A stretch of DNA of 64,000 nt, from the NCBI GenBank assembly GCA_015689645.1, contig WVSM01000004.1, positions 62,001-126,000 on the forward strand, written 5' to 3'. The notes beneath the pieces were generated by a model. It was given only the letters and a program-made list of their open reading frames with translations, searched no databases and had not been told where the DNA came from. Origin of the DNA: Rhodobacterales bacterium HKCCE4037. Its GTDB lineage: Bacteria > Pseudomonadota > Alphaproteobacteria > Rhodobacterales > Rhodobacteraceae. The position numbers and the translations under genes were made by a program. This document shows, in pieces, positions 1 through 64,000 of this stretch; position 1 is the first letter of the stretch, and each line of letters opens with the position of its first letter.

Positions 1-1159
1 TATATCGAAGCGGGTCGAGGTCGGTGATCGTCAGCGCATAGGCCACGAGGCTGCCCGCCCCCGACCCCCGGCCCGGGCCCACGGGGATATCGTTGTCCTT
101 GGCCCATTTGATGAAGTCGGCCACGATCAGGAAGTAGCCGGGGAAGCCCATGCCTTCGATGATCCCAAGCTCGAAATCGAGCCGGGCCTGGTAGTCCTCG
201 ACGCTCGCGGCATGCGGGATCACGGCAAGCCGCGCCTGAAGCCCCTCGTTCGCCTGCCTGCGCAGTTCCTCCACCTCGTCTTCAGCGAAGGTCGGCAGGA
301 TCGGGTCGTGGGTTTCGGCCCGGAAGGCGCAGCGGCGAGCGATCTCGACGGTATTTTCCAGCGCCTCGGGCAGGTCGGCGAAAAGCGCGGCCATCTCCTC
401 GGGTGTCTTGAAATAATGCTGTGGCGTCAGGCGGCGGCGCGGCTCGGACTGGTCGACGTAGGCGCCCTGCGCCACGCAGAGCATCGCGTCGTGGGCCTCG
501 TACATGTCGGGCTTGGGAAAATAGACATCGTTCGTGGCGACCAGCGGCAGGCCGAGCTCGTAGGCCAGTTCGACATGTCCGCGTTCGGTCAGCTTCTCGG
601 CCTCGGGCAGGCCGCCGTCGCCCGGATGACGCTGCAACTCGACGTAAAGGCGGTCCGGGTAGATCGCGGACAGCGTTTTCAGCAGCGCCTCGGCCTTGGG
701 ACGCTGCCCACCGCGCAGGTGCAGGCCCACAGGCCCCTCCGGTCCGCCGCTCAGGCAGATCACGCCGTCCGAATGGGCTTCAAGTTCCGACATGGTCACG
801 TGGGGAACGGACCCGTCGCCGCGCAGGTAGAGCGCGGAATTCAGCTTCATCAGGTTCTCGTAACCCTTGCGGTTCTGGGCCAGCAGAACCACCGCTGCAG
901 GCGCGCGCGGCTTCTCACCCGGCGCGGCAACCTCGTATTCCAGATCGACCTGGCATCCGACGATCGGCTGCACGCCGCCCTTCTTCGCCATCTCGGAAAA
1001 TTCGAGCGCACAGAACATGTTGTTCGTGTCCGTGACGGCAACCGCAGGCATCCCCGCATGGGCCACCATGTCGGGCAATTTCTTCACGCGCATCGCACCT
1101 TCCAGTAACGAATACTCGGTATGCAGGCGCAGATGGATAAAGCGTGGCGATTTGGTCAT
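1..1159 (-). CDS. dnaE: DNA polymerase III alpha subunit, 5' part only (partial)
   Basis: Catalytic subunit of the replicative polymerase. About 386 codons are inside the window and the gene continues past the left edge. The protein starts [17 protein letters not shown], the usual PHP-domain opening, followed by [15 protein letters not shown], where many DnaE proteins have TDHGN. Near the window edge [16 protein letters not shown] marks entry into the polymerase core. The start at 1159 is the natural one because the conserved N-terminus begins within a few residues. It is transcribed leftwards, divergently from the small gene at 1281. Identification is secure; only the C-terminal two thirds are missing because of the window boundary. 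Confidence 0.97.
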
Positions 1160-1280
1160 AGCGGCACAATATGTGCGCCCTTCACGACTGAAAAGGGCTG
1201 GACCGCCACAATATGCCATAGCATGAGGAACCATGACCTGCCGGCGAAGTTAGTGGCATGTTAACAAGGAAAAAGACCCG

Positions 1281-1427
1281 ATGGACCGCCTGCTCGTAAA
1301 CTCGCTGACAACTGTTGGAATCGCCCTCTCCCTGCTGCTGGTGACCGGCGTGGTTCAACTGGAACCTGTTCAGGCAAGCACTCCCCCTCTGCAAGGTAAT
1401 GCAAAGCTCGCCGATCTGGCTGAGTGA
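1281..1427 (+). CDS. putative 48-residue membrane or secreted peptide
   Basis: This short open reading frame codes MDRLLVNSLTTVGIALSLLL followed by VTGVVQLEPVQAS and a short polar tail ending LADLAE. The sequence has a hydrophobic stretch at about residues 9-25 and a possible signal-peptidase site near VQAS. An AAGGA sequence lies about ten bases upstream of the ATG. It sits between divergent dnaE and the arsR operator region, so it could be a real small exported peptide. No family is recognised. The call rests only on the ribosome binding site, the hydrophobic segment and the lack of a competing gene on this strand. Confidence 0.45.
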   Translation: MDRLLVNSLTTVGIALSLLLVTGVVQLEPVQASTPPLQGNAKLADLAE

Positions 1428-1442
1428 TGCTTAATATCGGCT

Positions 1443-1466
1443 TTAGTTAGCCGAACGGCTATCTAA
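1443..1466. promoter_or_regulatory. palindromic operator, copy 1 (putative ArsR-family site)
   Basis: TTAGTTAGCC, four bases GAAC, then GGCTATCTAA: arms are inverted repeats with one mismatch. It lies just upstream of the arsR-like gene and shares its left arm exactly with the copy at 1482. The centre-to-centre distance is 39 bp. Location, symmetry and duplication suggest an autoregulatory operator, which is inferred. Confidence 0.6.
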
Positions 1467-1481
1467 ATCGTCGCACCCATG

Positions 1482-1505
1482 TTAGTTAGCCCTATGGCTA
1501 ACCAA
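1482..1505. promoter_or_regulatory. palindromic operator, copy 2, overlapping the arsR start
   Basis: TTAGTTAGCC, four bases CTAT, then GGCTAACCAA: arms are inverted repeats with one mismatch. The preferred ATG of the ArsR-like gene (1494-1496) lies inside this palindrome, so a bound repressor would cover the translation start and any short leader. The left arm is identical to copy 1. Confidence 0.6.
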
Positions 1506-1832
1506 CTTGATTCGATATTCGCAGCTCTCTCCGACCCCACAAGGCGCGCCGTCATCGCGCGCCTCGGACAGGGCGAAGCTGCCGTGAAAACGCTTGCCGA
1601 GCCCCATGACATGGCGCTCCCGAGCTTCCTCAAACACATCGACACGCTGGAGCGCGCGGGCCTTGTCCGGTCCCGCAAGGACGGCCGGGTGCGCGTCTGC
1701 ACCCTGCATCCGGAGGCTCTGGCCGTCGTCGAAACCTGGATCGACCAGCAGAAACGCCTGTGGGAAGGGCGGCTCGACCGGCTGTCCGCACTGGCTGAAC
1801 AGATCGCCTCAGATGGAAAGGACATCCAATGA
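1494..1832 (+). CDS. ArsR-family winged-helix repressor, SRPBCC-linked type
   Basis: About 112 residues if started at MANQLDSIFAALSDPTRR; an in-frame ATG at 1479 would add five residues. DPTRRAVIARL is the hallmark opening of the ArsR/SmtB-like regulators found next to AHSA1/SRPBCC genes. The recognition helix region is around MALPSFLKHIDTLERAGLV. The metal-binding cysteine motif of classic ArsR is absent, so metal sensing is unlikely. Neither start has a clear Shine-Dalgarno sequence, so the transcript may be leaderless. The stop overlaps the next gene by ATGA, giving an arsR-SRPBCC-SRPBCC operon, probably autorepressed through the two palindromes. Confidence 0.88.
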   Translation: MANQLDSIFAALSDPTRRAVIARLGQGEAAVKTLAEPHDMALPSFLKHIDTLERAGLVRSRKDGRVRVCTLHPEALAVVETWIDQQKRLWEGRLDRLSALAEQIASDGKDIQ

Positions 1833-2314
1833 CTTCGGAACCGAACATCACCCACGACAGCTTTACCCTGACGCGCGAGATTGCTGCATCCCCGGCACAG
1901 GTCTTTGCCTGTTGGGCAGACCCGATGCTCAAACGCCGGTGGTTTGTGGAATCGGACGGGCCGGAATGGCAGACGGCGGACTACGCCCTCGATTTCCGCA
2001 CCGGCGGGACGGAGACCGGGCGCTTTGAATTGTCCGAAGGACCAGGTGCGGGAGAACATCGACAGATCGCGCATTTCCTCGACATCGCGGATGATCACCG
2101 CATCGTCTATGCCTACACGATGGCCATCAATGGACGCATCCATTCGGCATCGCTTGCCACCGTGACCTTCGCCTCAACCGGCAGCAACCGCACGCACCTC
2201 ACCTTCCACGAGCAGATGACCGTCATCGGCGACAGCGACGGCGTTAAGGGCCGGCGTCACGGCTGGATACATCTTCTCAACGCGCTCGAACACACTCTCA
2301 AGGAGGCCGCATGA
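1829..2314 (+). CDS. SRPBCC (AHSA1-like) domain protein
   Basis: A 161-residue START/SRPBCC-fold protein of the Aha1 C-terminal-like group. It begins with the usual beta strand and helix pattern (FTLTREIAASPAQVFACWAD) and ends in the long C-terminal helix (GWIHLLNALEHTL). These proteins bind hydrophobic ligands, but no substrate can be inferred here. Its start overlaps the regulator stop and its stop overlaps the next SRPBCC gene, both as ATGA, so the three are translationally coupled. Pairing of an ArsR-type regulator with AHSA1-like proteins is a common arrangement whose physiological role is mostly unknown. Confidence 0.85.
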   Translation: MTSEPNITHDSFTLTREIAASPAQVFACWADPMLKRRWFVESDGPEWQTADYALDFRTGGTETGRFELSEGPGAGEHRQIAHFLDIADDHRIVYAYTMAINGRIHSASLATVTFASTGSNRTHLTFHEQMTVIGDSDGVKGRRHGWIHLLNALEHTLKEAA

Positions 2315-2760
2315 TGGGCACCGACACCGACACGTTCCACTTCTCCCGCAATTTGCCGCTGCCGCCCGATCGTCTCTGGCACTTGATGACGGACGCCAAG
2401 GCGCGGGAGGCCTGGGGCGCGCCCGGTGAGCATACGCTCGACGTGATGGAAGCCGACACGCGCGTCGGCGGTATCGATCGGCACCGCTGCGGCCCGGCCG
2501 ATGCGCCGGAGTTCGAGGTCGAAACTCGGTGGATGCGACTGGACGGGCCCCATGACGCGGTGTTCACCGAGATGGTCGAAATGGGTGGTATGGCGCTTGG
2601 GGTCAGCCTCGTGACCTATCACCTCGCCGCAGAGGGTTCGGGGACCGCGCTGAGCGTCACTGTGGCCGTCTCGTCTTTCGTGGGACCGGAGATGATGGCC
2701 GATTTCAAAGCCGGCTGGTCGGGCGGGCTCGACAATCTCGAACGGGTCGCGCGCGCTTAG
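2311..2760 (+). CDS. SRPBCC (AHSA1-like) domain protein, second copy
   Basis: A 149-residue protein with the same fold as its upstream neighbour: FHFSRNLPLPPDRLWHLMTD at the N-terminus, and a terminal helix MADFKAGWSGGLDNLERVA. ATG codons at 2311 and 2314 are both possible starts. It is the last gene of the regulator operon; 152 bases without an obvious terminator separate it from xdhA. Identity to the upstream paralogue is low, so the pair is probably an old duplication or two separately recruited members. Ligand unknown. Confidence 0.85.
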   Translation: MMGTDTDTFHFSRNLPLPPDRLWHLMTDAKAREAWGAPGEHTLDVMEADTRVGGIDRHRCGPADAPEFEVETRWMRLDGPHDAVFTEMVEMGGMALGVSLVTYHLAAEGSGTALSVTVAVSSFVGPEMMADFKAGWSGGLDNLERVARA

Positions 2761-2912
2761 AGCTGAAGCGTACCAATCCAACCAAGGCTTGAAATCGAGA
2801 GACATCCGATATTTGCTGAGGAAGGCCCGAACCGGGGCCGCCCCTCTACGCCGCATCGAGGGACGGATGGCCACCCCAACACCCGATAAGGTAACGCGGC
2901 GGGCACATATCC

Positions 2913-4313
2913 ATGACGATCCGGTTCCTTCTGAACGGAGAACCGCAGGCGGTTGAGGCAACGCCCACCACCACCCTGCTCGACTGGCTGCGCGAACACG
3001 TGCGGCTGACAGGCACCAAGGAGGGCTGCAACGAAGGCGATTGCGGCGCCTGCACGGTGATGGTGACTGACCCGGACGGCTCTGCGCGCAGCCTCAACGC
3101 CTGTATCCTGTTCCTGCCCCAGCTTCACGGCCGCGCCGTGCGCACGGTCGAAGGCATCGCCGCGCCGGACGGCACGCTGCACCCGGTGCAGCAGGCGATG
3201 GTCGATCACCACGGCTCGCAATGCGGCTTCTGCACGCCCGGCTTCATCGCCGCCATGGCGACGGCGCATCTGAACGGCGCGACGGACCATGCCGACCAGA
3301 TCGCGGGAAACCTTTGCCGCTGCACCGGCTACGCTCCGATCCTGCGCGCAGCTGAGGCCGCCGCCGGCGCACCCGTCCCGGCCCATATGCGGATGGACGC
3401 CGAGATCCTGGCGGCCATCGGCTCGGAAATCGCCTCGGAGGAGCGTGACGACGCAGGCAGCCCCGCCACGCCGACCTCGGCCGACGAGCTCGCCGAATGG
3501 TACACGGCGAATCCTGACGCCACCCTGATCGCGGGGGCCACGGACGTCGGCCTTTGGGTCACCAAACAGCTTCGCGACCTCAAATCCGTGGCCTTCCTGA
3601 ACCAGTGCGGCGACCTGCGCGGCATTGTTGCCGATAGCGAAACGATCCGCATCGGCGCGATGACCAATATGGAAGAGGTCCGCGCGTTTTTCGCCGACCG
3701 CCACCCGGGTTTTGCCGAGATGCTGCGCCGCTATGGATCGGTCCAGGTGCGCAACGCCGCCACGATCGGCGGAAATATCGCCAACGGCTCCCCCATCGGG
3801 GACAGCCCGCCCGCGCTGATCGCTCTCGGCGCGACATTGCACCTGCGCAAGGGGACCACGCGTCGCAACGTCCCGTTGGAGAACTTCTTTCTGGACTACG
3901 GGAAACAGGACCGCGCGCCCGGTGAATTCGTGGAGGCCGTCAGCCTGCCCGTGCAGCCCGACACGCTACGGGTCTACAAATTGTCGAAACGCTTCGATCA
4001 GGACATTTCCGCCGTCTGCGGCGCGTTCAACCTGACGATTTCGGACGGCGTCGTGCAATCGGCCCGCATTGCTTTCGGCGGAATGGCCGGCGTTCCCAAG
4101 CGTGCCTCGACCGTCGAGGCCGCGCTGATCGGCCAGCCGCTAAGCGAGGCCTCGGCCCGCGCTGCCCTTCCAGCCTTTGGCGATGACTTCACCCCGATGT
4201 CCGACATGCGCGCCTCCGCCGCTTACCGTCTGGAGACGGCACGAAACATGCTCCTGCGCTACGCCGCAGAAGTGTCGGGCGCGAAGGCGAATGTGCTGGA
4301 GGTCCGGCCATGA
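2913..4313 (+). CDS. xdhA: xanthine dehydrogenase small subunit (2Fe-2S and FAD)
   Basis: 466 residues. It carries the electron-transfer half of xanthine dehydrogenase, which oxidises hypoxanthine to xanthine and urate. The N-terminal ferredoxin-like domain has [11 protein letters not shown] (first 2Fe-2S cluster) and the helical domain has CGFCTPGF plus CRCTGY (second cluster). The FAD domain follows from about residue 190 with [11 protein letters not shown] and [15 protein letters not shown]. Length matches bacterial XdhA. ATG follows a GGCGGG stretch. It opens a plus-strand operon in which almost every junction is an overlap, reaching to 12947. Confidence 0.96.
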
Positions 4314-6751
4314 GCGTTCACAAGCCCCTGCCCCATGATGCGGCGCGCCTGCACGTGACCGGCCAGGCGCGGTATGTCGACGACATCCCCACGCCACCCG
4401 ATTGCCTTCACCTCGCCTTCGGCCTGAGCAAGATCGCCAAGGGCCGGATCGAAGCGATGGACCTGGAGGCCTGCCGGTCGGCGGATGGCGTCGTTGCCGT
4501 GATTGCGGGCGCTGACCTTTCACAGATCCCCGATTGCTCCCCATCTAACCACGACGAGCCGCTTTTGTCGGACGGATCGGTCCATTACGCGGGCCAGCCG
4601 CTGTTCATAATCGCGGCGACCAGCCACCTCGCGGCCCGCCGCGCGGCGGCACGGGCCAGGATCGAGATCCGGGAGGAACAGCCGATCCTGACGCTCGACG
4701 ACGCCTTGGCCGCTGAAAGCCGCTTCGAGGATGGTCCCCGCATCTACACCAAGGGTGACGTGGAGAAGGCGCTGGCCGGAGCCGCCCATCTCATCGAAGG
4801 CAAGATCGACGTCGGCGGGCAGGAGCACTTCTACCTCGAAGGGCAAGCCGCGCTCGCCCTGCCGCAGGAAGGCGGTGACATGGTGGTGCAATCCTCGTCG
4901 CAGCACCCGACCGAGATCCAGCACAAGGTGGCCGATGCGCTCGGGGTGCCGATGCATGCGGTCCGCGTCGAAGTGCGTCGGATGGGCGGTGGTTTCGGCG
5001 GCAAGGAAAGCCAAGGCAACCATCTGGCGATTGCCTGCGCGGTGATGGCCGCGCGCACCGGCAAGCCGTGCAAGATGCGCTACGACCGGGACGACGATTT
5101 TGTGGTGACCGGCAAACGCCACGATTGCCGGATCGAATACCGCGCCGGGTTCGATGCAGAGGGGCGGATTCTCGGCGTCGATTTCACCCAGCTCGTGCGC
5201 TGCGGATGGGCGATGGACCTGTCTCTGCCGGTGGCCGACCGCGCGATGCTCCACGCCGACAACGCCTACCTTCTGCCCGCCGCGCGGATCACCTCCCACC
5301 GGCTGAAGACCAACACGCAAAGCGCCACCGCCTACCGGGGCTTTGGCGGTCCGCAGGGCATGGTCGGGATCGAGCGGGTGATGGATCACGCCGCACATGT
5401 GATGGGCATGGACCCATTGGAGCTGCGGCGCCTGAACTATTATCGGGAGGCACCCGCGGCAGAGGGCGGACCCTCCGGGGGGAGTTTTTCCGGCAAGATG
5501 AAAGGATCGCCGCTCGAAACGGCCGACCTTGCGGGGCGCGGCTCCGTCCGGGTCTCCGGCGGAAGCGGCGGCGCGAAACGCTTCGGTGGGGCGCATTCTC
5601 CGGTGCCGGGCGGAGAAGCGGCGAATACGACGCCCTACGGGATGGAAGTCGAAGATTTCATCCTGAGGGAGATGACGGAGCACTTGTCCACAAGCTGCGG
5701 GTTCGAAAATCGCAAGCAGGCTGTGGAGAAGTGGAACTCCGAAAACGCGGTCCTGAAGCGGGGGATCGCCCTGACGCCGGTGAAGTTCGGCATCTCCTTC
5801 ACGCTCACTCACCTCAACCAGGCCGGCGCGTTGGTGCATGTCTACCAGGATGGCTCGATCCACATGAACCACGGCGGGACCGAGATGGGACAGGGCCTGT
5901 TCCAGAAGGTTGCGCAGGTCGCGGCTGACCGGTTCGGGGTGGATGTGGGTCATGTGAAGATCACCGCCACCGATACGGGCAAAGTGCCCAACACGTCGGC
6001 CACGGCGGCGTCGTCCGGCACCGACCTGAACGGCATGGCCGTGAAGGCCGCCTGCGACACGATCCGGGACCGGATCGCCGAAGTGGTGGCCCGGGATCTG
6101 CAGGCCGAGCCGGAACAGGTCGTCTTCGTCGATGGCGAGGTCCGGGCCGGGTCTGCGGCGATGCCGTTCAAGGAGGCCGTGACGAAAGCGTACATGGCGC
6201 GGGTGAGCCTGTCGGCGACCGGCTTCTACAGCACGCCGAAGATCGAATGGGATCGCATCGCCGGAAAGGGTCGCCCGTTCTTCTATTTCGCCTACGGCGC
6301 GGCCTGTTCCGAGGTCGTCATCGACACGCTCACGGGCGAGAACCGCATTCTGCGCACCGACATCCTGCATGACGCGGGCGCGTCGCTGAACCCGGCGCTG
6401 GACATCGGGCAGATCGAGGGCGGCTTCGTGCAGGGCGCGGGATGGCTGACGATGGAAGAGCTGGTCTGGGACGACAAGGGCGTGCTCAGGACCCACGCGC
6501 CGTCGACCTACAAGATCCCGGCCGCGTCGGACACACCCGCGGTGTTCAACGTGGCGCTTTACGACGGAGCCAATCGCGAAGACACGATCTATCGCTCCAA
6601 GGCGGTGGGGGAGCCACCCTTCATGCTGGGGATCAGCGTGTTCTCCGCGCTTGGACATGCCTGCGCGGCGGCGGGTCCGAACTTCCCCGACCTGCAGGCT
6701 CCGGCGACACCCGAGGCCGTGCTGGCCGCCGTCGGACGGGCCCGTGGCTGA
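4310..6751 (+). CDS. xdhB: xanthine dehydrogenase large subunit (molybdopterin)
   Basis: 813 residues; catalytic molybdenum subunit. Visible motifs: [20 protein letters not shown] (substrate Glu), [11 protein letters not shown] (substrate Arg) and [11 protein letters not shown] with the catalytic glutamate that activates the Mo-OH ligand. It overlaps xdhA by ATGA and xdhC by GTGGCTGA. Oddity: about residues 384-438 form a Gly/Ser-rich, low-complexity insertion between NYYREAP and [11 protein letters not shown]. The coding DNA of that insertion matches an intergenic repeat found three more times in the window. The reading frame stays open and all catalytic motifs are intact, so the enzyme is probably functional. 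Confidence 0.96.
5465..5510 (-). repeat. Rhodobacterales-type intergenic repeat embedded in xdhB
   Basis: On the plus strand the core TTTTCCGGCAAGATGAAAGG (5486-5505) is the reverse complement of sequence at 50524-50543, and close to copies at 21531 and 59680. Upstream, GGCGGAC plus CCTCCGGGGGGAG corresponds to the GC-rich hairpin part of the 59.7-kb copy. Relative to the conserved core, the 13-base GC block is flipped. It is translated in frame as [15 protein letters not shown]. Confidence 0.8.
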
Positions 6752-7508
6752 GGCGCTGATCGTCACGGTCGCAGCCACGCGCGGATCTGCCCCGCGCGAG
6801 GCGGGCACGGCGATGCGGGTCAGTGCAGACGGGATCGAGGGAACGATCGGCGGCGGCGCGCTGGAATGGGAGGCGATGCGGATCGCCCGCCAGATGCTGG
6901 CGCGCGGCGAGACCGAGGCGCGGCTGACCTTTCCGCTTGGCCCGGCGCTTGGCCAATGCTGCGGCGGAAGCGTGACGCTGACCTTCTCGGCTGTGGATAA
7001 CAGCTCCGAGACACTGCGCACACCGCTCTGGATCTGGGGAGCGGGGCACGTCGGGCGTGCACTTGTCCACACGATCTCCCCACTCCAAGAGTTTGATATT
7101 ACTTGGATCGACACGGCTCGCGATCGTTTTCCACAGGACTTTCCGAAGGATGTTGCCCCGACCGTTGCCACCGACCCGCCGCGCCTTGCGCCCCACGCAC
7201 CGCTCGACGCGCACCACCTTGTCCTGACCTATTCCCACGACATCGACCTCGCCCTTTGCGACTCCCTGCTGCGGCGCGACTTTGCCAGCTGCGGGTTGAT
7301 CGGTTCAGCGACCAAGTGGGCCCGATTCCGCAAACGGCTCGCCCAATTGGGCCATTCCGATGCACAAATTTCACGCATCCTGTGCCCGATCGGTGACCCT
7401 TCCCTCGGCAAACATCCCCAAGCCATTGCGATTGGGGTCGCGGCGCGGCTACTTGATGGGCAATTGCTGCAAGAATCGGCACAGGCGCAAACGTCTGGGG
7501 GGACATGA
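6744..7508 (+). CDS. xdhC: xanthine dehydrogenase accessory factor XdhC
   Basis: About 254 residues starting at the GTG inside GTGGCTGA, overlapping the xdhB stop. XdhC binds the molybdenum cofactor, mediates its sulfuration and inserts it into XdhB. The XdhC/CoxI N-terminal domain is seen in VTVAATRGSAPREAGTAM and GTIGGGALEWEAMR. The C-terminal Rossmann-like domain starts at LWIWGAGHVGRALVH and ends near GDPSLGKHPQAIAIGVAA. A longer in-frame ATG at 6651 would lie deep inside xdhB and gives non-homologous sequence, so it is not used. The stop overlaps the ABC ATPase gene, linking enzyme maturation with uptake. Confidence 0.94.
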   Translation: MAEALIVTVAATRGSAPREAGTAMRVSADGIEGTIGGGALEWEAMRIARQMLARGETEARLTFPLGPALGQCCGGSVTLTFSAVDNSSETLRTPLWIWGAGHVGRALVHTISPLQEFDITWIDTARDRFPQDFPKDVAPTVATDPPRLAPHAPLDAHHLVLTYSHDIDLALCDSLLRRDFASCGLIGSATKWARFRKRLAQLGHSDAQISRILCPIGDPSLGKHPQAIAIGVAARLLDGQLLQESAQAQTSGGT

Positions 7509-9046
7509 CGGCACCACTTCTCGATCTCCGGGGGCTGACCAAGGCCTATCCCGGCGTCATCGCGAATGACGACGTCTCGTTCGCGATTCAGCCCGGTGAG
7601 GTCCACGCGCTTCTGGGCGAGAACGGTGCCGGGAAATCCACCCTCGTGAAAATGATCTACGGCCTCGTGAAGCCGGACAGCGGCACGATGGCACTCAACG
7701 GCACCTCCTACACGCCGGCCGAACCGCGCGCCGCCCGCGCGCAGGGCGTGGCGATGGTGTTCCAGCATTTCTCGCTCTTCGAGGCGCTCACCGTCGCCGA
7801 GAACATCGCGCTTGGCATGGAAAATCCGCCAAAGCCCCGTGACCTCAGCGCCCGCATCAGCGACGTCAGCCACGCCTATGGCTTGCCGCTGGACCCCGAA
7901 AGCCTCGTCGGCGATCTCAGTGCGGGCGAGCGCCAACGGGTCGAGATAATCCGTTGCCTGTTGCAGGACCCGAAGCTCCTGATCATGGATGAACCGACCT
8001 CCGTCCTGACGCCGCAGGAGGTGGAGATCCTGTTTCACACGCTGCGCAAGCTCAGCGCTGAAGGCACGGCGATCCTCTATATCTCCCACAAGCTTGAGGA
8101 GATCCGGGCGCTGTGTGACGCGGCAACAATCTTGCGGCTCGGCAAGGTGGTCGGCGCCTGCGACCCGAAAGAGACGTCGGCCGCGCGGATGGCCGAACTG
8201 ATGGTCGGCAAGTCGCTGGCGCAACCGGCGCGCGACGCCGCCGATGCGGGCGAGGTTCTGCTGGAAGCGCGTGGACTGAACCTGCCGGCGGCCTCCGCCT
8301 TCGGCACGTCCCTGCGCGACATCAGGTTCGAGGTGCGCGCGGGCGAAATTCTCGGGATCGGCGGCGTGGCAGGCAACGGGCAGGACGAGCTGCTGGCCGT
8401 CCTCTCCGGCGAACGCCCCACGCCAGTCGGCGCGGTTTGGTTCAATGGCGAAGACCTTGCCAGGCGCACGCCGGAAGCGCGGCGGGGTCTCGGCATCCTG
8501 TCGGCACCCGAGGAACGGCTCGGCCATGCCGCCGCGCCGGACATGAGCCTGACGGAAAACGCCGTGCTGACCGGGTCTGCCCGCAAGGGGCTGACGAAGA
8601 ACGGCTTCATCGGCTGGGGCCGGGCGCGTGCCTTCGCAGACGAAATCATCGAGCGGTTCGATGTACGCACCCCCGGCAACCACGTCGCGGCGCGGGCGCT
8701 TTCGGGCGGCAACCTTCAGAAATTCGTGGTGGGCCGCGAGATCCTGCAGGATCCGGTGGTCCTGGTCATCAACCAGCCCACGTGGGGCGTCGATGCCTCC
8801 GCCGCGGCCGATATCCGGCAGGCGCTGCTGGACCTTGCCCAGAAAGGTGCGGCCGTCATCGTCATCAGCCAGGACCTCGACGAGCTTCTGGAAATCTCCG
8901 ACCGGTTCTGCGCCCTGAACGAGGGTCGCCTGAGTGACCCGCGCCCCGCGCGCGGGCTGTCGATGGAGGAAATCGGCCTGATGCTCGGCGGCGCGCATGG
9001 GATGCACGAAGCCGACGGGACCGCCCTGCACGAGGCCACGACATGA
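7505..9046 (+). CDS. BMP-type nucleoside/purine ABC importer, ATPase
   Basis: 513 residues with two fused ABC domains, like YufO/NupA-type and sugar (RbsA-like) ATPases. The first domain has Walker [10 protein letters not shown], signature LSAGERQRVEI and Walker B LLIMDEPTS. The second has a degenerate P-loop GGVAGNGQDELL and signature ALSGGNLQKFVVG, with NQPTWGVD in place of the usual Walker B context. Degeneracy of the second P-loop is normal for the family. Overlap with xdhC strongly suggests that the transported solute is a purine base or nucleoside (hypoxanthine, xanthine or similar); this is inferred from context. Confidence 0.93.
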   Translation: MTAPLLDLRGLTKAYPGVIANDDVSFAIQPGEVHALLGENGAGKSTLVKMIYGLVKPDSGTMALNGTSYTPAEPRAARAQGVAMVFQHFSLFEALTVAENIALGMENPPKPRDLSARISDVSHAYGLPLDPESLVGDLSAGERQRVEIIRCLLQDPKLLIMDEPTSVLTPQEVEILFHTLRKLSAEGTAILYISHKLEEIRALCDAATILRLGKVVGACDPKETSAARMAELMVGKSLAQPARDAADAGEVLLEARGLNLPAASAFGTSLRDIRFEVRAGEILGIGGVAGNGQDELLAVLSGERPTPVGAVWFNGEDLARRTPEARRGLGILSAPEERLGHAAAPDMSLTENAVLTGSARKGLTKNGFIGWGRARAFADEIIERFDVRTPGNHVAARALSGGNLQKFVVGREILQDPVVLVINQPTWGVDASAAADIRQALLDLAQKGAAVIVISQDLDELLEISDRFCALNEGRLSDPRPARGLSMEEIGLMLGGAHGMHEADGTALHEATT

Positions 9047-10128
9047 TCCGCCTGGAAAAGCGCCCCACCCCGTCGCGCGCCTGGTCGCTTGGCACGCCGG
9101 TTCTTGCCGTCCTGCTGACCATGATCGCGGGCGGCGCGATGTTCGCAGCACTAGGGCAGGATCCGTTCGAGACCATCCGCATCATCTTCTGGGACCCTTT
9201 GTTCCACGAACGCTTCGCCGCCTTCTCGCGCCCGCAACTGCTGGTGAAGGCCGGGCCGCTGATCCTGATCGCCATCGGCCTGTCGTTCGGGTTCCGGGCC
9301 GGTATCTGGAACATCGGGGCCGAGGGGCAATACATCGTCGGCGCGCTGTCCGGCGCGGCCTTCGGGCTCGCGTTCTACCCCTCCGAATCCGTCCTCCTGT
9401 TTCCCGGCATGATCCTTGCGGGCATCCTCGGCGGTCTCCTCTGGGCGATGATACCGGCGGTTCTGAAGGTCTTCGCCAATACCAACGAGATCCTTGTCTC
9501 CCTTCTGCTGGTCTACGTGGCCGAGGCGATGCTGGCCTCTGCCGCGACGGGCTGGTTGCGCAACCCTGACGGACAGGGGTTCCCCGGCTCGCGCAACCTG
9601 GCGCGTCACCCGGGCACCGACAACCCGGAGCTGTTCGCGGGCACGGGTATCCACTGGGGTGTTCTGGCGGCCTTCATCGCGGTCATCGCCGCCTATGTCC
9701 TGTTCCAGAAACACATGTTCGGCTACCAGATCAAACTGGCTGGCCAGGCCCCGCGCGCGGCACGGTTTTCCGGCGTGAACCCCGGGCGGATGGTGCTTCT
9801 GTGCCTCGGCATCTCGGGCGCGCTGGCCGGGGCCGCGGGCCTTTTCGAAGTCTCCGGTCCCGCCGGGCAGATCACCATCGACTTCAACGCAGGATACGGC
9901 TTCACCGCGATCATCGTGGCGTTCCTGGGGCGATTGCATCCGATCGGCATCCTGTTTGCAGGTCTCCTGATGGCGCTGACCTATATCGGCGGCGAACTGG
10001 CGCAGCTGATGCTGCAGGTCCCCGCCCCGGCTATCCAGGCCTTCCAGGGGATGCTGCTGTTCTTCCTTCTGGCGCTCGATGTCCTGTCGAATTACCGCAT
10101 CCGCATCGGAAGGGCGGCCGCCGCATGA
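9043..10128 (+). CDS. BMP-type ABC importer, permease 1
   Basis: 361 residues, BPD_transp_2 family (YufP-like). It has a long first membrane segment near residues 17-37, then the family block FRAGIWNIGAEGQYIVGAL, and several further hydrophobic segments ending in FQGMLLFFLLALDVLSNYRI. It overlaps the ATPase gene and the second permease gene by ATGA. Together the two permeases form the heterodimeric channel. The substrate should be the same purine compound suggested by the neighbouring xdhABC genes. Confidence 0.92.
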   Translation: MIRLEKRPTPSRAWSLGTPVLAVLLTMIAGGAMFAALGQDPFETIRIIFWDPLFHERFAAFSRPQLLVKAGPLILIAIGLSFGFRAGIWNIGAEGQYIVGALSGAAFGLAFYPSESVLLFPGMILAGILGGLLWAMIPAVLKVFANTNEILVSLLLVYVAEAMLASAATGWLRNPDGQGFPGSRNLARHPGTDNPELFAGTGIHWGVLAAFIAVIAAYVLFQKHMFGYQIKLAGQAPRAARFSGVNPGRMVLLCLGISGALAGAAGLFEVSGPAGQITIDFNAGYGFTAIIVAFLGRLHPIGILFAGLLMALTYIGGELAQLMLQVPAPAIQAFQGMLLFFLLALDVLSNYRIRIGRAAAA

Positions 10129-11090
10129 TCGTCGATCCCGTCACCCTGATCGTGGCCCTGATCACGATTTCAACGCCCGTGCTTCTGGCAGCCCTCGGCG
10201 AGTTGGTCGTCGAAAAATCCGGCGTTCTGAACCTCGGCGTCGAGGGGATGATGATTATGGGCGCGGTCTGCGGCTTCGTCACGGCGAACGAGGTGCATGG
10301 CTACGCGACGTTGCACGAGATTGTCTGGCTCGACCGGCTTGCGCCGACGCTGGCCTTCCTCGCGGGCATGGCCGGCGCGGCCGTGCTGAGCCTGATCTTC
10401 GCGTTTCTGACCCAATTCCTGATGTCGAACCAGGTCGCGACGGGCTTGGCGCTCACCCTTTTTGGTCTCGGCCTCGCGGCGCTTATCGGCGTCGGGTACG
10501 AAGGCCAGCCCATCCCCGAGGTGGCCAAGCCCCTGCCCGCTGCCCTGCGTGAGATTCCGGTCGTCGGCCCAATCCTGTTCAGCCATGACTTCGTGACCTA
10601 CCTCGCCATCTTTGCCGTCTTCGCGATCTGGTACGTGCTGCGCCACACAAGGATCGGCCTTGTCCTCAGGGCAGTCGGCGAAAGCCACGATGCGGCCCAT
10701 GCGCTTGGCTACAAGGTCGTGCGCATCCGTGTCGTTGCGATCCTCTTCGGCGGGGCGATGGCGGGGCTTGGCGGCGCGTTCCTCTCGGTTGTCTATGTCG
10801 AGAACTGGGTGCAGGGCATGACGGCGGGCGCAGGCTGGATCGCGCTCGCGCTGGTCGTCTTCGCGGCGTGGAAGCCGGGGCGCGTCCTGTTCGGCGCATG
10901 GCTGTTCGGCGGCATTGCCGCGCTGCAACTGCGACTGCAGGCGGCCGAGGTCGGGGTGCCCGTGGCGCTTCTGGACGCGTCGCCCTACCTCGTGACGATC
11001 ATCGTGCTGGTGGTGATGTCCTCGAACCGCGCCCGCGCGGCCCTGAACGCACCCGCGGCCCTCGGCAAGACCTTCCACGCAAGCGGATGA
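10125..11090 (+). CDS. BMP-type ABC importer, permease 2
   Basis: 321 residues from the ATG that overlaps the preceding stop (ATGATCGTC). It is a BPD_transp_2 permease (YufQ-like), with ALGELVVEKSGVLNLGVEG near residue 25 and about eight to nine hydrophobic segments. Longer in-frame extensions run through the upstream permease gene and give no membrane protein sequence, so they are rejected. It is followed by only ten bases before the channel-like gene. Confidence 0.93.
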   Translation: MIVDPVTLIVALITISTPVLLAALGELVVEKSGVLNLGVEGMMIMGAVCGFVTANEVHGYATLHEIVWLDRLAPTLAFLAGMAGAAVLSLIFAFLTQFLMSNQVATGLALTLFGLGLAALIGVGYEGQPIPEVAKPLPAALREIPVVGPILFSHDFVTYLAIFAVFAIWYVLRHTRIGLVLRAVGESHDAAHALGYKVVRIRVVAILFGGAMAGLGGAFLSVVYVENWVQGMTAGAGWIALALVVFAAWKPGRVLFGAWLFGGIAALQLRLQAAEVGVPVALLDASPYLVTIIVLVVMSSNRARAALNAPAALGKTFHASG

Positions 11091-11100
11091 GGGCCGGAGG

Positions 11101-11871
11101 ATGAAGCGCACGGATATCATTGCCATCCTCGACGGAGAAAACCCGCGCTTCGGACGCGGGATCGCGCTGTTCATCTACGGGCTGATCATCGCGTCCGCCG
11201 TGATCATCGCGCTGGAGACGCTGCCCGATCTCAGCCCGGCCATGAACAGCTTTCTCGTGATGTCCGAATTCGTGATCCTGTGCATCTTCGTCGTCGAATA
11301 CGTCCTGCGGTTGACCTGCTCGGAGAGCCCGCTGCGCTATGCGTTCAGCTTCTGGGGCCTCGTGGACTTCATCGCAATCGTTCCGGCGCTGCTGTTCCTG
11401 TTCCCCGACCTGACCTCCGTCCGGGCGCTCCGGCTTCTGCGCATCCTGCGGATCCTGAAACTGTTCAAGGCCAACCGTGCCCTCGACCGGATCGCCCGGG
11501 CCGTCAAACGCGCGCGGGCCGAATTCGGCATCTTCTTCTTCATCGCGGTCGTCGCGCTCTACCTCGCGGCGGTCGGGATCTATCATTTCGAACACGAGGC
11601 GCAGCCCGATGGCTTCTCCTCGATCCCCGAAAGCCTGTGGTGGGCCATCGCGACGCTGACCACCGTGGGCTACGGCGATGTCTATCCCATCACCACCGGC
11701 GGGCGTCTGTTCACCGGCATGGTCCTTCTGATCGGCATCGGCATCGTCGCCGTTCCGGCAGGACTGATCACGGCGGCGCTGGCCGAAGCGTCGCCGCTGA
11801 ACGAAAACGTGGACCCCGAGCAGGGGACCACAGAACCTTCAACCAATCCAACAGAGAGGGAATCCCAATGA
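11101..11871 (+). CDS. voltage-gated K+-channel-like six-TM protein
   Basis: 256 residues with the layout of a Kv-type subunit: S1 near residues 19-39, S2 near 50-70, S3 near 82-101, an S4-like segment (RALRLLRILRILKLFK, basic residue at every third position, about 109-123), S5 near 142-162, pore helix and selectivity filter TTVGYGD (187-193), and S6 near 203-225. There is no C-terminal regulatory domain. The filter sequence indicates K+ selectivity. It is placed between permease 2 and the binding-protein gene, overlapping the latter by ATGA, so it is co-transcribed with a purine importer, an unusual context. Confidence 0.9.
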   Translation: MKRTDIIAILDGENPRFGRGIALFIYGLIIASAVIIALETLPDLSPAMNSFLVMSEFVILCIFVVEYVLRLTCSESPLRYAFSFWGLVDFIAIVPALLFLFPDLTSVRALRLLRILRILKLFKANRALDRIARAVKRARAEFGIFFFIAVVALYLAAVGIYHFEHEAQPDGFSSIPESLWWAIATLTTVGYGDVYPITTGGRLFTGMVLLIGIGIVAVPAGLITAALAEASPLNENVDPEQGTTEPSTNPTERESQ

Positions 11872-12947
11872 GGACACTCACCAGACTTCTCGCCGGGGCC
11901 GCGCTGGCCACCGGCATCGCCGGCGCCGCGAGCGCACAGGACGATCCGTTCACGGTCGGCTTTGTCTACGTCGGCCCGACGGGCGACTTCGGCTGGACCT
12001 ACGAACACGATCAGGGCCGCCTTGCCGTGGAAGAAGAATACGGTGACGCGGTCGAGACCGTGTTTGCCGAAAGCGTGCCGGAAGGCCCGGATGCCGAGCG
12101 GGTGATCACCCAGATGATCCTCGGCGGGGCCGACATGATCTTTACCACGTCCTTCGGTTATGGCGAAGCCACCAACGCGGTTGCAGCGCAATTCCCGGAT
12201 GTCTATTTCGAGCATGCGACAGGCTACCTGCGCGAGCATCCCAACGTCTCGACCTACTCGGCCCGCTTCTACGAAGGCCGCGCCGTGATCGGCCACATCG
12301 CGGGCCACATGACCGAGTCGAACATCATCGGCTACATCGCCTCCTACCCGATCCCCGAAGTGATCCGGGGCATCAACTCCGCCTACCTGCACGCACGTGC
12401 GGTGAACCCGGATGTCGAGTTCCGCGTGGTCTGGGCCTACACCTGGTTCGACCCGGCGGCAGAGGGCGAGGCCGCGCAGGCGCTGATCGACGCGGGCGCT
12501 GACGTGATCATGCAGCACACCGATTCCACCGCGCCGCAGGCCATCGCGGAAGAAGCTGGCGTCATCACCTTCGGTCAGGCGTCCGACATGTATCAATTCG
12601 CACCGCGCCCGCGCGTGTCCTCGATCATCGACGATTGGGCGCCCTACTACATCCGCCGCGTTGGCGAGGCGATGGAAGGCACCTGGGAACAGGCTGACAC
12701 CTGGGACGGGATCGGCGCCGGCATGGTCGGCATCGGCGAGATGACCGACGCGATCCCCGAAGAGGTCCGCGCCTCTGCAACCGAGTTGATGGAACGGATC
12801 GCGTCGGGCGAATACCACCCGTTCACCGGCCCGATCAACATGCAGGACGGCTCGGCCTGGCTGGCTGAAGGCGAAATCGCCGATGACGGCACGCTTGCGG
12901 GCATGGATTTCTATGTCGAAGGCATCACGGGCGAAATCCCGAACTGA
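11868..12947 (+). CDS. BMP-family periplasmic purine/nucleoside-binding protein
   Basis: 359 residues, Bmp/PnrA-like. A Sec signal peptide ends at AGAASAQDD; there is no lipobox cysteine, so the protein should be soluble periplasmic. Family blocks include GFVYVGPTGDFGWTYEHDQG and IFTTSFGYGE. A GAGAGGG ribosome binding site precedes the ATG, which overlaps the channel stop. It delivers substrate to the permeases encoded upstream. A strong terminator follows directly, so this is the end of the xdh transport operon. Confidence 0.94.
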   Translation: MRTLTRLLAGAALATGIAGAASAQDDPFTVGFVYVGPTGDFGWTYEHDQGRLAVEEEYGDAVETVFAESVPEGPDAERVITQMILGGADMIFTTSFGYGEATNAVAAQFPDVYFEHATGYLREHPNVSTYSARFYEGRAVIGHIAGHMTESNIIGYIASYPIPEVIRGINSAYLHARAVNPDVEFRVVWAYTWFDPAAEGEAAQALIDAGADVIMQHTDSTAPQAIAEEAGVITFGQASDMYQFAPRPRVSSIIDDWAPYYIRRVGEAMEGTWEQADTWDGIGAGMVGIGEMTDAIPEEVRASATELMERIASGEYHPFTGPINMQDGSAWLAEGEIADDGTLAGMDFYVEGITGEIPN

Positions 12948-12970
12948 CCTGCCTTCAGGTTTCACGGACA

Positions 12971-12996
12971 CGGCCCGCCCCACGGCGGGCCGTTTT
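12971..12996 (+). terminator. rho-independent terminator after the purine operon
   Basis: Nine-base perfect stem CGGCCCGCC / GGCGGGCCG with a four-base loop (CCAC), followed by TTTT. It lies 23 bases after the stop of the binding-protein gene. Confidence 0.85.
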
Positions 12997-13116
12997 CGTA
13001 TGAGGACACAAGGAGTCCGGCGGAATCAATTGGCCCTCCGAAGAGGCAAGGCGCGGCGGCGCTCTCCGTGGCGGAGACCCCTTGCCCGGCGGCGCATCCC
13101 GTGCGACGCCTTCGCC

Positions 13117-14196
13117 ATGACTTACGATTTTCTTGTGATCGGCGGCGGGATTGCCGGAACCTCCGCCGGGGCGGCCCTGACCGCACTTGGCTCCGTCTGT
13201 CTTCTGGAAGCGGAACAGGCGCTCGCATACCACACGTCCGGCCGATCCGCCGCGCTGTACGAGGCGCAATACGGCCTGCCGTCGACGACCGCGTTGAACC
13301 GGGCCTCGCGCGAGGTTCATGAAACGCTCGACGGCGGCATGTTGTCACCGCGCGGGCTGATGCTTCTGGCAGCGGCCGGGGACGAAGACGCGTTCGAGAT
13401 CGACGTCAGAAAGATGCATCTCGACCGGCTCAGCCCCGCCGAGGCGCAGGACATGGTGCCGATCCTCGACACCGGACACATCATTGCGGCCGCGCACCAT
13501 GCCGACGCTTGGGACATCGACACCGATCGCATGGTGCAGGTCTTCGCCCGGCAGATTCGCGCGAACGGGACCGTGCAGACGGGCGCATCGGTCACAGACA
13601 TCGCGCGTACTGCGACCGGTTGGACGGTCACCGCAGGCAACGCGACGCACGACGCCCGCGTCCTGGTCAACGCCGCAGGGTCGTGGGCAGATTCCATCGC
13701 GACCATGGCGGGCATCGCGCCTCTCGGCCTGATGCCGCTGCGCCGATCCATGGCGCGGATGCCTGCACCGGGGGGGCATGACGTCTCTGGCTGGCCGATG
13801 CTCTTCGGTGTGGGCGAAAGCTGGTATGCCAAGGCGGATGCCGGCGCCTGGCTGGTCTCTCCGGCCGAGGAAGACCCGGTCGACCAGCCGCATGATGCCT
13901 ATGCAGACGACATGGTGCTGGCCGAGGGCATCGCCCGCTACCAGCCCTTCGTGACAGAAGAGGTCACGCGCGTCACCTCCACCTGGGCTGGATTGCGCAC
14001 TTTCGCGCCCGACCGCAACCTCGTGATCGGACCGGACCCGGCCGATCCCTCGTTCCTGTGGACCGCCGGACAGGGCGGATACGGGTTCCAGACCGCACCG
14101 GCAGCTGCCGCGCTGCTGGCCGATCTGGCGGGCGGACGAACGCCCGTCCTTGACGCCGAGACGGTGGCGCAGCTGTCGCCCTCACGTTTCCGTTAG
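13117..14196 (+). CDS. FAD-dependent D-amino-acid dehydrogenase, DauA-like
   Basis: 359 residues from ATG 13117. The dinucleotide-binding motif VIGGGIAGTSAG starts at residue 7, and TSGRSAALYEAQYG follows, as in D-arginine dehydrogenase (DauA) of Pseudomonas. The C-terminal part has TWAGLRTFAPDRNLVIGPD and GQGGYGFQTAPA, which match DauA closely in position. It probably oxidises a D-amino acid to the 2-oxo acid, passing electrons to the respiratory chain; the substrate is not fixed. Upstream in-frame sequence lies across the operon terminator, so the later ATG is used. Its own promoter must lie in 12997-13116. Confidence 0.85.
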   Translation: MTYDFLVIGGGIAGTSAGAALTALGSVCLLEAEQALAYHTSGRSAALYEAQYGLPSTTALNRASREVHETLDGGMLSPRGLMLLAAAGDEDAFEIDVRKMHLDRLSPAEAQDMVPILDTGHIIAAAHHADAWDIDTDRMVQVFARQIRANGTVQTGASVTDIARTATGWTVTAGNATHDARVLVNAAGSWADSIATMAGIAPLGLMPLRRSMARMPAPGGHDVSGWPMLFGVGESWYAKADAGAWLVSPAEEDPVDQPHDAYADDMVLAEGIARYQPFVTEEVTRVTSTWAGLRTFAPDRNLVIGPDPADPSFLWTAGQGGYGFQTAPAAAALLADLAGGRTPVLDAETVAQLSPSRFR

Positions 14197-14379
14197 TCCG
14201 GGGAACTGGCATTCCGATTGAACCCATGCCGAAACGGCAACGTCTGAAGGGATTGCGCGCGGTCGTTTCATCTTGTCTCGTCGGCAATCCTTCGCGAGGG
14301 ATAACAGGTCCGGAAACCCCGCGCTTGCAGCCACCGCGCACGGCATTATCTTGTTTCGCAACCTAACCTGGAGAGAGAC

Positions 14380-14838
14380 ATGTCCCATCTCACGCTCCGC
14401 GCGGCCTGTATCGCCGCGCTGCTGACCGTGCCCGCCACCGCCGCCTTTGCGCAATCCGAGCTTGACCGTTTCGAAGCCGCGAGCGAACGCGTGACCGCGC
14501 TGACATATCAAGGCATTGCTGCCCAATACGGTGTCGACGCATCGGTCTTCCCTGATGCCGCGTGGGACCGGCCCATGCGCCGCGCCGGTCGCTGCATCCT
14601 GCGCGCCTATGAAAGCGAAGTCGGCTCGGATGGCGTCGAGGTGTTCCTCAGCGGGTTCGAGACGGCAGTGCAATCCGCCTCGCCGACCGCGATCCTCGAC
14701 GGCTCGTTCTCGGGCCAGTTGCCCGAGGGTCTGACCCAGCAGCGCCAGCAGCAGATCGCCAACGAATGCGGAATGCTGGAGCTTGAAATGACCCGCCTCG
14801 CCGAATCCGGCGTCCTGCAAGCGTTGCAGAACCAATGA
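14380..14838 (+). CDS. periplasmic protein of unknown function, paralogue A
   Basis: 152 residues; cleavable signal peptide ending AAFAQSE. After it the mature protein reads ELDRFEAASERV, WDRPMRRAGRCILRAY and, near the end, ANECGMLELEMTRLAESGVLQAL. The next gene encodes a protein with the same pattern, including two aligned cysteines (about residues 72 and 128). The pair probably forms a disulfide in the periplasm. GGAGAGAGAC precedes the ATG. No known family is recognised. The stop overlaps the paralogue start by ATGA. Confidence 0.8.
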   Translation: MSHLTLRAACIAALLTVPATAAFAQSELDRFEAASERVTALTYQGIAAQYGVDASVFPDAAWDRPMRRAGRCILRAYESEVGSDGVEVFLSGFETAVQSASPTAILDGSFSGQLPEGLTQQRQQQIANECGMLELEMTRLAESGVLQALQNQ

Positions 14839-15284
14839 TCCGCGCTCTCGCCATAGGCACCGCCCTTGCCCTCCTGCCCCTGGCCGCTTCGGCGCAATCG
14901 ACGTTCGAGCGCTTCGAAGCCGTCGCTGTCGCCATGAACGGCATGATGAACGAAGCTTTCATTGCCGAGATTCCGGCCCTTGAAGGCAACCTGCCCGATC
15001 CGGAGTGGGACGAACCCATGCGCGAGGCCTACACCTGCATGTACGACGGTTACGTCGAACGTGTGGGCGAGGAACCGGTCGCCGAAATGGTCACGCAGAT
15101 GGAAGTGATGCTGGAGACGATGGATCCGGCAGAGCTTCTGGATGGTGGTGCAGCGGTCGAGAACCCGGACGGCATCTCCGACGAGGAGGCGCTGGAAATC
15201 GTCGAGGGCTGCAACCTGATGGCGGTCTTCATGGCGCGGATGGCCGAATCCGGCGCCATGCAGATCATGATGCAACAGCAGTGA
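14835..15284 (+). CDS. periplasmic protein of unknown function, paralogue B
   Basis: 149 residues; signal peptide ends at AASAQST. It aligns along its length with paralogue A: TFERFEAVAVAM, WDEPMREAYTCMYDGYVERV, and VEGCNLMAVFMARMAESGAMQ. Both have one cysteine after the W-D-x-P-M-R motif and one in the ECG/GCN position. The C-terminus is Met/Gln-rich (MQIMMQQQ). Tandem duplication with coupled translation suggests that both act together. Function unknown. Confidence 0.8.
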   Translation: MIRALAIGTALALLPLAASAQSTFERFEAVAVAMNGMMNEAFIAEIPALEGNLPDPEWDEPMREAYTCMYDGYVERVGEEPVAEMVTQMEVMLETMDPAELLDGGAAVENPDGISDEEALEIVEGCNLMAVFMARMAESGAMQIMMQQQ

Positions 15285-15949
15285 GCGACGCCCCGCCCAA
15301 ACGCGGGCCCGACAAGCATTATGCCGACGGGGCCTATTCCGATGGGCGCCTGTCGGCACCTGCGGCGCTCCGGAATCGTGACGTGATCGCTGAGGCTTTG
15401 GCTCAGATCGCACCGGAACGGGGCCGCGCGCTCGAAATTGCGTCGGGCACGGGTGAGCATGTGATCCGCTTCGCACCTGCCATGCCGGGCCTGACATGGC
15501 AGCCGACCGATCCCGCCCCGGACCGCCGCGCCTCCATCGCGGCCTGGATCGAGGCCGAGCCAGCGCCCAACATACTCCCGCCCCACGATCTCGATGCCTG
15601 CGCGCCCGGGTGGGCCGCAACGCTTCACGAACCGGCGGACCTCATCTTTCTTGCAAACTTGCTGCATCTCGTAACCGAAGACGAAGCGCGCGTTTGCCTG
15701 TCGGAAATGGCCAAGGCGCTCAACCCCGGCGGATGCGCTGCCATCTACGGCCCATTCCTGCGCCACGGAACGACGACAAGCGAAGGAGACGCTTCCTTCG
15801 ACGCCCGCATCCGTGCCGAGAATCCCGACCATGGCTACAAGGATGTCGATTGGGTCATGGGCTTATGGGCCGACTGCGGCCTGATCTGTGAAACGCCCCG
15901 TTCCATGCCCGCGAACAACCTGTTCCTCGTGGGCCGGAAGCCTATCTGA
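15281..15949 (+). CDS. SAM-dependent methyltransferase, DUF938 family
   Basis: 222 residues from a GTG that overlaps the upstream stop (GTGA). The family N-terminus AALRNRDVIAEALAQIAPE is followed by motif I ALEIASGTGEHVIRFA, WQPTDPAP, and LIFLANLLHLVTEDEA. The C-terminus YKDVDWVMGLWADCGL is also typical of DUF938. These are class I methyltransferases of unknown substrate. A longer frame reaching back to 15005 lies inside paralogue B and has no homology, so it is not part of this gene. Confidence 0.88.
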   Translation: MSDAPPKRGPDKHYADGAYSDGRLSAPAALRNRDVIAEALAQIAPERGRALEIASGTGEHVIRFAPAMPGLTWQPTDPAPDRRASIAAWIEAEPAPNILPPHDLDACAPGWAATLHEPADLIFLANLLHLVTEDEARVCLSEMAKALNPGGCAAIYGPFLRHGTTTSEGDASFDARIRAENPDHGYKDVDWVMGLWADCGLICETPRSMPANNLFLVGRKPI

Positions 15950-16086
15950 GCGTAACGACGCGAGAACGTAACGTAACGGAAGGAAAGCTTTCGTTTTCCC
16001 CAGACGCGGGTTTAAGGTCGGCGAAATTGACGAAGCTGGTTTCCTGTTCCCCTTTGATCGGCAACCAAATTTGATAACAGGCGGCA

Positions 16087-17925
16087 ATGACAACCGAATT
16101 TGCACCAGAAGGTTTGTTCGCACTTCTCAAGGGCCACGCGCTCGCACGCCTGCCGCAGACGCCAGTCGAGCGCGGCACGAAGCTGCTGACCGAAGGGTCG
16201 GAAGCCAAGGCCATGTATCTCGTGGAATCCGGACGGTTCCGGGTCGAGCGTGGTGGCGTGGACCTGGCCGAGATCGGCGCCGGGTCGGTGATCGGAGAAA
16301 TCGGCTTCCTGACCGGTGGAACGCGAACCGCGGATGTGGTGGCCGCGCGCGACAGCGTCGTCTACCGCATCGACCGCCCGGCCTATGACCAGCTTTGCAA
16401 CGACGTCGACGGGCTGCCGCAGGCGATTGCCGCGGAACTGGCCGAACGACTGAACAAGACCTCCGCCCGCGTGGTGCCTGACCCGGGCCGCCCCCCGGCG
16501 CGCACCTTCTGCATCCTGCCCTGCGCCGGTGCGCCCCTGCCCGACCGCTTCCTGCCGGACCTGACCCGGGCGATCGCCGCGCATCACACGGTCGCACTGG
16601 TGACCGAGGCCGACCTCCGCGCCGCACTCGGCGACCGCGCAGATCCGGCCACGCCCGAGGCCATCGCATGGATGAACGCGCAGGAACGCAATGCGCAGAT
16701 CGTTCTGTTCGTCGCCAATCCCGATGCCTCCGACTGGTCCCGCGCCGCTCTGAAGCAGGCCGATCAGGCGGTCTTCGTGGCGCAGGCGATCAACTACCGG
16801 GCGCCTTCGGAGATCGAGTCTTTCGCCCTCCAGATCCTGCCGGAAAGCCAACGCCGCCTCGTCCTGTTGCACCCGCATAGGATGCAGAAGGCTGCCGGCA
16901 CGGGCCGCTGGCTCGACAGCCGCCCGGTCTTCCTGCACCACCATGTCGCCCTGACCGGCGGCGACGGCGACATTGCCCGGCTCGGCCGGTTCCTCGCGGG
17001 GCGCGCCATCGGCATGGTCCTGTCGGGCGGCGGGGCCTTTGGCGTGGCCCACGTCGGCGTTTTCCGCGCCATGGCCGAGGCCGGGTTCCCGGTCGATATC
17101 GTCGGCGGCACATCCGTCGGCTCCGCCATGGCCGGTGCCTTCGCCCTCGGTGTCCCTGCCGAGGAAATCGGAACACGGGTCGAAAAGATCTTCGTCAAAT
17201 CCGGCGCCATGCGCCGCATCACCGTGCCGAAATTCGCGTTCCTCGATCACAAGGTGCTCGATGCCGCGCTGGAGGAGCATTACCACGCGGACCCGATCGA
17301 AGATCTGTGGACGCCGTTCTACGCCGTCGCCGCCGACCTCTCGTCGATGGAAAAGACGGTGATCCGCCGCGGCCCGTTGTGGGAGGCGATCCGCGCCTCG
17401 TCGGCCATTCCCGGAGTGTTGCCGCCCTTCTTCTCCCGCGATGGGCGGATGCTGGTGGATGGCGGCTGCATCGACAACATGCCGTTCCGCACCATGCACG
17501 GCCTCAAGACCGGGCCGAACGTCATTGTGAACGTGCAGAAGGCCACCAACAAGCTGGTGCACGTGGATTACAATTCCCTTCCCGGCCGCGCCGAACTTTT
17601 GCGCAAGACGGTTCTGCCCTTCGGCAACAAGGCCGGCCCCCGCGTGCCCGGCGTGATCTCGACCGTGATGCGGTCGCTGCTGGTGGGGCAAGCCAACCTG
17701 ATGGCCAACCTGAACGACACCGACCTGATGATCCGCCCGCCCGGATTGAAAGGTGCTGGGTTCCTGGCCTGGAACCAGCACAGGCTGTTCTACGAAATGG
17801 CCTACAAGCATGCCTCGGAAGTGTTCGCGGGGAAAACGGAATGGCGCGCTGAAACCGCTCTGGCCGCACTTCGCCAAGCGGCGGTCGGGATCGCCCCGTC
17901 ATCCAATATCGAAGGCGCGGCGTGA
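16087..17925 (+). CDS. cyclic-nucleotide-binding patatin-like phospholipase
   Basis: 612 residues, architecture like a minimal neuropathy-target-esterase. Residues about 5-120 form a cyclic-nucleotide-binding (CAP-like) domain (GTKLLTEGSEAKAMYLVESG, IGEIGFLTGGTRTADVVA). A middle region of about 170 residues follows. The patatin domain starts at MVLSGGGAFGVAHVGVF (oxyanion hole, about 310), with nucleophile Ser about 343 in GGTSVGS and catalytic Asp about 458 in VDGGCIDNMPF. It likely hydrolyses phospholipid or lysophospholipid acyl esters at the membrane. The CNB domain lacks an obvious PRTA cyclic-nucleotide loop (it reads GGTRTAD), so cAMP binding is uncertain. Confidence 0.9.
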   Translation: MTTEFAPEGLFALLKGHALARLPQTPVERGTKLLTEGSEAKAMYLVESGRFRVERGGVDLAEIGAGSVIGEIGFLTGGTRTADVVAARDSVVYRIDRPAYDQLCNDVDGLPQAIAAELAERLNKTSARVVPDPGRPPARTFCILPCAGAPLPDRFLPDLTRAIAAHHTVALVTEADLRAALGDRADPATPEAIAWMNAQERNAQIVLFVANPDASDWSRAALKQADQAVFVAQAINYRAPSEIESFALQILPESQRRLVLLHPHRMQKAAGTGRWLDSRPVFLHHHVALTGGDGDIARLGRFLAGRAIGMVLSGGGAFGVAHVGVFRAMAEAGFPVDIVGGTSVGSAMAGAFALGVPAEEIGTRVEKIFVKSGAMRRITVPKFAFLDHKVLDAALEEHYHADPIEDLWTPFYAVAADLSSMEKTVIRRGPLWEAIRASSAIPGVLPPFFSRDGRMLVDGGCIDNMPFRTMHGLKTGPNVIVNVQKATNKLVHVDYNSLPGRAELLRKTVLPFGNKAGPRVPGVISTVMRSLLVGQANLMANLNDTDLMIRPPGLKGAGFLAWNQHRLFYEMAYKHASEVFAGKTEWRAETALAALRQAAVGIAPSSNIEGAA

Positions 17926-17939
17926 ACAGGTCGGCGTTC

Positions 17940-18320
17940 TCAGCCGAATGCCGCGACCCCGCTTGAAAGACTCAAGACGCTAGCCAGCGGCACACCGTGC
18001 AGCCGTTCAGGCCTGCTTTCGCTCAGGGCGTTGCCAACGATGCTGAGCGTGAACAGCAAGCAGAGTGCGCCCAGCACGGCACGCAACACTCCGGCAGGAA
18101 ACGGGCCGGCAAGCAGGCCAGCCGTCTGCGACAAGGCGATCGCGCCAATCATCGCGACCCCGGCAGACGCGAGCGAAGCCCACCGCAACCGTTTGGGCAG
18201 AACACGCGCCTGCCCGCCCCATGCCAGCTTTCCAAGCGGCAAGCCAACCGCCAGCATCAATTGAAAAAGGGCCAGCCAGACGTATCCGGCCAGCCCCATG
18301 AAATTCAGCGCAACGAGCAT
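17940..18320 (-). CDS. small four-TM membrane protein, unknown function
   Basis: 126 residues starting MLVALNFMGLAGYVWLALFQ. Four hydrophobic segments are visible (about 3-27, 48-68, 75-97 and possibly the C-terminus 109-124), separated by a basic loop (LPKRLRW). The start codon shares one base with the stop of the upstream 834-residue dehydrogenase gene (TGATG), so translation is coupled. Upstream in-frame start codons would lie within that gene. No family recognised. It ends convergently with the patatin gene, 14 bases away. Confidence 0.72.
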   Translation of the reverse strand: MLVALNFMGLAGYVWLALFQLMLAVGLPLGKLAWGGQARVLPKRLRWASLASAGVAMIGAIALSQTAGLLAGPFPAGVLRAVLGALCLLFTLSIVGNALSESRPERLHGVPLASVLSLSSGVAAFG

Positions 18321-20824
18321 CACCCGTCGACGCGGATCACGGCGTTCGTCGGGTCGTAGGGGCTGTCCTCGACAACCTCCGCATCCCACAACTCGCGGAA
18401 CATCCGCACCTTCAGCTTGGTTCCGACTTCAGCGAGGTCCGGACGCACGTAGCCCATTCCGATCTGCTTGCCGAAGGCCACCGAGTATCCGCCCGAAGTC
18501 AGTCGCCCGATCTTCTCGCCATCCAGCAGCAGCGCCTCGCGCCCCCACGGGTCCGCATCGGCAGGCCCGTCGATCAGTAGCGTGACGCATTTCGACCGGA
18601 TGCCCTTGGCTTCCATCGCCGCCTTGCCGTGGAACTCCTTCTCGAGGTCCACGAAGCGATCGAGCCCGGCCTCGAGCGGGGTCGCGTCACGGCCAAGCTC
18701 GGTCCCGAAGGCGCGGTAGCTTTTCTCCTGCCGCAGCCAGTTCTGGGCGCGGCCACCGACCAGCTTCATCCCGTGCTTCTCGCCCGCGGCAACGAGTTGA
18801 TCCCACAGGTAAGTCTGCATCTCGATCGGGTGGTGCAGTTCCCAGCCCAACTCGCCTGTGTAGGCCACGCGGATCGCGCGCACCGGGCACATGCCCAGTT
18901 CGATGTTACGCATCGACAGCCAGGGGAACCGCTTGTTCGACAACACCGTCGACGGGTCCGCATCCTTCACCAGCCCGTTCAGCACATCGCGCGACTTCGG
19001 TCCCGCGATCGCGAAGACACCCCATTTCGTCGTGACGTCCTCGGCGTTGATCCGTCCGAACTTTTCCTCGTTCGCGGCAAGCGCCTTGTAGAGGTAATCC
19101 TCGTCATAGGCATGCCACGCGCCCGCGCTGACGAGGTAATAATCGTCCTCTGCAATCCGCACGATGGTGTATTCCGTCCGCGTCGTGCCCGCATCGGTCA
19201 GCGCATAGGTCAGGTTGATCCGGCCCACCTTGGGCAGCTTGTTGCAGGTGAACCAGTCGAGGAATGCCGTCGCCCCCGGCCCGCTGATGCGATGCTTGGC
19301 AAACGCCGTCGCGTCGATCAGGCCCGCCGTTTCGCGGATCGCCTCGGCCTCGGCCTTGGCATATTCCCACCAGCCGCCACGGCGGAACGACCGCGCATCA
19401 TGGTCGAACGTGTCCGGCGCGTCTTTCGGCCCGTAATAGTTCGGCCGTTCCCAACCGTTCACGCAGCCGAACTGCGCGCCAGCCGCCTTCTGCCGGTCGT
19501 AGGCCGGCGCCGTGCGCAGCGGGCGGCAGGCTTCCCGCTCTTCGTCGGGGTGGTGCAGGATGTAGACGTGCTCGTAGCATTCCTCGTTCTTGCGCGCGGC
19601 ATATTCGGTGGTCATCCAGTCCTGCCCGTAGCGCTTGGGATCCAGAGAGGCCATGTCGATCTCGGCCTCCCCGTCCACCATCATCTGCGCGAGGTAATAG
19701 CCGGTGCCGCCCGCTGCGGTGATCCCGAACGAGAAGCCCTCGGCCAGCCACATGTTCTGCAACCCCGGCGCAGGGCCGACCAGCGGGTTGCCATCCGGCG
19801 TATAACAGATCGGGCCGTTGAAATCGTCCTTCAGCCCGCTCTCGGCGCAGGACGGCACACGCTCCGCCATCGCCATGTACTGATCCGCGATCCGGTCGAG
19901 ATCCAGCGGAAAAAGGTCGGCGCGGAAACTGTCAGGCACGCCGTATTCGAACCGCGCGGGCGCACCGCGCTCGTAGATCCCAAGGATCCAGCCGCCGCGC
20001 TCCTCGCGCGCATAGGATTCGTTGTCGGCGTCGCGCACGACCGGATGCTCCCGGTTCCCCGCGGCCCGCCACTTCACAAGCTCCGGATCCTGGTCCATGA
20101 CGATGAAGGTATGCTCCACCGGGATCGCGGGCATCTTGATCCCCAGCATCTTCGCGGTGCGCTGCGCGTGGTTGCCCGACGCGGTCACCACGTGCTCGGC
20201 AGTGATCACTTCCTGCTCGTCGGAGGGAACGAGGTTGCCGCCCTTCTCGACCATCTTGGTGACGGTCACTTCCCAGGCCGAGCCGTTCCAGTGAAACGCA
20301 TCCGCCTGGTACTTGCGGACGATCTCCACCCCGCGCTGACGCGCCCCTTTGGCCATCGCCATCGTGACGTCGGCCGGGTTAATGTAGCCATCCTCGGTAT
20401 GGTAAATGGCACCTTTCAGGTCATCGGTGCGGATCAGCGGCCAACGCTCGCTGATCTGCTCGGGCGTCAACCATTCGAACGGGATACCCACCGTCTCGGC
20501 GGTCGAGGCATAGAGCATATACTCATCCATACGCTCCTGCGTCTGCGCCATCCGCAGGTTGCCCACCACGGCAAAGCCCGCGTTCAGGCCGGTCTCTTCC
20601 TCCAGCGTCTTGTAGAACTTGACGGAGTAATCGTGGATGTGGGTCGTCGCGTAGGACATGTTGAACAGCGGCAGAAGCCCGGCCGCGTGCCAGGTGGAGC
20701 CCGACGTCAGCTCGTCCCGCTCCAGCAGCATCACGTCGTCCCACCCCGCCTTCGCCAGGTGGTAGGCAATCGAGGTCCCGACGGCACCGCCGCCAACGAC
20801 AAGGGCTTTGACTTGGGTCTTCAT
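18320..20824 (-). CDS. FAD oxidoreductase with GcvT domain (dimethylglycine/sarcosine dehydrogenase family)
   Basis: 834 residues. The N-terminal DAO half has VVGGGAVGTSIAYHLAKAG (residues 8-26) and GSTWHAAGLLP, whose His is the covalent FAD attachment site in dimethylglycine dehydrogenase. The C-terminal half has the aminomethyltransferase (GcvT) fold: YTGELGWELHHP, RAFGTELGRDATPLEAGL and RLTSGGYS. Such enzymes oxidatively demethylate methylated glycines and pass the one-carbon unit to tetrahydrofolate. Length and domain order fit. Exact substrate (dimethylglycine, sarcosine or a related methylated amine) cannot be fixed. It is co-transcribed with the small membrane protein downstream. Confidence 0.88.
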   Translation of the reverse strand: MKTQVKALVVGGGAVGTSIAYHLAKAGWDDVMLLERDELTSGSTWHAAGLLPLFNMSYATTHIHDYSVKFYKTLEEETGLNAGFAVVGNLRMAQTQERMDEYMLYASTAETVGIPFEWLTPEQISERWPLIRTDDLKGAIYHTEDGYINPADVTMAMAKGARQRGVEIVRKYQADAFHWNGSAWEVTVTKMVEKGGNLVPSDEQEVITAEHVVTASGNHAQRTAKMLGIKMPAIPVEHTFIVMDQDPELVKWRAAGNREHPVVRDADNESYAREERGGWILGIYERGAPARFEYGVPDSFRADLFPLDLDRIADQYMAMAERVPSCAESGLKDDFNGPICYTPDGNPLVGPAPGLQNMWLAEGFSFGITAAGGTGYYLAQMMVDGEAEIDMASLDPKRYGQDWMTTEYAARKNEECYEHVYILHHPDEEREACRPLRTAPAYDRQKAAGAQFGCVNGWERPNYYGPKDAPDTFDHDARSFRRGGWWEYAKAEAEAIRETAGLIDATAFAKHRISGPGATAFLDWFTCNKLPKVGRINLTYALTDAGTTRTEYTIVRIAEDDYYLVSAGAWHAYDEDYLYKALAANEEKFGRINAEDVTTKWGVFAIAGPKSRDVLNGLVKDADPSTVLSNKRFPWLSMRNIELGMCPVRAIRVAYTGELGWELHHPIEMQTYLWDQLVAAGEKHGMKLVGGRAQNWLRQEKSYRAFGTELGRDATPLEAGLDRFVDLEKEFHGKAAMEAKGIRSKCVTLLIDGPADADPWGREALLLDGEKIGRLTSGGYSVAFGKQIGMGYVRPDLAEVGTKLKVRMFRELWDAEVVEDSPYDPTNAVIRVDG

Positions 20825-20947
20825 GGGGCGCGAACTCCGGCAGGTCAGATGCTAGATCAAGGTCTGGCCCTACCTGCCCCAAAGCGGGGCGAAACGCCTT
20901 CCCCACCCGACCGAAACGCGCAGAAAAGCGACATGGACTGCCGGGAA

Positions 20948-21502
20948 CTACCGGCGCAGTGTCATCACCACGTCGGGACCTTCAAGTTCGACCGCATCAA
21001 CACGGAACCCGCCCAGATCCATTTCGGAGACCCCCGCCGGATCGGCGCGGCGAAACACTTCGCCGATTGCGTCTTCCCACCAGTCGATATTGGCCGTTGG
21101 CTCGGTTTGAGCGGGCACTGAGCCATGGGCCAGTCGTTCCGCTTCCACCAACCTGACCGCCCGCACGCCTACACCGTTTCCTCTAACCTCCCAGAATGCA
21201 GGCTCAAAAGGCGCGTCCGCTGTCAGATGTACGTCCGGAAACGTGTAGCCACCGGCCCCGATGCTGAACCATCGGCCACGCCCCTCGACGATCAAACGCG
21301 TGTCCTCCTGCCTTATGGCAAGTGCAGTGAAATCTACCCTCGGCAGAATTCCCACCTCGGCGTCCCGGGCAAGCGCCTCGGCGAGCGCGGCATCAAGTGC
21401 GGCGACAGGTGTCCGCACCTGGTGTTGGTCGGCCCCCCGCATCATCAAAAACAGCACGACGACAGCAGCTATTGCGCCAGCCAATCCGATCATCCACCGC
21501 AT
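20948..21502 (-). CDS. membrane-anchored protein of unknown function
   Basis: About 184 residues from ATG 21502, which has GGAAG seven bases upstream. An alternative ATG at 21517 adds five residues. A longer frame to 21586 would run through a repeat element (21531-21550) and is not believed. One N-terminal membrane segment (MIGLAGAIAAVVVLFLMM) is followed by a soluble domain with no recognised fold; notable parts are YTFPDVHLTADAPFEP and a C-terminal beta-rich stretch. Orientation suggests an extracytoplasmic domain. It is separated from the glycosyltransferase gene by 130 bases. Confidence 0.65.
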   Translation of the reverse strand: MRWMIGLAGAIAAVVVLFLMMRGADQHQVRTPVAALDAALAEALARDAEVGILPRVDFTALAIRQEDTRLIVEGRGRWFSIGAGGYTFPDVHLTADAPFEPAFWEVRGNGVGVRAVRLVEAERLAHGSVPAQTEPTANIDWWEDAIGEVFRRADPAGVSEMDLGGFRVDAVELEGPDVVMTLRR

Positions 21503-21530
21503 GGCACCACTTCCCATGCCGACAATCGCA

Positions 21531-21550
21531 CTTTCATCTTGCCCGAAAAA
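21531..21550 (+). repeat. copy of the short intergenic repeat core
   Basis: CTTTCATCTTGCCCGAAAAA differs at one base from the matching part of the 50.5-kb copy. It sits between the glycosyltransferase and the small anchored-protein genes. The GC-rich hairpin half of the repeat is not present here, so this is a partial copy. Confidence 0.65.
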
Positions 21551-21632
21551 ACTCGACCGCAACAGAAGTCCCAAGCTCCGCACCACCCGTGAGGCACCTT
21601 GCGGGTGGGCGGTATGGGTGATGGTGCGCGCC

Positions 21633-23051
21633 TCAAGGGCAAGCCGCCCGACTGACGGTCAGAAGTTCGACCGGCAGGGTGTCGGGGCCGGTACGCCGGG
21701 GCAGTTCTGTAGTCACGGGCTCGCCCTGCGCGCACAATCCCAGGTCTCGCGCCCAACGGGCCACCTCCGCGCCCCGGCGCGCGTCCGCAACGATCACTGC
21801 ACTGTCCGGATCGAACCGCGAAAGGTCGGGCATGGACGGGTGCAGGACCGTGATCGGCCCGTATAGTCTCAGATTGGCGAACACCGCGTAATTCGAGATC
21901 AGCGCCACCGGCACCGCGTCTGTTCCGGGCGGCGCAAGCTCCGCATAGAGGCTTGCGTAGTCGTAATCCGTCCGAGCGTTGATCCGCGTGCTTTCAATCC
22001 ACTGCCCACCGGTGAAAAGCAGCAGAAGCGCCAGCCCGATCCACCGCACCCAACCGGCCAACCGATGATGCGCGCCGTTCACCATGATCGCGAAGACGGG
22101 CAAGAACGGCACCACGCCCGGCAAAAGCCACCGCATGTTCACCTGATCCAGCCCTGCCAGAACGGCCGCCGCAAGGCACACGGTCCAATAGACCCACGCC
22201 CAGTGCCACATGACGCGCGGCGGGCCATCTGGAACCGTCAGGCGCGCGCGCAGCCGAGCCAGCGCCGCAACGATTGCGAGGAGAACGCCGACACCCGTGG
22301 CGGCGATGCCGTAGGCGGCGATAGCAGCCCACGGGCGAAAATCTTCGGCGCGAAACCGGTCGGTAATTTCGAACACTGCGTTCGCGTTCGACAGGGCCCA
22401 CAGGCCATGCGGAACGCAGAGCAGCAGAGCGACCGCCAGCGCCGCCGCGCCGCGCAACGACCAGAACAGGCGCGGGCCGATCCCATCGGCCACCACAAGC
22501 GCGCCGATGACCAGAATGCCATTGTATTTCGCGAGCACGATCGCCGCCGCGATCGCTCCAAAGAGCAGCAGCGACCCGCGCAGGTACGCTATCGCCAACG
22601 CTCCGGTCAGCGCGAACAGAAGGACCGAATGCGCATAGTTGCGCTGGAACTCCCACCCAATCTCGACCACCAGAAAACAGGCAGCCAGCGCCGTGGCGGC
22701 CACCGGCACCGACGCTCCGATCCGCCGCGCAATATTCCAGACCGCCAGCAACCCGGCCGACATCAGACCGAACTTCAGCACATGTTCGGCCAGGATGCCG
22801 ACACCGAATATTCGGTGCATCGCGATCAGCGCCCAAGTGTAGAGCGGCGGCTGCGACCGTCCGTAGCCCCAGTCAAGATACTGCGAATAAAGAAGCTGTT
22901 CGGCGCCGTCGTAACTTGTCCCGGACCGCAGGAATGCCAGCACGATACCCTGCGCCATGAGGATCGCGATCACCACAACCGGCAACATCGCCCACGAGTC
23001 GCGCCACGGCTGAGGCGCCTCCTCACGCACTTGGACAGTCCGGTTGGACAT
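21633..23051 (-). CDS. ArnT/PMT-like membrane glycosyltransferase
   Basis: 472 residues with about 9-11 membrane segments. The first periplasmic loop holds the family signature SYDGAEQLLYSQYLDWGY followed by QPPLYTW, in which the acidic residues are catalytic in GT39/GT83 enzymes. Members move a sugar from a polyprenyl-phosphate donor to lipid A, protein or another surface acceptor. A C-terminal soluble region (about 370-472) is present. The acceptor cannot be deduced. The gene lies 6 bases after the membrane protein gene at 23058 and probably belongs to the same operon. Confidence 0.82.
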   Translation of the reverse strand: MSNRTVQVREEAPQPWRDSWAMLPVVVIAILMAQGIVLAFLRSGTSYDGAEQLLYSQYLDWGYGRSQPPLYTWALIAMHRIFGVGILAEHVLKFGLMSAGLLAVWNIARRIGASVPVAATALAACFLVVEIGWEFQRNYAHSVLLFALTGALAIAYLRGSLLLFGAIAAAIVLAKYNGILVIGALVVADGIGPRLFWSLRGAAALAVALLLCVPHGLWALSNANAVFEITDRFRAEDFRPWAAIAAYGIAATGVGVLLAIVAALARLRARLTVPDGPPRVMWHWAWVYWTVCLAAAVLAGLDQVNMRWLLPGVVPFLPVFAIMVNGAHHRLAGWVRWIGLALLLLFTGGQWIESTRINARTDYDYASLYAELAPPGTDAVPVALISNYAVFANLRLYGPITVLHPSMPDLSRFDPDSAVIVADARRGAEVARWARDLGLCAQGEPVTTELPRRTGPDTLPVELLTVSRAACP

Positions 23052-23057
23052 TCCGGT

Positions 23058-24005
23058 TCATTCCACGCTGCGCCGCACCAGCAGCATCACGGACCACAGC
23101 AACAACACCGGCAAGACCAGCACCCGCAGCACGAAGATCCCGATGATCGTCAGCGTGGCCGAGAACAGCCGGTCCGCCTCGCGCGTGAAGACCGCGCCCG
23201 CCTCGACATATCCGGCCACCGAATCCCGTGCCCCGGTGATGGCCGCCAGGAAACCGCCGATCATGCCGTCCTGCCCTTCGGCGGCCTCGATCAGACCGTC
23301 ATCGCCGGCCCCGATCAGGACCCGCGCTTCGCCCGCGACCGCATCCAGCTCCGCCACCGCGCTATCCCACTGCGATTGCGTGGCCACCTGCCCGAGCCAG
23401 ACCCCGCCCGCGAAGACCAGGGGCAGGACAAGCCCCATCGCCGCGCCGAGGCGCACCGCGCGCAGGCTCGCGCGCGCCGCCGATCCGCTGGAAAACCCGT
23501 ATCCGATCAACCCGATGCCGAGAACGATCAGCCCAAGGGCTGCCACCGGCTGCAAACCGACCGTCGCCAGCGCGGCACCGGCCGCCACGGCAAAGACGAT
23601 GTCCGCCACGCGCTCCACCGTGTCGTCCACTGGCTCCAGCACCTTCAAAGGCTGCAGGCTCGCCTGCGCCCCGATGGAGGCGCCGACCTCCACCTCCTGC
23701 GCCGCCGAAAGGGCGGCGTTGATGGCGCGGAGCGAGACGTAGACCCCGGCAGTTACCACCGCGAGATCCTCTGCTGCCTCGACGGCTGGCGGCAGCGACG
23801 GGTTGATCCCCCCGCCGCGCAAGAGGTCCCAAGCCCCGACGACAAGGCACGCGATCCCGAAAATTGCGAAGATGGTGCCCCGAATGGCACGTCCGGCCCG
23901 ACCCTTGGACGGCCCGCTGCGCCGGTGCTCCCCCTGCAGAACCAGCCGTTCAGGTTCAGGGGCGCGTGGTGGAGCCTTCAGCGGAGGTTCCCGACGATCA
24001 GCCAT
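23058..24005 (-). CDS. integral membrane protein of unknown function
   Basis: 315 residues. A cytoplasmic Pro/Arg-rich N-terminus of about 40 residues (MADRREPPLKAPPRAPEPER) leads into a first membrane segment (GTIFAIFGIACLVVGAW). Further hydrophobic segments occur at about 130-175, 185-205 and 275-310. Between the last two lies an acidic, Gly-rich loop of about 75 residues, probably periplasmic. No family is recognised. It is tightly spaced with the dehydrogenase upstream (9 bases) and the glycosyltransferase downstream (6 bases). Confidence 0.7.
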   Translation of the reverse strand: MADRREPPLKAPPRAPEPERLVLQGEHRRSGPSKGRAGRAIRGTIFAIFGIACLVVGAWDLLRGGGINPSLPPAVEAAEDLAVVTAGVYVSLRAINAALSAAQEVEVGASIGAQASLQPLKVLEPVDDTVERVADIVFAVAAGAALATVGLQPVAALGLIVLGIGLIGYGFSSGSAARASLRAVRLGAAMGLVLPLVFAGGVWLGQVATQSQWDSAVAELDAVAGEARVLIGAGDDGLIEAAEGQDGMIGGFLAAITGARDSVAGYVEAGAVFTREADRLFSATLTIIGIFVLRVLVLPVLLLWSVMLLVRRSVE

Positions 24006-24014
24006 GGAACAGGC

Positions 24015-25001
24015 TCACAACATGCTGGGAACGACGAGGTCCGGCGGCCGGTGCCCGTCGGCGAAGGTCTTGATATTGATCAGGACCTTTTCCCCCATCT
24101 CGATCCGACCTTCCCGCGTGGCCGAGCCCATGTGCGGCAACAGCACGACGTTCTGCAATTCGCGTAGGCGGGGGTTCACCTCGCGGCCTTTCTCGAACAC
24201 GTCCAGGCCTGCGCCCGCGATCTCGCCGGCGCGGAGCATCCGGGTCAGCGCGTTTTCGTCGATCACCTCGCCCCGCGACGTGTTCACGATCACCGCGTCG
24301 GGCTTCATCAGCTTCAGCCGCCGGGCGTTCATCAGGTGGAAGGTGCTCGGCGTATGGGGGCAATTCACGCTGATCACATCCATGCGCGCGATCATCTGGT
24401 CGAGGCTTTCCCAATACGTCGCCTGCAACTCGGCCTCCGTGTCGGCATGCAGCCGCCGACGGTTGTGGTAATGGACCTGCATCCCGAAGGCCCCGGCGCG
24501 CTTTGCGACCGCCTGCCCGATCCGGCCCATGCCGAGGATGCCCAGGCGTTTGCCCGCGATCCGTCCGCCCATGAACGCCGTGGGCGACCAGCCCTGCCAG
24601 TTCCCGGCCTGCATCGTGGCCATGCCCTCGGGCACGCGGCGCAGCACGCCCAACATCAGCGCCATGACCATGTCCGCGGTGTCATCGGTCATCACGCCGG
24701 GCGTGTTGGACACCAGAACGCCGCGCTGCCTGGCGGTCGCGACATCGATATGATCAACGCCCGCGCCATAATTGGCGATCAGCTTCAGCCGTTCACCGGC
24801 CTGGCCCAGCATGCCGCCGTCGATCTTGTCGGCGATGCAGGGCACCAGGACATCCGCTCGTCCCATGGCGGAAACAAGCTCGTCCCGACTCATCGGGCGA
24901 TCGTCATCGCGCAATTCCACGTTGAAGAGTTCGCTCATCCGCGTCTCGACCGCCTCCGGCAACCGTCGCGTAACGACAACACTCAACCGCTCTCCTGCCA
25001 T
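24015..25001 (-). CDS. NAD(P)-dependent D-2-hydroxyacid dehydrogenase
   Basis: 328 residues starting MAGERLSVVVTRRLPE, with GGAGGCGAGGG just upstream of the ATG. The Rossmann domain has LGILGMGRIGQAVAKRA (about 150-165). Catalytic Arg lies in ISVNCPHTPSTFHLM / NTSRGEVIDE, and the His in LLPHMGSATREGRIEMG. Family members reduce glyoxylate, hydroxypyruvate or other 2-oxo acids. A residue such as NRRRLH after the second beta strand favours NADP(H), as in GhrB-like reductases, but this is an inference. An upstream in-frame extension overlaps the divergent gene at 25134 and is rejected. Confidence 0.88.
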   Translation of the reverse strand: MAGERLSVVVTRRLPEAVETRMSELFNVELRDDDRPMSRDELVSAMGRADVLVPCIADKIDGGMLGQAGERLKLIANYGAGVDHIDVATARQRGVLVSNTPGVMTDDTADMVMALMLGVLRRVPEGMATMQAGNWQGWSPTAFMGGRIAGKRLGILGMGRIGQAVAKRAGAFGMQVHYHNRRRLHADTEAELQATYWESLDQMIARMDVISVNCPHTPSTFHLMNARRLKLMKPDAVIVNTSRGEVIDENALTRMLRAGEIAGAGLDVFEKGREVNPRLRELQNVVLLPHMGSATREGRIEMGEKVLINIKTFADGHRPPDLVVPSML

Positions 25002-25133
25002 CCCTCGCCTCCGAACGCTTGGTTTTGGGCTTCTGGCATGACACTCTCTTATCGTCACCGGCGGCGCAAGATCACCGGGACGATTGAGGACACGTCTGAC
25101 CCCGTTCGGGTCACGGAAACGAGGCAGGATTCC

Positions 25134-25673
25134 ATGCGCAATGCCCTGATCGGCTTTGTCTCCCTGTGCCTGTGCGCTCTTGCGCTGGCCGCTACCCCGA
25201 CTTTTGCCCAGACCGAAGAGGCCTCCCGCGAGGCCGCACCGCAACGCGTCGGCGTCGTCACCGGCTTCCCCATTCCGCGCTATGTGTCGATGCGCGCTTC
25301 CGAGGGGAACGCGCGCCGTGGACCGTCACGGAGTCACCGGATCGACTGGGTTTTCACCCGCCGCAACATGCCGATGATGATCGTCGCCGAACACGGCCAT
25401 TGGCGCCGCGTGGTGGACCGCGACGGTGCCGGGGGCTGGATGCATTACTCGCTCCTGTCCGGCGAGCGCACCGCGATCGTCGAGATCGACATGCTGCCGC
25501 TCTATTCCCGCCCCGACCTGACCTCCACCATCCGGGCGCACGCCGAGCTTGGCGTCACCGGCCGTCTCGACGAATGCCGGCCCGACTGGTGCCTGATGGA
25601 GGTTGGTGGGTACTGGGGCTGGGTTCAGACCTCCGCCATCTGGGGCGTCGACCCGGGCGAGACATTCGACTGA
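25134..25673 (+). CDS. exported SH3-like domain protein
   Basis: 179 residues. Signal peptide MRNALIGFVSLCLCALALAA ends near TFAQTEE. The mature protein has a bacterial SH3-like fold of the DUF1058/SH3_4 type: GFPIPRYVSMRASEGNARRG, then HGHWRRVVDRDGAGGWMHYS and GYWGWVQTSAIWGVDPGE. Such domains bind peptidoglycan or periplasmic protein partners. It is transcribed divergently from the 2-hydroxyacid dehydrogenase and followed by a terminator that overlaps its stop codon. Confidence 0.87.
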   Translation: MRNALIGFVSLCLCALALAATPTFAQTEEASREAAPQRVGVVTGFPIPRYVSMRASEGNARRGPSRSHRIDWVFTRRNMPMMIVAEHGHWRRVVDRDGAGGWMHYSLLSGERTAIVEIDMLPLYSRPDLTSTIRAHAELGVTGRLDECRPDWCLMEVGGYWGWVQTSAIWGVDPGETFD

Positions 25674-25707
25674 GTCATCACCTGCAAAGGTTAATGACTC
25701 AGTTTTT
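25671..25707 (+). terminator. terminator overlapping the SH3-protein stop codon
   Basis: TGAGTCAT and ATGACTCA form a perfect 8-bp stem around a 15-base loop and are followed by GTTTTT. The TGA stop codon is the first three bases of the stem. Confidence 0.75.
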
Positions 25708-25732
25708 CTGACAGAGAATTTCTGACAGAACG
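25705..25732. repeat. two tandem 14-bp units
   Basis: TTTCTGACAGA occurs twice, starting at 25705 and 25719, inside the 69-base gap between two convergent genes. No function is evident. Confidence 0.6.
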
Positions 25733-25742
25733 GTCCGCGGGA

Positions 25743-27761
25743 TCAGGCCACCCGATCCAGCCCGCGTCCTTTCAACAGCGCCTCGACACCCGGCATCCGC
25801 CCCCGGAAAGCGGTATAAAGCACATCCGCCTCCCGGCTTCCGCCTGCCGAAAGGATATGCGTCTCCAAGGCCTTGGCCATCTCCGGATCGAAGGCTCCGC
25901 CCGCTTCCTCGAAGGCCTCGAACGCATCGGCGTCCATCACCTCGGACCACATGTAGCTGTAGTAACCGCTGGAATAGCCGTCGCCCGAAAAGACATGGGC
26001 GAATTGCGGGGTCCGGTGCCGCATCTCGATCGCATGGGGCATCCCGATCCGCTCAAGCGTTTTCTCCTGCGATTCCATCGGGTTGCCGGGCGCGTCACCG
26101 TCATGGAAATCAAGATCCACGAGCGCGGAGGCGACGTATTCCACCGTCGAGAAGCCCATGTCATAGGTCTGCGCCGCCAGAAGCCTCTCCAGCATCTCCT
26201 TCGGCATCGGTTCGCCCGTCTCCACGTGGGTGGCGAATTCCTCAAGCACTTCAGGCACTTCCAGCCAATGTTCGTACAGCTGGCTCGGCAGCTCCACGAA
26301 ATCGCGCGCAACGGACGTCCCGGAGATCGACGCATAGGTCACGTCGCTCAGCATCTGGTGGAGCGCGTGGCCGAACTCGTGAAACAGCGTCCGAGCGTCG
26401 TCGTAGGACAACAGGCTCGGGTTGCCCTTGGCGAAATTGCAGACGTTCACGACGATGGGCCGCGTATCCCCGCCAAGCTTCTTCTGCGACCGCATGGCCG
26501 AACACCACGCGCCCGAGCGTTTCGAGCCGCGCGCGAAGTAATCGCCAATGAAAACAGCGACATGCTCCCCATTCCGCGTGACTTCCCACGCGCGCGCGTC
26601 GCGGTGATAGAGCGGCACGTCCAGCGGTGCGAATTCCAGCCCGAACAGCCGGTTGGCACAGCTGAAGGCCGCGGCAATCATCGACTCGAGCGAGAGGTAG
26701 GGTTTCAGCTCCGCCTCATCGAGGTCATGCTCGGCCTTGCGCCGCTTCTCCGCGTAATAGCGCCAATCCCATGGCTCCAGCGGGCCGTTCACGCCATCTT
26801 CGGCCATCATCGCGGCCAGCTTGTCGGCATCCGCCTCTGCCTGCGCTTTCGCAGGCTCCCACACAGCCATCAGCAGGTTGCGGACGTTCTCGGCCGAGCC
26901 AGCCATTTCGGTTTCGAGCTTGAAGGCGGCGAAATCCTTGTAGCCCAACAGTCTGGCGCGCTCCTCGCGCAGGGCCAGCGTCTCGGCCGCGATATCGAGG
27001 TTGTCGGTCTCACCGCCATTCGCGCCGCGCGCGGCCCAAGCCTTGTAGGCTCTCTCGCGCAGGTCGCGCCGGGGCGAGAATTGCAGGAACGGCACGATCA
27101 GCGACCGCGACAGCGTCACCACCGGGCCGTCCTTGCCCTTTTCCTCCCCTGCGGCGCGGGCGGCATCCACCACGAATCCGGGCAGGCCTTCGAGGTCGGC
27201 TTCCGACAGTTCCAGAAACCACTCGCGTTCATCCGCCAAGAGGTTTTGCGTGAACGAAGTACCAAGGACAGACAGCCGCGCCATCACCTCGGTCAGCCGC
27301 TCCCGCGCATCGCCCTCAAGCGCCGCGCCCGAACGCACGAAACCGCGCCGCGTCAGTTCCAGAACACGCATCTGTTCGTCGGTCAGCCCGAGGCTGTCTC
27401 GCCGCTCCCACAGATCGTCGATCCGCTGAAACAGCTTGGTGTTGTTGGAGATTTCCGAAGAAAGGGCCGACAGCTTCGGCGCGAATTCGCGCTGCAATTC
27501 CTCGCGGACCGGGTTCGAATCCGAGCCCGCAATATTGTAGAAAACGCCCGCGACGCGATCCAGCAACTTGTCCGAAAGCTCCAGCGCTTCGATGGTGTTC
27601 TCGAACGTTGGAGGCTCGGCGCTTTCGGCAATAGCGTAGACCGCGTCCCGCGCTTCCGAGATGGCGGCTTCCATCGCGGGGGCGAAATGTTCATCCTCGA
27701 TCTGCGCGAAGGGCGGCATTTCGAAAGGCGTGTTCCAGGGTTCCAGAAGCGGGTTCGTCAT
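25743..27761 (-). CDS. M3-family zinc oligopeptidase / peptidyl-dipeptidase
   Basis: 672 residues from ATG 27761, which has AAGGAG eight bases upstream; an earlier in-frame ATG gives only eight extra residues. The zinc-binding motif HEFGHALH occurs at about residue 460, with the third ligand Glu about 25 residues later. N-terminal helical region MTNPLLEPWNTPFEMPPFAQ is typical of the Dcp/OpdA group. It likely degrades peptides of 5-20 residues in the cytoplasm; no signal peptide is seen. It lies 51 bases downstream of the amino-acid permease gene and may be co-transcribed. Confidence 0.92.
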   Translation of the reverse strand: MTNPLLEPWNTPFEMPPFAQIEDEHFAPAMEAAISEARDAVYAIAESAEPPTFENTIEALELSDKLLDRVAGVFYNIAGSDSNPVREELQREFAPKLSALSSEISNNTKLFQRIDDLWERRDSLGLTDEQMRVLELTRRGFVRSGAALEGDARERLTEVMARLSVLGTSFTQNLLADEREWFLELSEADLEGLPGFVVDAARAAGEEKGKDGPVVTLSRSLIVPFLQFSPRRDLRERAYKAWAARGANGGETDNLDIAAETLALREERARLLGYKDFAAFKLETEMAGSAENVRNLLMAVWEPAKAQAEADADKLAAMMAEDGVNGPLEPWDWRYYAEKRRKAEHDLDEAELKPYLSLESMIAAAFSCANRLFGLEFAPLDVPLYHRDARAWEVTRNGEHVAVFIGDYFARGSKRSGAWCSAMRSQKKLGGDTRPIVVNVCNFAKGNPSLLSYDDARTLFHEFGHALHQMLSDVTYASISGTSVARDFVELPSQLYEHWLEVPEVLEEFATHVETGEPMPKEMLERLLAAQTYDMGFSTVEYVASALVDLDFHDGDAPGNPMESQEKTLERIGMPHAIEMRHRTPQFAHVFSGDGYSSGYYSYMWSEVMDADAFEAFEEAGGAFDPEMAKALETHILSAGGSREADVLYTAFRGRMPGVEALLKGRGLDRVA

Positions 27762-27812
27762 GTGCGGATCTCCTTTCGATCGCATATAGGCACGCGCCGT
27801 CGGATCGGCACC

Positions 27813-28610
27813 CTAGCGGCGGTCACTTTGTCTGAGGCGCATTTCGAGACGCCTGAGCAGAAGGGACAATGTCACGGTCATCGTCAGGTAGATCAGCGCC
27901 ACGACATTGTAGGTCTCGAAATACCGGAAGTTCGAGGCCGCAGTCACCTTGCCGAGTTGCGTCACGTCCAGCACGCCAAGGACCGAGACCAGCGAGGAAT
28001 CCTTCACCATCGCCACGAAATCATTGCCGAGCGGCGGCAGGATCGTGCGGATCGCCTGCGGAAAGACGATATGACGAAAGCGGTTCCAGCGGCTGAGCCC
28101 CAAGGCATCCGCGGCCTCCAGCTGGCCCTTGTCCACCGATTGCAAGCCTGCGCGGAACACCTCGGCGATGAAGGCGGAATAACCGATGGCCAGCGCGATG
28201 ATCGCCCGCCACAGGAGCGGGAAGTCGCGGGTGCGGATCGTGTCCCATCCCAATCCTTCCGCCGCCCAGTTGTAAGCGGCAACCATGGCCGGCGCGAAGA
28301 CGAAGGCAACGTACAGGAGCAGCACCAGGATCGGCACACCACGCACGATCTCGACGTAGAAGCGCGCGACCTGCCTCAGCACGATGCTGCGCGACAAGCT
28401 CATCAGCGCCAGCCCCATGCCCATCAGCGCGGCCATGGTAAAGCCCACCAGCGTCACCATCACCGTGATCCAGATGCCCCGGCGCAGGGTCGACACAACC
28501 TGTTCGTAGACCGGATCGTCCCACATCCGCACAACAGCAATGACCCCCAGCACCGCAAGTGCCACGAGCCAGTAGGGGAAATCCTTGTCCTGGGGGGTGG
28601 GGGAATTCAT
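27813..28610 (-). CDS. polar amino-acid ABC transporter permease (HisM/GlnP type)
   Basis: 265 residues, five predicted membrane segments. The His/Glu/Gln/Arg/opine permease signature is clear: RGVPILVLLLYVAFV, AFIAEVFRAGLQSVDKGQLE and the cytoplasmic coupling (EAA) loop AADALGLSRWNRFRHIVFPQ. It follows the binding-protein gene after 39 bases that hold a perfect hairpin. No ATPase gene is nearby, so an ATPase coded elsewhere must energise it. Confidence 0.9.
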   Translation of the reverse strand: MNSPTPQDKDFPYWLVALAVLGVIAVVRMWDDPVYEQVVSTLRRGIWITVMVTLVGFTMAALMGMGLALMSLSRSIVLRQVARFYVEIVRGVPILVLLLYVAFVFAPAMVAAYNWAAEGLGWDTIRTRDFPLLWRAIIALAIGYSAFIAEVFRAGLQSVDKGQLEAADALGLSRWNRFRHIVFPQAIRTILPPLGNDFVAMVKDSSLVSVLGVLDVTQLGKVTAASNFRYFETYNVVALIYLTMTVTLSLLLRRLEMRLRQSDRR

Positions 28611-28617
28611 GGAAAGC

Positions 28618-28642
28618 GGCGCGCCGGGACACCCGGCGCGCC
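28618..28642. promoter_or_regulatory. perfect 11-bp hairpin between binding-protein and permease genes
   Basis: GGCGCGCCGGG, loop ACA, CCCGGCGCGCC. There is no following T run on the minus strand, so it is better read as an mRNA-stabilising or partly terminating structure, as is common after binding-protein genes. Confidence 0.7.
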
Positions 28643-28649
28643 CTGTGGG

Positions 28650-29438
28650 TCACTGGCCGAGCGCGTAATCCACGAACCAGCGCTGATCGAGTTCCGCCAG
28701 CGTCCCATCCTCGCGCATCGACTCGATGCCGGCGTCGAAGGCTGCGACCAGCTCGCTGTCATTGGGGAAGATGAAGCCGAATTCCTCGGTTCCCAGCGGC
28801 TCACCGATCATCTGCAGGCGCTCGGGGTTCGCCGAGACATAGCCCTGCCCACCGGCACTGTCGGCCAGCACCATGTCGACGTCGCCGGTCATCAGCGCCT
28901 GGATCGCGGCCGGAATGGTCTCGAACAGGACGATGCGCGGGTTGCCTTCGTCACCGTCGAGCACGTCGTAGACGCCGACGTAGAACGGCGTCGTGCCGGC
29001 CTGTGATCCGATCAGAAGGTCTTCATCGGCGGCGAAGCTGGCTGCGTCGGTAAACCGGTCTTCGTCGGCCGCGACCAGCATCCGCATCTGGCTGACCATG
29101 TAGGGCGCCGAGAAATCGACCAGTTCGTCGCGGTCCTCGCGGATCGTGATGCCGGTCATGCCCATGTCGAATTGCCCCTCGGACACGGCGGGGATCATCG
29201 CTTCCCAGCTGATGTTCTCGATCACCGGGGTGAAGTTCAGACGCTCGGCAAGGATCGCCAACGCGTCGTATTCCCATCCGATGGCGAGGCCCGAAACCGG
29301 GTCGATGAATTGCAACGGCGGGTAAGCGTTCTCGGTGACGACAACGACCTCGCGGCCTTCGAGGTCGGGCAGGTGGCCGTCCGCCGCAGCGGCGAACGGA
29401 ACGAGAGCGGCCAGAGCGGCCAAGGCAAGATTTTTCAT
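28650..29438 (-). CDS. amino-acid-binding periplasmic protein (SBP_bac_3)
   Basis: 262 residues; signal peptide MKNLALAALAALVPFAAAAD. The family opening VVVTENAYPPLQFIDPVSG and GWEYDALAILAERLNF are followed by ISWEAMIPAVSEGQFDMGM and DEDLLIGSQAGTTPFYVG. The N-R-x-D pattern of specific lysine/arginine binders is not distinct, so the substrate is open. It is the first gene of a two-gene transport unit with the permease downstream. Confidence 0.9.
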   Translation of the reverse strand: MKNLALAALAALVPFAAAADGHLPDLEGREVVVVTENAYPPLQFIDPVSGLAIGWEYDALAILAERLNFTPVIENISWEAMIPAVSEGQFDMGMTGITIREDRDELVDFSAPYMVSQMRMLVAADEDRFTDAASFAADEDLLIGSQAGTTPFYVGVYDVLDGDEGNPRIVLFETIPAAIQALMTGDVDMVLADSAGGQGYVSANPERLQMIGEPLGTEEFGFIFPNDSELVAAFDAGIESMREDGTLAELDQRWFVDYALGQ

Positions 29439-29511
29439 GGTTCGGGACTCCCCTGAGTTTTTTATCTGCCGTCAGTATGGGCCAGCCATTCGGGGGCACA
29501 AGGCCCTGCCT

Positions 29512-30567
29512 TCAAAGCCCGCCGCAAACGGTGCAATCGGCTCTGCGCGACATGCTGATGGTGCGGGTTTCGGCGTGGAGTGCATCGTAAATCAGCATCC
29601 GCCCGCGCAGCCCTTCGCCTGCGCCGGTGATCTCCTTCACCGCTTCCAGCGCCATCATCGAGCCGACGACACCCGGCAGCGCACCGATCACCCCGGTTTC
29701 GGCGCAAGTCGCGGCGAGATCGGGCGCGGGCGCCTCCGGAAACACGCAGGCCATGCAAGGCGCGCCCCCGGCGGGATCGTAAAGTGTCACCTGCCCCTCC
29801 CACGCGCTGATGGCACCCGCGATCACGGGCCGCCCGGCGGCAACGGCGGCGCGGTTGGTCATCGCGCGGGCCGCGAAGCTATCGGTGCCGTCGACGATCA
29901 GGTCGTAGTCCTCGAATAGCGCCTCGGCCACGTCCTCGGTCAGTTCCCGGTTGTAGGGACGCAAATCGACATGGGGATTCAGCGCCTTCACGGCGATCTC
30001 GGCGGAGAAAACCTTGGGCATACCGCTGCGGTCGTCGGTGTGGATGATCTGGCGTTGCAGGTTCGACAGGCTGACGATGTCATGGTCGATCACGCCGATC
30101 CGACCCACACCGGCCGCCGCAAGGTAGAACAGGACCGGCGCGCCAAGGCCGCCCGCGCCGACGACCAGCACCTTGGCATTCTTCAGCGCAAGCTGACCAC
30201 CGCCGCCGATATCGGGCAGGGTGATATGGCGCGCGTATCGCTCCAGTTCCACGTCGAGGAAGGGACCGCTTCGCGCAGTCGGCGTTCCGGCCTCCCGTTC
30301 CGCCTCAAGCGCCGCCGCCTGCCCACGGAGACGGACAAGCAGCACCCGGTAGGCCAGCACCATCACCGCCGCCGCGCCGAGCAGCAGCCACAGGGCGGGG
30401 GAACTTCCGGTCGCCTCGCGCAACGGATGACCGTCTGGCAGCGCCACCTGAACCCCGAGCACCGCCACGTAAAGAAGCCCCAGCATGTAGAGCCGCGCCT
30501 GGACCGGCGCTTTCATCAGGTGGCCCACGCCCCAGAGCACCGCCGCAAGAAACAGGACAAACAGCAT
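29512..30567 (-). CDS. membrane-anchored E1-like (MoeB/ThiF family) adenylyltransferase
   Basis: 351 residues. About 85 N-terminal residues carry three hydrophobic segments ([18 protein letters not shown] and two others), unlike soluble E. coli MoeB. The ThiF fold follows: FLDVELERYARHITLPDIGG, VVGAGGLGAPVLFYLAAAG, DHDIVSLSNLQRQI, and the catalytic Cys in ATCAETGVIGALPG. Two CxxC pairs (CMAC and CTVC) bind zinc. It would adenylate the C-terminal glycine of MoaD or ThiS. Start shares one base with the dut stop. The role in molybdenum cofactor synthesis fits xdh in the same genome, but ThiF is also possible. Confidence 0.87.
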   Translation of the reverse strand: MLFVLFLAAVLWGVGHLMKAPVQARLYMLGLLYVAVLGVQVALPDGHPLREATGSSPALWLLLGAAAVMVLAYRVLLVRLRGQAAALEAEREAGTPTARSGPFLDVELERYARHITLPDIGGGGQLALKNAKVLVVGAGGLGAPVLFYLAAAGVGRIGVIDHDIVSLSNLQRQIIHTDDRSGMPKVFSAEIAVKALNPHVDLRPYNRELTEDVAEALFEDYDLIVDGTDSFAARAMTNRAAVAAGRPVIAGAISAWEGQVTLYDPAGGAPCMACVFPEAPAPDLAATCAETGVIGALPGVVGSMMALEAVKEITGAGEGLRGRMLIYDALHAETRTISMSRRADCTVCGGL

Positions 30568-31034
30568 CAGCGCGTCCCCGTGGACCCGAAGCCGCCCACC
30601 CCGCGAGAGGTATCGGAGAGAGCATCAACCTCACGGTAGGTCGCCTGCACCACCGGCGCGATCACGGCCTGCGCGATCCGAGCGCCGTGTTCGACGGTGA
30701 AAGGCGCATCGCCAAGGTTGATGAGGATCACCCCCAGCGGCCCCCGATAATCGCTGTCGATGGTTCCGGGCGCATTCACCAGCGTGATCCCGTGTTTCAG
30801 CGCGAGGCCGGAGCGCGGTCTGATCTGCATTTCGAATCCATCCGGAATGGCGACGCGCAGGCCGGTGGGCACCAGCGCCCGGGCACCCGGCTCGAGGGTC
30901 AGACCGTCACGCTCGGCGTCGGGGAAGTTCGCACGCACATCCGCTCCGGCAGCCCCGGCCGTGGCGTAGTCCGGCAGCGCGACCTCCGCATCCGCCCAAT
31001 CCTCCCGCAAGACTTCGATCTCAGGCAGCTGCAT
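30567..31034 (-). CDS. dut: dUTP diphosphatase
   Basis: 155 residues. It hydrolyses dUTP to dUMP, keeping uracil out of DNA and feeding thymidylate synthesis. All five motifs of trimeric dUTPases are visible: [48 protein letters not shown] and [10 protein letters not shown]. Start [12 protein letters not shown] is used; longer frames cross into coaBC. It is five bases from coaBC and shares a base with the E1-like gene, forming a coaBC-dut-E1 operon. Confidence 0.96.
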
Positions 31035-31039
31035 GTCCC

Positions 31040-32239
31040 TCAACCCGCCAGCGCGTCCGCGATGCGCTGCGCCAACCGGCGCGCGACCTCGTCCTTGCCC
31101 ATGCGCGGCCATTCCTCGGCCCCGTCATCCGAGATCAGGACGATCTTGTTCTGGTCGCCGCCCATGATCCCGGTCCCGGGCGAAACATCGTTGGCGACGA
31201 TCCAGTCACAGCCCTTTCGTTTCCGCTTCGACGTCGCGTTCTCCACCACGTCGTCGGTCTCGGCCGCGAACCCCACGACCAGCCTCGGACGTCCTTGTGT
31301 GCGCTTTGAGACAGTGGCGAGGATGTCGGGATTCTCGCCGAATTCCAGCGCAGGTGCCTTGCCACTGCCGTCCTTCTTCATCTTCGATCCGCTGGCGTTA
31401 AGCACCCGCCAATCGGCCACCGCCGCCGCGAAAACGGCAGCATCCGCCTGCGGTGCGGCGTCCACCGCGGCCGCCATATCGCCTGCGCTTTCCACGCGCA
31501 CCACGTTTACCCCGGCAGGCGGCGGCACATTTGCCGGGCCGGTCACGAAAGTCACTTTCGCGCCCAGGTCACGCAAGGCCGCCGCCAGCGCCGTGCCCTG
31601 CGCTCCGGAGGAGCGGTTGGCGATGTATCGTACCGGGTCGATCGGCTCGTGGGTCGGGCCGGACGTGACCAGCACATGCTTGCCCTTGAGCGGCCCATCC
31701 CCCAGCGCAGCGCCGACGGCCGCGACGATATCCGGCACCTCGCTCATGCGGCCCGGGCCGAATTCACCGCAGGCCATGTTGCCCTCGTCAGGGCCAACGA
31801 CCAGAACGCCGTCGCCTTTCAAGGTTGCGAGATTGCGCTGGGTCGCCGGATGCTCCCACATCCGCACGTTCATGGCAGGCGCGATCAGCACGCGCTTGTC
31901 GGTCGCCATAAGGAGCGTGGAGGCCAGATCGTTCGCCAGTCCGCCCGCCATCTTCGCCATCAGGTCCGCCGTCGCCGGGGCCACGACGACCAGATCGGCG
32001 GCGCGGGACAGCTCGATATGGCCCATCTCGGCCTCGTCGGTCAGATCGAACAGATCGCGGTAGACCTTCTGGGCTGCCAAGGCTGATGCCGATAGCGGGG
32101 TTACGAATTCTTCCGCCGCACGGGTCAGGACCGGCGTGACCGATGCCCCCTGATCGCGCAACCGCCGGATCAGGTCGAGCGATTTGTAGGCCGCGATTCC
32201 GCCCCCGATGATCAGGAGAATACGCTTGTTGGTCAGCAT
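31040..32239 (-). CDS. coaBC: bifunctional phosphopantothenoylcysteine decarboxylase/synthetase
   Basis: 399 residues. It joins cysteine to phosphopantothenate using CTP and then decarboxylates the product, in coenzyme A synthesis. The FMN-binding CoaC half has [46 protein letters not shown] and the catalytic Cys in [13 protein letters not shown]. The CoaB half has [20 protein letters not shown] and a KxKK-like loop near [12 protein letters not shown]. Length is normal. Confidence 0.96.
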
Positions 32240-32370
32240 GATCCGGCCCTCTTCCGCCTGTCGGTGGCCACGTTAGAAGGCAGGGCGCGGCCCTTCAATG
32301 GGAAACGGGCATGGTGTCGCTGGCGCGGGCGGTCGCACCGCCCAGGCTCAAGAGACAATGGGCGGGGACG

Positions 32371-33252
32371 TCAATGCGCGAGGAACGACCGCACTTCGCC
32401 GGATTGTGCTTCCAGCGTCTTGCGCATCTTGCCGAAGGCAGCTGCCTCCACCTGGCGCACGCGCTCCTTGGAAAGACCCAGCTCGTCCCCAAGGCTTTCC
32501 AGCGTGCGCGGGTTTTCGCGAAGCTTGCGCTCGCGGACAATGAACCGCTCCCGCTCGTTCAACGCGTTCATCGACGCGATCAGCCATTCGCGCAACTGTG
32601 CACGGTCATGGTCGGCTTCAACGATGTGCTCGGCCTGCTCGCTGGGGTCCTCCAGCGCGTCGATCCATTCGCGACCTTCGTCATCGACCGATTGCGTGGC
32701 GTTCAGCGAGTAGTCCGATCCCGCGAGCCGTCCTTCCATCATCTCGACATCATGCAGCGGCACACCAACCTCGGTCGCGATCATCTGGCGAAGCTGGTGC
32801 TTGTCGAGCGTTTCGCCCGTCTTCATCGCCTCACGCTCAAGCCGCGCCTGCACGCGACGCATGTTGAAAAACAGCGATTTCTGGGAGGAGGTCGATCCGG
32901 TCCGCACCATCGACCAGTTGCGCATCACGTGATCCTGGATCGATGCCTTGATCCACCAGACGGCATAAGTCGAGAAGCGCACGCCCCGGTCGGGATCGAA
33001 CTTGTCCGCCGCTTTCATCAGGCCAAGGCCCGCTTCCTGGATCAGGTCGTTCATCGGCGCGCCGTAGCGTTTGAATTTCGCCGCCATCGAGATCGCCAGC
33101 CGCATGTAGGCGGTGACCAAACGGTGCAATGCCTCCACGTCACGCTCGTCGCGCCAAGCGTAGGCCAATTTCAATTCCGTCTCAGCGTCGAGCAGTTCCG
33201 CCTTCATCGCGCGGCGGGAAAGTGACTGGTCCGATGCAGTATCCAATGCCAT
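32371..33252 (-). CDS. rpoH: heat-shock sigma factor RpoH
   Basis: 293 residues from MALDTASDQSL. The RpoH box QKSLFFNMR (about 124-132) separates sigma-32 factors from other group sigma factors. Region 2 includes FDPDRGVRFSTYAVWWIKASIQ, and region 4.2 has RTLESLGDELGLSKERVRQVE. Many Rhodobacterales carry two rpoH genes, and this sequence could be either. A small hairpin (33284-33299) lies in its leader. The gene is divergent from cobU across about 100 bases. Confidence 0.94.
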   Translation of the reverse strand: MALDTASDQSLSRRAMKAELLDAETELKLAYAWRDERDVEALHRLVTAYMRLAISMAAKFKRYGAPMNDLIQEAGLGLMKAADKFDPDRGVRFSTYAVWWIKASIQDHVMRNWSMVRTGSTSSQKSLFFNMRRVQARLEREAMKTGETLDKHQLRQMIATEVGVPLHDVEMMEGRLAGSDYSLNATQSVDDEGREWIDALEDPSEQAEHIVEADHDRAQLREWLIASMNALNERERFIVRERKLRENPRTLESLGDELGLSKERVRQVEAAAFGKMRKTLEAQSGEVRSFLAH

Positions 33253-33283
33253 AACGACCCCCCGGTTCTTCGACCTCAGCAAT

Positions 33284-33299
33284 CCACCTATTTCGGTGG
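33284..33299. promoter_or_regulatory. small hairpin in the rpoH leader
   Basis: CCACC, TATTTC, GGTGG on the plus strand, 32-47 bases before the rpoH start. It may fold in the 5' untranslated region. A link to temperature control is speculative because it does not pair with the ribosome binding site. Confidence 0.3.
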
Positions 33300-33356
33300 C
33301 TTTCGATTAAGGTTACGCAGGGACACGCCGACTGGATCACAATTCGGGACAAAAAA

Positions 33357-33908
33357 GTGCGCCTTCCCCCTCTCAGCCTGGTTCTCGGCGGTGCGTCGAG
33401 CGGCAAATCCGTCTTTGCCGAACGCATGGCGCGGCAATCCGGGCTCGCCAAGGTCTACATCGCGACCGCCGAGATGACCGACGGCGAGATGTCGGAAAAG
33501 ATCGCGACTCACCGGCAGCGCCGCGCGGGACAGGGATGGCGCACGGTCGAGGCACCACACGACACCTCTCGCGCGCTGGCGCAGATCGAAAGTGGGGAGG
33601 TTGCGCTGCTGGATTGCGTCTCCTTCTGGCTGACAAACCTGATGATCGACGACGGAGATTGGGAAGAGGAACTGGAGCTTCTGCTCGACGTATTGACCCA
33701 GATGCGCGCACCGGTCGTGATGGTGTCCAACGATGTCTCCGGCGGCGTGGTGCCCGAGAACGCGTTGGCCCGCGCGTTCCAGAGGGCGCAGGGAGAGGTG
33801 AACCAGCGCCTCGCCGCAGAATGCGACCTCGTCGTTTACGTGCGCGCGGGGCTTCCTCAGGTGCTGAAAGGCCAACCGACCCTCGATGACGTGGATGACC
33901 CATGGTGA
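33357..33908 (+). CDS. cobU: adenosylcobinamide kinase / guanylyltransferase
   Basis: 183 residues, GTG start. The protein phosphorylates adenosylcobinamide and attaches GMP in the nucleotide-loop assembly of cobalamin. The P-loop LGGASSGKSVFAERMA is near the N-terminus, and the IATAEMTDGEM, HRQRRAGQGWRTVEAP and SVNDVSGG-like VSNDVSGGVVP blocks are family-typical. No cobalamin riboswitch is seen upstream. It overlaps the following phosphatase gene by seven bases. Confidence 0.93.
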   Translation: MRLPPLSLVLGGASSGKSVFAERMARQSGLAKVYIATAEMTDGEMSEKIATHRQRRAGQGWRTVEAPHDTSRALAQIESGEVALLDCVSFWLTNLMIDDGDWEEELELLLDVLTQMRAPVVMVSNDVSGGVVPENALARAFQRAQGEVNQRLAAECDLVVYVRAGLPQVLKGQPTLDDVDDPW

Positions 33909-34480
33909 GGCAGCTGGTCTGGGTCCGACATGGGCCGACCCATCAGAAGTCCTTCACTGGCTGGCGCGATGTGCCGGCGGACCTCTCGGACGGAGCGGCG
34001 ATTTCGCGTATGGCGAACTGGCTGCCCGAGGGTGCTCCGATCATCTCGTCCGACCTGAAACGCGCCGTCGCCACCGCCGACGCCATCGCGGCCGGCCGCC
34101 GCCGACTTCCACACCACCGGGGTCTGCGCGAATTCCATTTCGGGGAGTGGGACGGACGCCACTTCTCGGAAATCGCCGAGGATTATCCCGAGCTGAGCCG
34201 AACCTACTGGGAGGAGCCGGGCGACGCCGCCCCGCCCGGTGGCGAAAGCTGGAACGACGTGACCGCACGAGTCGCCCAGGTGGTCGATGACCTGCTGTCC
34301 CGCCATGACGGGGACCTGATCCTCGTCGCGCATTTCGGCGTCATCCTCTGCCATTTGGCCCACGCAACAGGACTGCCACCCTACGAGGCGCTCGGCCACC
34401 GGATCGACCCGCTCTCGGCAACCGTGCTTGCACAATCCGGCGGCACTTGGCGCGCGACCCACGTCAATCACAAGCCGTGA
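33902..34480 (+). CDS. histidine phosphatase, probably alpha-ribazole phosphatase (CobC-like)
   Basis: 192 residues. The RHG motif VWVRHGPTHQKSF gives the phospho-accepting His, and the second His is in ILVAHFGVILCHLA. Overlap with cobU makes a role in cobalamin nucleotide-loop synthesis the best guess, that is, dephosphorylating alpha-ribazole phosphate or adenosylcobalamin phosphate. The histidine phosphatase family is broad, so the specific assignment rests on context. Confidence 0.8.
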   Translation: MVRQLVWVRHGPTHQKSFTGWRDVPADLSDGAAISRMANWLPEGAPIISSDLKRAVATADAIAAGRRRLPHHRGLREFHFGEWDGRHFSEIAEDYPELSRTYWEEPGDAAPPGGESWNDVTARVAQVVDDLLSRHDGDLILVAHFGVILCHLAHATGLPPYEALGHRIDPLSATVLAQSGGTWRATHVNHKP

Positions 34481-34538
34481 TGGACTCCATAATACGCTTT
34501 GGTTTGACGCATCCACGAAAGCGCGCATTGATGCGCCC

Positions 34539-35222
34539 ATGACATATGACCTCCTTATCGGACAAAAGAGCTATTCCAGCTGGTCCCTGCGCGGATGGCT
34601 CTGCTTCGCCCCGTTCGACATCCCCGTGACCCTGCACATGGCAGAGATCTACGGCGACACGTTCCTCGACACCGTCGCTACATTCGGCGGCAATACCACC
34701 GTTCCCGCCGCGCGCACGCCCGACGGCGGGCTTCTGACCGACAGCATCGCGATTGCGTGGCATCTGGCCGAGGCTTTCCCGGATCGCGGCCTGCTGCCCA
34801 CCGACCCGATCCTGCGTGCCGAGGCGCAAAGCATCGTAGCCGAGATGCATTCGGGCTTCGTCGATCTGCGCGCCAATTGTCAGGTTAATCTGCGCACTGC
34901 ATGGGAAGGCTTCGAGCCGTCGGATGCCGTTCTTGCCGATTGCGCCCGGGCCGAGGAAATCTGGTCCAGGGCGCTCAACCGATCCGGCGGGCCGTTCCTC
35001 TACGGTGCTTTCACGCTGGCCGACGCCTTCTACGCGCCGCTGGCCACCCGGTTCCTGACCTATGACCTGCCGATGAGTGAAACGTCCCGTGCCTATGCGC
35101 GGGCGATCACCACCCATCCCGCCTTCCTCGAATGGCGCAGGGACGGCTTGCGCGAAACGCAGGAAATCGCGCGCTACGACAAGGCGCCCCTGAAGCGGAT
35201 ACCGTTCCCGACCTTCGACTAG
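34539..35222 (+). CDS. glutathione S-transferase, YfcF-like
   Basis: 227 residues. MTYDLLIGQKSYSSWSLRGW is the N-terminal thioredoxin-fold start; serines after QKSYSSWS probably bind glutathione sulfur, and LLTDSIAIAWHLAE holds the SNAIL-like glutathione gamma-Glu contact. The alpha-helical C-terminal domain includes FLYGAFTLADAFYAPLATRF. Upstream in-frame sequence overlaps the phosphatase gene and is not used. No ribosome binding site is evident. Physiological substrate unknown. Confidence 0.86.
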   Translation: MTYDLLIGQKSYSSWSLRGWLCFAPFDIPVTLHMAEIYGDTFLDTVATFGGNTTVPAARTPDGGLLTDSIAIAWHLAEAFPDRGLLPTDPILRAEAQSIVAEMHSGFVDLRANCQVNLRTAWEGFEPSDAVLADCARAEEIWSRALNRSGGPFLYGAFTLADAFYAPLATRFLTYDLPMSETSRAYARAITTHPAFLEWRRDGLRETQEIARYDKAPLKRIPFPTFD

Positions 35223-35282
35223 TGTCGCACGCGTTAAGGTGAGTTAACCCTTCGCTAACCCTGATCCGGCTATGGCTGGATC

Positions 35283-36824
35283 ATGTTCGATTCTCCCTCA
35301 GCCGAGGCGCTTGCGCTGACACACACCGTCGCTTTCGAGGGACTCGAAGCGCGACGGGTCGAGGTGCAATGCGCGGTGACCTCCGGCCTGCCCGGCTTCG
35401 CCATCGTCGGTCTGCCGGACAAGGCGGTATCGGAGGCGCGCGAACGGGTGAAGACGGCACTGCAGGCCATGGCCATCGCCCTGCCATCGCGCCGGATCAC
35501 GGTGAACCTGTCACCGGCCGACCTGCCCAAGGAAGGCTCGCATTTCGACTTGCCCATCGCGCTGGCCCTGCTCGCCGCCCTTGGCATCGTCCCGAAGGAA
35601 CGCGTCGAAAATGCCATGGTGCTGGGGGAAATGTCGCTCGACGGACGGTTGGTGCCGGTGCTCGGGGCCCTGCCCACGGCATTGGCTGCCGGGGAAGACG
35701 GTCGGACACTCTATTGCCCGTCGGGCTGCGGGGCCGAAGCCGCATGGGTCGGCGCGACACCGGTCTTCGCCGCCGCATCGCTCGCCGAATTGATCGCGCA
35801 CCTGACCGACCGCGCGCCTTTGGAACCCGCAAAGCCCGGCGAGGTGCGCACCGAGACCGGACTGAAATGTTTCTCCGAGGTGCGCGGGCAGGAACGCGCC
35901 AAACGCGCGGTGGAAATCGCGGCCGCGGGGCGGCACCACCTGCTGATGGTCGGCTCGCCCGGATCGGGCAAATCCATGCTGGCCGCGCGCCTGCCGGGCA
36001 TCCTGCCGCCGCTGTCCGCCCCCGAGGCGCTGGAAACCTCGATGATCCATTCCCTCGCCGGCCTGCTGACCGAGGGTGGCATCTCCCGCACCCGCCCCTA
36101 CCGCGCGCCGCACCATACGGCGTCGATGGCGGCGATTGTCGGCGGCGGACGCGGCGCGAAACCGGGCGAGATCAGCCTTGCCCACAACGGCGTCCTGTTC
36201 CTCGACGAGTTTCCCGAATACCCGCGGCAGGTTCTGGAAACCTTGCGCCAGCCCATCGAGACCGGCGATGTCGTGGTGGCGCGCGCCAATGCCCACGTCA
36301 CCTATCCCTGCAAGTTCCTGCTGATCGCCGCCGCGAACCCCTGCCGCTGCGGACAGCTTTACGATGCCAACCAGGCCTGCAACCGCGCGCCGATCTGCGG
36401 GCAGGACTACATGGGAAAGATCTCCGGCCCGCTCATGGACCGCTTCGACCTGCGCCTCGAAGTACCGCCTGTGGCCTATGCCGATCTCGATCTGCCCGCG
36501 TCGGGCGACACCAGTGCTCAGATCGCCGCTCGCGTGGCCGCTGCACGGCAGGTCCAGTCGGATCGCTTCGCCGCGCTCGGCGTCGACGCCCGCGTAAATG
36601 CCGATGCGGAAGGGGCGCTGCTCGACCAGATCGCGACGCCGGACGACGCGGGCAAGGAAATGCTGTTGAAGGCCGCCCACCGGTTTCACCTGACCGCGCG
36701 CGGCTATCACCGCGTGCTTCGGCTGGCGCGCACCATCGCCGACCTGGACGGCGCGGAGACTGTCGGCACACCCCATATCGCGGAGGCCGTCGGCTACCGC
36801 CTGATCGGCGCGCGCGACACCTGA
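35283..36824 (+). CDS. YifB/ComM-family AAA+ ATPase (Mg-chelatase-like)
   Basis: 513 residues. Domain order is ChlI-like N-terminal domain (GLPGFAIVGLPDKAVSEARE), AAA+ module with Walker A MVGSPGSGKSMLAARLPG, Walker B NGVLFLDEFPE, and the C-terminal Mg_chelatase C domain (CNRAPICGQDYMGKISGPLM). ComM is a hexameric helicase that promotes branch migration in natural transformation. Length matches. It ends three bases from the convergent gshB stop. Confidence 0.93.
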   Translation: MFDSPSAEALALTHTVAFEGLEARRVEVQCAVTSGLPGFAIVGLPDKAVSEARERVKTALQAMAIALPSRRITVNLSPADLPKEGSHFDLPIALALLAALGIVPKERVENAMVLGEMSLDGRLVPVLGALPTALAAGEDGRTLYCPSGCGAEAAWVGATPVFAAASLAELIAHLTDRAPLEPAKPGEVRTETGLKCFSEVRGQERAKRAVEIAAAGRHHLLMVGSPGSGKSMLAARLPGILPPLSAPEALETSMIHSLAGLLTEGGISRTRPYRAPHHTASMAAIVGGGRGAKPGEISLAHNGVLFLDEFPEYPRQVLETLRQPIETGDVVVARANAHVTYPCKFLLIAAANPCRCGQLYDANQACNRAPICGQDYMGKISGPLMDRFDLRLEVPPVAYADLDLPASGDTSAQIAARVAAARQVQSDRFAALGVDARVNADAEGALLDQIATPDDAGKEMLLKAAHRFHLTARGYHRVLRLARTIADLDGAETVGTPHIAEAVGYRLIGARDT

Positions 36825-36827
36825 GGC

Positions 36828-37769
36828 TCACATTTCAGCCGCGCGCCGCTCCACCGCGTCCCAGATCTTGCCGGCGATGTTGACGCCATCGAACCGCTCG
36901 AGCTCCTGGATACCGGTGGGCGAGGTCACGTTGATCTCGGTCAGCCAACCACCGATCACGTCGATCCCGACGAAGACCTGCCCCATCTCGCGCAGGCGGG
37001 GGCCGATGATGGAGCAGATCTCAAGGTCGCGCTCGGTCAGCTTGGAAGCTTCAGGCCGCCCGCCGACATGCATGTTCGACCGCGTCTCACCCTTCGCGGG
37101 CACCCGGTTGATGCCGCCCACGGCCTCTCCATCGACAAGGATCACCCGTTTGTCACCCGCCGACACGTCCGGCAGGAATTTCTGCATGATGAGCGGCTCG
37201 CGGTTGATGCCGGAGAACAGCTCGTGCAGCGAGTTGAGGTTGCGATCATCGGGCGTCAGGCGGAACACCCCCGCGCCGCCATTGCCGTAGAGCGGCTTCA
37301 GGATCACGTCGCCATGATCTTCCTTGAACGCCTTCAGCATCTCGATGTTGCGGGCAATCATCGTGGGCGGCGTCAGGTCGGGATAATCGAGCACCAGCAG
37401 CTTCTCAGGGCTGTTGCGCACCCAGAAGGAATCGTTGACCACCAGCGTCTGGCCCTTGAGCCGGTCGAGAAGGTGCGTGGTGGTGATGTAGCTCATGTCG
37501 AAGGGCGGGTCCTGCCGCAACCAGATCACGTCGACGTCTGCCAGGTCCACGATCTCGGGCTCTTGCGCCTGAACATGGTCGCCCTTCACCCGCTGAACCG
37601 TGATCCGCCGCGCCCGCGCCAACACGCGGTTCTCGCGGTAGAACAGGTCGTTCGGCGTATAGACCAGCAGCTCGTGCCCGCGCGCCTGCGCCTCTTCGGC
37701 CAGCCGGAAGGAGGAATCAGCATTGATATCCACCGCCTCGATCGGATCCATCTGGAACGCCACCAACAT
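36828..37769 (-). CDS. gshB: glutathione synthetase
   Basis: 313 residues from [20 protein letters not shown], with GGAGG upstream. It joins gamma-glutamylcysteine and glycine with ATP. ATP-grasp signs: [20 protein letters not shown] and [17 protein letters not shown]; the glycine-binding end is [18 protein letters not shown]. Length equals the usual bacterial GshB. It is downstream of yraN and rsmI in a conserved Rhodobacterales arrangement. Confidence 0.96.
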
Positions 37770-37831
37770 GCCTGCACCTCCGCGTTGCGTTGCCCTTACT
37801 TGGCGCGCGGCGGGGGCATGTGCAATGGGGA

Positions 37832-38185
37832 TCAGGCGACGAGCGCATTCCGCACGATGTCGATCCGTCCTTCTGCATCGACCAGCGCCACGTCGAACCG
37901 CATCGGCGTCAGGCTGCCTTTCGGGAATCCGCCCAGGCAATGCTCGGCGCTTTTCAACAAGCGCGCGATCTGGCGCCGCGTGAGGCTTTCCGCGGCGCTC
38001 GCATGTGTGCGGGATTTCTTCACTTCGACGAAGATCACTTCGCCGCCCTTTTCCATCACGAGGTCGATTTCGCCCGCCGGACCCCGCCAGCGCCGGGTGA
38101 CGAGGATATGATCGTGATCGAGGTAGAGCCGCATCACCTGTTCTTCGGCGGCCTTGCCGGACAGGTAGGCCTTCTGCCCTCTCAG
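37832..38185 (-). CDS. YraN family (UPF0102) endonuclease-like protein
   Basis: About 117 residues, a small restriction-endonuclease-fold protein. Signature: [40 protein letters not shown] and [20 protein letters not shown]. No ATG, GTG or TTG is present before the conserved GKAAEE block until 38494, deep in rsmI. The only plausible start at the expected place is a CTG whose last two bases lie in the rsmI stop (CTGA overlap, 38185-38183). A GTG/ATG further in would remove conserved residues. The start is inferred. Confidence 0.78.
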
Positions 38186-39039
38186 TCGTCGTCTTTCAGA
38201 CGCAGGCCCAGTTGGTAGAGGTCGCGCTTCGACAGGTTGAGATCCTGCGCCACCTGCGCCGCCGCCTGCTTCAGGGGCATCTCCTGCATCGCAGCCAGTA
38301 GGGCGGCTTCGATATCCGCCTCCGAGGTTTCCGAACCCGTGCCGCGCGCGATCACCAGCACGATCTCGCCCTTGACCGGATGCTCCGCAATCCGGTCGCG
38401 GACCTGCCCACAGGTGCCGCGCAGCACCTCCTCGAAGCGTTTGGTCAATTCCCGGCACAGCGCCACCTCGCGTTGGTCCCCCAGTACCTCGCACAATTCA
38501 CCTAACGTTCGGTGAACGCGTTTCGGGCTTTCGTAAAGAATCACCGTCGCCCCGGCGGCATCGAGCCCTTCGAGCCATTTGCGCCGTGCCCCGGCCTGCG
38601 GCGGCGGAAAGCCCGCGAAAAGGAACCTGTCCGACGCGAGGCCCGAGACACTCAGCGCAGCAAGCGCCGCCGAGGCGCCCGGTGCCGTCCAGACCGGCAC
38701 CTCCGCCTGGATGGCCGCGCGGCCCAGTTGATAACCGGGGTCGGCGACAAGCGGCGTGCCGGCTTCGGAGACGTAGGCCACCGATTTGCCCTCGGTCAGC
38801 AGCTTGAGCAACCCGGCCCGGGCCGAGGCGCTGGAATGGTCGTGGTAGGCGATCATCGGCCTCCCGGCCACGGCGACGCCGTGGATCTCCATCAACCGCC
38901 GCGCCGTGCGGGTGTCTTCGGCCGCGATCACGTCGGCCCCGGCCAAAACATCGAGTGCGCGCAAGGTGATATCGCGGGCCGAGCCGATGGGAGTCGCCAC
39001 GAAATGCAGACCCGGCTGAACTTTTCCCCCTGCCGTCAT
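38182..39039 (-). CDS. rsmI: 16S rRNA 2'-O-ribose methyltransferase RsmI
   Basis: 285 residues. It methylates C1402 of 16S rRNA at the ribose 2'-O. Tetrapyrrole-methylase fold: [52 protein letters not shown] and [15 protein letters not shown]. The C-terminal small helical domain ([22 protein letters not shown]) is present. It is divergent from the LpoA-like lipoprotein gene, an arrangement also found in gammaproteobacteria. Confidence 0.96.
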
Positions 39040-39232
39040 GGGCGTAGCTCCGCCATTACCGCCATCCGGTGCTGCAAGATGCTTGCGCTCGGTGGGCGGG
39101 ATGGTCCATTGGCTGCGCGGGGGCTCCGGACGGCGCGGCTGGATCGTTTACTTGATCCGGCATTGGCTTTAGCGTGCATGAGCGGGCTCCCGCAAAGAGA
39201 ATTCAGTCGGCCTCGAGGGAGGGCATCGTCCA

Positions 39233-40399
39233 ATGGTTTCCGGTTTCGCCAAGCTTCGCAACCCGCTGCGCATCATCGGGGCGCTGCTTCTGACCTTTGC
39301 CCTGACCGCCTGTCAGATCGGTGGCGGGCCAATCGGTCTCGGAACCGGTCCCCGGGTCAGCGGACAGACCGTGGAAGTGGCAATGCTGCTGCCGTTGTCG
39401 GGCGGTGGCGGTGACGCGCTGCTGGCGCGCAGCCTCGAGAACGCGGCGCGCCTTGCCGCGTCGGATGTGGCCGGCTCGACCACGATCAACATCACCGTCT
39501 ATGACACGGCCGGGAACGCGGCGACCGCAGCCTCCCGCGCGCAGGAAGCTGTCGGCGCCGGTGCGGACGTGATCGTTGGCCCCCTGCGTTCGGACGCGGC
39601 AGCCGCGGTCGGCGTCGCCGTCGCCAATTCCAACGTCGCCGTGCTCAGTTTCTCCAACAATACCGAGATCGCGGGCGGCAACGTGCTGGTGCTCGGCTAC
39701 ACCTTCGCCAACACGGCGAACCGCATCGTGTCTTACGCCGCCCGTCAGGGCCGCGGGAACATTGCGCTGGTCCATGCCAACAACCTCGCCGGAGAAGTGG
39801 CCCGTGACGCGGTGCGCACCGCCGCCGCGCGCAATGGCGCGACCGTCACCGCCACCATTCCTTACGAATTCAGCCAGCAGGGCGTCGTCAACGTGCTGCC
39901 ACAGGTTACCGCGGCCGCACGCAATGCCAACGCGCTTCTGCTGACGTCCGACAGTGCCGGGGCGCTGCCGCTCTTCGCACAGCTTCTGCCGGAAAACGGT
40001 CTCGACACCTCCACCGTCCAGATGATGGGCCTGACCCGCTGGGACATTCCGCCCGCCACGCTCGAGCTTTCGGGGCTGCAGGGCGGCTGGTTCGTGCTGC
40101 CCGACACCGGGGCAGCCGCCAGTTTCAATGCGCGCTACTCGGCCGCGAACGGCGGCGCCCCCCATACGCTCGGCGGCCTTGGCTATGATGCCATCCGTGC
40201 AGTCGCCGCGACGGCGGGCAGCGGGCGGCTCGGCGCCGGCGATTTCGTGGCCGCCGGGCAGATCGAGGGCGCGGGCGGTGTCTTCCGGTTCCTCAACGAC
40301 GGGACCATCGAGCGCGCGCTGGCTGTCGCCGCCATCCAGAACCAGCAGGTGAGTGTCATTGACCCCGCCCCAAGACGCCTTGGCGGTGCCGGTTTCTGA
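39233..40399 (+). CDS. LpoA-like lipoprotein, penicillin-binding-protein activator
   Basis: 388 residues. The signal peptide ends in lipobox LTAC, with Cys about 23. The rest is a type I periplasmic-binding fold (Peripla_BP_6): VEVAMLLPLSGGGGDALLAR, ADVIVGPLRSDAAAAV and YTFANTANRIVSYAARQGRG. The fold corresponds to the C-terminal half of LpoA, which stimulates PBP1A; the TPR half is absent. Position next to rsmI/yraN supports the LpoA link. An uptake role (leucine-binding-like) is less likely because no transporter is near. It overlaps glnD. Confidence 0.85.
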   Translation: MVSGFAKLRNPLRIIGALLLTFALTACQIGGGPIGLGTGPRVSGQTVEVAMLLPLSGGGGDALLARSLENAARLAASDVAGSTTINITVYDTAGNAATAASRAQEAVGAGADVIVGPLRSDAAAAVGVAVANSNVAVLSFSNNTEIAGGNVLVLGYTFANTANRIVSYAARQGRGNIALVHANNLAGEVARDAVRTAAARNGATVTATIPYEFSQQGVVNVLPQVTAAARNANALLLTSDSAGALPLFAQLLPENGLDTSTVQMMGLTRWDIPPATLELSGLQGGWFVLPDTGAAASFNARYSAANGGAPHTLGGLGYDAIRAVAATAGSGRLGAGDFVAAGQIEGAGGVFRFLNDGTIERALAVAAIQNQQVSVIDPAPRRLGGAGF

Positions 40400-43190
40400 C
40401 CGGCCGCGCAACCCGACCCTCTCCGAACCGTCCGAACCGGGCACGCTTCTTCTGCCCGATGGTGACATCCTCGACCGGGCCGACCTGACGGCCCGGATCG
40501 ACGCGGCCTGCGCGGCGGCCGAAGATGCCTCGGGTGTGCGCGCCGCGACCGTGCGGGTGCTCCTGCAGGCGCAGGAGGCCAGCCGCGCCCGCATCGCATC
40601 GGCGATCGAAGCCGCGCCCCTGGCGGCACGGCGCGCCACACGGTCCTACGCCCACCTGACCGACGCGCTGGTCCAGGAGGTGATGCGCGTCAGCGCGACC
40701 TACCTGCACCCCACTGGCATTCCCTCAAGCTCCGAACGGATGAGTGTTCTGGCCGTCGGCGGTTATGGCCGCGGCGAGATGGCTCCGTATTCCGATGTCG
40801 ATCTGCTGTTCCTGACACCCTACAAGATGACGCCCCATTCAGAGAGCATCATCGAAAGCGCGCTCTACATGCTCTGGGACCTTCACCTGAAGGTCGGCCA
40901 CGCCAGCCGCACCGAGAAGGAGTGCCTGCGCCTTGGCAAGCAGGATATCACGATCCGCACCTCGCTGCTCGAGATGCGCCACCTCTACGGGGACCAATCC
41001 CTCAGCGCCGATCTGTCCAAGGCGCTCCGCAAACAGCTCTTCTCGAACACCCTGAGCGAGTTCATCGAGGCCAAGCTCGAAGAGCGGACCGAACGTCACA
41101 AGAAACAGGGCGGCCAGCGGTACATGCTGGAGCCCAACGTGAAGGAGGGCAAGGGCGGCCTGCGCGACCTGCAGACGCTCTACTGGATCGCCAAGTACGA
41201 ACACGGGGTGTCGCGGGCTGCCGAACTGGTGAAATCCAAGGTTTTCCGCCCCGAGGAATTCGCCGCCTTCGATGCGGCGGAGCGGTTTCTTTTTGCCGTG
41301 CGCTGCCACCTGCACCTGATCGCGGGCCGCGCGCAGGACATGCTGACCTTCGACATGCAGGTCGAAGTGGCATCGCGGCTTGGCTACAAGGACCATTCCG
41401 GGCGCCGTGCTGTCGAGCATTTCATGCAGGATTACTTCCGCCACGCCACCCAGGTGGGCGAGTTGACCCGCATCTTCCTGACCGCGCTCGAAGCGCGCCA
41501 CGTCAAGCAGGAGCCCGCGATCCTCGGCTTCCTGCGCGGCGTGAACCGCCGCAAGAAGCTCAAGCCCGGCTACACCGTCAAGCAGAACCGGCTGGCCATC
41601 GAAAAGCCCAAGGCGTTCTTCCAGGACAAGCTGAACATTCTGCGCCTGTTCGAAGAGGGGCTGAGGACGGGCTACCTGATCCACCCCGACGCGATGCGCG
41701 AGATCTCGGCCCGGCTGGACCTGATCGACGACGAAATGCGCCGCGACCGGGAAGCGAACCGCATCTTCCTCGACCTGATGCTGAAACACGGCAACCCCGA
41801 ACGGGGCCTGCGGCGCATGAACGAGATCGGCGTGCTGGCCGCGTTCATGCCGGAATTCGCGCCCATCGTGGCGATGATGCAATTCAACATGTATCACAGC
41901 TACACCGTGGACGAGCATACGATTCAGGTCGTCTCGACGCTGGCGCAGATCGAACGGGGCGAACTGCTGGAAGAGCTTCCGGTCGCCTCCGGCATTCTCC
42001 AGCGCGGCGTGAACCGGAAGGTGCTGTTCGTCGCCTGCCTGCTGCACGACATCGGCAAGGGCCGGAAGGAGGATCACTCGATCCTCGGTGCGCGGATGGC
42101 CCGCGCCATCTGCCCACGCCTCGGCCTGAAACCCGCCGAGTGCGAAACGGTCGAATGGCTGGTGCGTTACCATCTCCTGATGTCGGACATGGCGCAGAAA
42201 CGCGATATCGCCGACCCGCGCACCGTGCGGGACTTCGCCAAGGCGGTGAAAACCCGCGAACGGCTGGATCTGCTGACCGTGCTGACCGTGTGCGACATTC
42301 GCGGTGTCGGCCCGAACACCTGGAACAACTGGAAGGCCACGCTTCTGCGCAGCCTGCATCGTGCGACCGCTTCGGCGCTGGAGACCGGGCTGGAGGACAT
42401 CAACCGCGAACAGCTTGAAGGCGAGGCCAAGAAGGCCCTGCGCAGCGCGCTGGCCGATTGGGCCAAGCCCGAGCTCAAGGCCGAGATCGACCGCCATTAT
42501 GGCCCCTACTGGCAAGGCCTCGACCTAGCCACGCAAGTCACGTTCGCCGAGATGTTGAAGCGGCTTCAGGACAACCAGATCGAGATCGACACCAAGCAGG
42601 ACGAGGATCGCGACGCCACCCGTGTCTGCTTCGCGCTGGAAGATCACCCGGGCATTTTCTGCCGTCTCGCGGGTGCCCTGTCACTGGTCGGCGCGAACGT
42701 CGTGGACGCGCGGACCTACACGTCCAAGGACGGCTACGCGACCGCCGTGTTCTGGGTGCAGGACCATGACGGCCATCCCTACGAACTGGCCCGCCTGCCC
42801 CGCCTGACCGGCATGATCCGCAAGACCCTGGCCGGAGAGGTCCATGCCTCAGAAGCGATGGAACGCCGCGACAAGATCAAGAAACGCGAGCGTCCCTTCG
42901 ATGTGCCGACCAACATAACCTTCGATAACGAGGGCTCCGAAATCTACACGATCATCGAGGTGGATACGCGCGACCGGCCCGGCCTTCTCTACGATCTGAC
43001 CAAGACCCTCGCGGCGTCGAACATCTACATCGCCTCTGCCGTCATCGCGACTTACGGGGTGCAGGTGGTCGATACCTTCTACGTGAAGGACATGTTCGGC
43101 CTGAAACTGCATTCCGAAAGCAAACGCGCCGGGCTGGAAAACAAGCTGAGGGACGCGATTGCCCGCGTCGCCGAACGGGCGGGGGCCTGA
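40353..43190 (+). CDS. glnD: [protein-PII] uridylyltransferase / uridylyl-removing enzyme
   Basis: 945 residues. It uridylylates PII under low nitrogen and removes UMP under high glutamine. Domains: nucleotidyltransferase (VLAVGGYGRGEMAPYSDVDL, about residue 130), GlnD PII-uridylyltransferase region, HD phosphohydrolase (LFVACLLHDIGKGRKEDHS, about 555) and two C-terminal ACT domains that sense glutamine (from about 750 and 870). The GTG at 40353 gives 47 bases of overlap with the lipoprotein gene; the in-frame GTG at 40386 would shorten this. murJ follows by four bases. Confidence 0.96.
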   Translation: MSLTPPQDALAVPVSDRPRNPTLSEPSEPGTLLLPDGDILDRADLTARIDAACAAAEDASGVRAATVRVLLQAQEASRARIASAIEAAPLAARRATRSYAHLTDALVQEVMRVSATYLHPTGIPSSSERMSVLAVGGYGRGEMAPYSDVDLLFLTPYKMTPHSESIIESALYMLWDLHLKVGHASRTEKECLRLGKQDITIRTSLLEMRHLYGDQSLSADLSKALRKQLFSNTLSEFIEAKLEERTERHKKQGGQRYMLEPNVKEGKGGLRDLQTLYWIAKYEHGVSRAAELVKSKVFRPEEFAAFDAAERFLFAVRCHLHLIAGRAQDMLTFDMQVEVASRLGYKDHSGRRAVEHFMQDYFRHATQVGELTRIFLTALEARHVKQEPAILGFLRGVNRRKKLKPGYTVKQNRLAIEKPKAFFQDKLNILRLFEEGLRTGYLIHPDAMREISARLDLIDDEMRRDREANRIFLDLMLKHGNPERGLRRMNEIGVLAAFMPEFAPIVAMMQFNMYHSYTVDEHTIQVVSTLAQIERGELLEELPVASGILQRGVNRKVLFVACLLHDIGKGRKEDHSILGARMARAICPRLGLKPAECETVEWLVRYHLLMSDMAQKRDIADPRTVRDFAKAVKTRERLDLLTVLTVCDIRGVGPNTWNNWKATLLRSLHRATASALETGLEDINREQLEGEAKKALRSALADWAKPELKAEIDRHYGPYWQGLDLATQVTFAEMLKRLQDNQIEIDTKQDEDRDATRVCFALEDHPGIFCRLAGALSLVGANVVDARTYTSKDGYATAVFWVQDHDGHPYELARLPRLTGMIRKTLAGEVHASEAMERRDKIKKRERPFDVPTNITFDNEGSEIYTIIEVDTRDRPGLLYDLTKTLAASNIYIASAVIATYGVQVVDTFYVKDMFGLKLHSESKRAGLENKLRDAIARVAERAGA

Positions 43191-43194
43191 ACGC

Positions 43195-44781
43195 ATGGCC
43201 GCAGCCCGCCCGATCCGACTGATCTCGGGCCTTTTCACCGTCGGAGGCTGGACCCTGGCGAGCCGCCTGCTCGGCTTTGTCCGCGATATCCTTTTGGCGG
43301 CGTTCCTCGGCACGGGTCCGGTGAACGAGGCGTTCCTCGTCGCCTTCTCGCTCCCGAACCTGTTCCGTCGCTTCTTCGCGGAAGGCGCGTTCAACACCGC
43401 CTTCGTGCCACTGTTCTCCAAGAAGGTCGAAGGCGGCGAGGACGCCCAGACCTTCGCGCAGGACGCCTTTTCGGGCCTCGCGTCGATCCTGATTGTTCTC
43501 ACCCTGGTGGCGACGGCGGCGATGCCGTGGCTGGTGCTGGCGATGGCCGGCGGCTTCGCGGCGGACGAACGGCTGGAACTGGCCACCGATTATGGCCGCA
43601 TCACCTTCGTTTACATCCTGTTCATCTCGCTCGCCGCGCTGTTCTCGGGTGTCCTGAACGCCCTTGGCCGCTTCGCCACCGCGGCGGCGGCGCCGATCCT
43701 TCTGAACGTCATCCTGATCTCCGCGATGCTCGGGGCCGAGTGGTTGCAGCCCGTCGGCAAGATGACCTCGCTCGTCTACCCGGAGGAACGCTATGCCACC
43801 GCGCTGGCGTGGGGCGTGCCTCTTGCAGGCCTCGCACAACTTGCGCTGGTCTGGATTTCGGCCCATCGCGCCGGGATTTCGATCGGCCTGCGCCTGCCCC
43901 GCCTGACGCCCGACATGAAGAAACTCGCCATTATCGCCCTGCCCGCGATGCTGGCGGGCGGCGTGGTCCAGATTAACTTGCTGGTGGGCCGTCAGGTCGC
44001 AAGCTTCTTCGATGGCGCGATCGCGTGGCTCTACTACGCGGACCGCCTCTACCAACTGCCGCTCGGCATGGTCGGCATCGCCATCGGCGTCGTGCTTCTG
44101 CCCGACCTGTCACGCCGCCTTCGTGCTGGGGATGCGGCAGGCGGGCGGCATTCGCTGTCGCGCGCGACCGAGATTGCGCTGGTCCTGACGGTCCCCGCCG
44201 CCGTGGCCCTGATCGTGATCCCCGTGCCACTCGTCTCCGTCCTCTTCGAACGCGGCGCATTCGGCCCGGACGATACCGCCTCCACCGCCTTGGCACTGGC
44301 GGTCTACGGCTTCGGCCTTCCGGCCTTCGTCCTGCAAAAGACGCTGCAACCGCTCTACTTCGCGCGCGAGGATACGCGCACGCCGTTCCGCTTCGCCGTC
44401 GTGGCCATGGTGGTGAACGCCCTGGTCGCCATCGGCCTTGCCATGACCATCGGCTTTCTCGGCGCGGCCATCGGTACGACGACTGCCGCCTGGGTCATGG
44501 TCGCGCAATTGTCGCGCGGGCGGCGCCCCATGGGCGACGTGGCACAGTTCGACGACCGCTTCCGCAAACGCGTCTGGCGCATCTGCGCCGCCGCCGTCGC
44601 GATGGGCGGGGTCCTGTTCGGAGCCTCGATTGTCCTCGGGCCGTTCTTCGGCCCCGGCGGCCAGCGCTATGCCGCGCTCGCCCTGCTGATCCTGATCGGC
44701 ATCTTCAGCTACTACGGCTTCGGCCGCCTCTTCGGCGCCTTCAGCATCGCCGAGATGCGCAAGGCCATGCGCCGCGGCTGA
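43195..44781 (+). CDS. murJ: lipid II flippase MurJ (MviN)
   Basis: 528 residues with about 14 membrane segments, MOP superfamily. It flips lipid II for peptidoglycan synthesis. Typical blocks: LASRLLGFVRDILLAAFLGT, AFLVAFSLPNLFRRFFAEGA (with the functional Arg) and FNTAFVPLFSK. The ATG at 43195 follows the glnD stop closely, and the extra in-frame upstream sequence belongs to glnD. Gene pair glnD-murJ is conserved in alphaproteobacteria. Confidence 0.96.
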   Translation: MAAARPIRLISGLFTVGGWTLASRLLGFVRDILLAAFLGTGPVNEAFLVAFSLPNLFRRFFAEGAFNTAFVPLFSKKVEGGEDAQTFAQDAFSGLASILIVLTLVATAAMPWLVLAMAGGFAADERLELATDYGRITFVYILFISLAALFSGVLNALGRFATAAAAPILLNVILISAMLGAEWLQPVGKMTSLVYPEERYATALAWGVPLAGLAQLALVWISAHRAGISIGLRLPRLTPDMKKLAIIALPAMLAGGVVQINLLVGRQVASFFDGAIAWLYYADRLYQLPLGMVGIAIGVVLLPDLSRRLRAGDAAGGRHSLSRATEIALVLTVPAAVALIVIPVPLVSVLFERGAFGPDDTASTALALAVYGFGLPAFVLQKTLQPLYFAREDTRTPFRFAVVAMVVNALVAIGLAMTIGFLGAAIGTTTAAWVMVAQLSRGRRPMGDVAQFDDRFRKRVWRICAAAVAMGGVLFGASIVLGPFFGPGGQRYAALALLILIGIFSYYGFGRLFGAFSIAEMRKAMRRG

Positions 44782-44785
44782 CGTC

Positions 44786-45469
44786 CTATCGCTGCCGCAT
44801 CCGCCGCACCAGCCGCGCCCATCCGCCCGGGCTGACCACGAAGGACAGGAGCAACCCGGTCAGGAACCCGGAGAAATCGGCCACGACCGTGCCGAAATCC
44901 CCGTTGATGAGCGAGAACAGAAGCTGGATGCCCAGAAGCATCCCGATCAGGGCGAACGCGCGCATCTTGTTCGACCCTTCCGCGTCGGCCCGCATCCACA
45001 TCAGGAAGGTGAAGGCCCCGATCAGCCCGTAGACGCCGGGATAGCCGCCCACGAGCGGCGCGTCGCTGTTGAGGATCGTCACGAACCCCAACGCCCCCAT
45101 CACCGCCGACACCCAGAAGACGGCCAGGAAGGCGAGCGTCGAATAGACCTCCGCCACCATCTTGCCGAGCGCGAGGATGAAGACCACGACGAAGATCGCG
45201 TGCACGAAGCCGCCATGGATCAGCGGATAGGTCACGAAGCGCAGCAGATGTTCGGGCGGATAGATCCCGTTGGTGCGCATCCACGTCCAGACCTGGTCGA
45301 GCACCGCGTAATCCTGCATCGCGGCCAGACGCCATCCGACACCGCCCTGCCCGCCCAGAAGTCCCGCCGTCGCGGCCTGGAACATCAGCTCCAGCCCGAA
45401 GATCACCACCGCCAGCGCCACCACCACCGGGGGCAGGGCATTGAATGGGGATACAGTGTGGTCTTCCAT
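44786..45469 (-). CDS. rhomboid-fold membrane protein, probably catalytically dead
   Basis: 227 residues from MEDHTVSPFNALPP. Six membrane segments and the rhomboid pattern YPLIHGGFVHAIFVVVF (about 81-97), then GYPGVYGLIGAF (about 142-153) and ADFSGFLTGLLLSF (about 197-210). In active rhomboids the second block reads G-x-S-G and the third A-H. Here Ser is Pro144 and His is Asp198, and the Asn after the H-x4-H pattern is missing. I infer a pseudoprotease that may bind membrane clients. Convergent with murJ, divergent from trpS. Confidence 0.83.
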   Translation of the reverse strand: MEDHTVSPFNALPPVVVALAVVIFGLELMFQAATAGLLGGQGGVGWRLAAMQDYAVLDQVWTWMRTNGIYPPEHLLRFVTYPLIHGGFVHAIFVVVFILALGKMVAEVYSTLAFLAVFWVSAVMGALGFVTILNSDAPLVGGYPGVYGLIGAFTFLMWMRADAEGSNKMRAFALIGMLLGIQLLFSLINGDFGTVVADFSGFLTGLLLSFVVSPGGWARLVRRMRQR

Positions 45470-45563
45470 CGCGGCGCGACCTCCGGTTGACGGCTGTTCC
45501 GCCCGTGGGTAAGCCCTCCCGCGCCGCTTGGCCAGTGGGGCCACGCCGCATGAGGGCATGACC

Positions 45564-46589
45564 ATGGCAGAGACTCACTTCACCCCGCGCGTCTTTTCGG
45601 GCATCCAGCCGTCCGGCGGGCTGACCCTTGGCAACTACCTCGGCGCGATCAAGCGGTTCGTGGACATGCAGGACGAAGGCTCGTTCGAGACGGTCTATTG
45701 CATGGTCGATATGCATGCGATCACCGCGAAACTGCTCGACGCCGATGAACTCCGCCACAACACGCGGGAGCTTTGCGCAGGCTTCATCGCCTCGGGCATC
45801 GACCCGGAGAAATCCATCCTCATCAACCAGTCCCAGGTGCCCGAACACGCGCAGCTTGCGTGGATCTTCAACTGCATCGCGCGGATGGGCTGGATGAACC
45901 GCATGACCCAGTGGAAGGACAAGGCCGGCGCCAATTCCGAGGCCGCCTCGCTCGGCCTTCTGGCCTATCCTGCCCTGATGGCTGCCGACATTCTCGTCTA
46001 CCACGCCACACACGTGCCGGTGGGCGAGGACCAGAAACAGCATCTCGAGCTGACCCGCGACATCGCCGCGAAGTTCAACCACGACTATGGCGTCGATTTC
46101 TTCCCGATGACCGAGCCGGTGATCGAAGGCGCTGCGACGCGGGTGATGAACCTGCAGGACGGCACAAAGAAAATGTCCAAGTCCGATCCGTCCGACAAGA
46201 CGCGGATCAACATGACCGACGACGCCGACACGATCGCCAAGAAGATCCGCAAGGCAAAGACCGACCCCGACCCGCTGCCCGAGAGCGTGGAGGGGCTGGC
46301 CGATCGTCCCGATGCCCGCAACCTCGTGAACATCTATGCCGCGTTGGCCGACGTGACCCAGCAGGACGTGCTCGACCAGCATGCCGGGTCGCTTTTCGGG
46401 CACTTCAAGGTCGCCCTGTCCGAGGTCGCCGTGGACAAGCTCGCTCCGATCTCCGCCGAGATGAGCCGCCTGATGGATGACCCGGCCGAGATCGACGCCA
46501 TCCTGCGCCGCGGCGCGGACCGGGCGCGCGAAATCACCGTGCCGATCCTCGAACAGACCTACGACATCGTCGGAATGCTTCGCAGCTGA
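45564..46589 (+). CDS. trpS: tryptophanyl-tRNA synthetase
   Basis: 341 residues. ATG at 45564 has GAGGG seven bases upstream; an ATG six bases earlier is too close to it. The class I HIGH-like motif is [18 protein letters not shown], and KMSKS appears as [15 protein letters not shown]. Helical tryptophan pocket includes [11 protein letters not shown] and [20 protein letters not shown]. Length is normal for bacterial TrpS. Two perfect hairpins follow the stop. Confidence 0.96.
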
Positions 46590-46593
46590 GCGC

Positions 46594-46617
46594 GCAAATT
46601 TTCGTATGAAAATTTGC
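46594..46617. repeat. perfect 10-bp hairpin downstream of trpS, first of a pair
   Basis: GCAAATTTTC, loop GTAT, GAAAATTTGC. It starts five bases after the trpS stop. The AT-rich stem may work as part of a terminator although no T run follows. Confidence 0.75.
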
Positions 46618-46622
46618 ACCTG

Positions 46623-46644
46623 CGATTATTCGCACGAATAATCG
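46623..46644. repeat. perfect 10-bp hairpin downstream of trpS, second of a pair
   Basis: CGATTATTCG, loop CA, CGAATAATCG. It has the same TTCG..CGAA-like centre as the neighbouring hairpin five bases before it, with a different stem sequence, so base pairing seems to be the conserved property. Confidence 0.75.
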
Positions 46645-46725
46645 GCGCACAGCCGCCCTGCATCCCTGCGGAATTGAAGGAAACGCTCCGGCGGCCCACC
46701 TGCGGCAACGATGAAGGAGCATGTC

Positions 46726-47208
46726 ATGACCTATACCGCGGATCCCGGCACGACCATCGGCCATACCCACCTCAAGGTGTCCGACCTCGACCGCGCCATC
46801 GCCTTCTACCGGGACGTCATCGGGCTGGAGCTTCAGCAGACATTCGGCGATCAGGCCGCTTTCATGTCCGCCGGCGGCTACCACCACCATATCGGCCTCA
46901 ACACCTGGCACAGCCGTGGCGGGCCCCGGCCGGCCGAGAATGCCACGGGCCTTTTCCATGTCGCTTTTCTCTACCCGACGCGCAAGGCACTGGCACAAGC
47001 CGTTCGCAACGTCCTCGACATGGGCGTAAGCCTCACTGGCGCGGCCGATCACGGCGTGTCGTTGGCGCTTTACCTCGACGACCCCGACGGCAACGGGATC
47101 GAACTGTACTGGGACCGGGCGCCAGAGGACTGGCCGCGCGACGCGAATGGCAACCTGAGCATGGGCAACCGACGCCTCGATCTCGATGCCTTGCTTGCCG
47201 AAGCGTAG
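46726..47208 (+). CDS. VOC-family (glyoxalase/dioxygenase-fold) protein
   Basis: 160 residues from ATG 46726, which has AAGGAG six bases upstream; the ATG at 46711 contains that site. Family pattern: IGHTHLKVSDLDRAIAFYRD with the first metal His, GGYHHHIGLNTWHSRG with the second, and YLDDPDGNGIELYWDR with the metal Glu. Metal ligands are therefore intact. It resembles CatE/catechol-2,3-dioxygenase-like single-subunit members; substrate unknown. Confidence 0.85.
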   Translation: MTYTADPGTTIGHTHLKVSDLDRAIAFYRDVIGLELQQTFGDQAAFMSAGGYHHHIGLNTWHSRGGPRPAENATGLFHVAFLYPTRKALAQAVRNVLDMGVSLTGAADHGVSLALYLDDPDGNGIELYWDRAPEDWPRDANGNLSMGNRRLDLDALLAEA

Positions 47209-47347
47209 AAACAGGCTCCTGTTTGACGTCACGGCAATGTGCGCCTCCGCACACATTTAATTGGTATGCTAACTTTACATTCACATTTCTGTCGTTATCT
47301 TCTCCGATACTTCAAAAATCGTTAGCCGTTAAATCGGGGGGAACTGC

Positions 47348-47554
47348 ATGACCAGTCGTCTCACCACCCGGTCGGATACGCCGACCGCATCTGTCACGGA
47401 CCGTATCGTGGCCACTCAAACCACCTGCCGCATCAAGGCAGCAAAACATGCGCGGTCGGAACACCTTTCGACCCGCACAAAGCCTCACGCCGCCAAGCCG
47501 GCCGGCGTGACAATGGACTACCAGCAAGGCTTCACCTCTGGACCTTCCATGTAA
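47348..47554 (+). CDS. putative small basic protein
   Basis: 68 residues, rich in Thr, Ser, Lys, Arg and His, without a hydrophobic segment. The ATG is preceded by GGGGGGAAC at a good distance. Upstream DNA (about 47260-47335) is clearly more AT-rich than the rest of the window, as expected for a promoter. No family recognised. It could be a true small protein or a leader for the aminotransferase gene 42 bases downstream. Confidence 0.4.
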   Translation: MTSRLTTRSDTPTASVTDRIVATQTTCRIKAAKHARSEHLSTRTKPHAAKPAGVTMDYQQGFTSGPSM

Positions 47555-47564
47555 CCTCGCTCTA

Positions 47565-47592
47565 CCCTCCCCCCGAAACCGAGGGGGGAGGG
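47565..47592. promoter_or_regulatory. hairpin enclosing the ribosome binding site of the aminotransferase gene
   Basis: CCCTCCCCCC, loop GAAACCGA, GGGGGGAGGG: a perfect 10-bp GC stem. The right arm contains the only purine-rich sequence (GGGGGGAGGG) before the ATG at 47597. When folded, the ribosome binding site is closed. It may alternatively act as a terminator stem for the upstream small gene, although no T run follows. Confidence 0.65.
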
Positions 47593-47596
47593 CACC

Positions 47597-48460
47597 ATGG
47601 CCACCGGCACCAACATCAAAACCTATTTCGACGGCGCCTGGCATGATGCGGATATCCCCGTCATGCGCGCGGGCGATCACGGCGCCTGGCAGGCCACGCA
47701 GGTCTTCGACGGCGCGCGCTACGTGAATGACCTCGCCCCGGACCTGCGCGCCCATTGCGACCGTGTGGTGCGGTCGGCCCGCGCGCTCAGCCTGCATCCC
47801 GGCAAGACCGGCGCGGAAATCTTCGAGATCGTCTGGGAAGGCCTCAAGCGCTATCCCAAGGACACGCCCGTCTACATCCGCCCGAACTTCTTCGGCATCG
47901 ACGGCGGCCATTACGGCATTGTCCCGGCCGAAACCGAGGCCGGCTTCTTCGTCTGCCTCGAAGAGGTGCCGATCGCCCCGCCCGAAGCGTCCTCCCGCCT
48001 GACCACGACGCGCTTCCACCGCCCCGTTCTGGCCACCGCCGTGCTCGACGCCAAGGCCGGGTGCCTCTACCCCAACAACGCGCGGATGCTGATGGAGGCC
48101 CGCACCAAGGGCTACGACAACGCGCTTGTGACCGACGCCATGGGCAACGTCGCCGAAACCGCCACCGCCAACATCTTCATGGTCCGCGATGGTGAGATTT
48201 TCACACCGATCCCCAATGGAACCTTCCTCAACGGCATCACCCGCCAGCGCCACATCTCGAACCTGCGCGCCGATGGCTACACGGTGACCGAAACTGTCCT
48301 GGGCTATGCCGACTTCCGCGAGGCGGACGAGGTCTTCATGTCCGGCAACCTCAACAAGGTCACGCCGGTGCTGGAATTCGACGGCACCAACTACCAGCAC
48401 GGCCCGGTCACCAAGCGCGCGCGGGAGCTTTACTGGGATTGGGCCGCTTCGGCGGCCTGA
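47597..48460 (+). CDS. branched-chain amino-acid aminotransferase-like enzyme (class IV PLP)
   Basis: 287 residues. Fold-type IV PLP enzyme; the Schiff-base Lys is about 153 in LDAKAGCLYPNNARMLMEA. Phosphate-binding and strand motifs: YIRPNFFGIDGG, GNVAETATANIFMVRDGEI and LNGITRQRHI. Class IV covers IlvE, D-alanine aminotransferase and aminodeoxychorismate lyase; the E-T-A-T-A-N-I-F pattern favours the BCAT group. No ilv genes are near. Its end overlaps a convergent small membrane gene by 31 bases. Confidence 0.85.
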   Translation: MATGTNIKTYFDGAWHDADIPVMRAGDHGAWQATQVFDGARYVNDLAPDLRAHCDRVVRSARALSLHPGKTGAEIFEIVWEGLKRYPKDTPVYIRPNFFGIDGGHYGIVPAETEAGFFVCLEEVPIAPPEASSRLTTTRFHRPVLATAVLDAKAGCLYPNNARMLMEARTKGYDNALVTDAMGNVAETATANIFMVRDGEIFTPIPNGTFLNGITRQRHISNLRADGYTVTETVLGYADFREADEVFMSGNLNKVTPVLEFDGTNYQHGPVTKRARELYWDWAASAA

Positions 48461-48732
48461 CCCCTCGGGGTGGTCACGCTCTCGATCAGCGGGGCCAACA
48501 CCAGACCGACCGCCATGAACCAGGCGAACAGAAGCGCCAGCAGGATCAGCAGGCGCACCCCGTGGATGCGAAAGAACCGCATCCGGCGCGGCCCGTCGAA
48601 ACTGCCCGCATCTGCCCAGTCCTCGCGGCCCATACGCCGCCGGACATAAAGCAACGCGACAAGGCCCGCGACCACGATCCCGCCGAGCATCAGCCATGCA
48701 ATCAGACTATCGGCAACCTGCGGTGACAGCAT
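48430..48732 (-). CDS. small two-TM membrane protein, unknown function
   Basis: 100 residues from MLSPQVADSLIAWL, preceded by GGGAGGAG. First membrane segment LIAWLMLGGIVVAGLVALLY, a basic loop with RRRMGREDW and RRMRFFRIHG, then a second segment LLILLALLFAWFMAVGLVLA. It overlaps the 3' end of the aminotransferase gene on the other strand. Real gene likely because of the ribosome binding site and consistent hydropathy; no family assigned. Confidence 0.65.
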   Translation of the reverse strand: MLSPQVADSLIAWLMLGGIVVAGLVALLYVRRRMGREDWADAGSFDGPRRMRFFRIHGVRLLILLALLFAWFMAVGLVLAPLIESVTTPRGQAAEAAQSQ

Positions 48733-48847
48733 CCTGCGCTCCTCCCTTGCGGCCAGCATTCCACGCCTGCCCCTCCCCACGCAATCACCGCTAGACAGAG
48801 CCGTCCCCCTCCGTCATCCTGCATGACCGGAGAGAGGGACCCTCACG

Positions 48848-49303
48848 ATGCGCACATTTCTCGTCATCCTCGACGATACCCGCGAATGCCTCAACGCGAT
48901 GCGCTTCGCGGCCATGCGCGCGCACAACACCGGCGGCGGGGTGGAGATCCTTTCGGTGATCCCGCCCGACGAGTTCAACCACTGGATCGGCGTGGGTGAA
49001 GTGATGCGCGCCGAGGCCCGCGAACGGATCGAGGCGCATTTCAACGTCTTCGCCAAGTGGATGCGCGACAAGCAGCAGGTCGACCCGACCCTCGTCATCC
49101 GCGAAGGCGACCAGGTCGAGGAAATCCTCACCCATATCGCGGACAACCGCGAAATCGGCGTGCTGGTGCTCGGCGCGAATTCTGGCAAGGGCGGCCCGGG
49201 GCCCCTGGTGACATCGCTGGTGAAGCAATCCGGCAACCTGCCCGTCCCGCTGACGATCGTGCCGGTGGAGCTGTCGAAGGAGCAGCTGGAGACTATCACG
49301 TGA
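48848..49303 (+). CDS. universal stress protein, UspA family
   Basis: 151 residues. N-terminal strand MRTFLVILDDTRECLNAMRF has the family Asp. The ATP-binding type motif near the C-terminus, VLVLGANSGKGGPGPLVTSL followed by PVPLTIVP, is present in G-x2-G-x9-G form only approximately. AGAGAGGG precedes the ATG. The gene end is a GTGA overlap with the alpha/beta hydrolase gene. Confidence 0.9.
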   Translation: MRTFLVILDDTRECLNAMRFAAMRAHNTGGGVEILSVIPPDEFNHWIGVGEVMRAEARERIEAHFNVFAKWMRDKQQVDPTLVIREGDQVEEILTHIADNREIGVLVLGANSGKGGPGPLVTSLVKQSGNLPVPLTIVPVELSKEQLETIT

Positions 49304-49848
49304 GACCGATCCGCGTGCTCTTCGCCCATGCGGCGGGGCACACGCCGAACGACCCGCCGCTGCCACGATTGCGCCGCGCGCTTGGGCCAGGATTCCAGAT
49401 CGACGCGCCGGACCTCGGCGCACCCGACCCGGCTGTCTGGACCTCGAAACTGTCCGCCGCCCTGACCGCGCCGCGCGCGCCGTCCATCCTGGTCGGCCAT
49501 TCCCTCGGCGGGTCCGAACTCCTGCGCGTCATCGCCACCCATCACCCCCGCTTTTCGGCCGCCGGCTTCGTCGGCCTCGGTGTGCCGCTCTGGGGGATGC
49601 CCGATTGGCCCTACGAGGCGTTCATGCTTCCCGATGGCGCGGCGAAGGCGCTGTCAGGCCTCGACCGCATCGTATTCTTCGGCTCAGCGGATGACGACGT
49701 GGTGGACCCAAGCCACCTTCCCGCGTGGCGGGATCGCCTACCCCGCGCCCGCACTGTCGAAACCCACGGCAACGGCCACATCTTCGACCGGGGCGCAATC
49801 GCCCCCGTGCTGCTGGAACTGCGCCGCATGGCAGGGATGCCCAAGTAA
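49300..49848 (+). CDS. alpha/beta hydrolase (RBBP9/YdeN-like or esterase)
   Basis: 182 residues, GTG start overlapping the UspA stop. It opens VRPIRVLFAHAAGH, carries nucleophile elbow LVGHSLGGSELLRV, Asp in FFGSADDDVVDPSH and His in HGNGHIFDRG, so the catalytic triad is complete. Small size and lack of a cap domain suggest a lipase/esterase of the RBBP9-like kind. Substrate unknown. An apparent longer frame to 49057 lies inside uspA. Confidence 0.8.
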   Translation: MRPIRVLFAHAAGHTPNDPPLPRLRRALGPGFQIDAPDLGAPDPAVWTSKLSAALTAPRAPSILVGHSLGGSELLRVIATHHPRFSAAGFVGLGVPLWGMPDWPYEAFMLPDGAAKALSGLDRIVFFGSADDDVVDPSHLPAWRDRLPRARTVETHGNGHIFDRGAIAPVLLELRRMAGMPK

Positions 49849-49866
49849 GCGACGCGACGACCGCAG

Positions 49867-49883
49867 TTTAGAATCATTCCAAC
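49867..49883. promoter_or_regulatory. putative Irr box (iron control element) upstream of nfu
   Basis: TTTAGAA, TCA, TTCCAAC. The recalled alphaproteobacterial Irr consensus is TTTAGAA-N3-TTCTAAA, giving two mismatches in the right arm. It lies directly before a candidate promoter and the Fe-S carrier gene. Confidence 0.5.
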
Positions 49884-49887
49884 CGGG

Positions 49888-49916
49888 TTGACTCGCGCGC
49901 GCCACGGGCACATATC
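49888..49916 (+). promoter_or_regulatory. candidate sigma-70-type promoter of nfu
   Basis: TTGACT, 17 bases, CATATC, ending 27 bases before the ATG. The -35 matches consensus in five of six positions; the -10 is weak (three of six). Confidence 0.5.
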
Positions 49917-49943
49917 TGACCCAACCAGTAAGGATATGCACCG

Positions 49944-50507
49944 ATGTTCATCCAGACCGAAGCCACCCCGAACCCGGCAACCCTGAAATTCCTGCCCGGC
50001 CAGACCGTGCTGGAGGCCGGAACCGCCGATTTCCCGAGCGCGGACACGGCGGACAAGTCGCCGCTGGCCACACGGATCTTCGCGGTCGAGGGTGTGACGG
50101 GCGTGTTCTTCGGCACCGATTTCGTGACCGTCACCAAGGCCGACGCCGTGGAATGGGACCATGTGAAACCCGCCATTCTCGGCGCGATCATGGAACATTT
50201 CCAGTCCGGCGCGCCGGTCATGGACAACGAGGCCCAGGCCTCTGGCGGCCATGCCGATCATGAGGGCGAAGACGGCGAGATCGTCGGCCAGATCAAGTCG
50301 CTTCTCGACACCCGCGTCCGCCCCGCCGTGGCGCAGGACGGTGGCGACATCACCTTCCACGGCTTCGATCGTGGCGTGGTCTACCTGCACATGCAGGGTG
50401 CCTGCGCGGGCTGCCCCTCCTCGACGCTCACGCTGAAGATGGGCATCGAGAACCTGTTGCGCCACTACATCCCCGAGGTCGTCGAGGTGCGCCCGGTCGC
50501 GGTCTGA
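49944..50507 (+). CDS. NifU/Nfu-family Fe-S cluster carrier protein
   Basis: 187 residues. An Nfu N-terminal domain (MFIQTEATPNPATLKFLPGQ, IFAVEGVTGVFFGTDFVTVT) is followed, after an acidic linker, by the NifU C-terminal domain with cluster-binding CxxC in MQGACAGCPSSTLTLKMGIE. This is the mitochondrial NFU1-like architecture, different from E. coli NfuA. It carries 4Fe-4S clusters to targets such as lipoate synthase. An Irr-like box upstream suggests iron-dependent expression. Confidence 0.94.
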   Translation: MFIQTEATPNPATLKFLPGQTVLEAGTADFPSADTADKSPLATRIFAVEGVTGVFFGTDFVTVTKADAVEWDHVKPAILGAIMEHFQSGAPVMDNEAQASGGHADHEGEDGEIVGQIKSLLDTRVRPAVAQDGGDITFHGFDRGVVYLHMQGACAGCPSSTLTLKMGIENLLRHYIPEVVEVRPVAV

Positions 50508-50520
50508 CCGGAACGCCGCC

Positions 50521-50624
50521 AGCCCTTTCATCTTGCCGGAAAAAACCTCCGGGGGAGTCGCCGTCAGGCGACGGGGGCAGCGCCCCCAAATGGGGGTGGG
50601 CGGGCGGGCCCGCACACCCCCAAC
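50521..50624 (+). repeat. full intergenic repeat: conserved core plus GC-rich hairpins
   Basis: CCTTTCATCTTGCCGGAAAA at 50524-50543, followed by CCTCCGGGGGAG and the hairpins CGCC-GTCA-GGCG and GGGGGCAGCGCCCCC, then a G-rich/C-rich arm pair. It fills the gap between nfu and tsaB. The hairpins may end nfu transcription. Confidence 0.75.
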
Positions 50625-50661
50625 CCTTGCCGCCTCCTCTGACAGCCTCTACCCACCGCCC

Positions 50662-51294
50662 ATGATCCTCGGTTTCGACACCTCCGGCCCATGGGTGGCC
50701 ACGGCGCTTCTGCGCGATGACGAGATCGTCGCCGGCCACCATGCCGACATGGCCAAGGGCCAGGCCGAGCACCTGATGCCGCTGATCGAGCAGACGCTGG
50801 CCGACGGCAACGCGACCCTTTCCGATCTCACCGCCGTCGGCGTCGGCATCGGGCCGGGCAATTTCACCGGCATCCGCATCTCCGTCTCCGCCGCGCGCGG
50901 GCTGGCCCTGGCGCTCGGCATCCCGGCCATCGGCGTCTCGCTCCTCGATGCGCTGGCGCTTGACGCCCCGCGGCCCACGCTCGCCGCCCTGCCCGCGCCA
51001 CGCGACGCCCTTTACCTGCAGCGCTTCGGTGCAGGGATCGACCGTGCGCCTGCGCTTGTCTCCGCCGCCGATCTTCCGGGCTGGCTCGCTCCCGACGTGA
51101 CGCTCGTCGGCCCGACCGCCGCCGACCTCGCCGCTACGAACGGCCTGCCGCTCGCCCCTTCCGCCGACATCGCGCCCGCCATCGCGCGGATCGCCACCAC
51201 GCGCGCTGCCACGCCACAGCCGCGCCCCGCGCCGCTTTACATCAAGCCTGCCGACGCGGCCCCCAGTCGCGAGGCCGGGCCGACGATCCTGTGA
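50662..51294 (+). CDS. tsaB: tRNA N6-threonylcarbamoyladenosine synthesis protein TsaB
   Basis: 210 residues from MILGFDTSGPWVATALLRDD. TsaB is an ASKHA-fold scaffold partner of TsaD in t6A37 synthesis. Diagnostic block GVGIGPGNFTGIRISVSAAR; ATP-site zinc residues of TsaD are absent as expected. Upstream in-frame sequence is the repeat element and is excluded. It overlaps rimI by GTGA. Confidence 0.93.
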   Translation: MILGFDTSGPWVATALLRDDEIVAGHHADMAKGQAEHLMPLIEQTLADGNATLSDLTAVGVGIGPGNFTGIRISVSAARGLALALGIPAIGVSLLDALALDAPRPTLAALPAPRDALYLQRFGAGIDRAPALVSAADLPGWLAPDVTLVGPTAADLAATNGLPLAPSADIAPAIARIATTRAATPQPRPAPLYIKPADAAPSREAGPTIL

Positions 51295-51719
51295 CCTTGT
51301 CCGAACTCCTCGCGGCCCTCCATGCCGCCAGTTTCGAGCGTGGCTGGTCCGCCCACGAATTCGACACGCTTCTCGCCAATCCCGCCTACCGCGTCGTGAC
51401 CTCCGACACCGGCTTTGCGCTTCTTCAGATCATCCCGCCCGAAGCCGAGTTGATCACGATCTCGATCCTGCCCGCTGCGCGCGGCAAGGGCGCGGGCCGC
51501 GACCTTCTCTCCCGCACCATCACCGAGGCCGAACAGGCCGGTGTCACGCAACTGTTTCTCGACGTCGACGCCACCAACACCGCCGCGCTTACCCTCTACC
51601 GCTCCGCCGGTTTTGCCGAGGTCGGGCGCCGCAAGGGCTATTACGCCCACGAAGACGCATCCCCCGCGGACGCGATCCAGATGGTGCTTTCCCTGCCTGC
51701 CCAATCCTCCGGCAAATGA
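51291..51719 (+). CDS. rimI: ribosomal protein bS18-alanine N-acetyltransferase-like GNAT
   Basis: 142 residues, GTG start. GNAT motif A is ISILPAARGKGAGRDLLSRT, and motif B is LDVDATNTAALTLYRSAGFAEVGRRKGYY with the acetyl-CoA-proximal Tyr. Adjacency to tsaB is the usual rimI context. Actual substrate may differ because RimI-like GNATs are diverse. Confidence 0.9.
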   Translation: MTLSELLAALHAASFERGWSAHEFDTLLANPAYRVVTSDTGFALLQIIPPEAELITISILPAARGKGAGRDLLSRTITEAEQAGVTQLFLDVDATNTAALTLYRSAGFAEVGRRKGYYAHEDASPADAIQMVLSLPAQSSGK

Positions 51720-51885
51720 CGCGGATGCAGGCAGTGACGCCCGGTCACCTGCCAGAATCCGGTTGACCCTCCCGGCCCGCTTTGCCCTTATTCCCGGTAA
51801 GGATTCCGTCACTGAGGCGGAGTTTGCAATTCCGGGGACGGGTCAATCATCGGCTCAAACCCCAGAACCAACCGGGAGATACCGA

Positions 51886-52878
51886 ATGACCACGATGAAA
51901 TCGCTTCTTGGCGCCGCTGCCGCGCTGGCCTTCTCCGCCGCTGGCGCATTGGCCGAACCAGCCATTATCTTCGACCTGGGCGGCAAGTTCGACCGCTCGT
52001 TCAACGAAAGCGCCTTCAACGGTGCCGAGCGTTGGGCCGAGGAAACCGGCGGCACCTACCGCGAGATCGAGCTTCAGAACGACGCGCAGCGCGAGCAGGC
52101 CATGCGCCGCCTCGCCGAAGCCGGCGCCAACCCGATCGTGATGGCGGGCTTCAGCCAGGCTTCCGCGCTGGAAGTCGTGGCCCCCGATTACCCCGACACC
52201 ACCTTCGTCATCATCGACGGCGTGGTGGACGCGCCCAACGTGCAGTCGATCATCTTCTCCGAGCATGAAGGCTCCTACCTCGTCGGCATGCTGGCGGGCA
52301 TGGCGTCGGAAACCGGCACGGTCTCCTTCGTGGGCGGCATGGATATCCCGCTGATCTCGCGCTTCGCCTGCGGCTATGCCCAGGGCGTCGTGGCAGCCGA
52401 TCCGGAAGCCACCGTCATCGCGAACATGACCGGCACCACGCCTGCGGCCTGGAACGACCCGGTGCGCGGCGGCGAACTCACCCGCGGCCAGATCGGCCAG
52501 GGCTCCGACGTGGTCTTCGCTGCGGCGGGCGGCACCGGCCTCGGCGTTCTGCAGACCGCGGCCGACGAAGGCATCCTGTCGATCGGCGTGGACGCGAACC
52601 AGAACTACCTGCACCCCGGCATGGTCCTCACCTCGATGATCAAACGCGTGGACGTGGCCGTCTATGATGCCTTCTCCGCCGACACGATCGAACCCGGCAT
52701 CTTCGTCTACGGCCTGGCCGAAGACGGCGTTGGCTACGCGCTGGACGAGTTCAACCAGGAGCTGATCACCGAAGAGATGATCGCCGCCGTCGACGCCGCG
52801 CGCGAGCAGATCATCGCCGGGGAGCTTTCGGTTCACAACTTCACCGACGACGGCACCTGCCCGGTGGAAATGCAGTAA
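51886..52878 (+). CDS. BMP-family periplasmic binding protein, second system
   Basis: 330 residues. Signal peptide ends AGALAEPA, without a lipobox. Family blocks: FDLGGKFDRSFNESAFNGAE, MAGFSQASALEVVAPDYPD and VSFVGGMDIPLISRFACGYA, closer to the PnrA/TmpC nucleoside-binding group than the first BMP protein in the window. GGGAGA precedes the ATG; the frame extends far upstream but only the later start gives a signal peptide. Likely nucleoside or purine uptake; solute unproven. Confidence 0.93.
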   Translation: MTTMKSLLGAAAALAFSAAGALAEPAIIFDLGGKFDRSFNESAFNGAERWAEETGGTYREIELQNDAQREQAMRRLAEAGANPIVMAGFSQASALEVVAPDYPDTTFVIIDGVVDAPNVQSIIFSEHEGSYLVGMLAGMASETGTVSFVGGMDIPLISRFACGYAQGVVAADPEATVIANMTGTTPAAWNDPVRGGELTRGQIGQGSDVVFAAAGGTGLGVLQTAADEGILSIGVDANQNYLHPGMVLTSMIKRVDVAVYDAFSADTIEPGIFVYGLAEDGVGYALDEFNQELITEEMIAAVDAAREQIIAGELSVHNFTDDGTCPVEMQ

Positions 52879-52890
52879 GATCAACCCTTT

Positions 52891-52906
52891 GCCGGCCTAG
52901 ACCGGC
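52891..52906. repeat. small hairpin after the second BMP gene
   Basis: GCCGG, CCTAGA, CCGGC, 12 bases after the stop codon. It precedes the stronger hairpin at 52926. Confidence 0.55.
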
Positions 52907-52925
52907 GATAGGCAAGATCCGGTTT

Positions 52926-52957
52926 CGGGCCGCACCGTCAATGGCTGCGGCCCGTTT
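52926..52957 (+). terminator. attenuator-like terminator between BMP and ATPase genes
   Basis: CGGGCCGCA and TGCGGCCCG form a perfect 9-bp stem around 11 bases, followed by TTT. Because the ATPase gene follows 23 bases later on the same strand, partial readthrough is likely; it would keep the binding protein in excess over the transporter. Confidence 0.7.
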
Positions 52958-52980
52958 CATATCCGACCAAAGGCTGATCC

Positions 52981-54519
52981 ATGACCGTTCCCGCCATCGA
53001 ACTCAAAGGCATCTCCAAGGCCTTCGGCCCCGTCCAGGCCAACAAGGACATATCGCTCTCGGTGGCCAAGGGCGCGATCCACGGCATCGTGGGCGAAAAC
53101 GGCGCGGGCAAGTCGACGCTGATGTCGATCCTCTACGGCTTCTACAAGGCCGACGCGGGCGAGATCTGGATCAACGGCAAGAAGACCTCCATCCCCGACA
53201 GCCAGGCCGCGATCCGCGCCGGCATCGGCATGGTCCACCAGCATTTCAAGCTGGTCGAGAATTTCACCGTCGTCGAGAACGTGATCCTCGGCGCCGAAGA
53301 CGGCGCGATGCTGCGCCCCTCGATCTCCAAGGCCCGCAAGGTGCTGCTGGATCTCGAACATGAATACGGGCTCGAGGTGAACCCCGACGCCATCATCGAA
53401 GACCTCTCCGTCGGCCACCAACAACGCGTCGAAATCCTCAAGCAGCTCTACCGCGAGGCCGACATCCTCATCCTCGATGAGCCCACCGGCGTGCTGACGC
53501 CGTCCGAGGCCGATCAGCTGTTCCGCATCCTCGGGCGCCTGAAGGAAGAGGGAAAGACCATCATCCTCATCACCCACAAGCTGCGCGAGATCATGGACAT
53601 CACCGATACCGTGTCGGTGATGCGGCGCGGCGAGATGACCGCCACCGTCAAGACCGCCGAGACCTCGCCAGCCGAAATCGCGGAGCTCATGGTGGGCCGC
53701 AAAGTGCTGTTGCAGGTCGACAAGACCCCCGCCAATCCGGGCGAGGTCGTGCTCGACGTCCAGAACCTGCGCGTTGTCGATCCCGCCGGGGTCGAGCGCG
53801 TCAAGGGCATCTCCTTCCAGATCCGCGCGGGCGAAATCCTCGGCATCGCCGGGGTCGCCGGGAACGGCCAGACCGAACTTCTCGAAGTGCTCGGCGGCAT
53901 GATCCCCGCACAGGGCGGCACCGTGAAACTGCATGGTGAGGAAATCGACATCACCGGCAGCGCGAGTGACGGCCAGTCCCGCCGCCAGCGCGGCATCGGC
54001 CACGTGCCCGAGGACCGGCAGGTAGAAGGCCTCATCATGCCCTACGAGGCATGGGAAAACGTCGCCTTCGGCTATCACCACGACCCGAAATACCAATCCG
54101 GGCCCCTGATGAACAACGCAGCCATCAAGGCCGATTGCGCCGACAAGATGGAACGCTACGATGTGCGCCCGCCGAACCCGCGCCTGCCCGCCCGCAACTT
54201 CTCGGGCGGCAACCAGCAGAAGATCGTCGTCGCACGCGAGATGGACCGGATGCCCGAGCTTCTGCTCATCGGCCAGCCCACCCGCGGTGTCGACATCGGC
54301 GCGATCGAATTCATTCACAAGCAGATCATCGCTTTGCGCGACGCGGGCAAGGCCGTGCTCCTGGTGTCGGTCGAACTCGACGAGATCATGGGCCTTTCCG
54401 ATCGCATCGCCGTCATGTTCGACGGCGTCATCTCGGGCGAACGCCTGCCGTCGGAGACCAACGAAGGCGACCTCGGCCTGCTCATGGCCGGCGTGAACGA
54501 AGCGAAGGGGGCCGCATAA
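52981..54519 (+). CDS. BMP-type ABC importer ATPase, second system
   Basis: 512 residues with two ABC domains. First: [16 protein letters not shown], signature [15 protein letters not shown], Walker [10 protein letters not shown]. Second: [16 protein letters not shown] (degenerate P-loop), signature [14 protein letters not shown], and [18 protein letters not shown]. It is a paralogue of the 7505-9046 product. The next gene starts directly after its TAA. Confidence 0.93.
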
Positions 54520-55686
54520 ATGGACAAGATGCCGAAATGGGCCGATGTCCTGCTGATCCCGCTGATCAGCATCCTGCTGGCGCTTTTTGCCTCGGGCCTC
54601 GTGGTGTATTTCATCATCGGAGAGAACCCGTTCCGCGCCATGGCGATCATGGTGAACGGGGCCTTCGGCTCGGCCTATGGCTGGGGCTACACGCTGTTCT
54701 ACACCACCAACTTCATTTTCACCGGCCTCGGGGTCGCCGTTGCCTTCCACGCGCGGCTCTTCAACATCGGTGGTGAAGGGCAGGCCTATGTTGCGGGCAT
54801 CGGCGCGGCCGTCGCCTGCCTGCTGATCCCGTGGCCGCACTGGACGCTTGCGCTGCTCGCCACCGTGATCCTCACCGGCGCTTTCGGCGCGGCATGGGCG
54901 GCGATCCCCGCCTATCTTCAAGCCAAGCGCGGCAGTCACATCGTGATCACCACGATCATGTTCAACTTCATCGCGGCGTCGCTGATGATCTACGTCCTGA
55001 ACAACGTGTTCACGATCCCCGGCTCGGCCGAGACCGCCTCCGTCCGCTTCCCCGAATCCACGCACCTGCCCAACGCAGGCGAGTTCGCGGCCTTCCTCGG
55101 CTTCCGGACGTCCACGCCGCTCAACGTCAGCTTCTTCATCGCCCTTCTCGCCGCCGTCGCCGTCTGGCTGCTGATCTGGCGCACCCGCCTCGGCTACGAG
55201 ATCCGCGCCTTCGGCCATTCCGAGACCGCCGCAATCTACGCCGGCATCAACCCGGTCAAGATCACGATGATCGCGATGCTCATCTCCGGGGCACTCTGCG
55301 GGATGATGGCGATCAACGCGGTGCAGGGCGAAAGCGAACAGCTGCGCCTCGATTTCGTAGCCGGCGCGGGTTTCGTCGGCATTGCCGTCGCGCTGATGGG
55401 ACGCTCGCATCCGATCGGCGTCTGCCTCGCCGCGCTGCTCTTCGGGATGCTTTATCAGGGCGGGGCGGAACTGGCCTTCGAGATGCCCGCCGTCAGCCGC
55501 GAGATGATCCTCGTGATCCAGGCGCTCGTGATCCTGTTCACCGGCGCGCTCGACAACATGGTGCGTATGCCGATGGAGAGCCTGTTCATGTCCTTCCGGC
55601 GCGCGCGCCCGGCAACCGCAGCCGCGCCGAACCCGAAACCCACCCGCACCGATCAGGGTGATGCCGAGACGGTGACACCGGAATGA
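54520..55686 (+). CDS. BMP-type ABC importer permease 1, second system
   Basis: 388 residues, BPD_transp_2 family. Family block VAFHARLFNIGGEGQAYVAG is near residue 80, followed by about nine membrane segments and the AGFVGIAVALMGRSHPIGV block. A charged C-terminal tail of about 30 residues ends ETVTPE. It overlaps the next gene, of unknown function, by ATGA. Confidence 0.92.
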   Translation: MDKMPKWADVLLIPLISILLALFASGLVVYFIIGENPFRAMAIMVNGAFGSAYGWGYTLFYTTNFIFTGLGVAVAFHARLFNIGGEGQAYVAGIGAAVACLLIPWPHWTLALLATVILTGAFGAAWAAIPAYLQAKRGSHIVITTIMFNFIAASLMIYVLNNVFTIPGSAETASVRFPESTHLPNAGEFAAFLGFRTSTPLNVSFFIALLAAVAVWLLIWRTRLGYEIRAFGHSETAAIYAGINPVKITMIAMLISGALCGMMAINAVQGESEQLRLDFVAGAGFVGIAVALMGRSHPIGVCLAALLFGMLYQGGAELAFEMPAVSREMILVIQALVILFTGALDNMVRMPMESLFMSFRRARPATAAAPNPKPTRTDQGDAETVTPE

Positions 55687-56114
55687 GCGTCGCAGCCAAA
55701 CCCCGCGTCACGCGCGAAGACAGCGCCGATCTCGGCTTCGCGTGGGCCTGCCTGATGTCCGGCGCGATTACGCTCGACGAGTTCAAGGCCTGGGCCGAAC
55801 ACGTCGTGACCGTGATGGACGCAGAAGACCTGCCCCCTCACATGATCGAGCTGATGGAACTCGACAGCCGCCGCGACGCGACACTCGGCCTGAAGGATCT
55901 CACCGGCTTCTGGCCGCACGATCCGTTCATGGACAACAGCGCGCATGCCACCGCGCTCCACGGCATCTCCGCCCTGCGCGGGGCCTTCCGCGCCGAGGAT
56001 GCGGGCACGACACGGGCCAAGGCCGTCGCCCTGCTCAGTACCCACCCGCAGGTGGCCGAGCGCTTCGCCACGGTCTTCCCGTTCCTGACCCTGCCCGAGG
56101 GAGCACCCGCATGA
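55683..56114 (+). CDS. conserved-looking hypothetical protein inside the transporter operon
   Basis: 143 residues, mostly helical and acidic, no signal or membrane segment. Segments such as LGFAWACLMSGAITLDEFKA, MELDSRRDATLGLKDLTGFW and AGTTRAKAVALLSTHPQVAE can be seen, but no family is recognised. It overlaps both neighbours by ATGA, so it is translated as part of the transporter operon. Could be a small cytoplasmic accessory protein; function unknown. Confidence 0.75.
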   Translation: MSVAAKPRVTREDSADLGFAWACLMSGAITLDEFKAWAEHVVTVMDAEDLPPHMIELMELDSRRDATLGLKDLTGFWPHDPFMDNSAHATALHGISALRGAFRAEDAGTTRAKAVALLSTHPQVAERFATVFPFLTLPEGAPA

Positions 56115-56749
56115 TCGAGACGCTCCTGCCGTTCCTCCCCGCCTTTCTCGTCGCCTGGGGCATCCTCTTCGTCGGCGCATCCTCGCCCGGCCCCGCGGTG
56201 GCGATGCTCATGGGCCTCTCGCTTTCGCAAGGCCGCTCCGCCGCGCTGATCGCTTGCACCGGCATCGCGCTTGGCTCGGCCACGATCAACGTGCTGACCA
56301 TCCTCGGCGTCGGCCTGATCCTGAGCCAGGCCGCCTGGGCGATGATGCTCCTGAAACTCGCAGGCTCCGCCTACCTCGCCTGGCTCGCCTACGGCGCGTT
56401 CCGGAAGGCGATCCACCCGCCGAAGGTCGCCGCCGAAACCGTCGCCCGGCAATCGGCGCCCGCGCTGTTCGCCAAGGGCTACCTGCTGCAGCTCACCAAC
56501 CCCAAGGCCATCGCCTTCTGGCTCGCCATCGCCGCGCTCGGCGCCACCGCCAACGCGCCATTCTGGGTGATCGCCTTCTTCGTGGTGTCCCTTGCCGCGC
56601 TCAGCTTCACCTGCCACGCGGCCTGGGCGCTCGCGCTCTCCGCGGCGCCGGTGCGTGCCGCCTATGCCCGCCTGCGCGCCTACATCGAAGGTGCGCTCGG
56701 CGCGTTTTTCGCCTTCGCCGCCTTCAAACTTGCCACGTCGAGGATCTGA
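56111..56749 (+). CDS. LysE/RhtB-family amino-acid exporter
   Basis: 212 residues, six membrane segments. The family opening with GASSPGPAVAMLMGLSLSQG, the TGIALGSATINVLTILGVGL segment and KGYLLQLTNPKAIAFWLAIA are characteristic. It probably exports amino acids or derivatives. It lies inside a nucleoside importer operon: one overlap with the gene before and three bases to the last permease gene. Confidence 0.9.
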   Translation: MIETLLPFLPAFLVAWGILFVGASSPGPAVAMLMGLSLSQGRSAALIACTGIALGSATINVLTILGVGLILSQAAWAMMLLKLAGSAYLAWLAYGAFRKAIHPPKVAAETVARQSAPALFAKGYLLQLTNPKAIAFWLAIAALGATANAPFWVIAFFVVSLAALSFTCHAAWALALSAAPVRAAYARLRAYIEGALGAFFAFAAFKLATSRI

Positions 56750-56752
56750 TCC

Positions 56753-57928
56753 ATGGATTTCATGACAATCCTGCAACTCTCCGACAGCTCCCTGCGCCTG
56801 GCCACGCCGCTGCTGCTGGCCTGCCTCGCCGGCCTGTTTTCCGAGCGCGCGGGGATCTTCGACATCGGGCTCGAAGGCAAGATGCTCGCCGCCGCCTTCT
56901 TTTCCGCGGCCTTCGCCTTCACCACGCAGAACGTCTGGATCGGCCTGAGCGTCGGAATCATAGCCTCCGTCACCCTGTCGCTGCTGCATGGCCTTGCCTC
57001 GATCACGTTCCGCGGCAATCAGCTGATTTCCGGCGTGGCGATCAACTTCCTTGCCTCCGGCATGACCGTGGTCATCGCCCAGACCTGGTTCAGCCAGGGC
57101 GGGCGCACCCCGGCCCTTTCCGGACCCGCGCGGTTCGAGGAATTCGTCCTGCCGGGCGCCTCCTCGCGCATCCGCGACATCGCCCAGCAAGACCCCCTCG
57201 GCCAGGTCTATTCCGAGCTTCTGTCGGGCCATTCCATCCTCGTCTACATCGCGCTCCTGATCGTGCCGCTGACGTGGTGGATCCTCTACCGCACGCGCTT
57301 CGGCCTGCGCCTGCGCGCCGTGGGCGAGAACCCCGCCGCCGTCGACACCGCCGGCATCAGCGTGGTCTGGCTGCGCTTTGCCGCCGTCATGATCTGCGGC
57401 GTTCTCTGCGGCCTTGCGGGGGCCTATCTCGCCACCGGCCTATCCGCCGGCTTTGTCCGCGAGATGAGCGCGGGCCGTGGCTTCATCGCGCTTGCCGCGC
57501 TGATCTTCGCCAAGTGGCGCCCGTGGGAGGCGCTCGGCGCCTGCCTGCTCTTCGGCTTCCTCGATGCCGTCGGCAACCGGTTCCAGAATATCGAGCTTCT
57601 GACCTTCCTCAACCTCGTGTTCCTGTTCGTCGTGCTCGTCGGTGCCATCATGCTGGTCCTGCGCGCCATCGCCATCGCGCGCGGCAAGGGCAAGACCCGC
57701 GCCCTCACCGGTCCGGCAATCGCCCTCGGGGTCGGCCTCCTCTTCTCCATCGGCCTGCCGATGCTCGACCCCGATGGCGGGCTGTCCGCCACGCTCAACA
57801 ACATCGTCCTGCCGGTGCAGTTCATGCAGGCGCTCCCCTACATCCTGACCGTGGTGATCCTCGCGGGCTTCGTCGGCCGCGCCATCCCGCCCCGGGCCGG
57901 CGGCGAGCCCTACGTGAAGGAACGCTGA
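56753..57928 (+). CDS. BMP-type ABC importer permease 2, second system, extended C-terminus
   Basis: 391 residues, about 70 longer than the corresponding permease of the first system (321). The core has FSERAGIFDIGLEGKMLAAA and GRGFIALAALIFAKWRPWEA. The extra part (about 295-390) contains a basic stretch (ARGKGKTRALTG), two more hydrophobic segments and a second strand-like region (NNIVLPVQFMQALPYILTVV), which may partly correspond to the normal permease end displaced by an insertion. It completes the transporter after the two inserted genes. Confidence 0.9.
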   Translation: MDFMTILQLSDSSLRLATPLLLACLAGLFSERAGIFDIGLEGKMLAAAFFSAAFAFTTQNVWIGLSVGIIASVTLSLLHGLASITFRGNQLISGVAINFLASGMTVVIAQTWFSQGGRTPALSGPARFEEFVLPGASSRIRDIAQQDPLGQVYSELLSGHSILVYIALLIVPLTWWILYRTRFGLRLRAVGENPAAVDTAGISVVWLRFAAVMICGVLCGLAGAYLATGLSAGFVREMSAGRGFIALAALIFAKWRPWEALGACLLFGFLDAVGNRFQNIELLTFLNLVFLFVVLVGAIMLVLRAIAIARGKGKTRALTGPAIALGVGLLFSIGLPMLDPDGGLSATLNNIVLPVQFMQALPYILTVVILAGFVGRAIPPRAGGEPYVKER

Positions 57929-58101
57929 GCGCGCGCTGGCGGCGGCGTTGCCGTCCGCTGCCCTCCCGCAGGACGTCTGGTGTAACTTCGCACCAATGCA
58001 CAGAAGACGTGCGCGCTCTCGCCTTTTCGCACAGTGGGTAACGCGCCATCTCTAAGGCCATCACCGGGCGATGCCCGCCCGACAGACGCAGGAGAGACAC
58101 C

Positions 58102-59019
58102 ATGGCCACCCATATCCCCGGCCTGCACCACGTGACCGCCATCTCCGGTCCCGCCCAGGCCAACGTCGATTTCTTCACCGGCACGCTCAAACAGCGCCTC
58201 GTGAAGAAGACCGTCAACTTCGACGCCCCCGACACCTACCACCTCTATTACGGCAACGACGCGGCCGAACCCGGCACGATCCTCACCTTCTTCCCCTTCG
58301 CCAATGCCGGTCCCGGCCGCGCTGGCGCGGGCATGGCCGCGGCCTATGCCTACGCCGTGCCGAAGGGCAAGTTCGACGGCTGGATGGAAGAGCTTGCCGA
58401 AAACGTCGTCGATTTCCTCGGACCGAAGGAACGCTTCGGTGAGCGGGTCATCCTGCTCCGCGATCCCGACGGCGCGCCGGTCGAACTGGTCGAAACCGAC
58501 CGCGACAGCGACGCACCACTCGACGGGTTCCATTCGGTGACGCTCTGGGAAAACGACATCGCCCCGACGGCGCGTCTTCTGACCGATCATTTCGGGTGGG
58601 AGGAACTGGGCCACGAGGTTCAGGACGGCACCGAACGCCTGCGCCTGCGCGCGCCCGGCACTGCACGCGGCGCCGTCGTCGACATCATGCGCTCCGACGC
58701 GCCGTCCATCGGGCGGCAGGGGGCCGGCTCGATCCACCACGTCGCCTTCCGCGCCCGCGACGATGCCGAGCAACTGGAATGGCAGGAGAAGCTGCAAACC
58801 GCAGGCCTGGGCGTGACCGAGGTCCGGGACCGGCAGTATTTCAACGCCATCTACTTCCGCGAGCCGGGCGGCGTGCTGTTCGAGATCGCCACCGACCCGC
58901 CGGGCTTCGCGATCGACGAAGACCCCGCCCACCTGGGCGAGGCCCTGAAGCTGCCCCCGCAATACGAGGGCATGCGCGATCGGATCGAGCGGGTCCTCCC
59001 GCCGCTGAGGGTCGCATGA
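58102..59019 (+). CDS. ring-cleaving dioxygenase of the VOC superfamily (MhqO/LinE-like)
   Basis: 305 residues with two VOC domains. Metal ligands in the MhqO/PcpA/LinE group fit HVTAISGPAQANVDFF (first His), GAGSIHHVAFRARD (second His) and REPGGVLFEIATDPPGF (Glu). Such enzymes cleave hydroquinones with Fe(II). ATG preceded by AGGAGAGA. The next gene encodes a carboxylesterase, as in the Bacillus mhq genes for quinone detoxification; no MarR-type regulator is seen nearby. Confidence 0.88.
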   Translation: MATHIPGLHHVTAISGPAQANVDFFTGTLKQRLVKKTVNFDAPDTYHLYYGNDAAEPGTILTFFPFANAGPGRAGAGMAAAYAYAVPKGKFDGWMEELAENVVDFLGPKERFGERVILLRDPDGAPVELVETDRDSDAPLDGFHSVTLWENDIAPTARLLTDHFGWEELGHEVQDGTERLRLRAPGTARGAVVDIMRSDAPSIGRQGAGSIHHVAFRARDDAEQLEWQEKLQTAGLGVTEVRDRQYFNAIYFREPGGVLFEIATDPPGFAIDEDPAHLGEALKLPPQYEGMRDRIERVLPPLRVA

Positions 59020-59672
59020 GCGGTGAAACCAAGGCGCCCGTCACCCTGGCGGGCGCCGCACCGGACCGGGCGCGCTACGGCCTCGTCCTGGTGCATGGCC
59101 GCGGGGCCTCCGCCGCCGACATCCTCGGCCTGGGCGACGCCCTTGGCCTGCCCGACATCGCGCTGGCCGCGCCACAGGCCCCCGACCGCAGCTGGTGGCC
59201 CACCTCCTTCCTCGCCCCCACCGAGCAGATGGAGCCGCATGTTCTCTCGGGCCTCTCCGCCATCGATGCGGCCATCGCCGCCCTCGGCCTGCCGCGCGAC
59301 CGGATCGCGCTCGCGGGCTTCTCGCAGGGCGGCTGCCTGGCGCTGGAATACGCCGCCCGCCATGGCGGAATGATGGGGGTCTTCGGCCTCTCCGCCGGCC
59401 TCGTCGGCACCGCCGACGCCGATGGCCCCGCGACCGACGCGCTCTACGGTCACGGCCCCAAGCGGTTCGACTACACCACTGACCTCACATCGGTTCCGGT
59501 CCATATCTCGGTCCATGAACGCGACCCGCATATCCCGCTGATCCGCGCCGAGGACAGCACTGAGACGTTCCGCAAGCTCGGCGCCGAAACCACCCTCGTC
59601 ACCGCCCCCGGCGCGGGCCACGGCATCCTCCAGGAAGACGTCACGGCCCTTCGCGCCCTGCTCAACCGCTGA
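59016..59672 (+). CDS. phospholipase/carboxylesterase (MhqD-like alpha/beta hydrolase)
   Basis: 218 residues from ATG overlapping the dioxygenase stop. Nucleophile Ser in ALAGFSQGGCLALEYAARHG, with HGRGASAADILGLGDAL oxyanion part, Asp in SVHERDPHIPLI and His in TAPGAGHGILQEDV. The tight pairing with the dioxygenase gene suggests joint detoxification or use of quinone-type compounds. It is followed by a repeat element. Confidence 0.9.
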   Translation: MSGETKAPVTLAGAAPDRARYGLVLVHGRGASAADILGLGDALGLPDIALAAPQAPDRSWWPTSFLAPTEQMEPHVLSGLSAIDAAIAALGLPRDRIALAGFSQGGCLALEYAARHGGMMGVFGLSAGLVGTADADGPATDALYGHGPKRFDYTTDLTSVPVHISVHERDPHIPLIRAEDSTETFRKLGAETTLVTAPGAGHGILQEDVTALRALLNR

Positions 59673-59676
59673 GCCG

Positions 59677-59764
59677 CCCTTTCATCTTGCCAGAAAACCT
59701 CCGGGGGGAGTCCGCCAGGACGGGGGGGCAGCGCCCCCCGCCGCGCGGCGCAAGCCGCGCGGCC
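59677..59764 (+). repeat. full intergenic repeat copy, core plus GC-rich hairpins
   Basis: CCCTTTCATCTTGCCAGAAA at 59678-59697 followed by CCTCCGGGGGGAG, GTCCGCC and the perfect hairpin GGGGGGCAGCGCCCCCC, then CCGCGCGGC and GCCGCGCGG arms. It lies between two convergent genes, and its stems may stop transcription from both sides. Confidence 0.75.
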
Positions 59765-59818
59765 CGGTCGGGGTCACGCACAGGCCGGCAGGCCGAGCAT
59801 GGACCGAAATACCCCGTG

Positions 59819-61393
59819 TCAGCGGAACCAGAAATCCCAGCCGCGCTGGTAGGCCGCCACGAGCGGATGCCCCTGGATCGTGTTCACCGGCACCTCCCCG
59901 GCGGGCAACTGGTCCTCGCCGAAGGCCTGCGCCCCGCGCCAGACGTCGCCGTTCAGGAACCGCAGCCCCTCCGGCAAGTCCGGCACCCGCGCGTCATCGG
60001 GCACCCCCGGCCCGGCCATCACGAAACCCCAGTTCCCGAAACTCGGCAGGTAGACCTGGTAGGCCAGCGTCTCCATCCCCTGACCCGGCGCCATCGGGTT
60101 GCGGGTCGCGGCGAGCGTCGCCTCGGTGATCCAGAAGGCCTCGCTGGCGAAGGTCGGCGATCCCGCCTGCGTCACGAACAGCCCCACGCCCGACAGCCGC
60201 TCCATCAGCATGGAATAGAACTCGACCGAATAGAGCTTGGACAACGCGATGCTCTTGGGGTCCGGCAGATCGGCGATGATGATGTCGAAAACCTCGTCCC
60301 CGTGCCCTTCCGCGGCCCAGACCCACGCGTCCGCGTTCACGATCTCGACCCGCTCGTCCTGCAACGACCCGCCGTTCAACGCGACAAGGTCGGGGTTGGT
60401 CGCGAACAGCTCCGTCACTCGCGGGTCGAGGTCCACCAGGACCACCCGCTCGACGCCGTCGTGGCGCAGCACCTCGCGCACCGCCATCCCGTCGCCGCCG
60501 CCCAGGACCAGCACATTGCGCGCGTCCGGCACCAGTCCCATCGACGGATGCACCAGCATCTCGTGATAGCGATGCTCGTCGAGCGAATCGAACTGGATCG
60601 AATGGTCGAGGAACAGGCGATACCGCTCGTCGAAGCGCGTGATGATGATGCTCTGGTAGGGCGTGGTCTCGGAAAAGATCACCTCGTCCTGGAACAGCCG
60701 CGCATCGACGGCCGACACCATGCGTCCGCTCAACCCGAAGGCCGCGATGGCCGCCAACAGGAACCCGGCCCACGCCAGCCACAGCCCGCGCCCGATCCGG
60801 TCCCGGAACAGGTAGAGCGACAGGCCCGCCACCAGCAGGTTCAGGATGCCGAATGCGATGGAGGCCGCCATCAGCGGCAGGTTCGGCACGATCAGAAGCG
60901 GAAAGGCCAGCGAGGCCGCAAGCGCGCCGATGTAATCGGCGGTCAGCACGTTCTCGAACCGGAACTCCGCCGCGCCGATCTCCTTCATCACGCGGCTGAT
61001 CAGCGGGATCTCCATGCCCGACAGCACGCCGATGGCGATCAGCCCGCCGTAAAGCGGCAGGCCCACCGCGCCGTAGAAGGCATAGGTGAAGAACAGGAGC
61101 GGCCCCAGCGCGCCACCGATCACGCCCAGGGCCATCTGCGCCCGCACGAAGCCGGCCAAGGCGTCGCCCACGAAGCGCGACACCCAGGCGCCCATGCCCA
61201 TCGCGCTCAGGAACACCCCGATCACGAACGAGAATTGGCGGATCGAGTCGCCCAGAAGGTAGCTCGAAATCGTCGCCGCGATCAGCTCGTAGATCAGGCC
61301 CGCCACGGCCACCACGAAGGTGGCCGCCAAAAGCCAGGCGACCTTGGGCGTCAGCTCGCTCGGCGCGCCCGTCTCGGTTGTTTTGTCTGTCAA
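59819..61393 (-). CDS. membrane-embedded spermidine synthase-like aminopropyltransferase
   Basis: 524 residues. Residues about 18-225 hold seven or eight membrane segments; the cytoplasmic C-terminal half is a SpeE-like Rossmann domain: ITRFDERYRLFLDHSIQFDS, HEMLVHPSMGLVPDARNVLV, LGGGDGMAVREVLRH (decarboxylated SAM site) and IIADLPDPKSIALSKLYSVE (catalytic Asp region). Soluble SpeE lacks the membrane part. It is the last gene of the minus-strand module beginning at 63787, and lies 34 bases after the DUF350 gene. Enzyme activity is plausible; its substrate is unknown. Confidence 0.9.
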   Translation of the reverse strand: MTDKTTETGAPSELTPKVAWLLAATFVVAVAGLIYELIAATISSYLLGDSIRQFSFVIGVFLSAMGMGAWVSRFVGDALAGFVRAQMALGVIGGALGPLLFFTYAFYGAVGLPLYGGLIAIGVLSGMEIPLISRVMKEIGAAEFRFENVLTADYIGALAASLAFPLLIVPNLPLMAASIAFGILNLLVAGLSLYLFRDRIGRGLWLAWAGFLLAAIAAFGLSGRMVSAVDARLFQDEVIFSETTPYQSIIITRFDERYRLFLDHSIQFDSLDEHRYHEMLVHPSMGLVPDARNVLVLGGGDGMAVREVLRHDGVERVVLVDLDPRVTELFATNPDLVALNGGSLQDERVEIVNADAWVWAAEGHGDEVFDIIIADLPDPKSIALSKLYSVEFYSMLMERLSGVGLFVTQAGSPTFASEAFWITEATLAATRNPMAPGQGMETLAYQVYLPSFGNWGFVMAGPGVPDDARVPDLPEGLRFLNGDVWRGAQAFGEDQLPAGEVPVNTIQGHPLVAAYQRGWDFWFR

Positions 61394-61427
61394 TCGTGCC
61401 GCCCCGGCCCGGCCGGACGCCCCCGGA

Positions 61428-61646
61428 TCAGGAGAGGATGACCGCCCCGATGATGATCGCCATGGAGATGAAGACCGAGCCGATCAGGATCGCCAGCGAG
61501 GTATTCTGATCCTCTTCGATCTCCTTCACGATCGGGAAGGGCGACAGCACCTCGATCACCTTGTAGGCGATGTACATCAGGACCATCCCGATGATGCTGT
61601 AGACCAGCGTCGAGACCAGTTCGGCCAAGATAATTCCCTCAAACAT
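61428..61646 (-). CDS. DUF350 membrane protein, single-unit length
   Basis: 72 residues with two membrane segments (LVSTLVYSIIGMVLMYIAYK and ILIGSVFISMAIIIGAVIL) joined by an acidic loop (KEIEEDQNTS). DUF350/YjfL proteins usually have about 130 residues and two such units, so this is a half-size form that may dimerise. Its neighbours are a DUF4178 pair and an aminopropyltransferase, the genomic company in which DUF350 proteins are known to occur. Confidence 0.87.
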   Translation of the reverse strand: MFEGIILAELVSTLVYSIIGMVLMYIAYKVIEVLSPFPIVKEIEEDQNTSLAILIGSVFISMAIIIGAVILS

Positions 61647-61676
61647 GTGCGTAAGCTCCTATTCCAGAAGGGCTGT

Positions 61677-61859
61677 TTACTTGATCCGTCCGAAGGCCGC
61701 GAACCCGCCGCTGCCTCCGCCGGACGATCCGGTGCGGATGGATTGCGTGGACGCCGCCAGGTCGCGGCTTTCGCGACCGACGCCGTAATAGCTCATGTAG
61801 CTGGCGCCCATCAGCGCCATGACCGCGCCGCCGATGATGACGAGCCTGATCGGATTCAT
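61677..61859 (-). CDS. 60-residue membrane peptide with Gly/Ser-rich tail
   Basis: One N-terminal hydrophobic segment (LVIIGGAVMALMGASYMSYY) is followed by a short linker and a Gly/Ser-rich end (SSGGGSGGFAAFGRIK). Position between the DUF4178 and DUF350 genes, 15 and 30 bases from them, supports a true gene of the same operon. No family is recognised. Confidence 0.7.
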   Translation of the reverse strand: MNPIRLVIIGGAVMALMGASYMSYYGVGRESRDLAASTQSIRTGSSGGGSGGFAAFGRIK

Positions 61860-61874
61860 TGCGCTGCCTCCTCC

Positions 61875-63155
61875 TCAGTCATCGTGCCAGTCCGACCCGC
61901 TGAAGCGGCGGCTGTTGAACATCGCGCGGCGCGCGGCGACGTAAAGCCAGCCGAGGCCCGCCAGAACGGCAAGGACGAACATCCAGAACGCCGCCGGCTT
62001 GCCTTCGCTGACCCGCACCTGCAGCGTGAACGAATCCGCCGCGTTGCCGCCCTCGGCCCGTTCCAGCCGCAGCGTATGGGGGCCGGTGGTCTCCGGCCGG
62101 AACCGGAACGAGCCATTGCGCGAGCCTTCCGACCAGCTCTCGCCCCCCGACCGGCCCGAGTAATAGGAAATCGCCCGCTCCGCCGCGACCACCGGGTTGC
62201 CGTCCGGCCCCAGCACCTCGACCGCAAAGACCCCCCAGGCGTTCTGAAGGTTGCTCTCCAGCCTGACGCGCGACAGCTGGCTCGGATTGGTGACCTCGAA
62301 CGAATAGCTTTCGGGAAGTTCCGACAGCATCATCTGGGGCGTTTCCAGTACCGTTCGGCCCGGCATGAGCAGGAACACGAGCCCCAGCACCAGCGCTGCG
62401 ATCGCGGTCAGGCTGAGGACCCGCCTCAGAAGCCCTTCCTCCGCCATCGGCGTGTAGGGCTGCAGCGGATGCCGCTCGGCGGGCCCCAAAGCGCCCAGGC
62501 TGAAGCCCATGTCCCTCGCCACCGCGTCCCGGTCCAGAAGCCTGGTCAGCTCCACCTCGCGCTCGGTCGCCGATCTCGACAGCCCCAGCATCGCGTCCGG
62601 ACCCAGCAGGCTGACGGTCTGCGTCTTCTCGCCCAGCTTCGGCACCCAGTTGAATTCACCTTCCATGAACTCGATCTCGGCCACCGAGGTCTCGTAATAC
62701 TTGTAGGTCTCACCCTCGTAGGACCGGCGCGGCGGCGTCTCCGACTGCTCCACACTCGCCGGGCTCAGCCAGTGGCCCATGTTGAAGTCCCGCACCTTGC
62801 GGGTGAAGGTCACATGGCCGTTTTCCACGTTCAGCCACAGGTAGCCGTGGGTCGGCGAAAAGATCTGGTGCTCCACCCAGCGCCAGGTCTTCGCGCCGTA
62901 TTTCTCGACCATGCCCAGCGTACCGATCACGGTGAACTCCACGCCTTCGTAAGTCAGCGTCATGCCGATCGTGATCGGGCTTTTCGGGTGGTCCCGCTTC
63001 CCGATGCTGTCCAGCACCTTGTAATTGTCCTGCGTGTCCAGAACCGCGCCGCAATAGCCGCAGACATGGGTCTGAACCCGCCCGCCGCCCAGCACCGACA
63101 GCCCGGCCCCGCAGGAGGTGCAGTTGATCGAACTCAGGCCATGAGTCGCCGTCAT
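61875..63155 (-). CDS. DUF4178 protein with zinc ribbon and C-terminal membrane segments
   Basis: 426 residues. An N-terminal zinc-ribbon (INCTSCGAGLSV, HVCGYCGAVLD; CxxC pairs at about 12-15 and 32-35) is followed by a DUF4178 domain (GMTLTYEGVEFTVIGTLGMV, LWLNVENGHVTFTRKV). A membrane segment near 248-267 leads to a beta-rich domain (about 275-390) and a second membrane segment near 388-408. So the ribbon and DUF4178 are probably cytoplasmic and the middle domain periplasmic. It overlaps the upstream DUF4178 gene by four bases. Confidence 0.85.
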   Translation of the reverse strand: MTATHGLSSINCTSCGAGLSVLGGGRVQTHVCGYCGAVLDTQDNYKVLDSIGKRDHPKSPITIGMTLTYEGVEFTVIGTLGMVEKYGAKTWRWVEHQIFSPTHGYLWLNVENGHVTFTRKVRDFNMGHWLSPASVEQSETPPRRSYEGETYKYYETSVAEIEFMEGEFNWVPKLGEKTQTVSLLGPDAMLGLSRSATEREVELTRLLDRDAVARDMGFSLGALGPAERHPLQPYTPMAEEGLLRRVLSLTAIAALVLGLVFLLMPGRTVLETPQMMLSELPESYSFEVTNPSQLSRVRLESNLQNAWGVFAVEVLGPDGNPVVAAERAISYYSGRSGGESWSEGSRNGSFRFRPETTGPHTLRLERAEGGNAADSFTLQVRVSEGKPAAFWMFVLAVLAGLGWLYVAARRAMFNSRRFSGSDWHDD

Positions 63156-63787
63156 GCCACCCGGCTCCCGTCAAGCCGCTCGACCTTCAGCGTGAAGGGA
63201 TCCAGCCATTCGCCATCGCTCCACGCATGGCCACCCTCCCAGAATTCGCCCGACAGGATCTGCCCCGCCGGGCCGGAGGCATTCACGAAGTAATGCGCGT
63301 CATCGACCTGGATCAGCTCCGGGAATTGCCCGCGCACGGCGATGCACTTGGCAGTATCCCCCTCGGTCACCGTGTAGTCGCGCCCGCCATGGTGGACCTT
63401 CTCGCCCACCGCTGGCGGATCGCTCCGGCTTGGAGCGGACCGCCCTCCCAACGGGTATTGCACGGCCACGTCGCCCTCGTCGATGGACAGCCACGCCCCC
63501 TCGCCGGCGCTGTTCTCGATCCAGAACTCGTCCCACGTCCCGCGCCCGTAATCATACCGCGCGTGCCCCACAACGAGGCATTTCTTTCCGTGGATGGTGA
63601 CGCTGTCGTTCACGTCCAGCAACATCGGGTAGTCGTGCATCTCCCCGTTGTTGCCCACCGGATTGACCGCCGCGCCCTCGCGAAACAGCGTCGTGCCGCA
63701 AGACGGGCAATCGAACATCCGCGTCGATTTGCGAAGGTTGTCAAAGCCGTAACCGCAATTCGGACAGGTGACGTGAGGATCGGACAT
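63152..63787 (-). CDS. DUF4178 zinc-ribbon protein, first gene of the module
   Basis: 211 residues, no membrane segment. It starts with CPNCGYGF and DCPSCGTTLF (zinc ribbon, about 9-33), then one DUF4178-like domain (SVTIHGKKCLVVGHARYDYG, EFWIENSAGEGAWLSIDEGD) and a second similar half (GEKVHHGGRDYTVTEGDTAK, FVNASGPAGQILSGEFW). GGA-type ribosome binding sequence precedes the ATG. The 3' end overlaps the next gene. Earlier genes of this operon could lie beyond the window edge. Confidence 0.85.
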   Translation of the reverse strand: MSDPHVTCPNCGYGFDNLRKSTRMFDCPSCGTTLFREGAAVNPVGNNGEMHDYPMLLDVNDSVTIHGKKCLVVGHARYDYGRGTWDEFWIENSAGEGAWLSIDEGDVAVQYPLGGRSAPSRSDPPAVGEKVHHGGRDYTVTEGDTAKCIAVRGQFPELIQVDDAHYFVNASGPAGQILSGEFWEGGHAWSDGEWLDPFTLKVERLDGSRVA

Positions 63788-63840
63788 GAAATGCGAAATT
63801 CCGAAGGATAAGCTGTAATCCGCTCACCCTAGCCGCAGGG

Positions 63841-63864
63841 ACCCGCCCCCGTAAAGGGGCGGGT
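63841..63864. repeat. perfect 9-bp GC-rich hairpin
   Basis: ACCCGCCCC, CGTAAA, GGGGCGGGT. It lies about 55 bases upstream of the DUF4178 start. A terminator role is uncertain because no T run adjoins the stem on either strand. Confidence 0.6.
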
Positions 63865-63882
63865 GGCCTGCGTTTTCCCAGT

Positions 63883-63982
63883 AACGCCCGACCTTGAACC
63901 TGCGACACGAATACCCTGTCACGCCTTCGGCGCTCTCGGGACATTCGTGTCACGAGACAATTCAGATCAAAGGGCGGGCGTT
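63883..63982. other. long structured element at the right window edge
   Basis: An outer imperfect stem (AACGCCCG at 63883-63890 with CGGGCGTT at 63975-63982, extended inward by CC/GG and TTGA/TCAA) encloses a perfect 9-bp stem, GACACGAAT at 63904-63912 with ATTCGTGTC at 63943-63951. That stem in turn holds CCC/GGG and CGCC-TTC-GGCG. No coding sequence is convincing here. It may be a small RNA, a leader structure or a repeat; strand unknown. Confidence 0.4.
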
Positions 63983-64000
63983 TTACCCCAAGACCTCGTC

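Follow-up and report, generated by a model that had tools for sequence, protein, structure and literature searches.

The 60-residue membrane peptide encoded in a five-gene module of the window (the entire 64,000-nucleotide stretch of Rhodobacterales bacterium HKCCE4037 DNA analysed here) belongs to a set, newly delineated in this work, of membrane-anchored proteins that possess a Gly/Ser/Arg-rich tail with lysine as the last residue. Like the other members of this set, which we denote lysine-tailed membrane proteins, it is encoded beside TM-SpeE, an enzyme that combines membrane helices with a spermidine-synthase-like domain, and it may be the key part of the module. We tentatively propose, as a reading that falls somewhat short of probable, that the module carries out aminopropylation at the membrane, with TM-SpeE modifying the side chain of the peptide's C-terminal lysine by means of decarboxylated SAM (dcSAM). 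SpeD genes are linked, as Li and co-workers are said to have found in 2019, to membrane-fused SpeE-like enzymes without a known substrate, and the recurrent terminal lysine provides a concrete candidate for the acceptor. The proposed reaction, if real, would add a protein modification to the uses of dcSAM, which otherwise serves polyamine synthesis, and tie it to envelope stress operons.

The ORF coordinates and Pfam matches bear out the order and spacing of the five genes given in the initial annotation, with all five ORFs on the minus strand and spacings of -4, 15, 30 and 34 bases. The genes encode D4178S, a zinc-ribbon and DUF4178 protein of 211 residues (63152..63787; Pfam DUF4178, 80.3 bits against a cut-off of 25); D4178L, a 426-residue protein with a zinc ribbon, DUF4178 and a beta domain (61875..63155; 72.4 bits, same cut-off); the 60-residue peptide (61677..61859); a half-size DUF350 membrane protein of 72 residues (61428..61646; 44.4 bits, profile positions 3-65 of 133); and TM-SpeE, with 524 residues and a TTG start (59819..61393; Pfam Spermine_synth, 107.7 bits). 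The same gene order is present in all 13 close-relative loci (L007-L019), D4178S included, with TM-SpeE identities to the window enzyme of 56 to 89%, and because the order is identical in all these loci, the module is not a chance arrangement. One of the 13, L016, carries the title Maritalea; its genome (G551) is placed within the family of the window. The copy in L011 belongs to Roseicyclus mahoneyensis DSM 16097.

TM-SpeE belongs to an already known family, PRK03612, scoring 608.6 bits against the cut-off of 472 for the polyamine aminopropyltransferase model NCBIfam NF002956 (positions 10-520 of 522). The membrane helices lie within residues 16-220 and the spermidine-synthase-like domain spans residues 237-524. 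In the AlphaFold2 model (mean pLDDT 93.9), residues 1-220 contain seven long helices, so that the 'seven or eight membrane segments' of the initial annotation are borne out as seven and not eight. The model resembles structures of soluble SpeE with Z scores of up to 34.4 (1uir_A, rmsd 2.2, 276 aligned residues), and the two groups of enzymes share the fold, the donor motifs and residues Q247, H277, D323, D355, D375 and D378. The acid of the GGGDG motif (D301), D375, D378 and P379 are invariant in 71 of 71 TM-SpeE sequences, so that TM-SpeE has the acid of GxG(D/E)G as well as the D..DP motif of aminopropyltransferases; the significance of the former for dcSAM-dependent aminopropyltransferases is described in PMC10349129. 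The predicted aminopropyl donor chemistry, as initially suggested, is thus well supported by the retained motifs. TM-SpeE differs from soluble SpeE in its membrane domain, longer C-terminus and partner genes, and at two positions: P377, fixed in 77/77 TM-SpeE sequences and replaced by T in 19/20 soluble enzymes, and F452, likewise fixed in 77/77, where all 20 soluble enzymes have Y.

The conserved catalytic motifs, which are those of SpeE, also suit another explanation, namely that TM-SpeE is the membrane-tethered spermidine synthase of the organism and that the lysine tail merely binds or positions something. TM-SpeE contains the only SpeE domain in the window's genome, which encodes a single SpeD, on contig 1 and therefore unlinked to the module rather than adjoining it. 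The nspC gene was considered as proof of another spermidine route in this genome and was dropped, as no match was found; because of this null result, the housekeeping alternative, named in the initial annotation as a refutation, retains some weight, and TM-SpeE could here produce spermidine as well. Nevertheless, we regard it as unlikely. TM-SpeE scores only 124.7 bits against the cut-off of 249.55 for the housekeeping speE equivalog (TIGR00417), a Tyr of the soluble enzymes is Phe in 77/77 TM-SpeE sequences, and a related fusion studied by Li and co-workers reportedly failed to complement a speE mutant, with spermidine absent. Furthermore, in a sample of 248 genomes from the window's family, a soluble SpeE coexists in 4 of the 18 DUF4178-bearing genomes (G025, G190, G218 and G239), and three others have long nspC matches, with G056 exceeding the cut-off of 409 bits and G112 and G211 falling slightly short of it (400.7 and 394.8 bits). 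In accord with the initially suggested link to SpeD, all 18 of these genomes carry SpeD, compared to 42 of the other 230 (p 9e-13).

The peptide, unfamiliar according to the initial annotation, consists of one N-terminal membrane segment, the sequence R-T-G-S and a Gly/Ser-rich tail with lysine as the last residue, and has no Pfam match. The terminal codon is AAG (61680..61682, minus strand), followed by a TAA stop (61677-61679). Lysine is likewise the last residue of every homologue from the 13 close-relative loci and from Chloroflexi L020, L021 and L023, and of a similar 68-residue ORF in L022. Elsewhere, the host of the tail is a different protein: in L061, L062, L064, L065, L066, L067 and L071, which lack the small peptide, it is the fused DUF4178 protein, and in other such loci, it is a membrane protein or lipoprotein adjoining TM-SpeE. 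The terminal lysine recurs, on hosts of differing size and make-up, in Chloroflexi and in 16 family groups within a single phylum, and a loose R-x-G/R-N-S motif is found within the last 45 residues of 61 of the 77 tails. As an explanation of the terminal codon, conservation of an RNA signal or of a ribosome site was rejected because both lysine codons (AAA 52, AAG 25) and all three stop codons (40/21/16) occur, and the next start in the window is 30 bases away.

All 77 collected tail proteins end in lysine, a figure that is not a free test because some of the tails were found by searching for this residue; among background ORFs of at least 200 codons in the same loci, lysine is last in 36 of 642 (5.6%) and arginine in 99. 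Free tests come from a filter without a C-terminal criterion and from a strict count in 20 new loci. The first of these, the blind filter, yielded 75 ORFs at 79 TM-SpeE loci, 54 of them ending in lysine, and 6 at 20 soluble-SpeE loci, none of them ending in lysine; by locus, the comparison is 54/79 against 0/20 (Fisher p 7e-9), p-values being overstated because the loci are related to one another. Each of the 54 ORFs is the tail protein already collected at its locus. The blind filter missed 25 of the 79 loci, 19 of which were counted via homology, slot or the search for terminal lysine. When lysine was required, with one rule applied to both sets, the filter was positive in 72/79 TM-SpeE loci and 1/20 soluble-SpeE loci, and inspection raised the former count to 73. 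In the 20 previously unseen TM-SpeE loci, the same-strand Gly/Ser-tail filter was positive in 11 (17 after inspection), compared to 1 of 20 controls. The controls are not entirely clean, L094 being positive in the Gly/Ser-tail filter and L092 in the lysine-requiring one. No tail was found in 6 of the 79 loci (L028-L030, L074, L087 and L088); the enzymes of L028-L030 are only 31-34% identical to that of the window, the L028 stretch stops 192 bases short of the enzyme, and L074 lies 83 bases from a contig end.

The locus counts exclude L052, which is the same place as L016, and the stretches from the window's own genome (L001-L006 and L031), so that none of the 79 loci comes from the window. Also excluded are L040, with a DUF4178 gene near a contig edge and no TM-SpeE found, and L063, L065 and L066, with no TM-SpeE in the stretch. 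The L065 and L066 stretches, from G448 and G466, end short of TM-SpeE, and their tails stay among the 77; L052 remains in a set of 46 ORFs, among the 77 tails and in the 81 sequences used for the charge pattern. Altogether, 44 genomes exceed the NF002956 cut-off, and the TM-SpeE loci of G254, G425, G449 and G624 lie outside the test.

The residue preference bears on a second alternative, under which TM-SpeE passes the aminopropyl group to another membrane molecule (lipid, free peptide or small metabolite), with the lysine tail serving as a scaffold or as a sensor of charge and binding the product or anionic lipids. The donor evidence is identical for this alternative, the Gly/Ser/Arg-rich tails look flexible, and polyamine monitoring or aminopropylation of other substrates is among the proposals of Ravi et al. 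(PMC11237479). A role of charge would, however, tolerate arginine, whereas the blind filter retrieved 54 ORFs ending in lysine and 4 ending in arginine out of 75, the reverse of the background preference (99 R, 36 K). We consider this possibility rather unlikely. Far less probable is that the terminal lysine is the substrate of a different enzyme, whether ATP-grasp ligase, GNAT acetyltransferase or rhomboid/carboxypeptidase, with TM-SpeE providing a small aminopropylated molecule for attachment to the lysine. A rhomboid-GNAT fusion, with a weak rhombosortase match, does occur between SpeD and the tail protein in L049, and ATP-grasp ligases are described in sister operons in PMC11237479; neither the window nor any of the 13 close-relative loci has such a gene between the five.

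The location of the proposed reaction is suggested by charge. In 81 of 81 TM-SpeE sequences, K+R is higher in loops 2-3, 4-5 and 6-7 than in the other three loops, and because of this pattern combined with the seven helices, the SpeE domain, like most of the tails, would be expected to lie outside the cytoplasm. For the small peptides, the flanks of the membrane segment (more positive on the N-terminal side in 30 of 49 and on the C-terminal side in 11, with 8 ties) weakly suggest the same placement of the tail. In L061, with two helices, the tail would fall inside. Amine-oxidase-like neighbours with Tat-type N-termini (L054, L068, L070 and L071) are consistent with amine chemistry on the outer face; no clear Tat signal is seen on the corresponding ORFs of L055, L064, L067 and L069, whose starts are perhaps over-extended.

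Under the aminopropylation model, SpeD, encoded elsewhere in the genome, would make dcSAM in the cytosol, and dcSAM would cross the inner membrane, perhaps via the seven-helix domain or DUF350, to reach the SpeE domain on the outer face. TM-SpeE, with its dcSAM-binding and catalytic motifs retained and the acceptor site apparently altered, would then use the side-chain amine of the peptide's C-terminal lysine or, in other operons, that of the lysine at the end of a lipoprotein or even of the DUF4178 protein. Putrescine, which normally serves as acceptor, and the lysine side chain present an identical aminobutyl group. Modification would give the peptide a tail with a spermidine-like cation at its end, and the DUF4178 proteins, with the zinc ribbon inside and the jelly-roll domain outside, could couple tail modification to the cell interior. 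To our knowledge, there is no precedent for dcSAM outside the cytosol. The complete form of this model, in which TM-SpeE acts outside the cytoplasm on dcSAM carried across the membrane and makes N6-(3-aminopropyl)lysine at the C-terminus of a membrane-anchored peptide or lipoprotein, a new post-translational modification and covalent spermidine-like envelope cation, is a more doubtful conjecture than aminopropylation of the lysine as such. Aminopropylated lysine does not appear in the titles or abstract beginnings among the literature matches listed.

Several known systems are closely related. AdoMetDC-linked fusions of a membrane domain with SpdSyn, accompanied by DUF350, were reportedly described by Li and co-workers, who are said to have proposed a substrate other than putrescine; these share SpeD, the membrane-fused SpdSyn and DUF350 with the present module, and where the acceptor was reportedly left open, the terminal lysine is now a candidate. 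The association of DUF350, DUF4178, SpeE-like and PspA genes noted in the initial annotation has already been described in PMC11237479 (Ravi et al. 2024): the PspA-CesT/Tir operon comprises a 7TM-spermine synthase, DUF350, a lipoprotein and DUF4178. This operon, as presented there, shares the enzyme architecture, DUF350 and DUF4178 with the window, but in the module DUF4178 is encoded twice, DUF350 is half-size and the lipoprotein is replaced by the 60-residue peptide; the word 'lysine' is absent from the main text of that paper. No CesT/Tir-like chaperone gene was detected by Pfam among the five module genes. L072 appears to be an operon of this type, encoding PspA (142.6 bits) together with a lysine-tailed protein that bears a lipobox-like site. 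A precedent for modification of the end of a secreted protein, by analogy, is the fungal NHMT, which, according to PMC10349129, resides in the ER, has seven predicted membrane helices followed by a SpdS-like domain, as in TM-SpeE, and methylates the N-terminal His of secreted proteins. In contrast to TM-SpeE, which keeps the acid of GxG(D/E)G in 71/71 sequences, NHMT has Ile at this position and transfers methyl.

The partners anticipated in the initial annotation are not evident beside the module. The ORFs in the 11 kb to the right of position 64000, read by eye, resemble a class III aminotransferase, an M24-type peptidase and a desuccinylase-like protein, and no speD, pspA, band-7 or ATP-grasp gene was seen among them. 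PspA (PF04012) has no match in the entire genome, in a search whose control responded in 9 of 14 cases, and a PspA or band-7 partner of the module was therefore rejected.

In D4178L, the zinc-ribbon cysteines C12, C15, C32 and C35 are invariant in 31 aligned sequences, and in the AlphaFold2 model (pLDDT 90.4) DUF4178 is followed by a helix (240-263), a jelly-roll beta domain (267-386) and a second helix (390-420). The VIA-align query, mainly the beta domain (265-387), matched a subtilase C-terminal domain (3afg_A; Z 10.3, rmsd 2.5, 97 aligned residues), a collagen-binding domain (Z 9.8) and a GOLD domain (Z 9.6). For the DUF4178 fold, there is no match among those listed, which, with VIA-align covering mainly the beta domain, is no evidence of novelty; with whole-length D4178L, TM-scores to the query are below 0.2 among the 50 Foldseek matches listed. 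The half-size DUF350, initially annotated as an unfamiliar form, turned out not to be rare: proteins of 69-74 residues also occur in L054, L055, L062 and L064-L067.

The five minus-strand genes proposed in the initial annotation at 59819-63787 are present as described: a short and a long DUF4178 gene, a 60-residue membrane peptide, a half-size DUF350 protein and TM-SpeE, a 524-residue enzyme that joins seven membrane helices to a spermidine-synthase-like domain. Both DUF4178 proteins carry zinc-ribbon cysteines, and C12, C15, C32 and C35 of the longer one are invariant in an alignment of 31 sequences. The enzyme matches NCBIfam NF002956 'polyamine aminopropyltransferase' over its whole length (608.6 bits, cut-off 472), and profile matches in the window genome comprise one SpeD (SAM decarboxylase, the source of dcSAM) and one SpeE domain, with none for PspA or nspC. 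Searching with the enzyme yielded 24 loci, 13 from close relatives (L007-L019) and 11 more distant; among named loci, those of Roseicyclus are nearest. The five-gene order, on whose conservation the initial reading had been made to depend, holds in each of the 13 close-relative loci. Among the distant loci, L020 and L021 (both Chloroflexi), L022 and L027 each pair the enzyme with two DUF4178 genes. L022 adds a 68-residue peptide, DUF350 and SpeD; L020 and L021 add a 57-residue peptide, DUF350 not being found in either; and L027 adds DUF350 and a lysine-tailed ORF of 75 residues that runs over the beginning of its second DUF4178 ORF. The peptide is present in the cut locus L023, a different tail protein adjoins the enzyme in L024-L026, and no partner genes were seen in L028-L030, of which L028 is cut just before the enzyme.

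The new element in these operons is a recurring terminal lysine. The window peptide ends in a Gly/Ser-rich tail whose last residue is lysine, and so do all its relatives found with iterated HMMER. When ORFs were filtered for a membrane segment and a Gly/Ser tail, with the last residue unconstrained, lysine was last in 39 of 46; by eye, six of the other seven lie outside the slot of the peptide, and the seventh occupies that slot in L066, where the tail is carried by a DUF4178 protein. Where the small peptide is missing, the tail is found on a fused double-DUF4178 protein (L061, L062, L064, L065, L066, L067, L071) or, next to the enzyme, on a lipoprotein or membrane protein of 197-237 residues (L024, L026, L049, L050, L051). 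The 77 collected tails (73 TM-SpeE loci plus the window, L052, L065 and L066) encode the lysine by AAA (52) or AAG (25), followed by TAA (40), TGA (21) or TAG (16). Among other ORFs of at least 200 codons in the same loci, which are not checked genes, 36 of 642 end in lysine and 99 of 642 in arginine. Across the phylum, rows with tails span 16 family groups (f1, f6, f36-f40, f43, f48, f66, f69-f71, f76, f83, f84).

We searched 398 genomes of the phylum, 44 of which exceeded the NF002956 cut-off, and took 20 previously unseen TM-SpeE loci from 19 of these, along with 20 control loci drawn from sub-cut-off rows resembling soluble SpeE; both sets were chosen before tails were examined. A same-strand filter for lysine-ending Gly/Ser tails selected 11 of the 20 new loci compared with 1 of 20 controls. 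Inspection added six, giving 17 of 20: in L077, L081, L082, L085 and L086 the gene preceding DUF350 ends in the tail, and the L080 tail was found through a search for lysine ends; no tail was seen in L074 (contig edge), L087 or L088. Another filter, blind to which residue comes last, picked out lysine-ending ORFs at 54 of 79 TM-SpeE loci and 0 of 20 controls (by ORF, 54 of 75 passing versus 0 of 6), and all 54 are the tail protein collected for their locus. Under a lysine-requiring rule identical for both sets, the counts were 72 of 79 and 1 of 20. Homology, slot and inspection of lysine ends together give a tail in 73 of 79 loci, the six without being L028, L029, L030, L074, L087 and L088. 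Because lysine is rarely replaced by arginine (4 arginine ends versus 54 lysine ends in the blind filter), we infer that the terminal position points to the amine, not charge alone.

In the window's family, DUF4178 is found in 18 and SpeD in 60 of 248 genomes; SpeD is present in 18 of 18 DUF4178 genomes versus 42 of 230 others (Fisher p 9e-13, overstated because the genomes are related). TM-SpeE adjoins DUF4178 in 17 of the 18, the contig ending first in G158. By coordinates, six of the 18 have SpeD no more than about 1.5 kb from the module's enzyme (G056, G072, G112, G186, G208, G211), and a soluble SpeE above 180 bits accompanies the module in four (G025, G190, G218, G239). The family also has another type of operon, without DUF4178, in which SpeD stands some 2 to 3 kb upstream of TM-SpeE (L049, L050, L051, G089:C100); G221 has both types. 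In L049, a rhomboid-GNAT fusion (5983-7296; Pfam Rhomboid and Acetyltransf_1, weak rhombosortase match) lies between SpeD and the lysine-tailed protein. ORFs of similar size occupy this slot at L050:2613-3926, L051:5696-6982 and, on the opposite strand, L024:2351-3751; the Pfam scan covered L049.

An AlphaFold2 model of TM-SpeE (71 sequences, pLDDT 93.9) places seven membrane helices at 16-220, followed by a SpeE domain that matches soluble SpeE structures with Z up to 34.4. Residues common to TM-SpeE and 20 soluble SpeE at 90% or more include Q247, Y276, H277, GGGDG, D323, D355, D375 and D378-P379. Fixed in 77 of 77 TM-SpeE and different in most soluble SpeE are T252, F268, P377, S412, F452, W455 and G456; at F452, all 20 soluble enzymes instead have a Tyr that forms part of the acceptor site. 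In the membrane domain, E128 and D153 are invariant and E36 is conserved at 90% or more.

Given the odd number of helices, the N-terminus and the SpeE domain lie on opposite sides of the membrane. Mean K+R per loop is, in order, 0.59, 1.99, 0.40, 2.94, 0.40 and 2.98, and in all 81 sequences loops 2-3, 4-5 and 6-7 together carry more K+R than the remaining three; by the positive-inside rule, this pattern predicts the N-terminus inside and the SpeE domain outside. As for the tail proteins, a lipobox-like site occurs in 12 of the 28 long ones; fused DUF4178 proteins, that of L062 for example, run from a cytosol-type ribbon domain through one helix to the tail; and in L078 a strongly basic loop precedes the last helix. 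The small peptides lean the same way as the other tails (30 of 49 versus 11); L061, with two helices, is the exception. Nine loci contain amine-oxidase-like ORFs, the flavoproteins by TM-SpeE at L054:2439-4070, L062:9949-11706, L068:1662-3341, L070:1874-3481 and L071:9836-11527 being mostly Tat-type. Pfam Amino_oxidase exceeded its cut-off in L062 and L068, two of three scanned. By eye, the N-terminus is Tat-type in L054, L068, L070 and L071 and less canonical in L062; a clear one was not seen in L055, L064, L067 or L069, where ORF starts are uncertain. Such neighbours fit amine chemistry on the outer face, though not strongly.

PMC11237479 describes an operon that combines PspA and CesT/Tir with DUF350, DUF4178, a lipoprotein and a 7TM-spermine synthase; with reference to Li et al. 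2019, it suggests that other substrates are aminopropylated. L072 looks like this type (PspA, 142.6 bits), and there the slot of the lipoprotein holds a protein with the lysine tail at its end. The window module is a PspA-less variant of this known kind of operon. TM-SpeE would transfer an aminopropyl group to the terminal lysine of the tail, at boldest on the outer face of the membrane. We consider the chance that this lysine is the acceptor to be close to even, if slightly short of it; the bolder form, with the reaction on the outer face, is rather more doubtful. The nearest mechanism, described in PMC10349129, is that of NHMT, an enzyme of seven helices and a SpdS-like domain that methylates the N-terminal His of secreted proteins.

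Several further features adjoin these genes. Band-7/SPFH proteins with C-terminal SHOCT domains neighbour double-DUF4178 genes at L061:3643-4671 and L067:8214-9311. Opposite the window module, the plus strand has antisense ORFs at 59687-61441 (584 codons) and 61320-63293 (657 codons), probably an effect of composition. A G+C-rich, terminator-like inverted repeat (cccgcccc...ggggcggg) was seen by eye at 63830-63880, in the gap that separates the end of the aminotransferase gene from the start of the module. To the right of position 64000 (L002:7984-11966), inspection by eye indicated class III aminotransferase, M24-type peptidase and desuccinylase-like genes, a set that resembles one for ectoine degradation.
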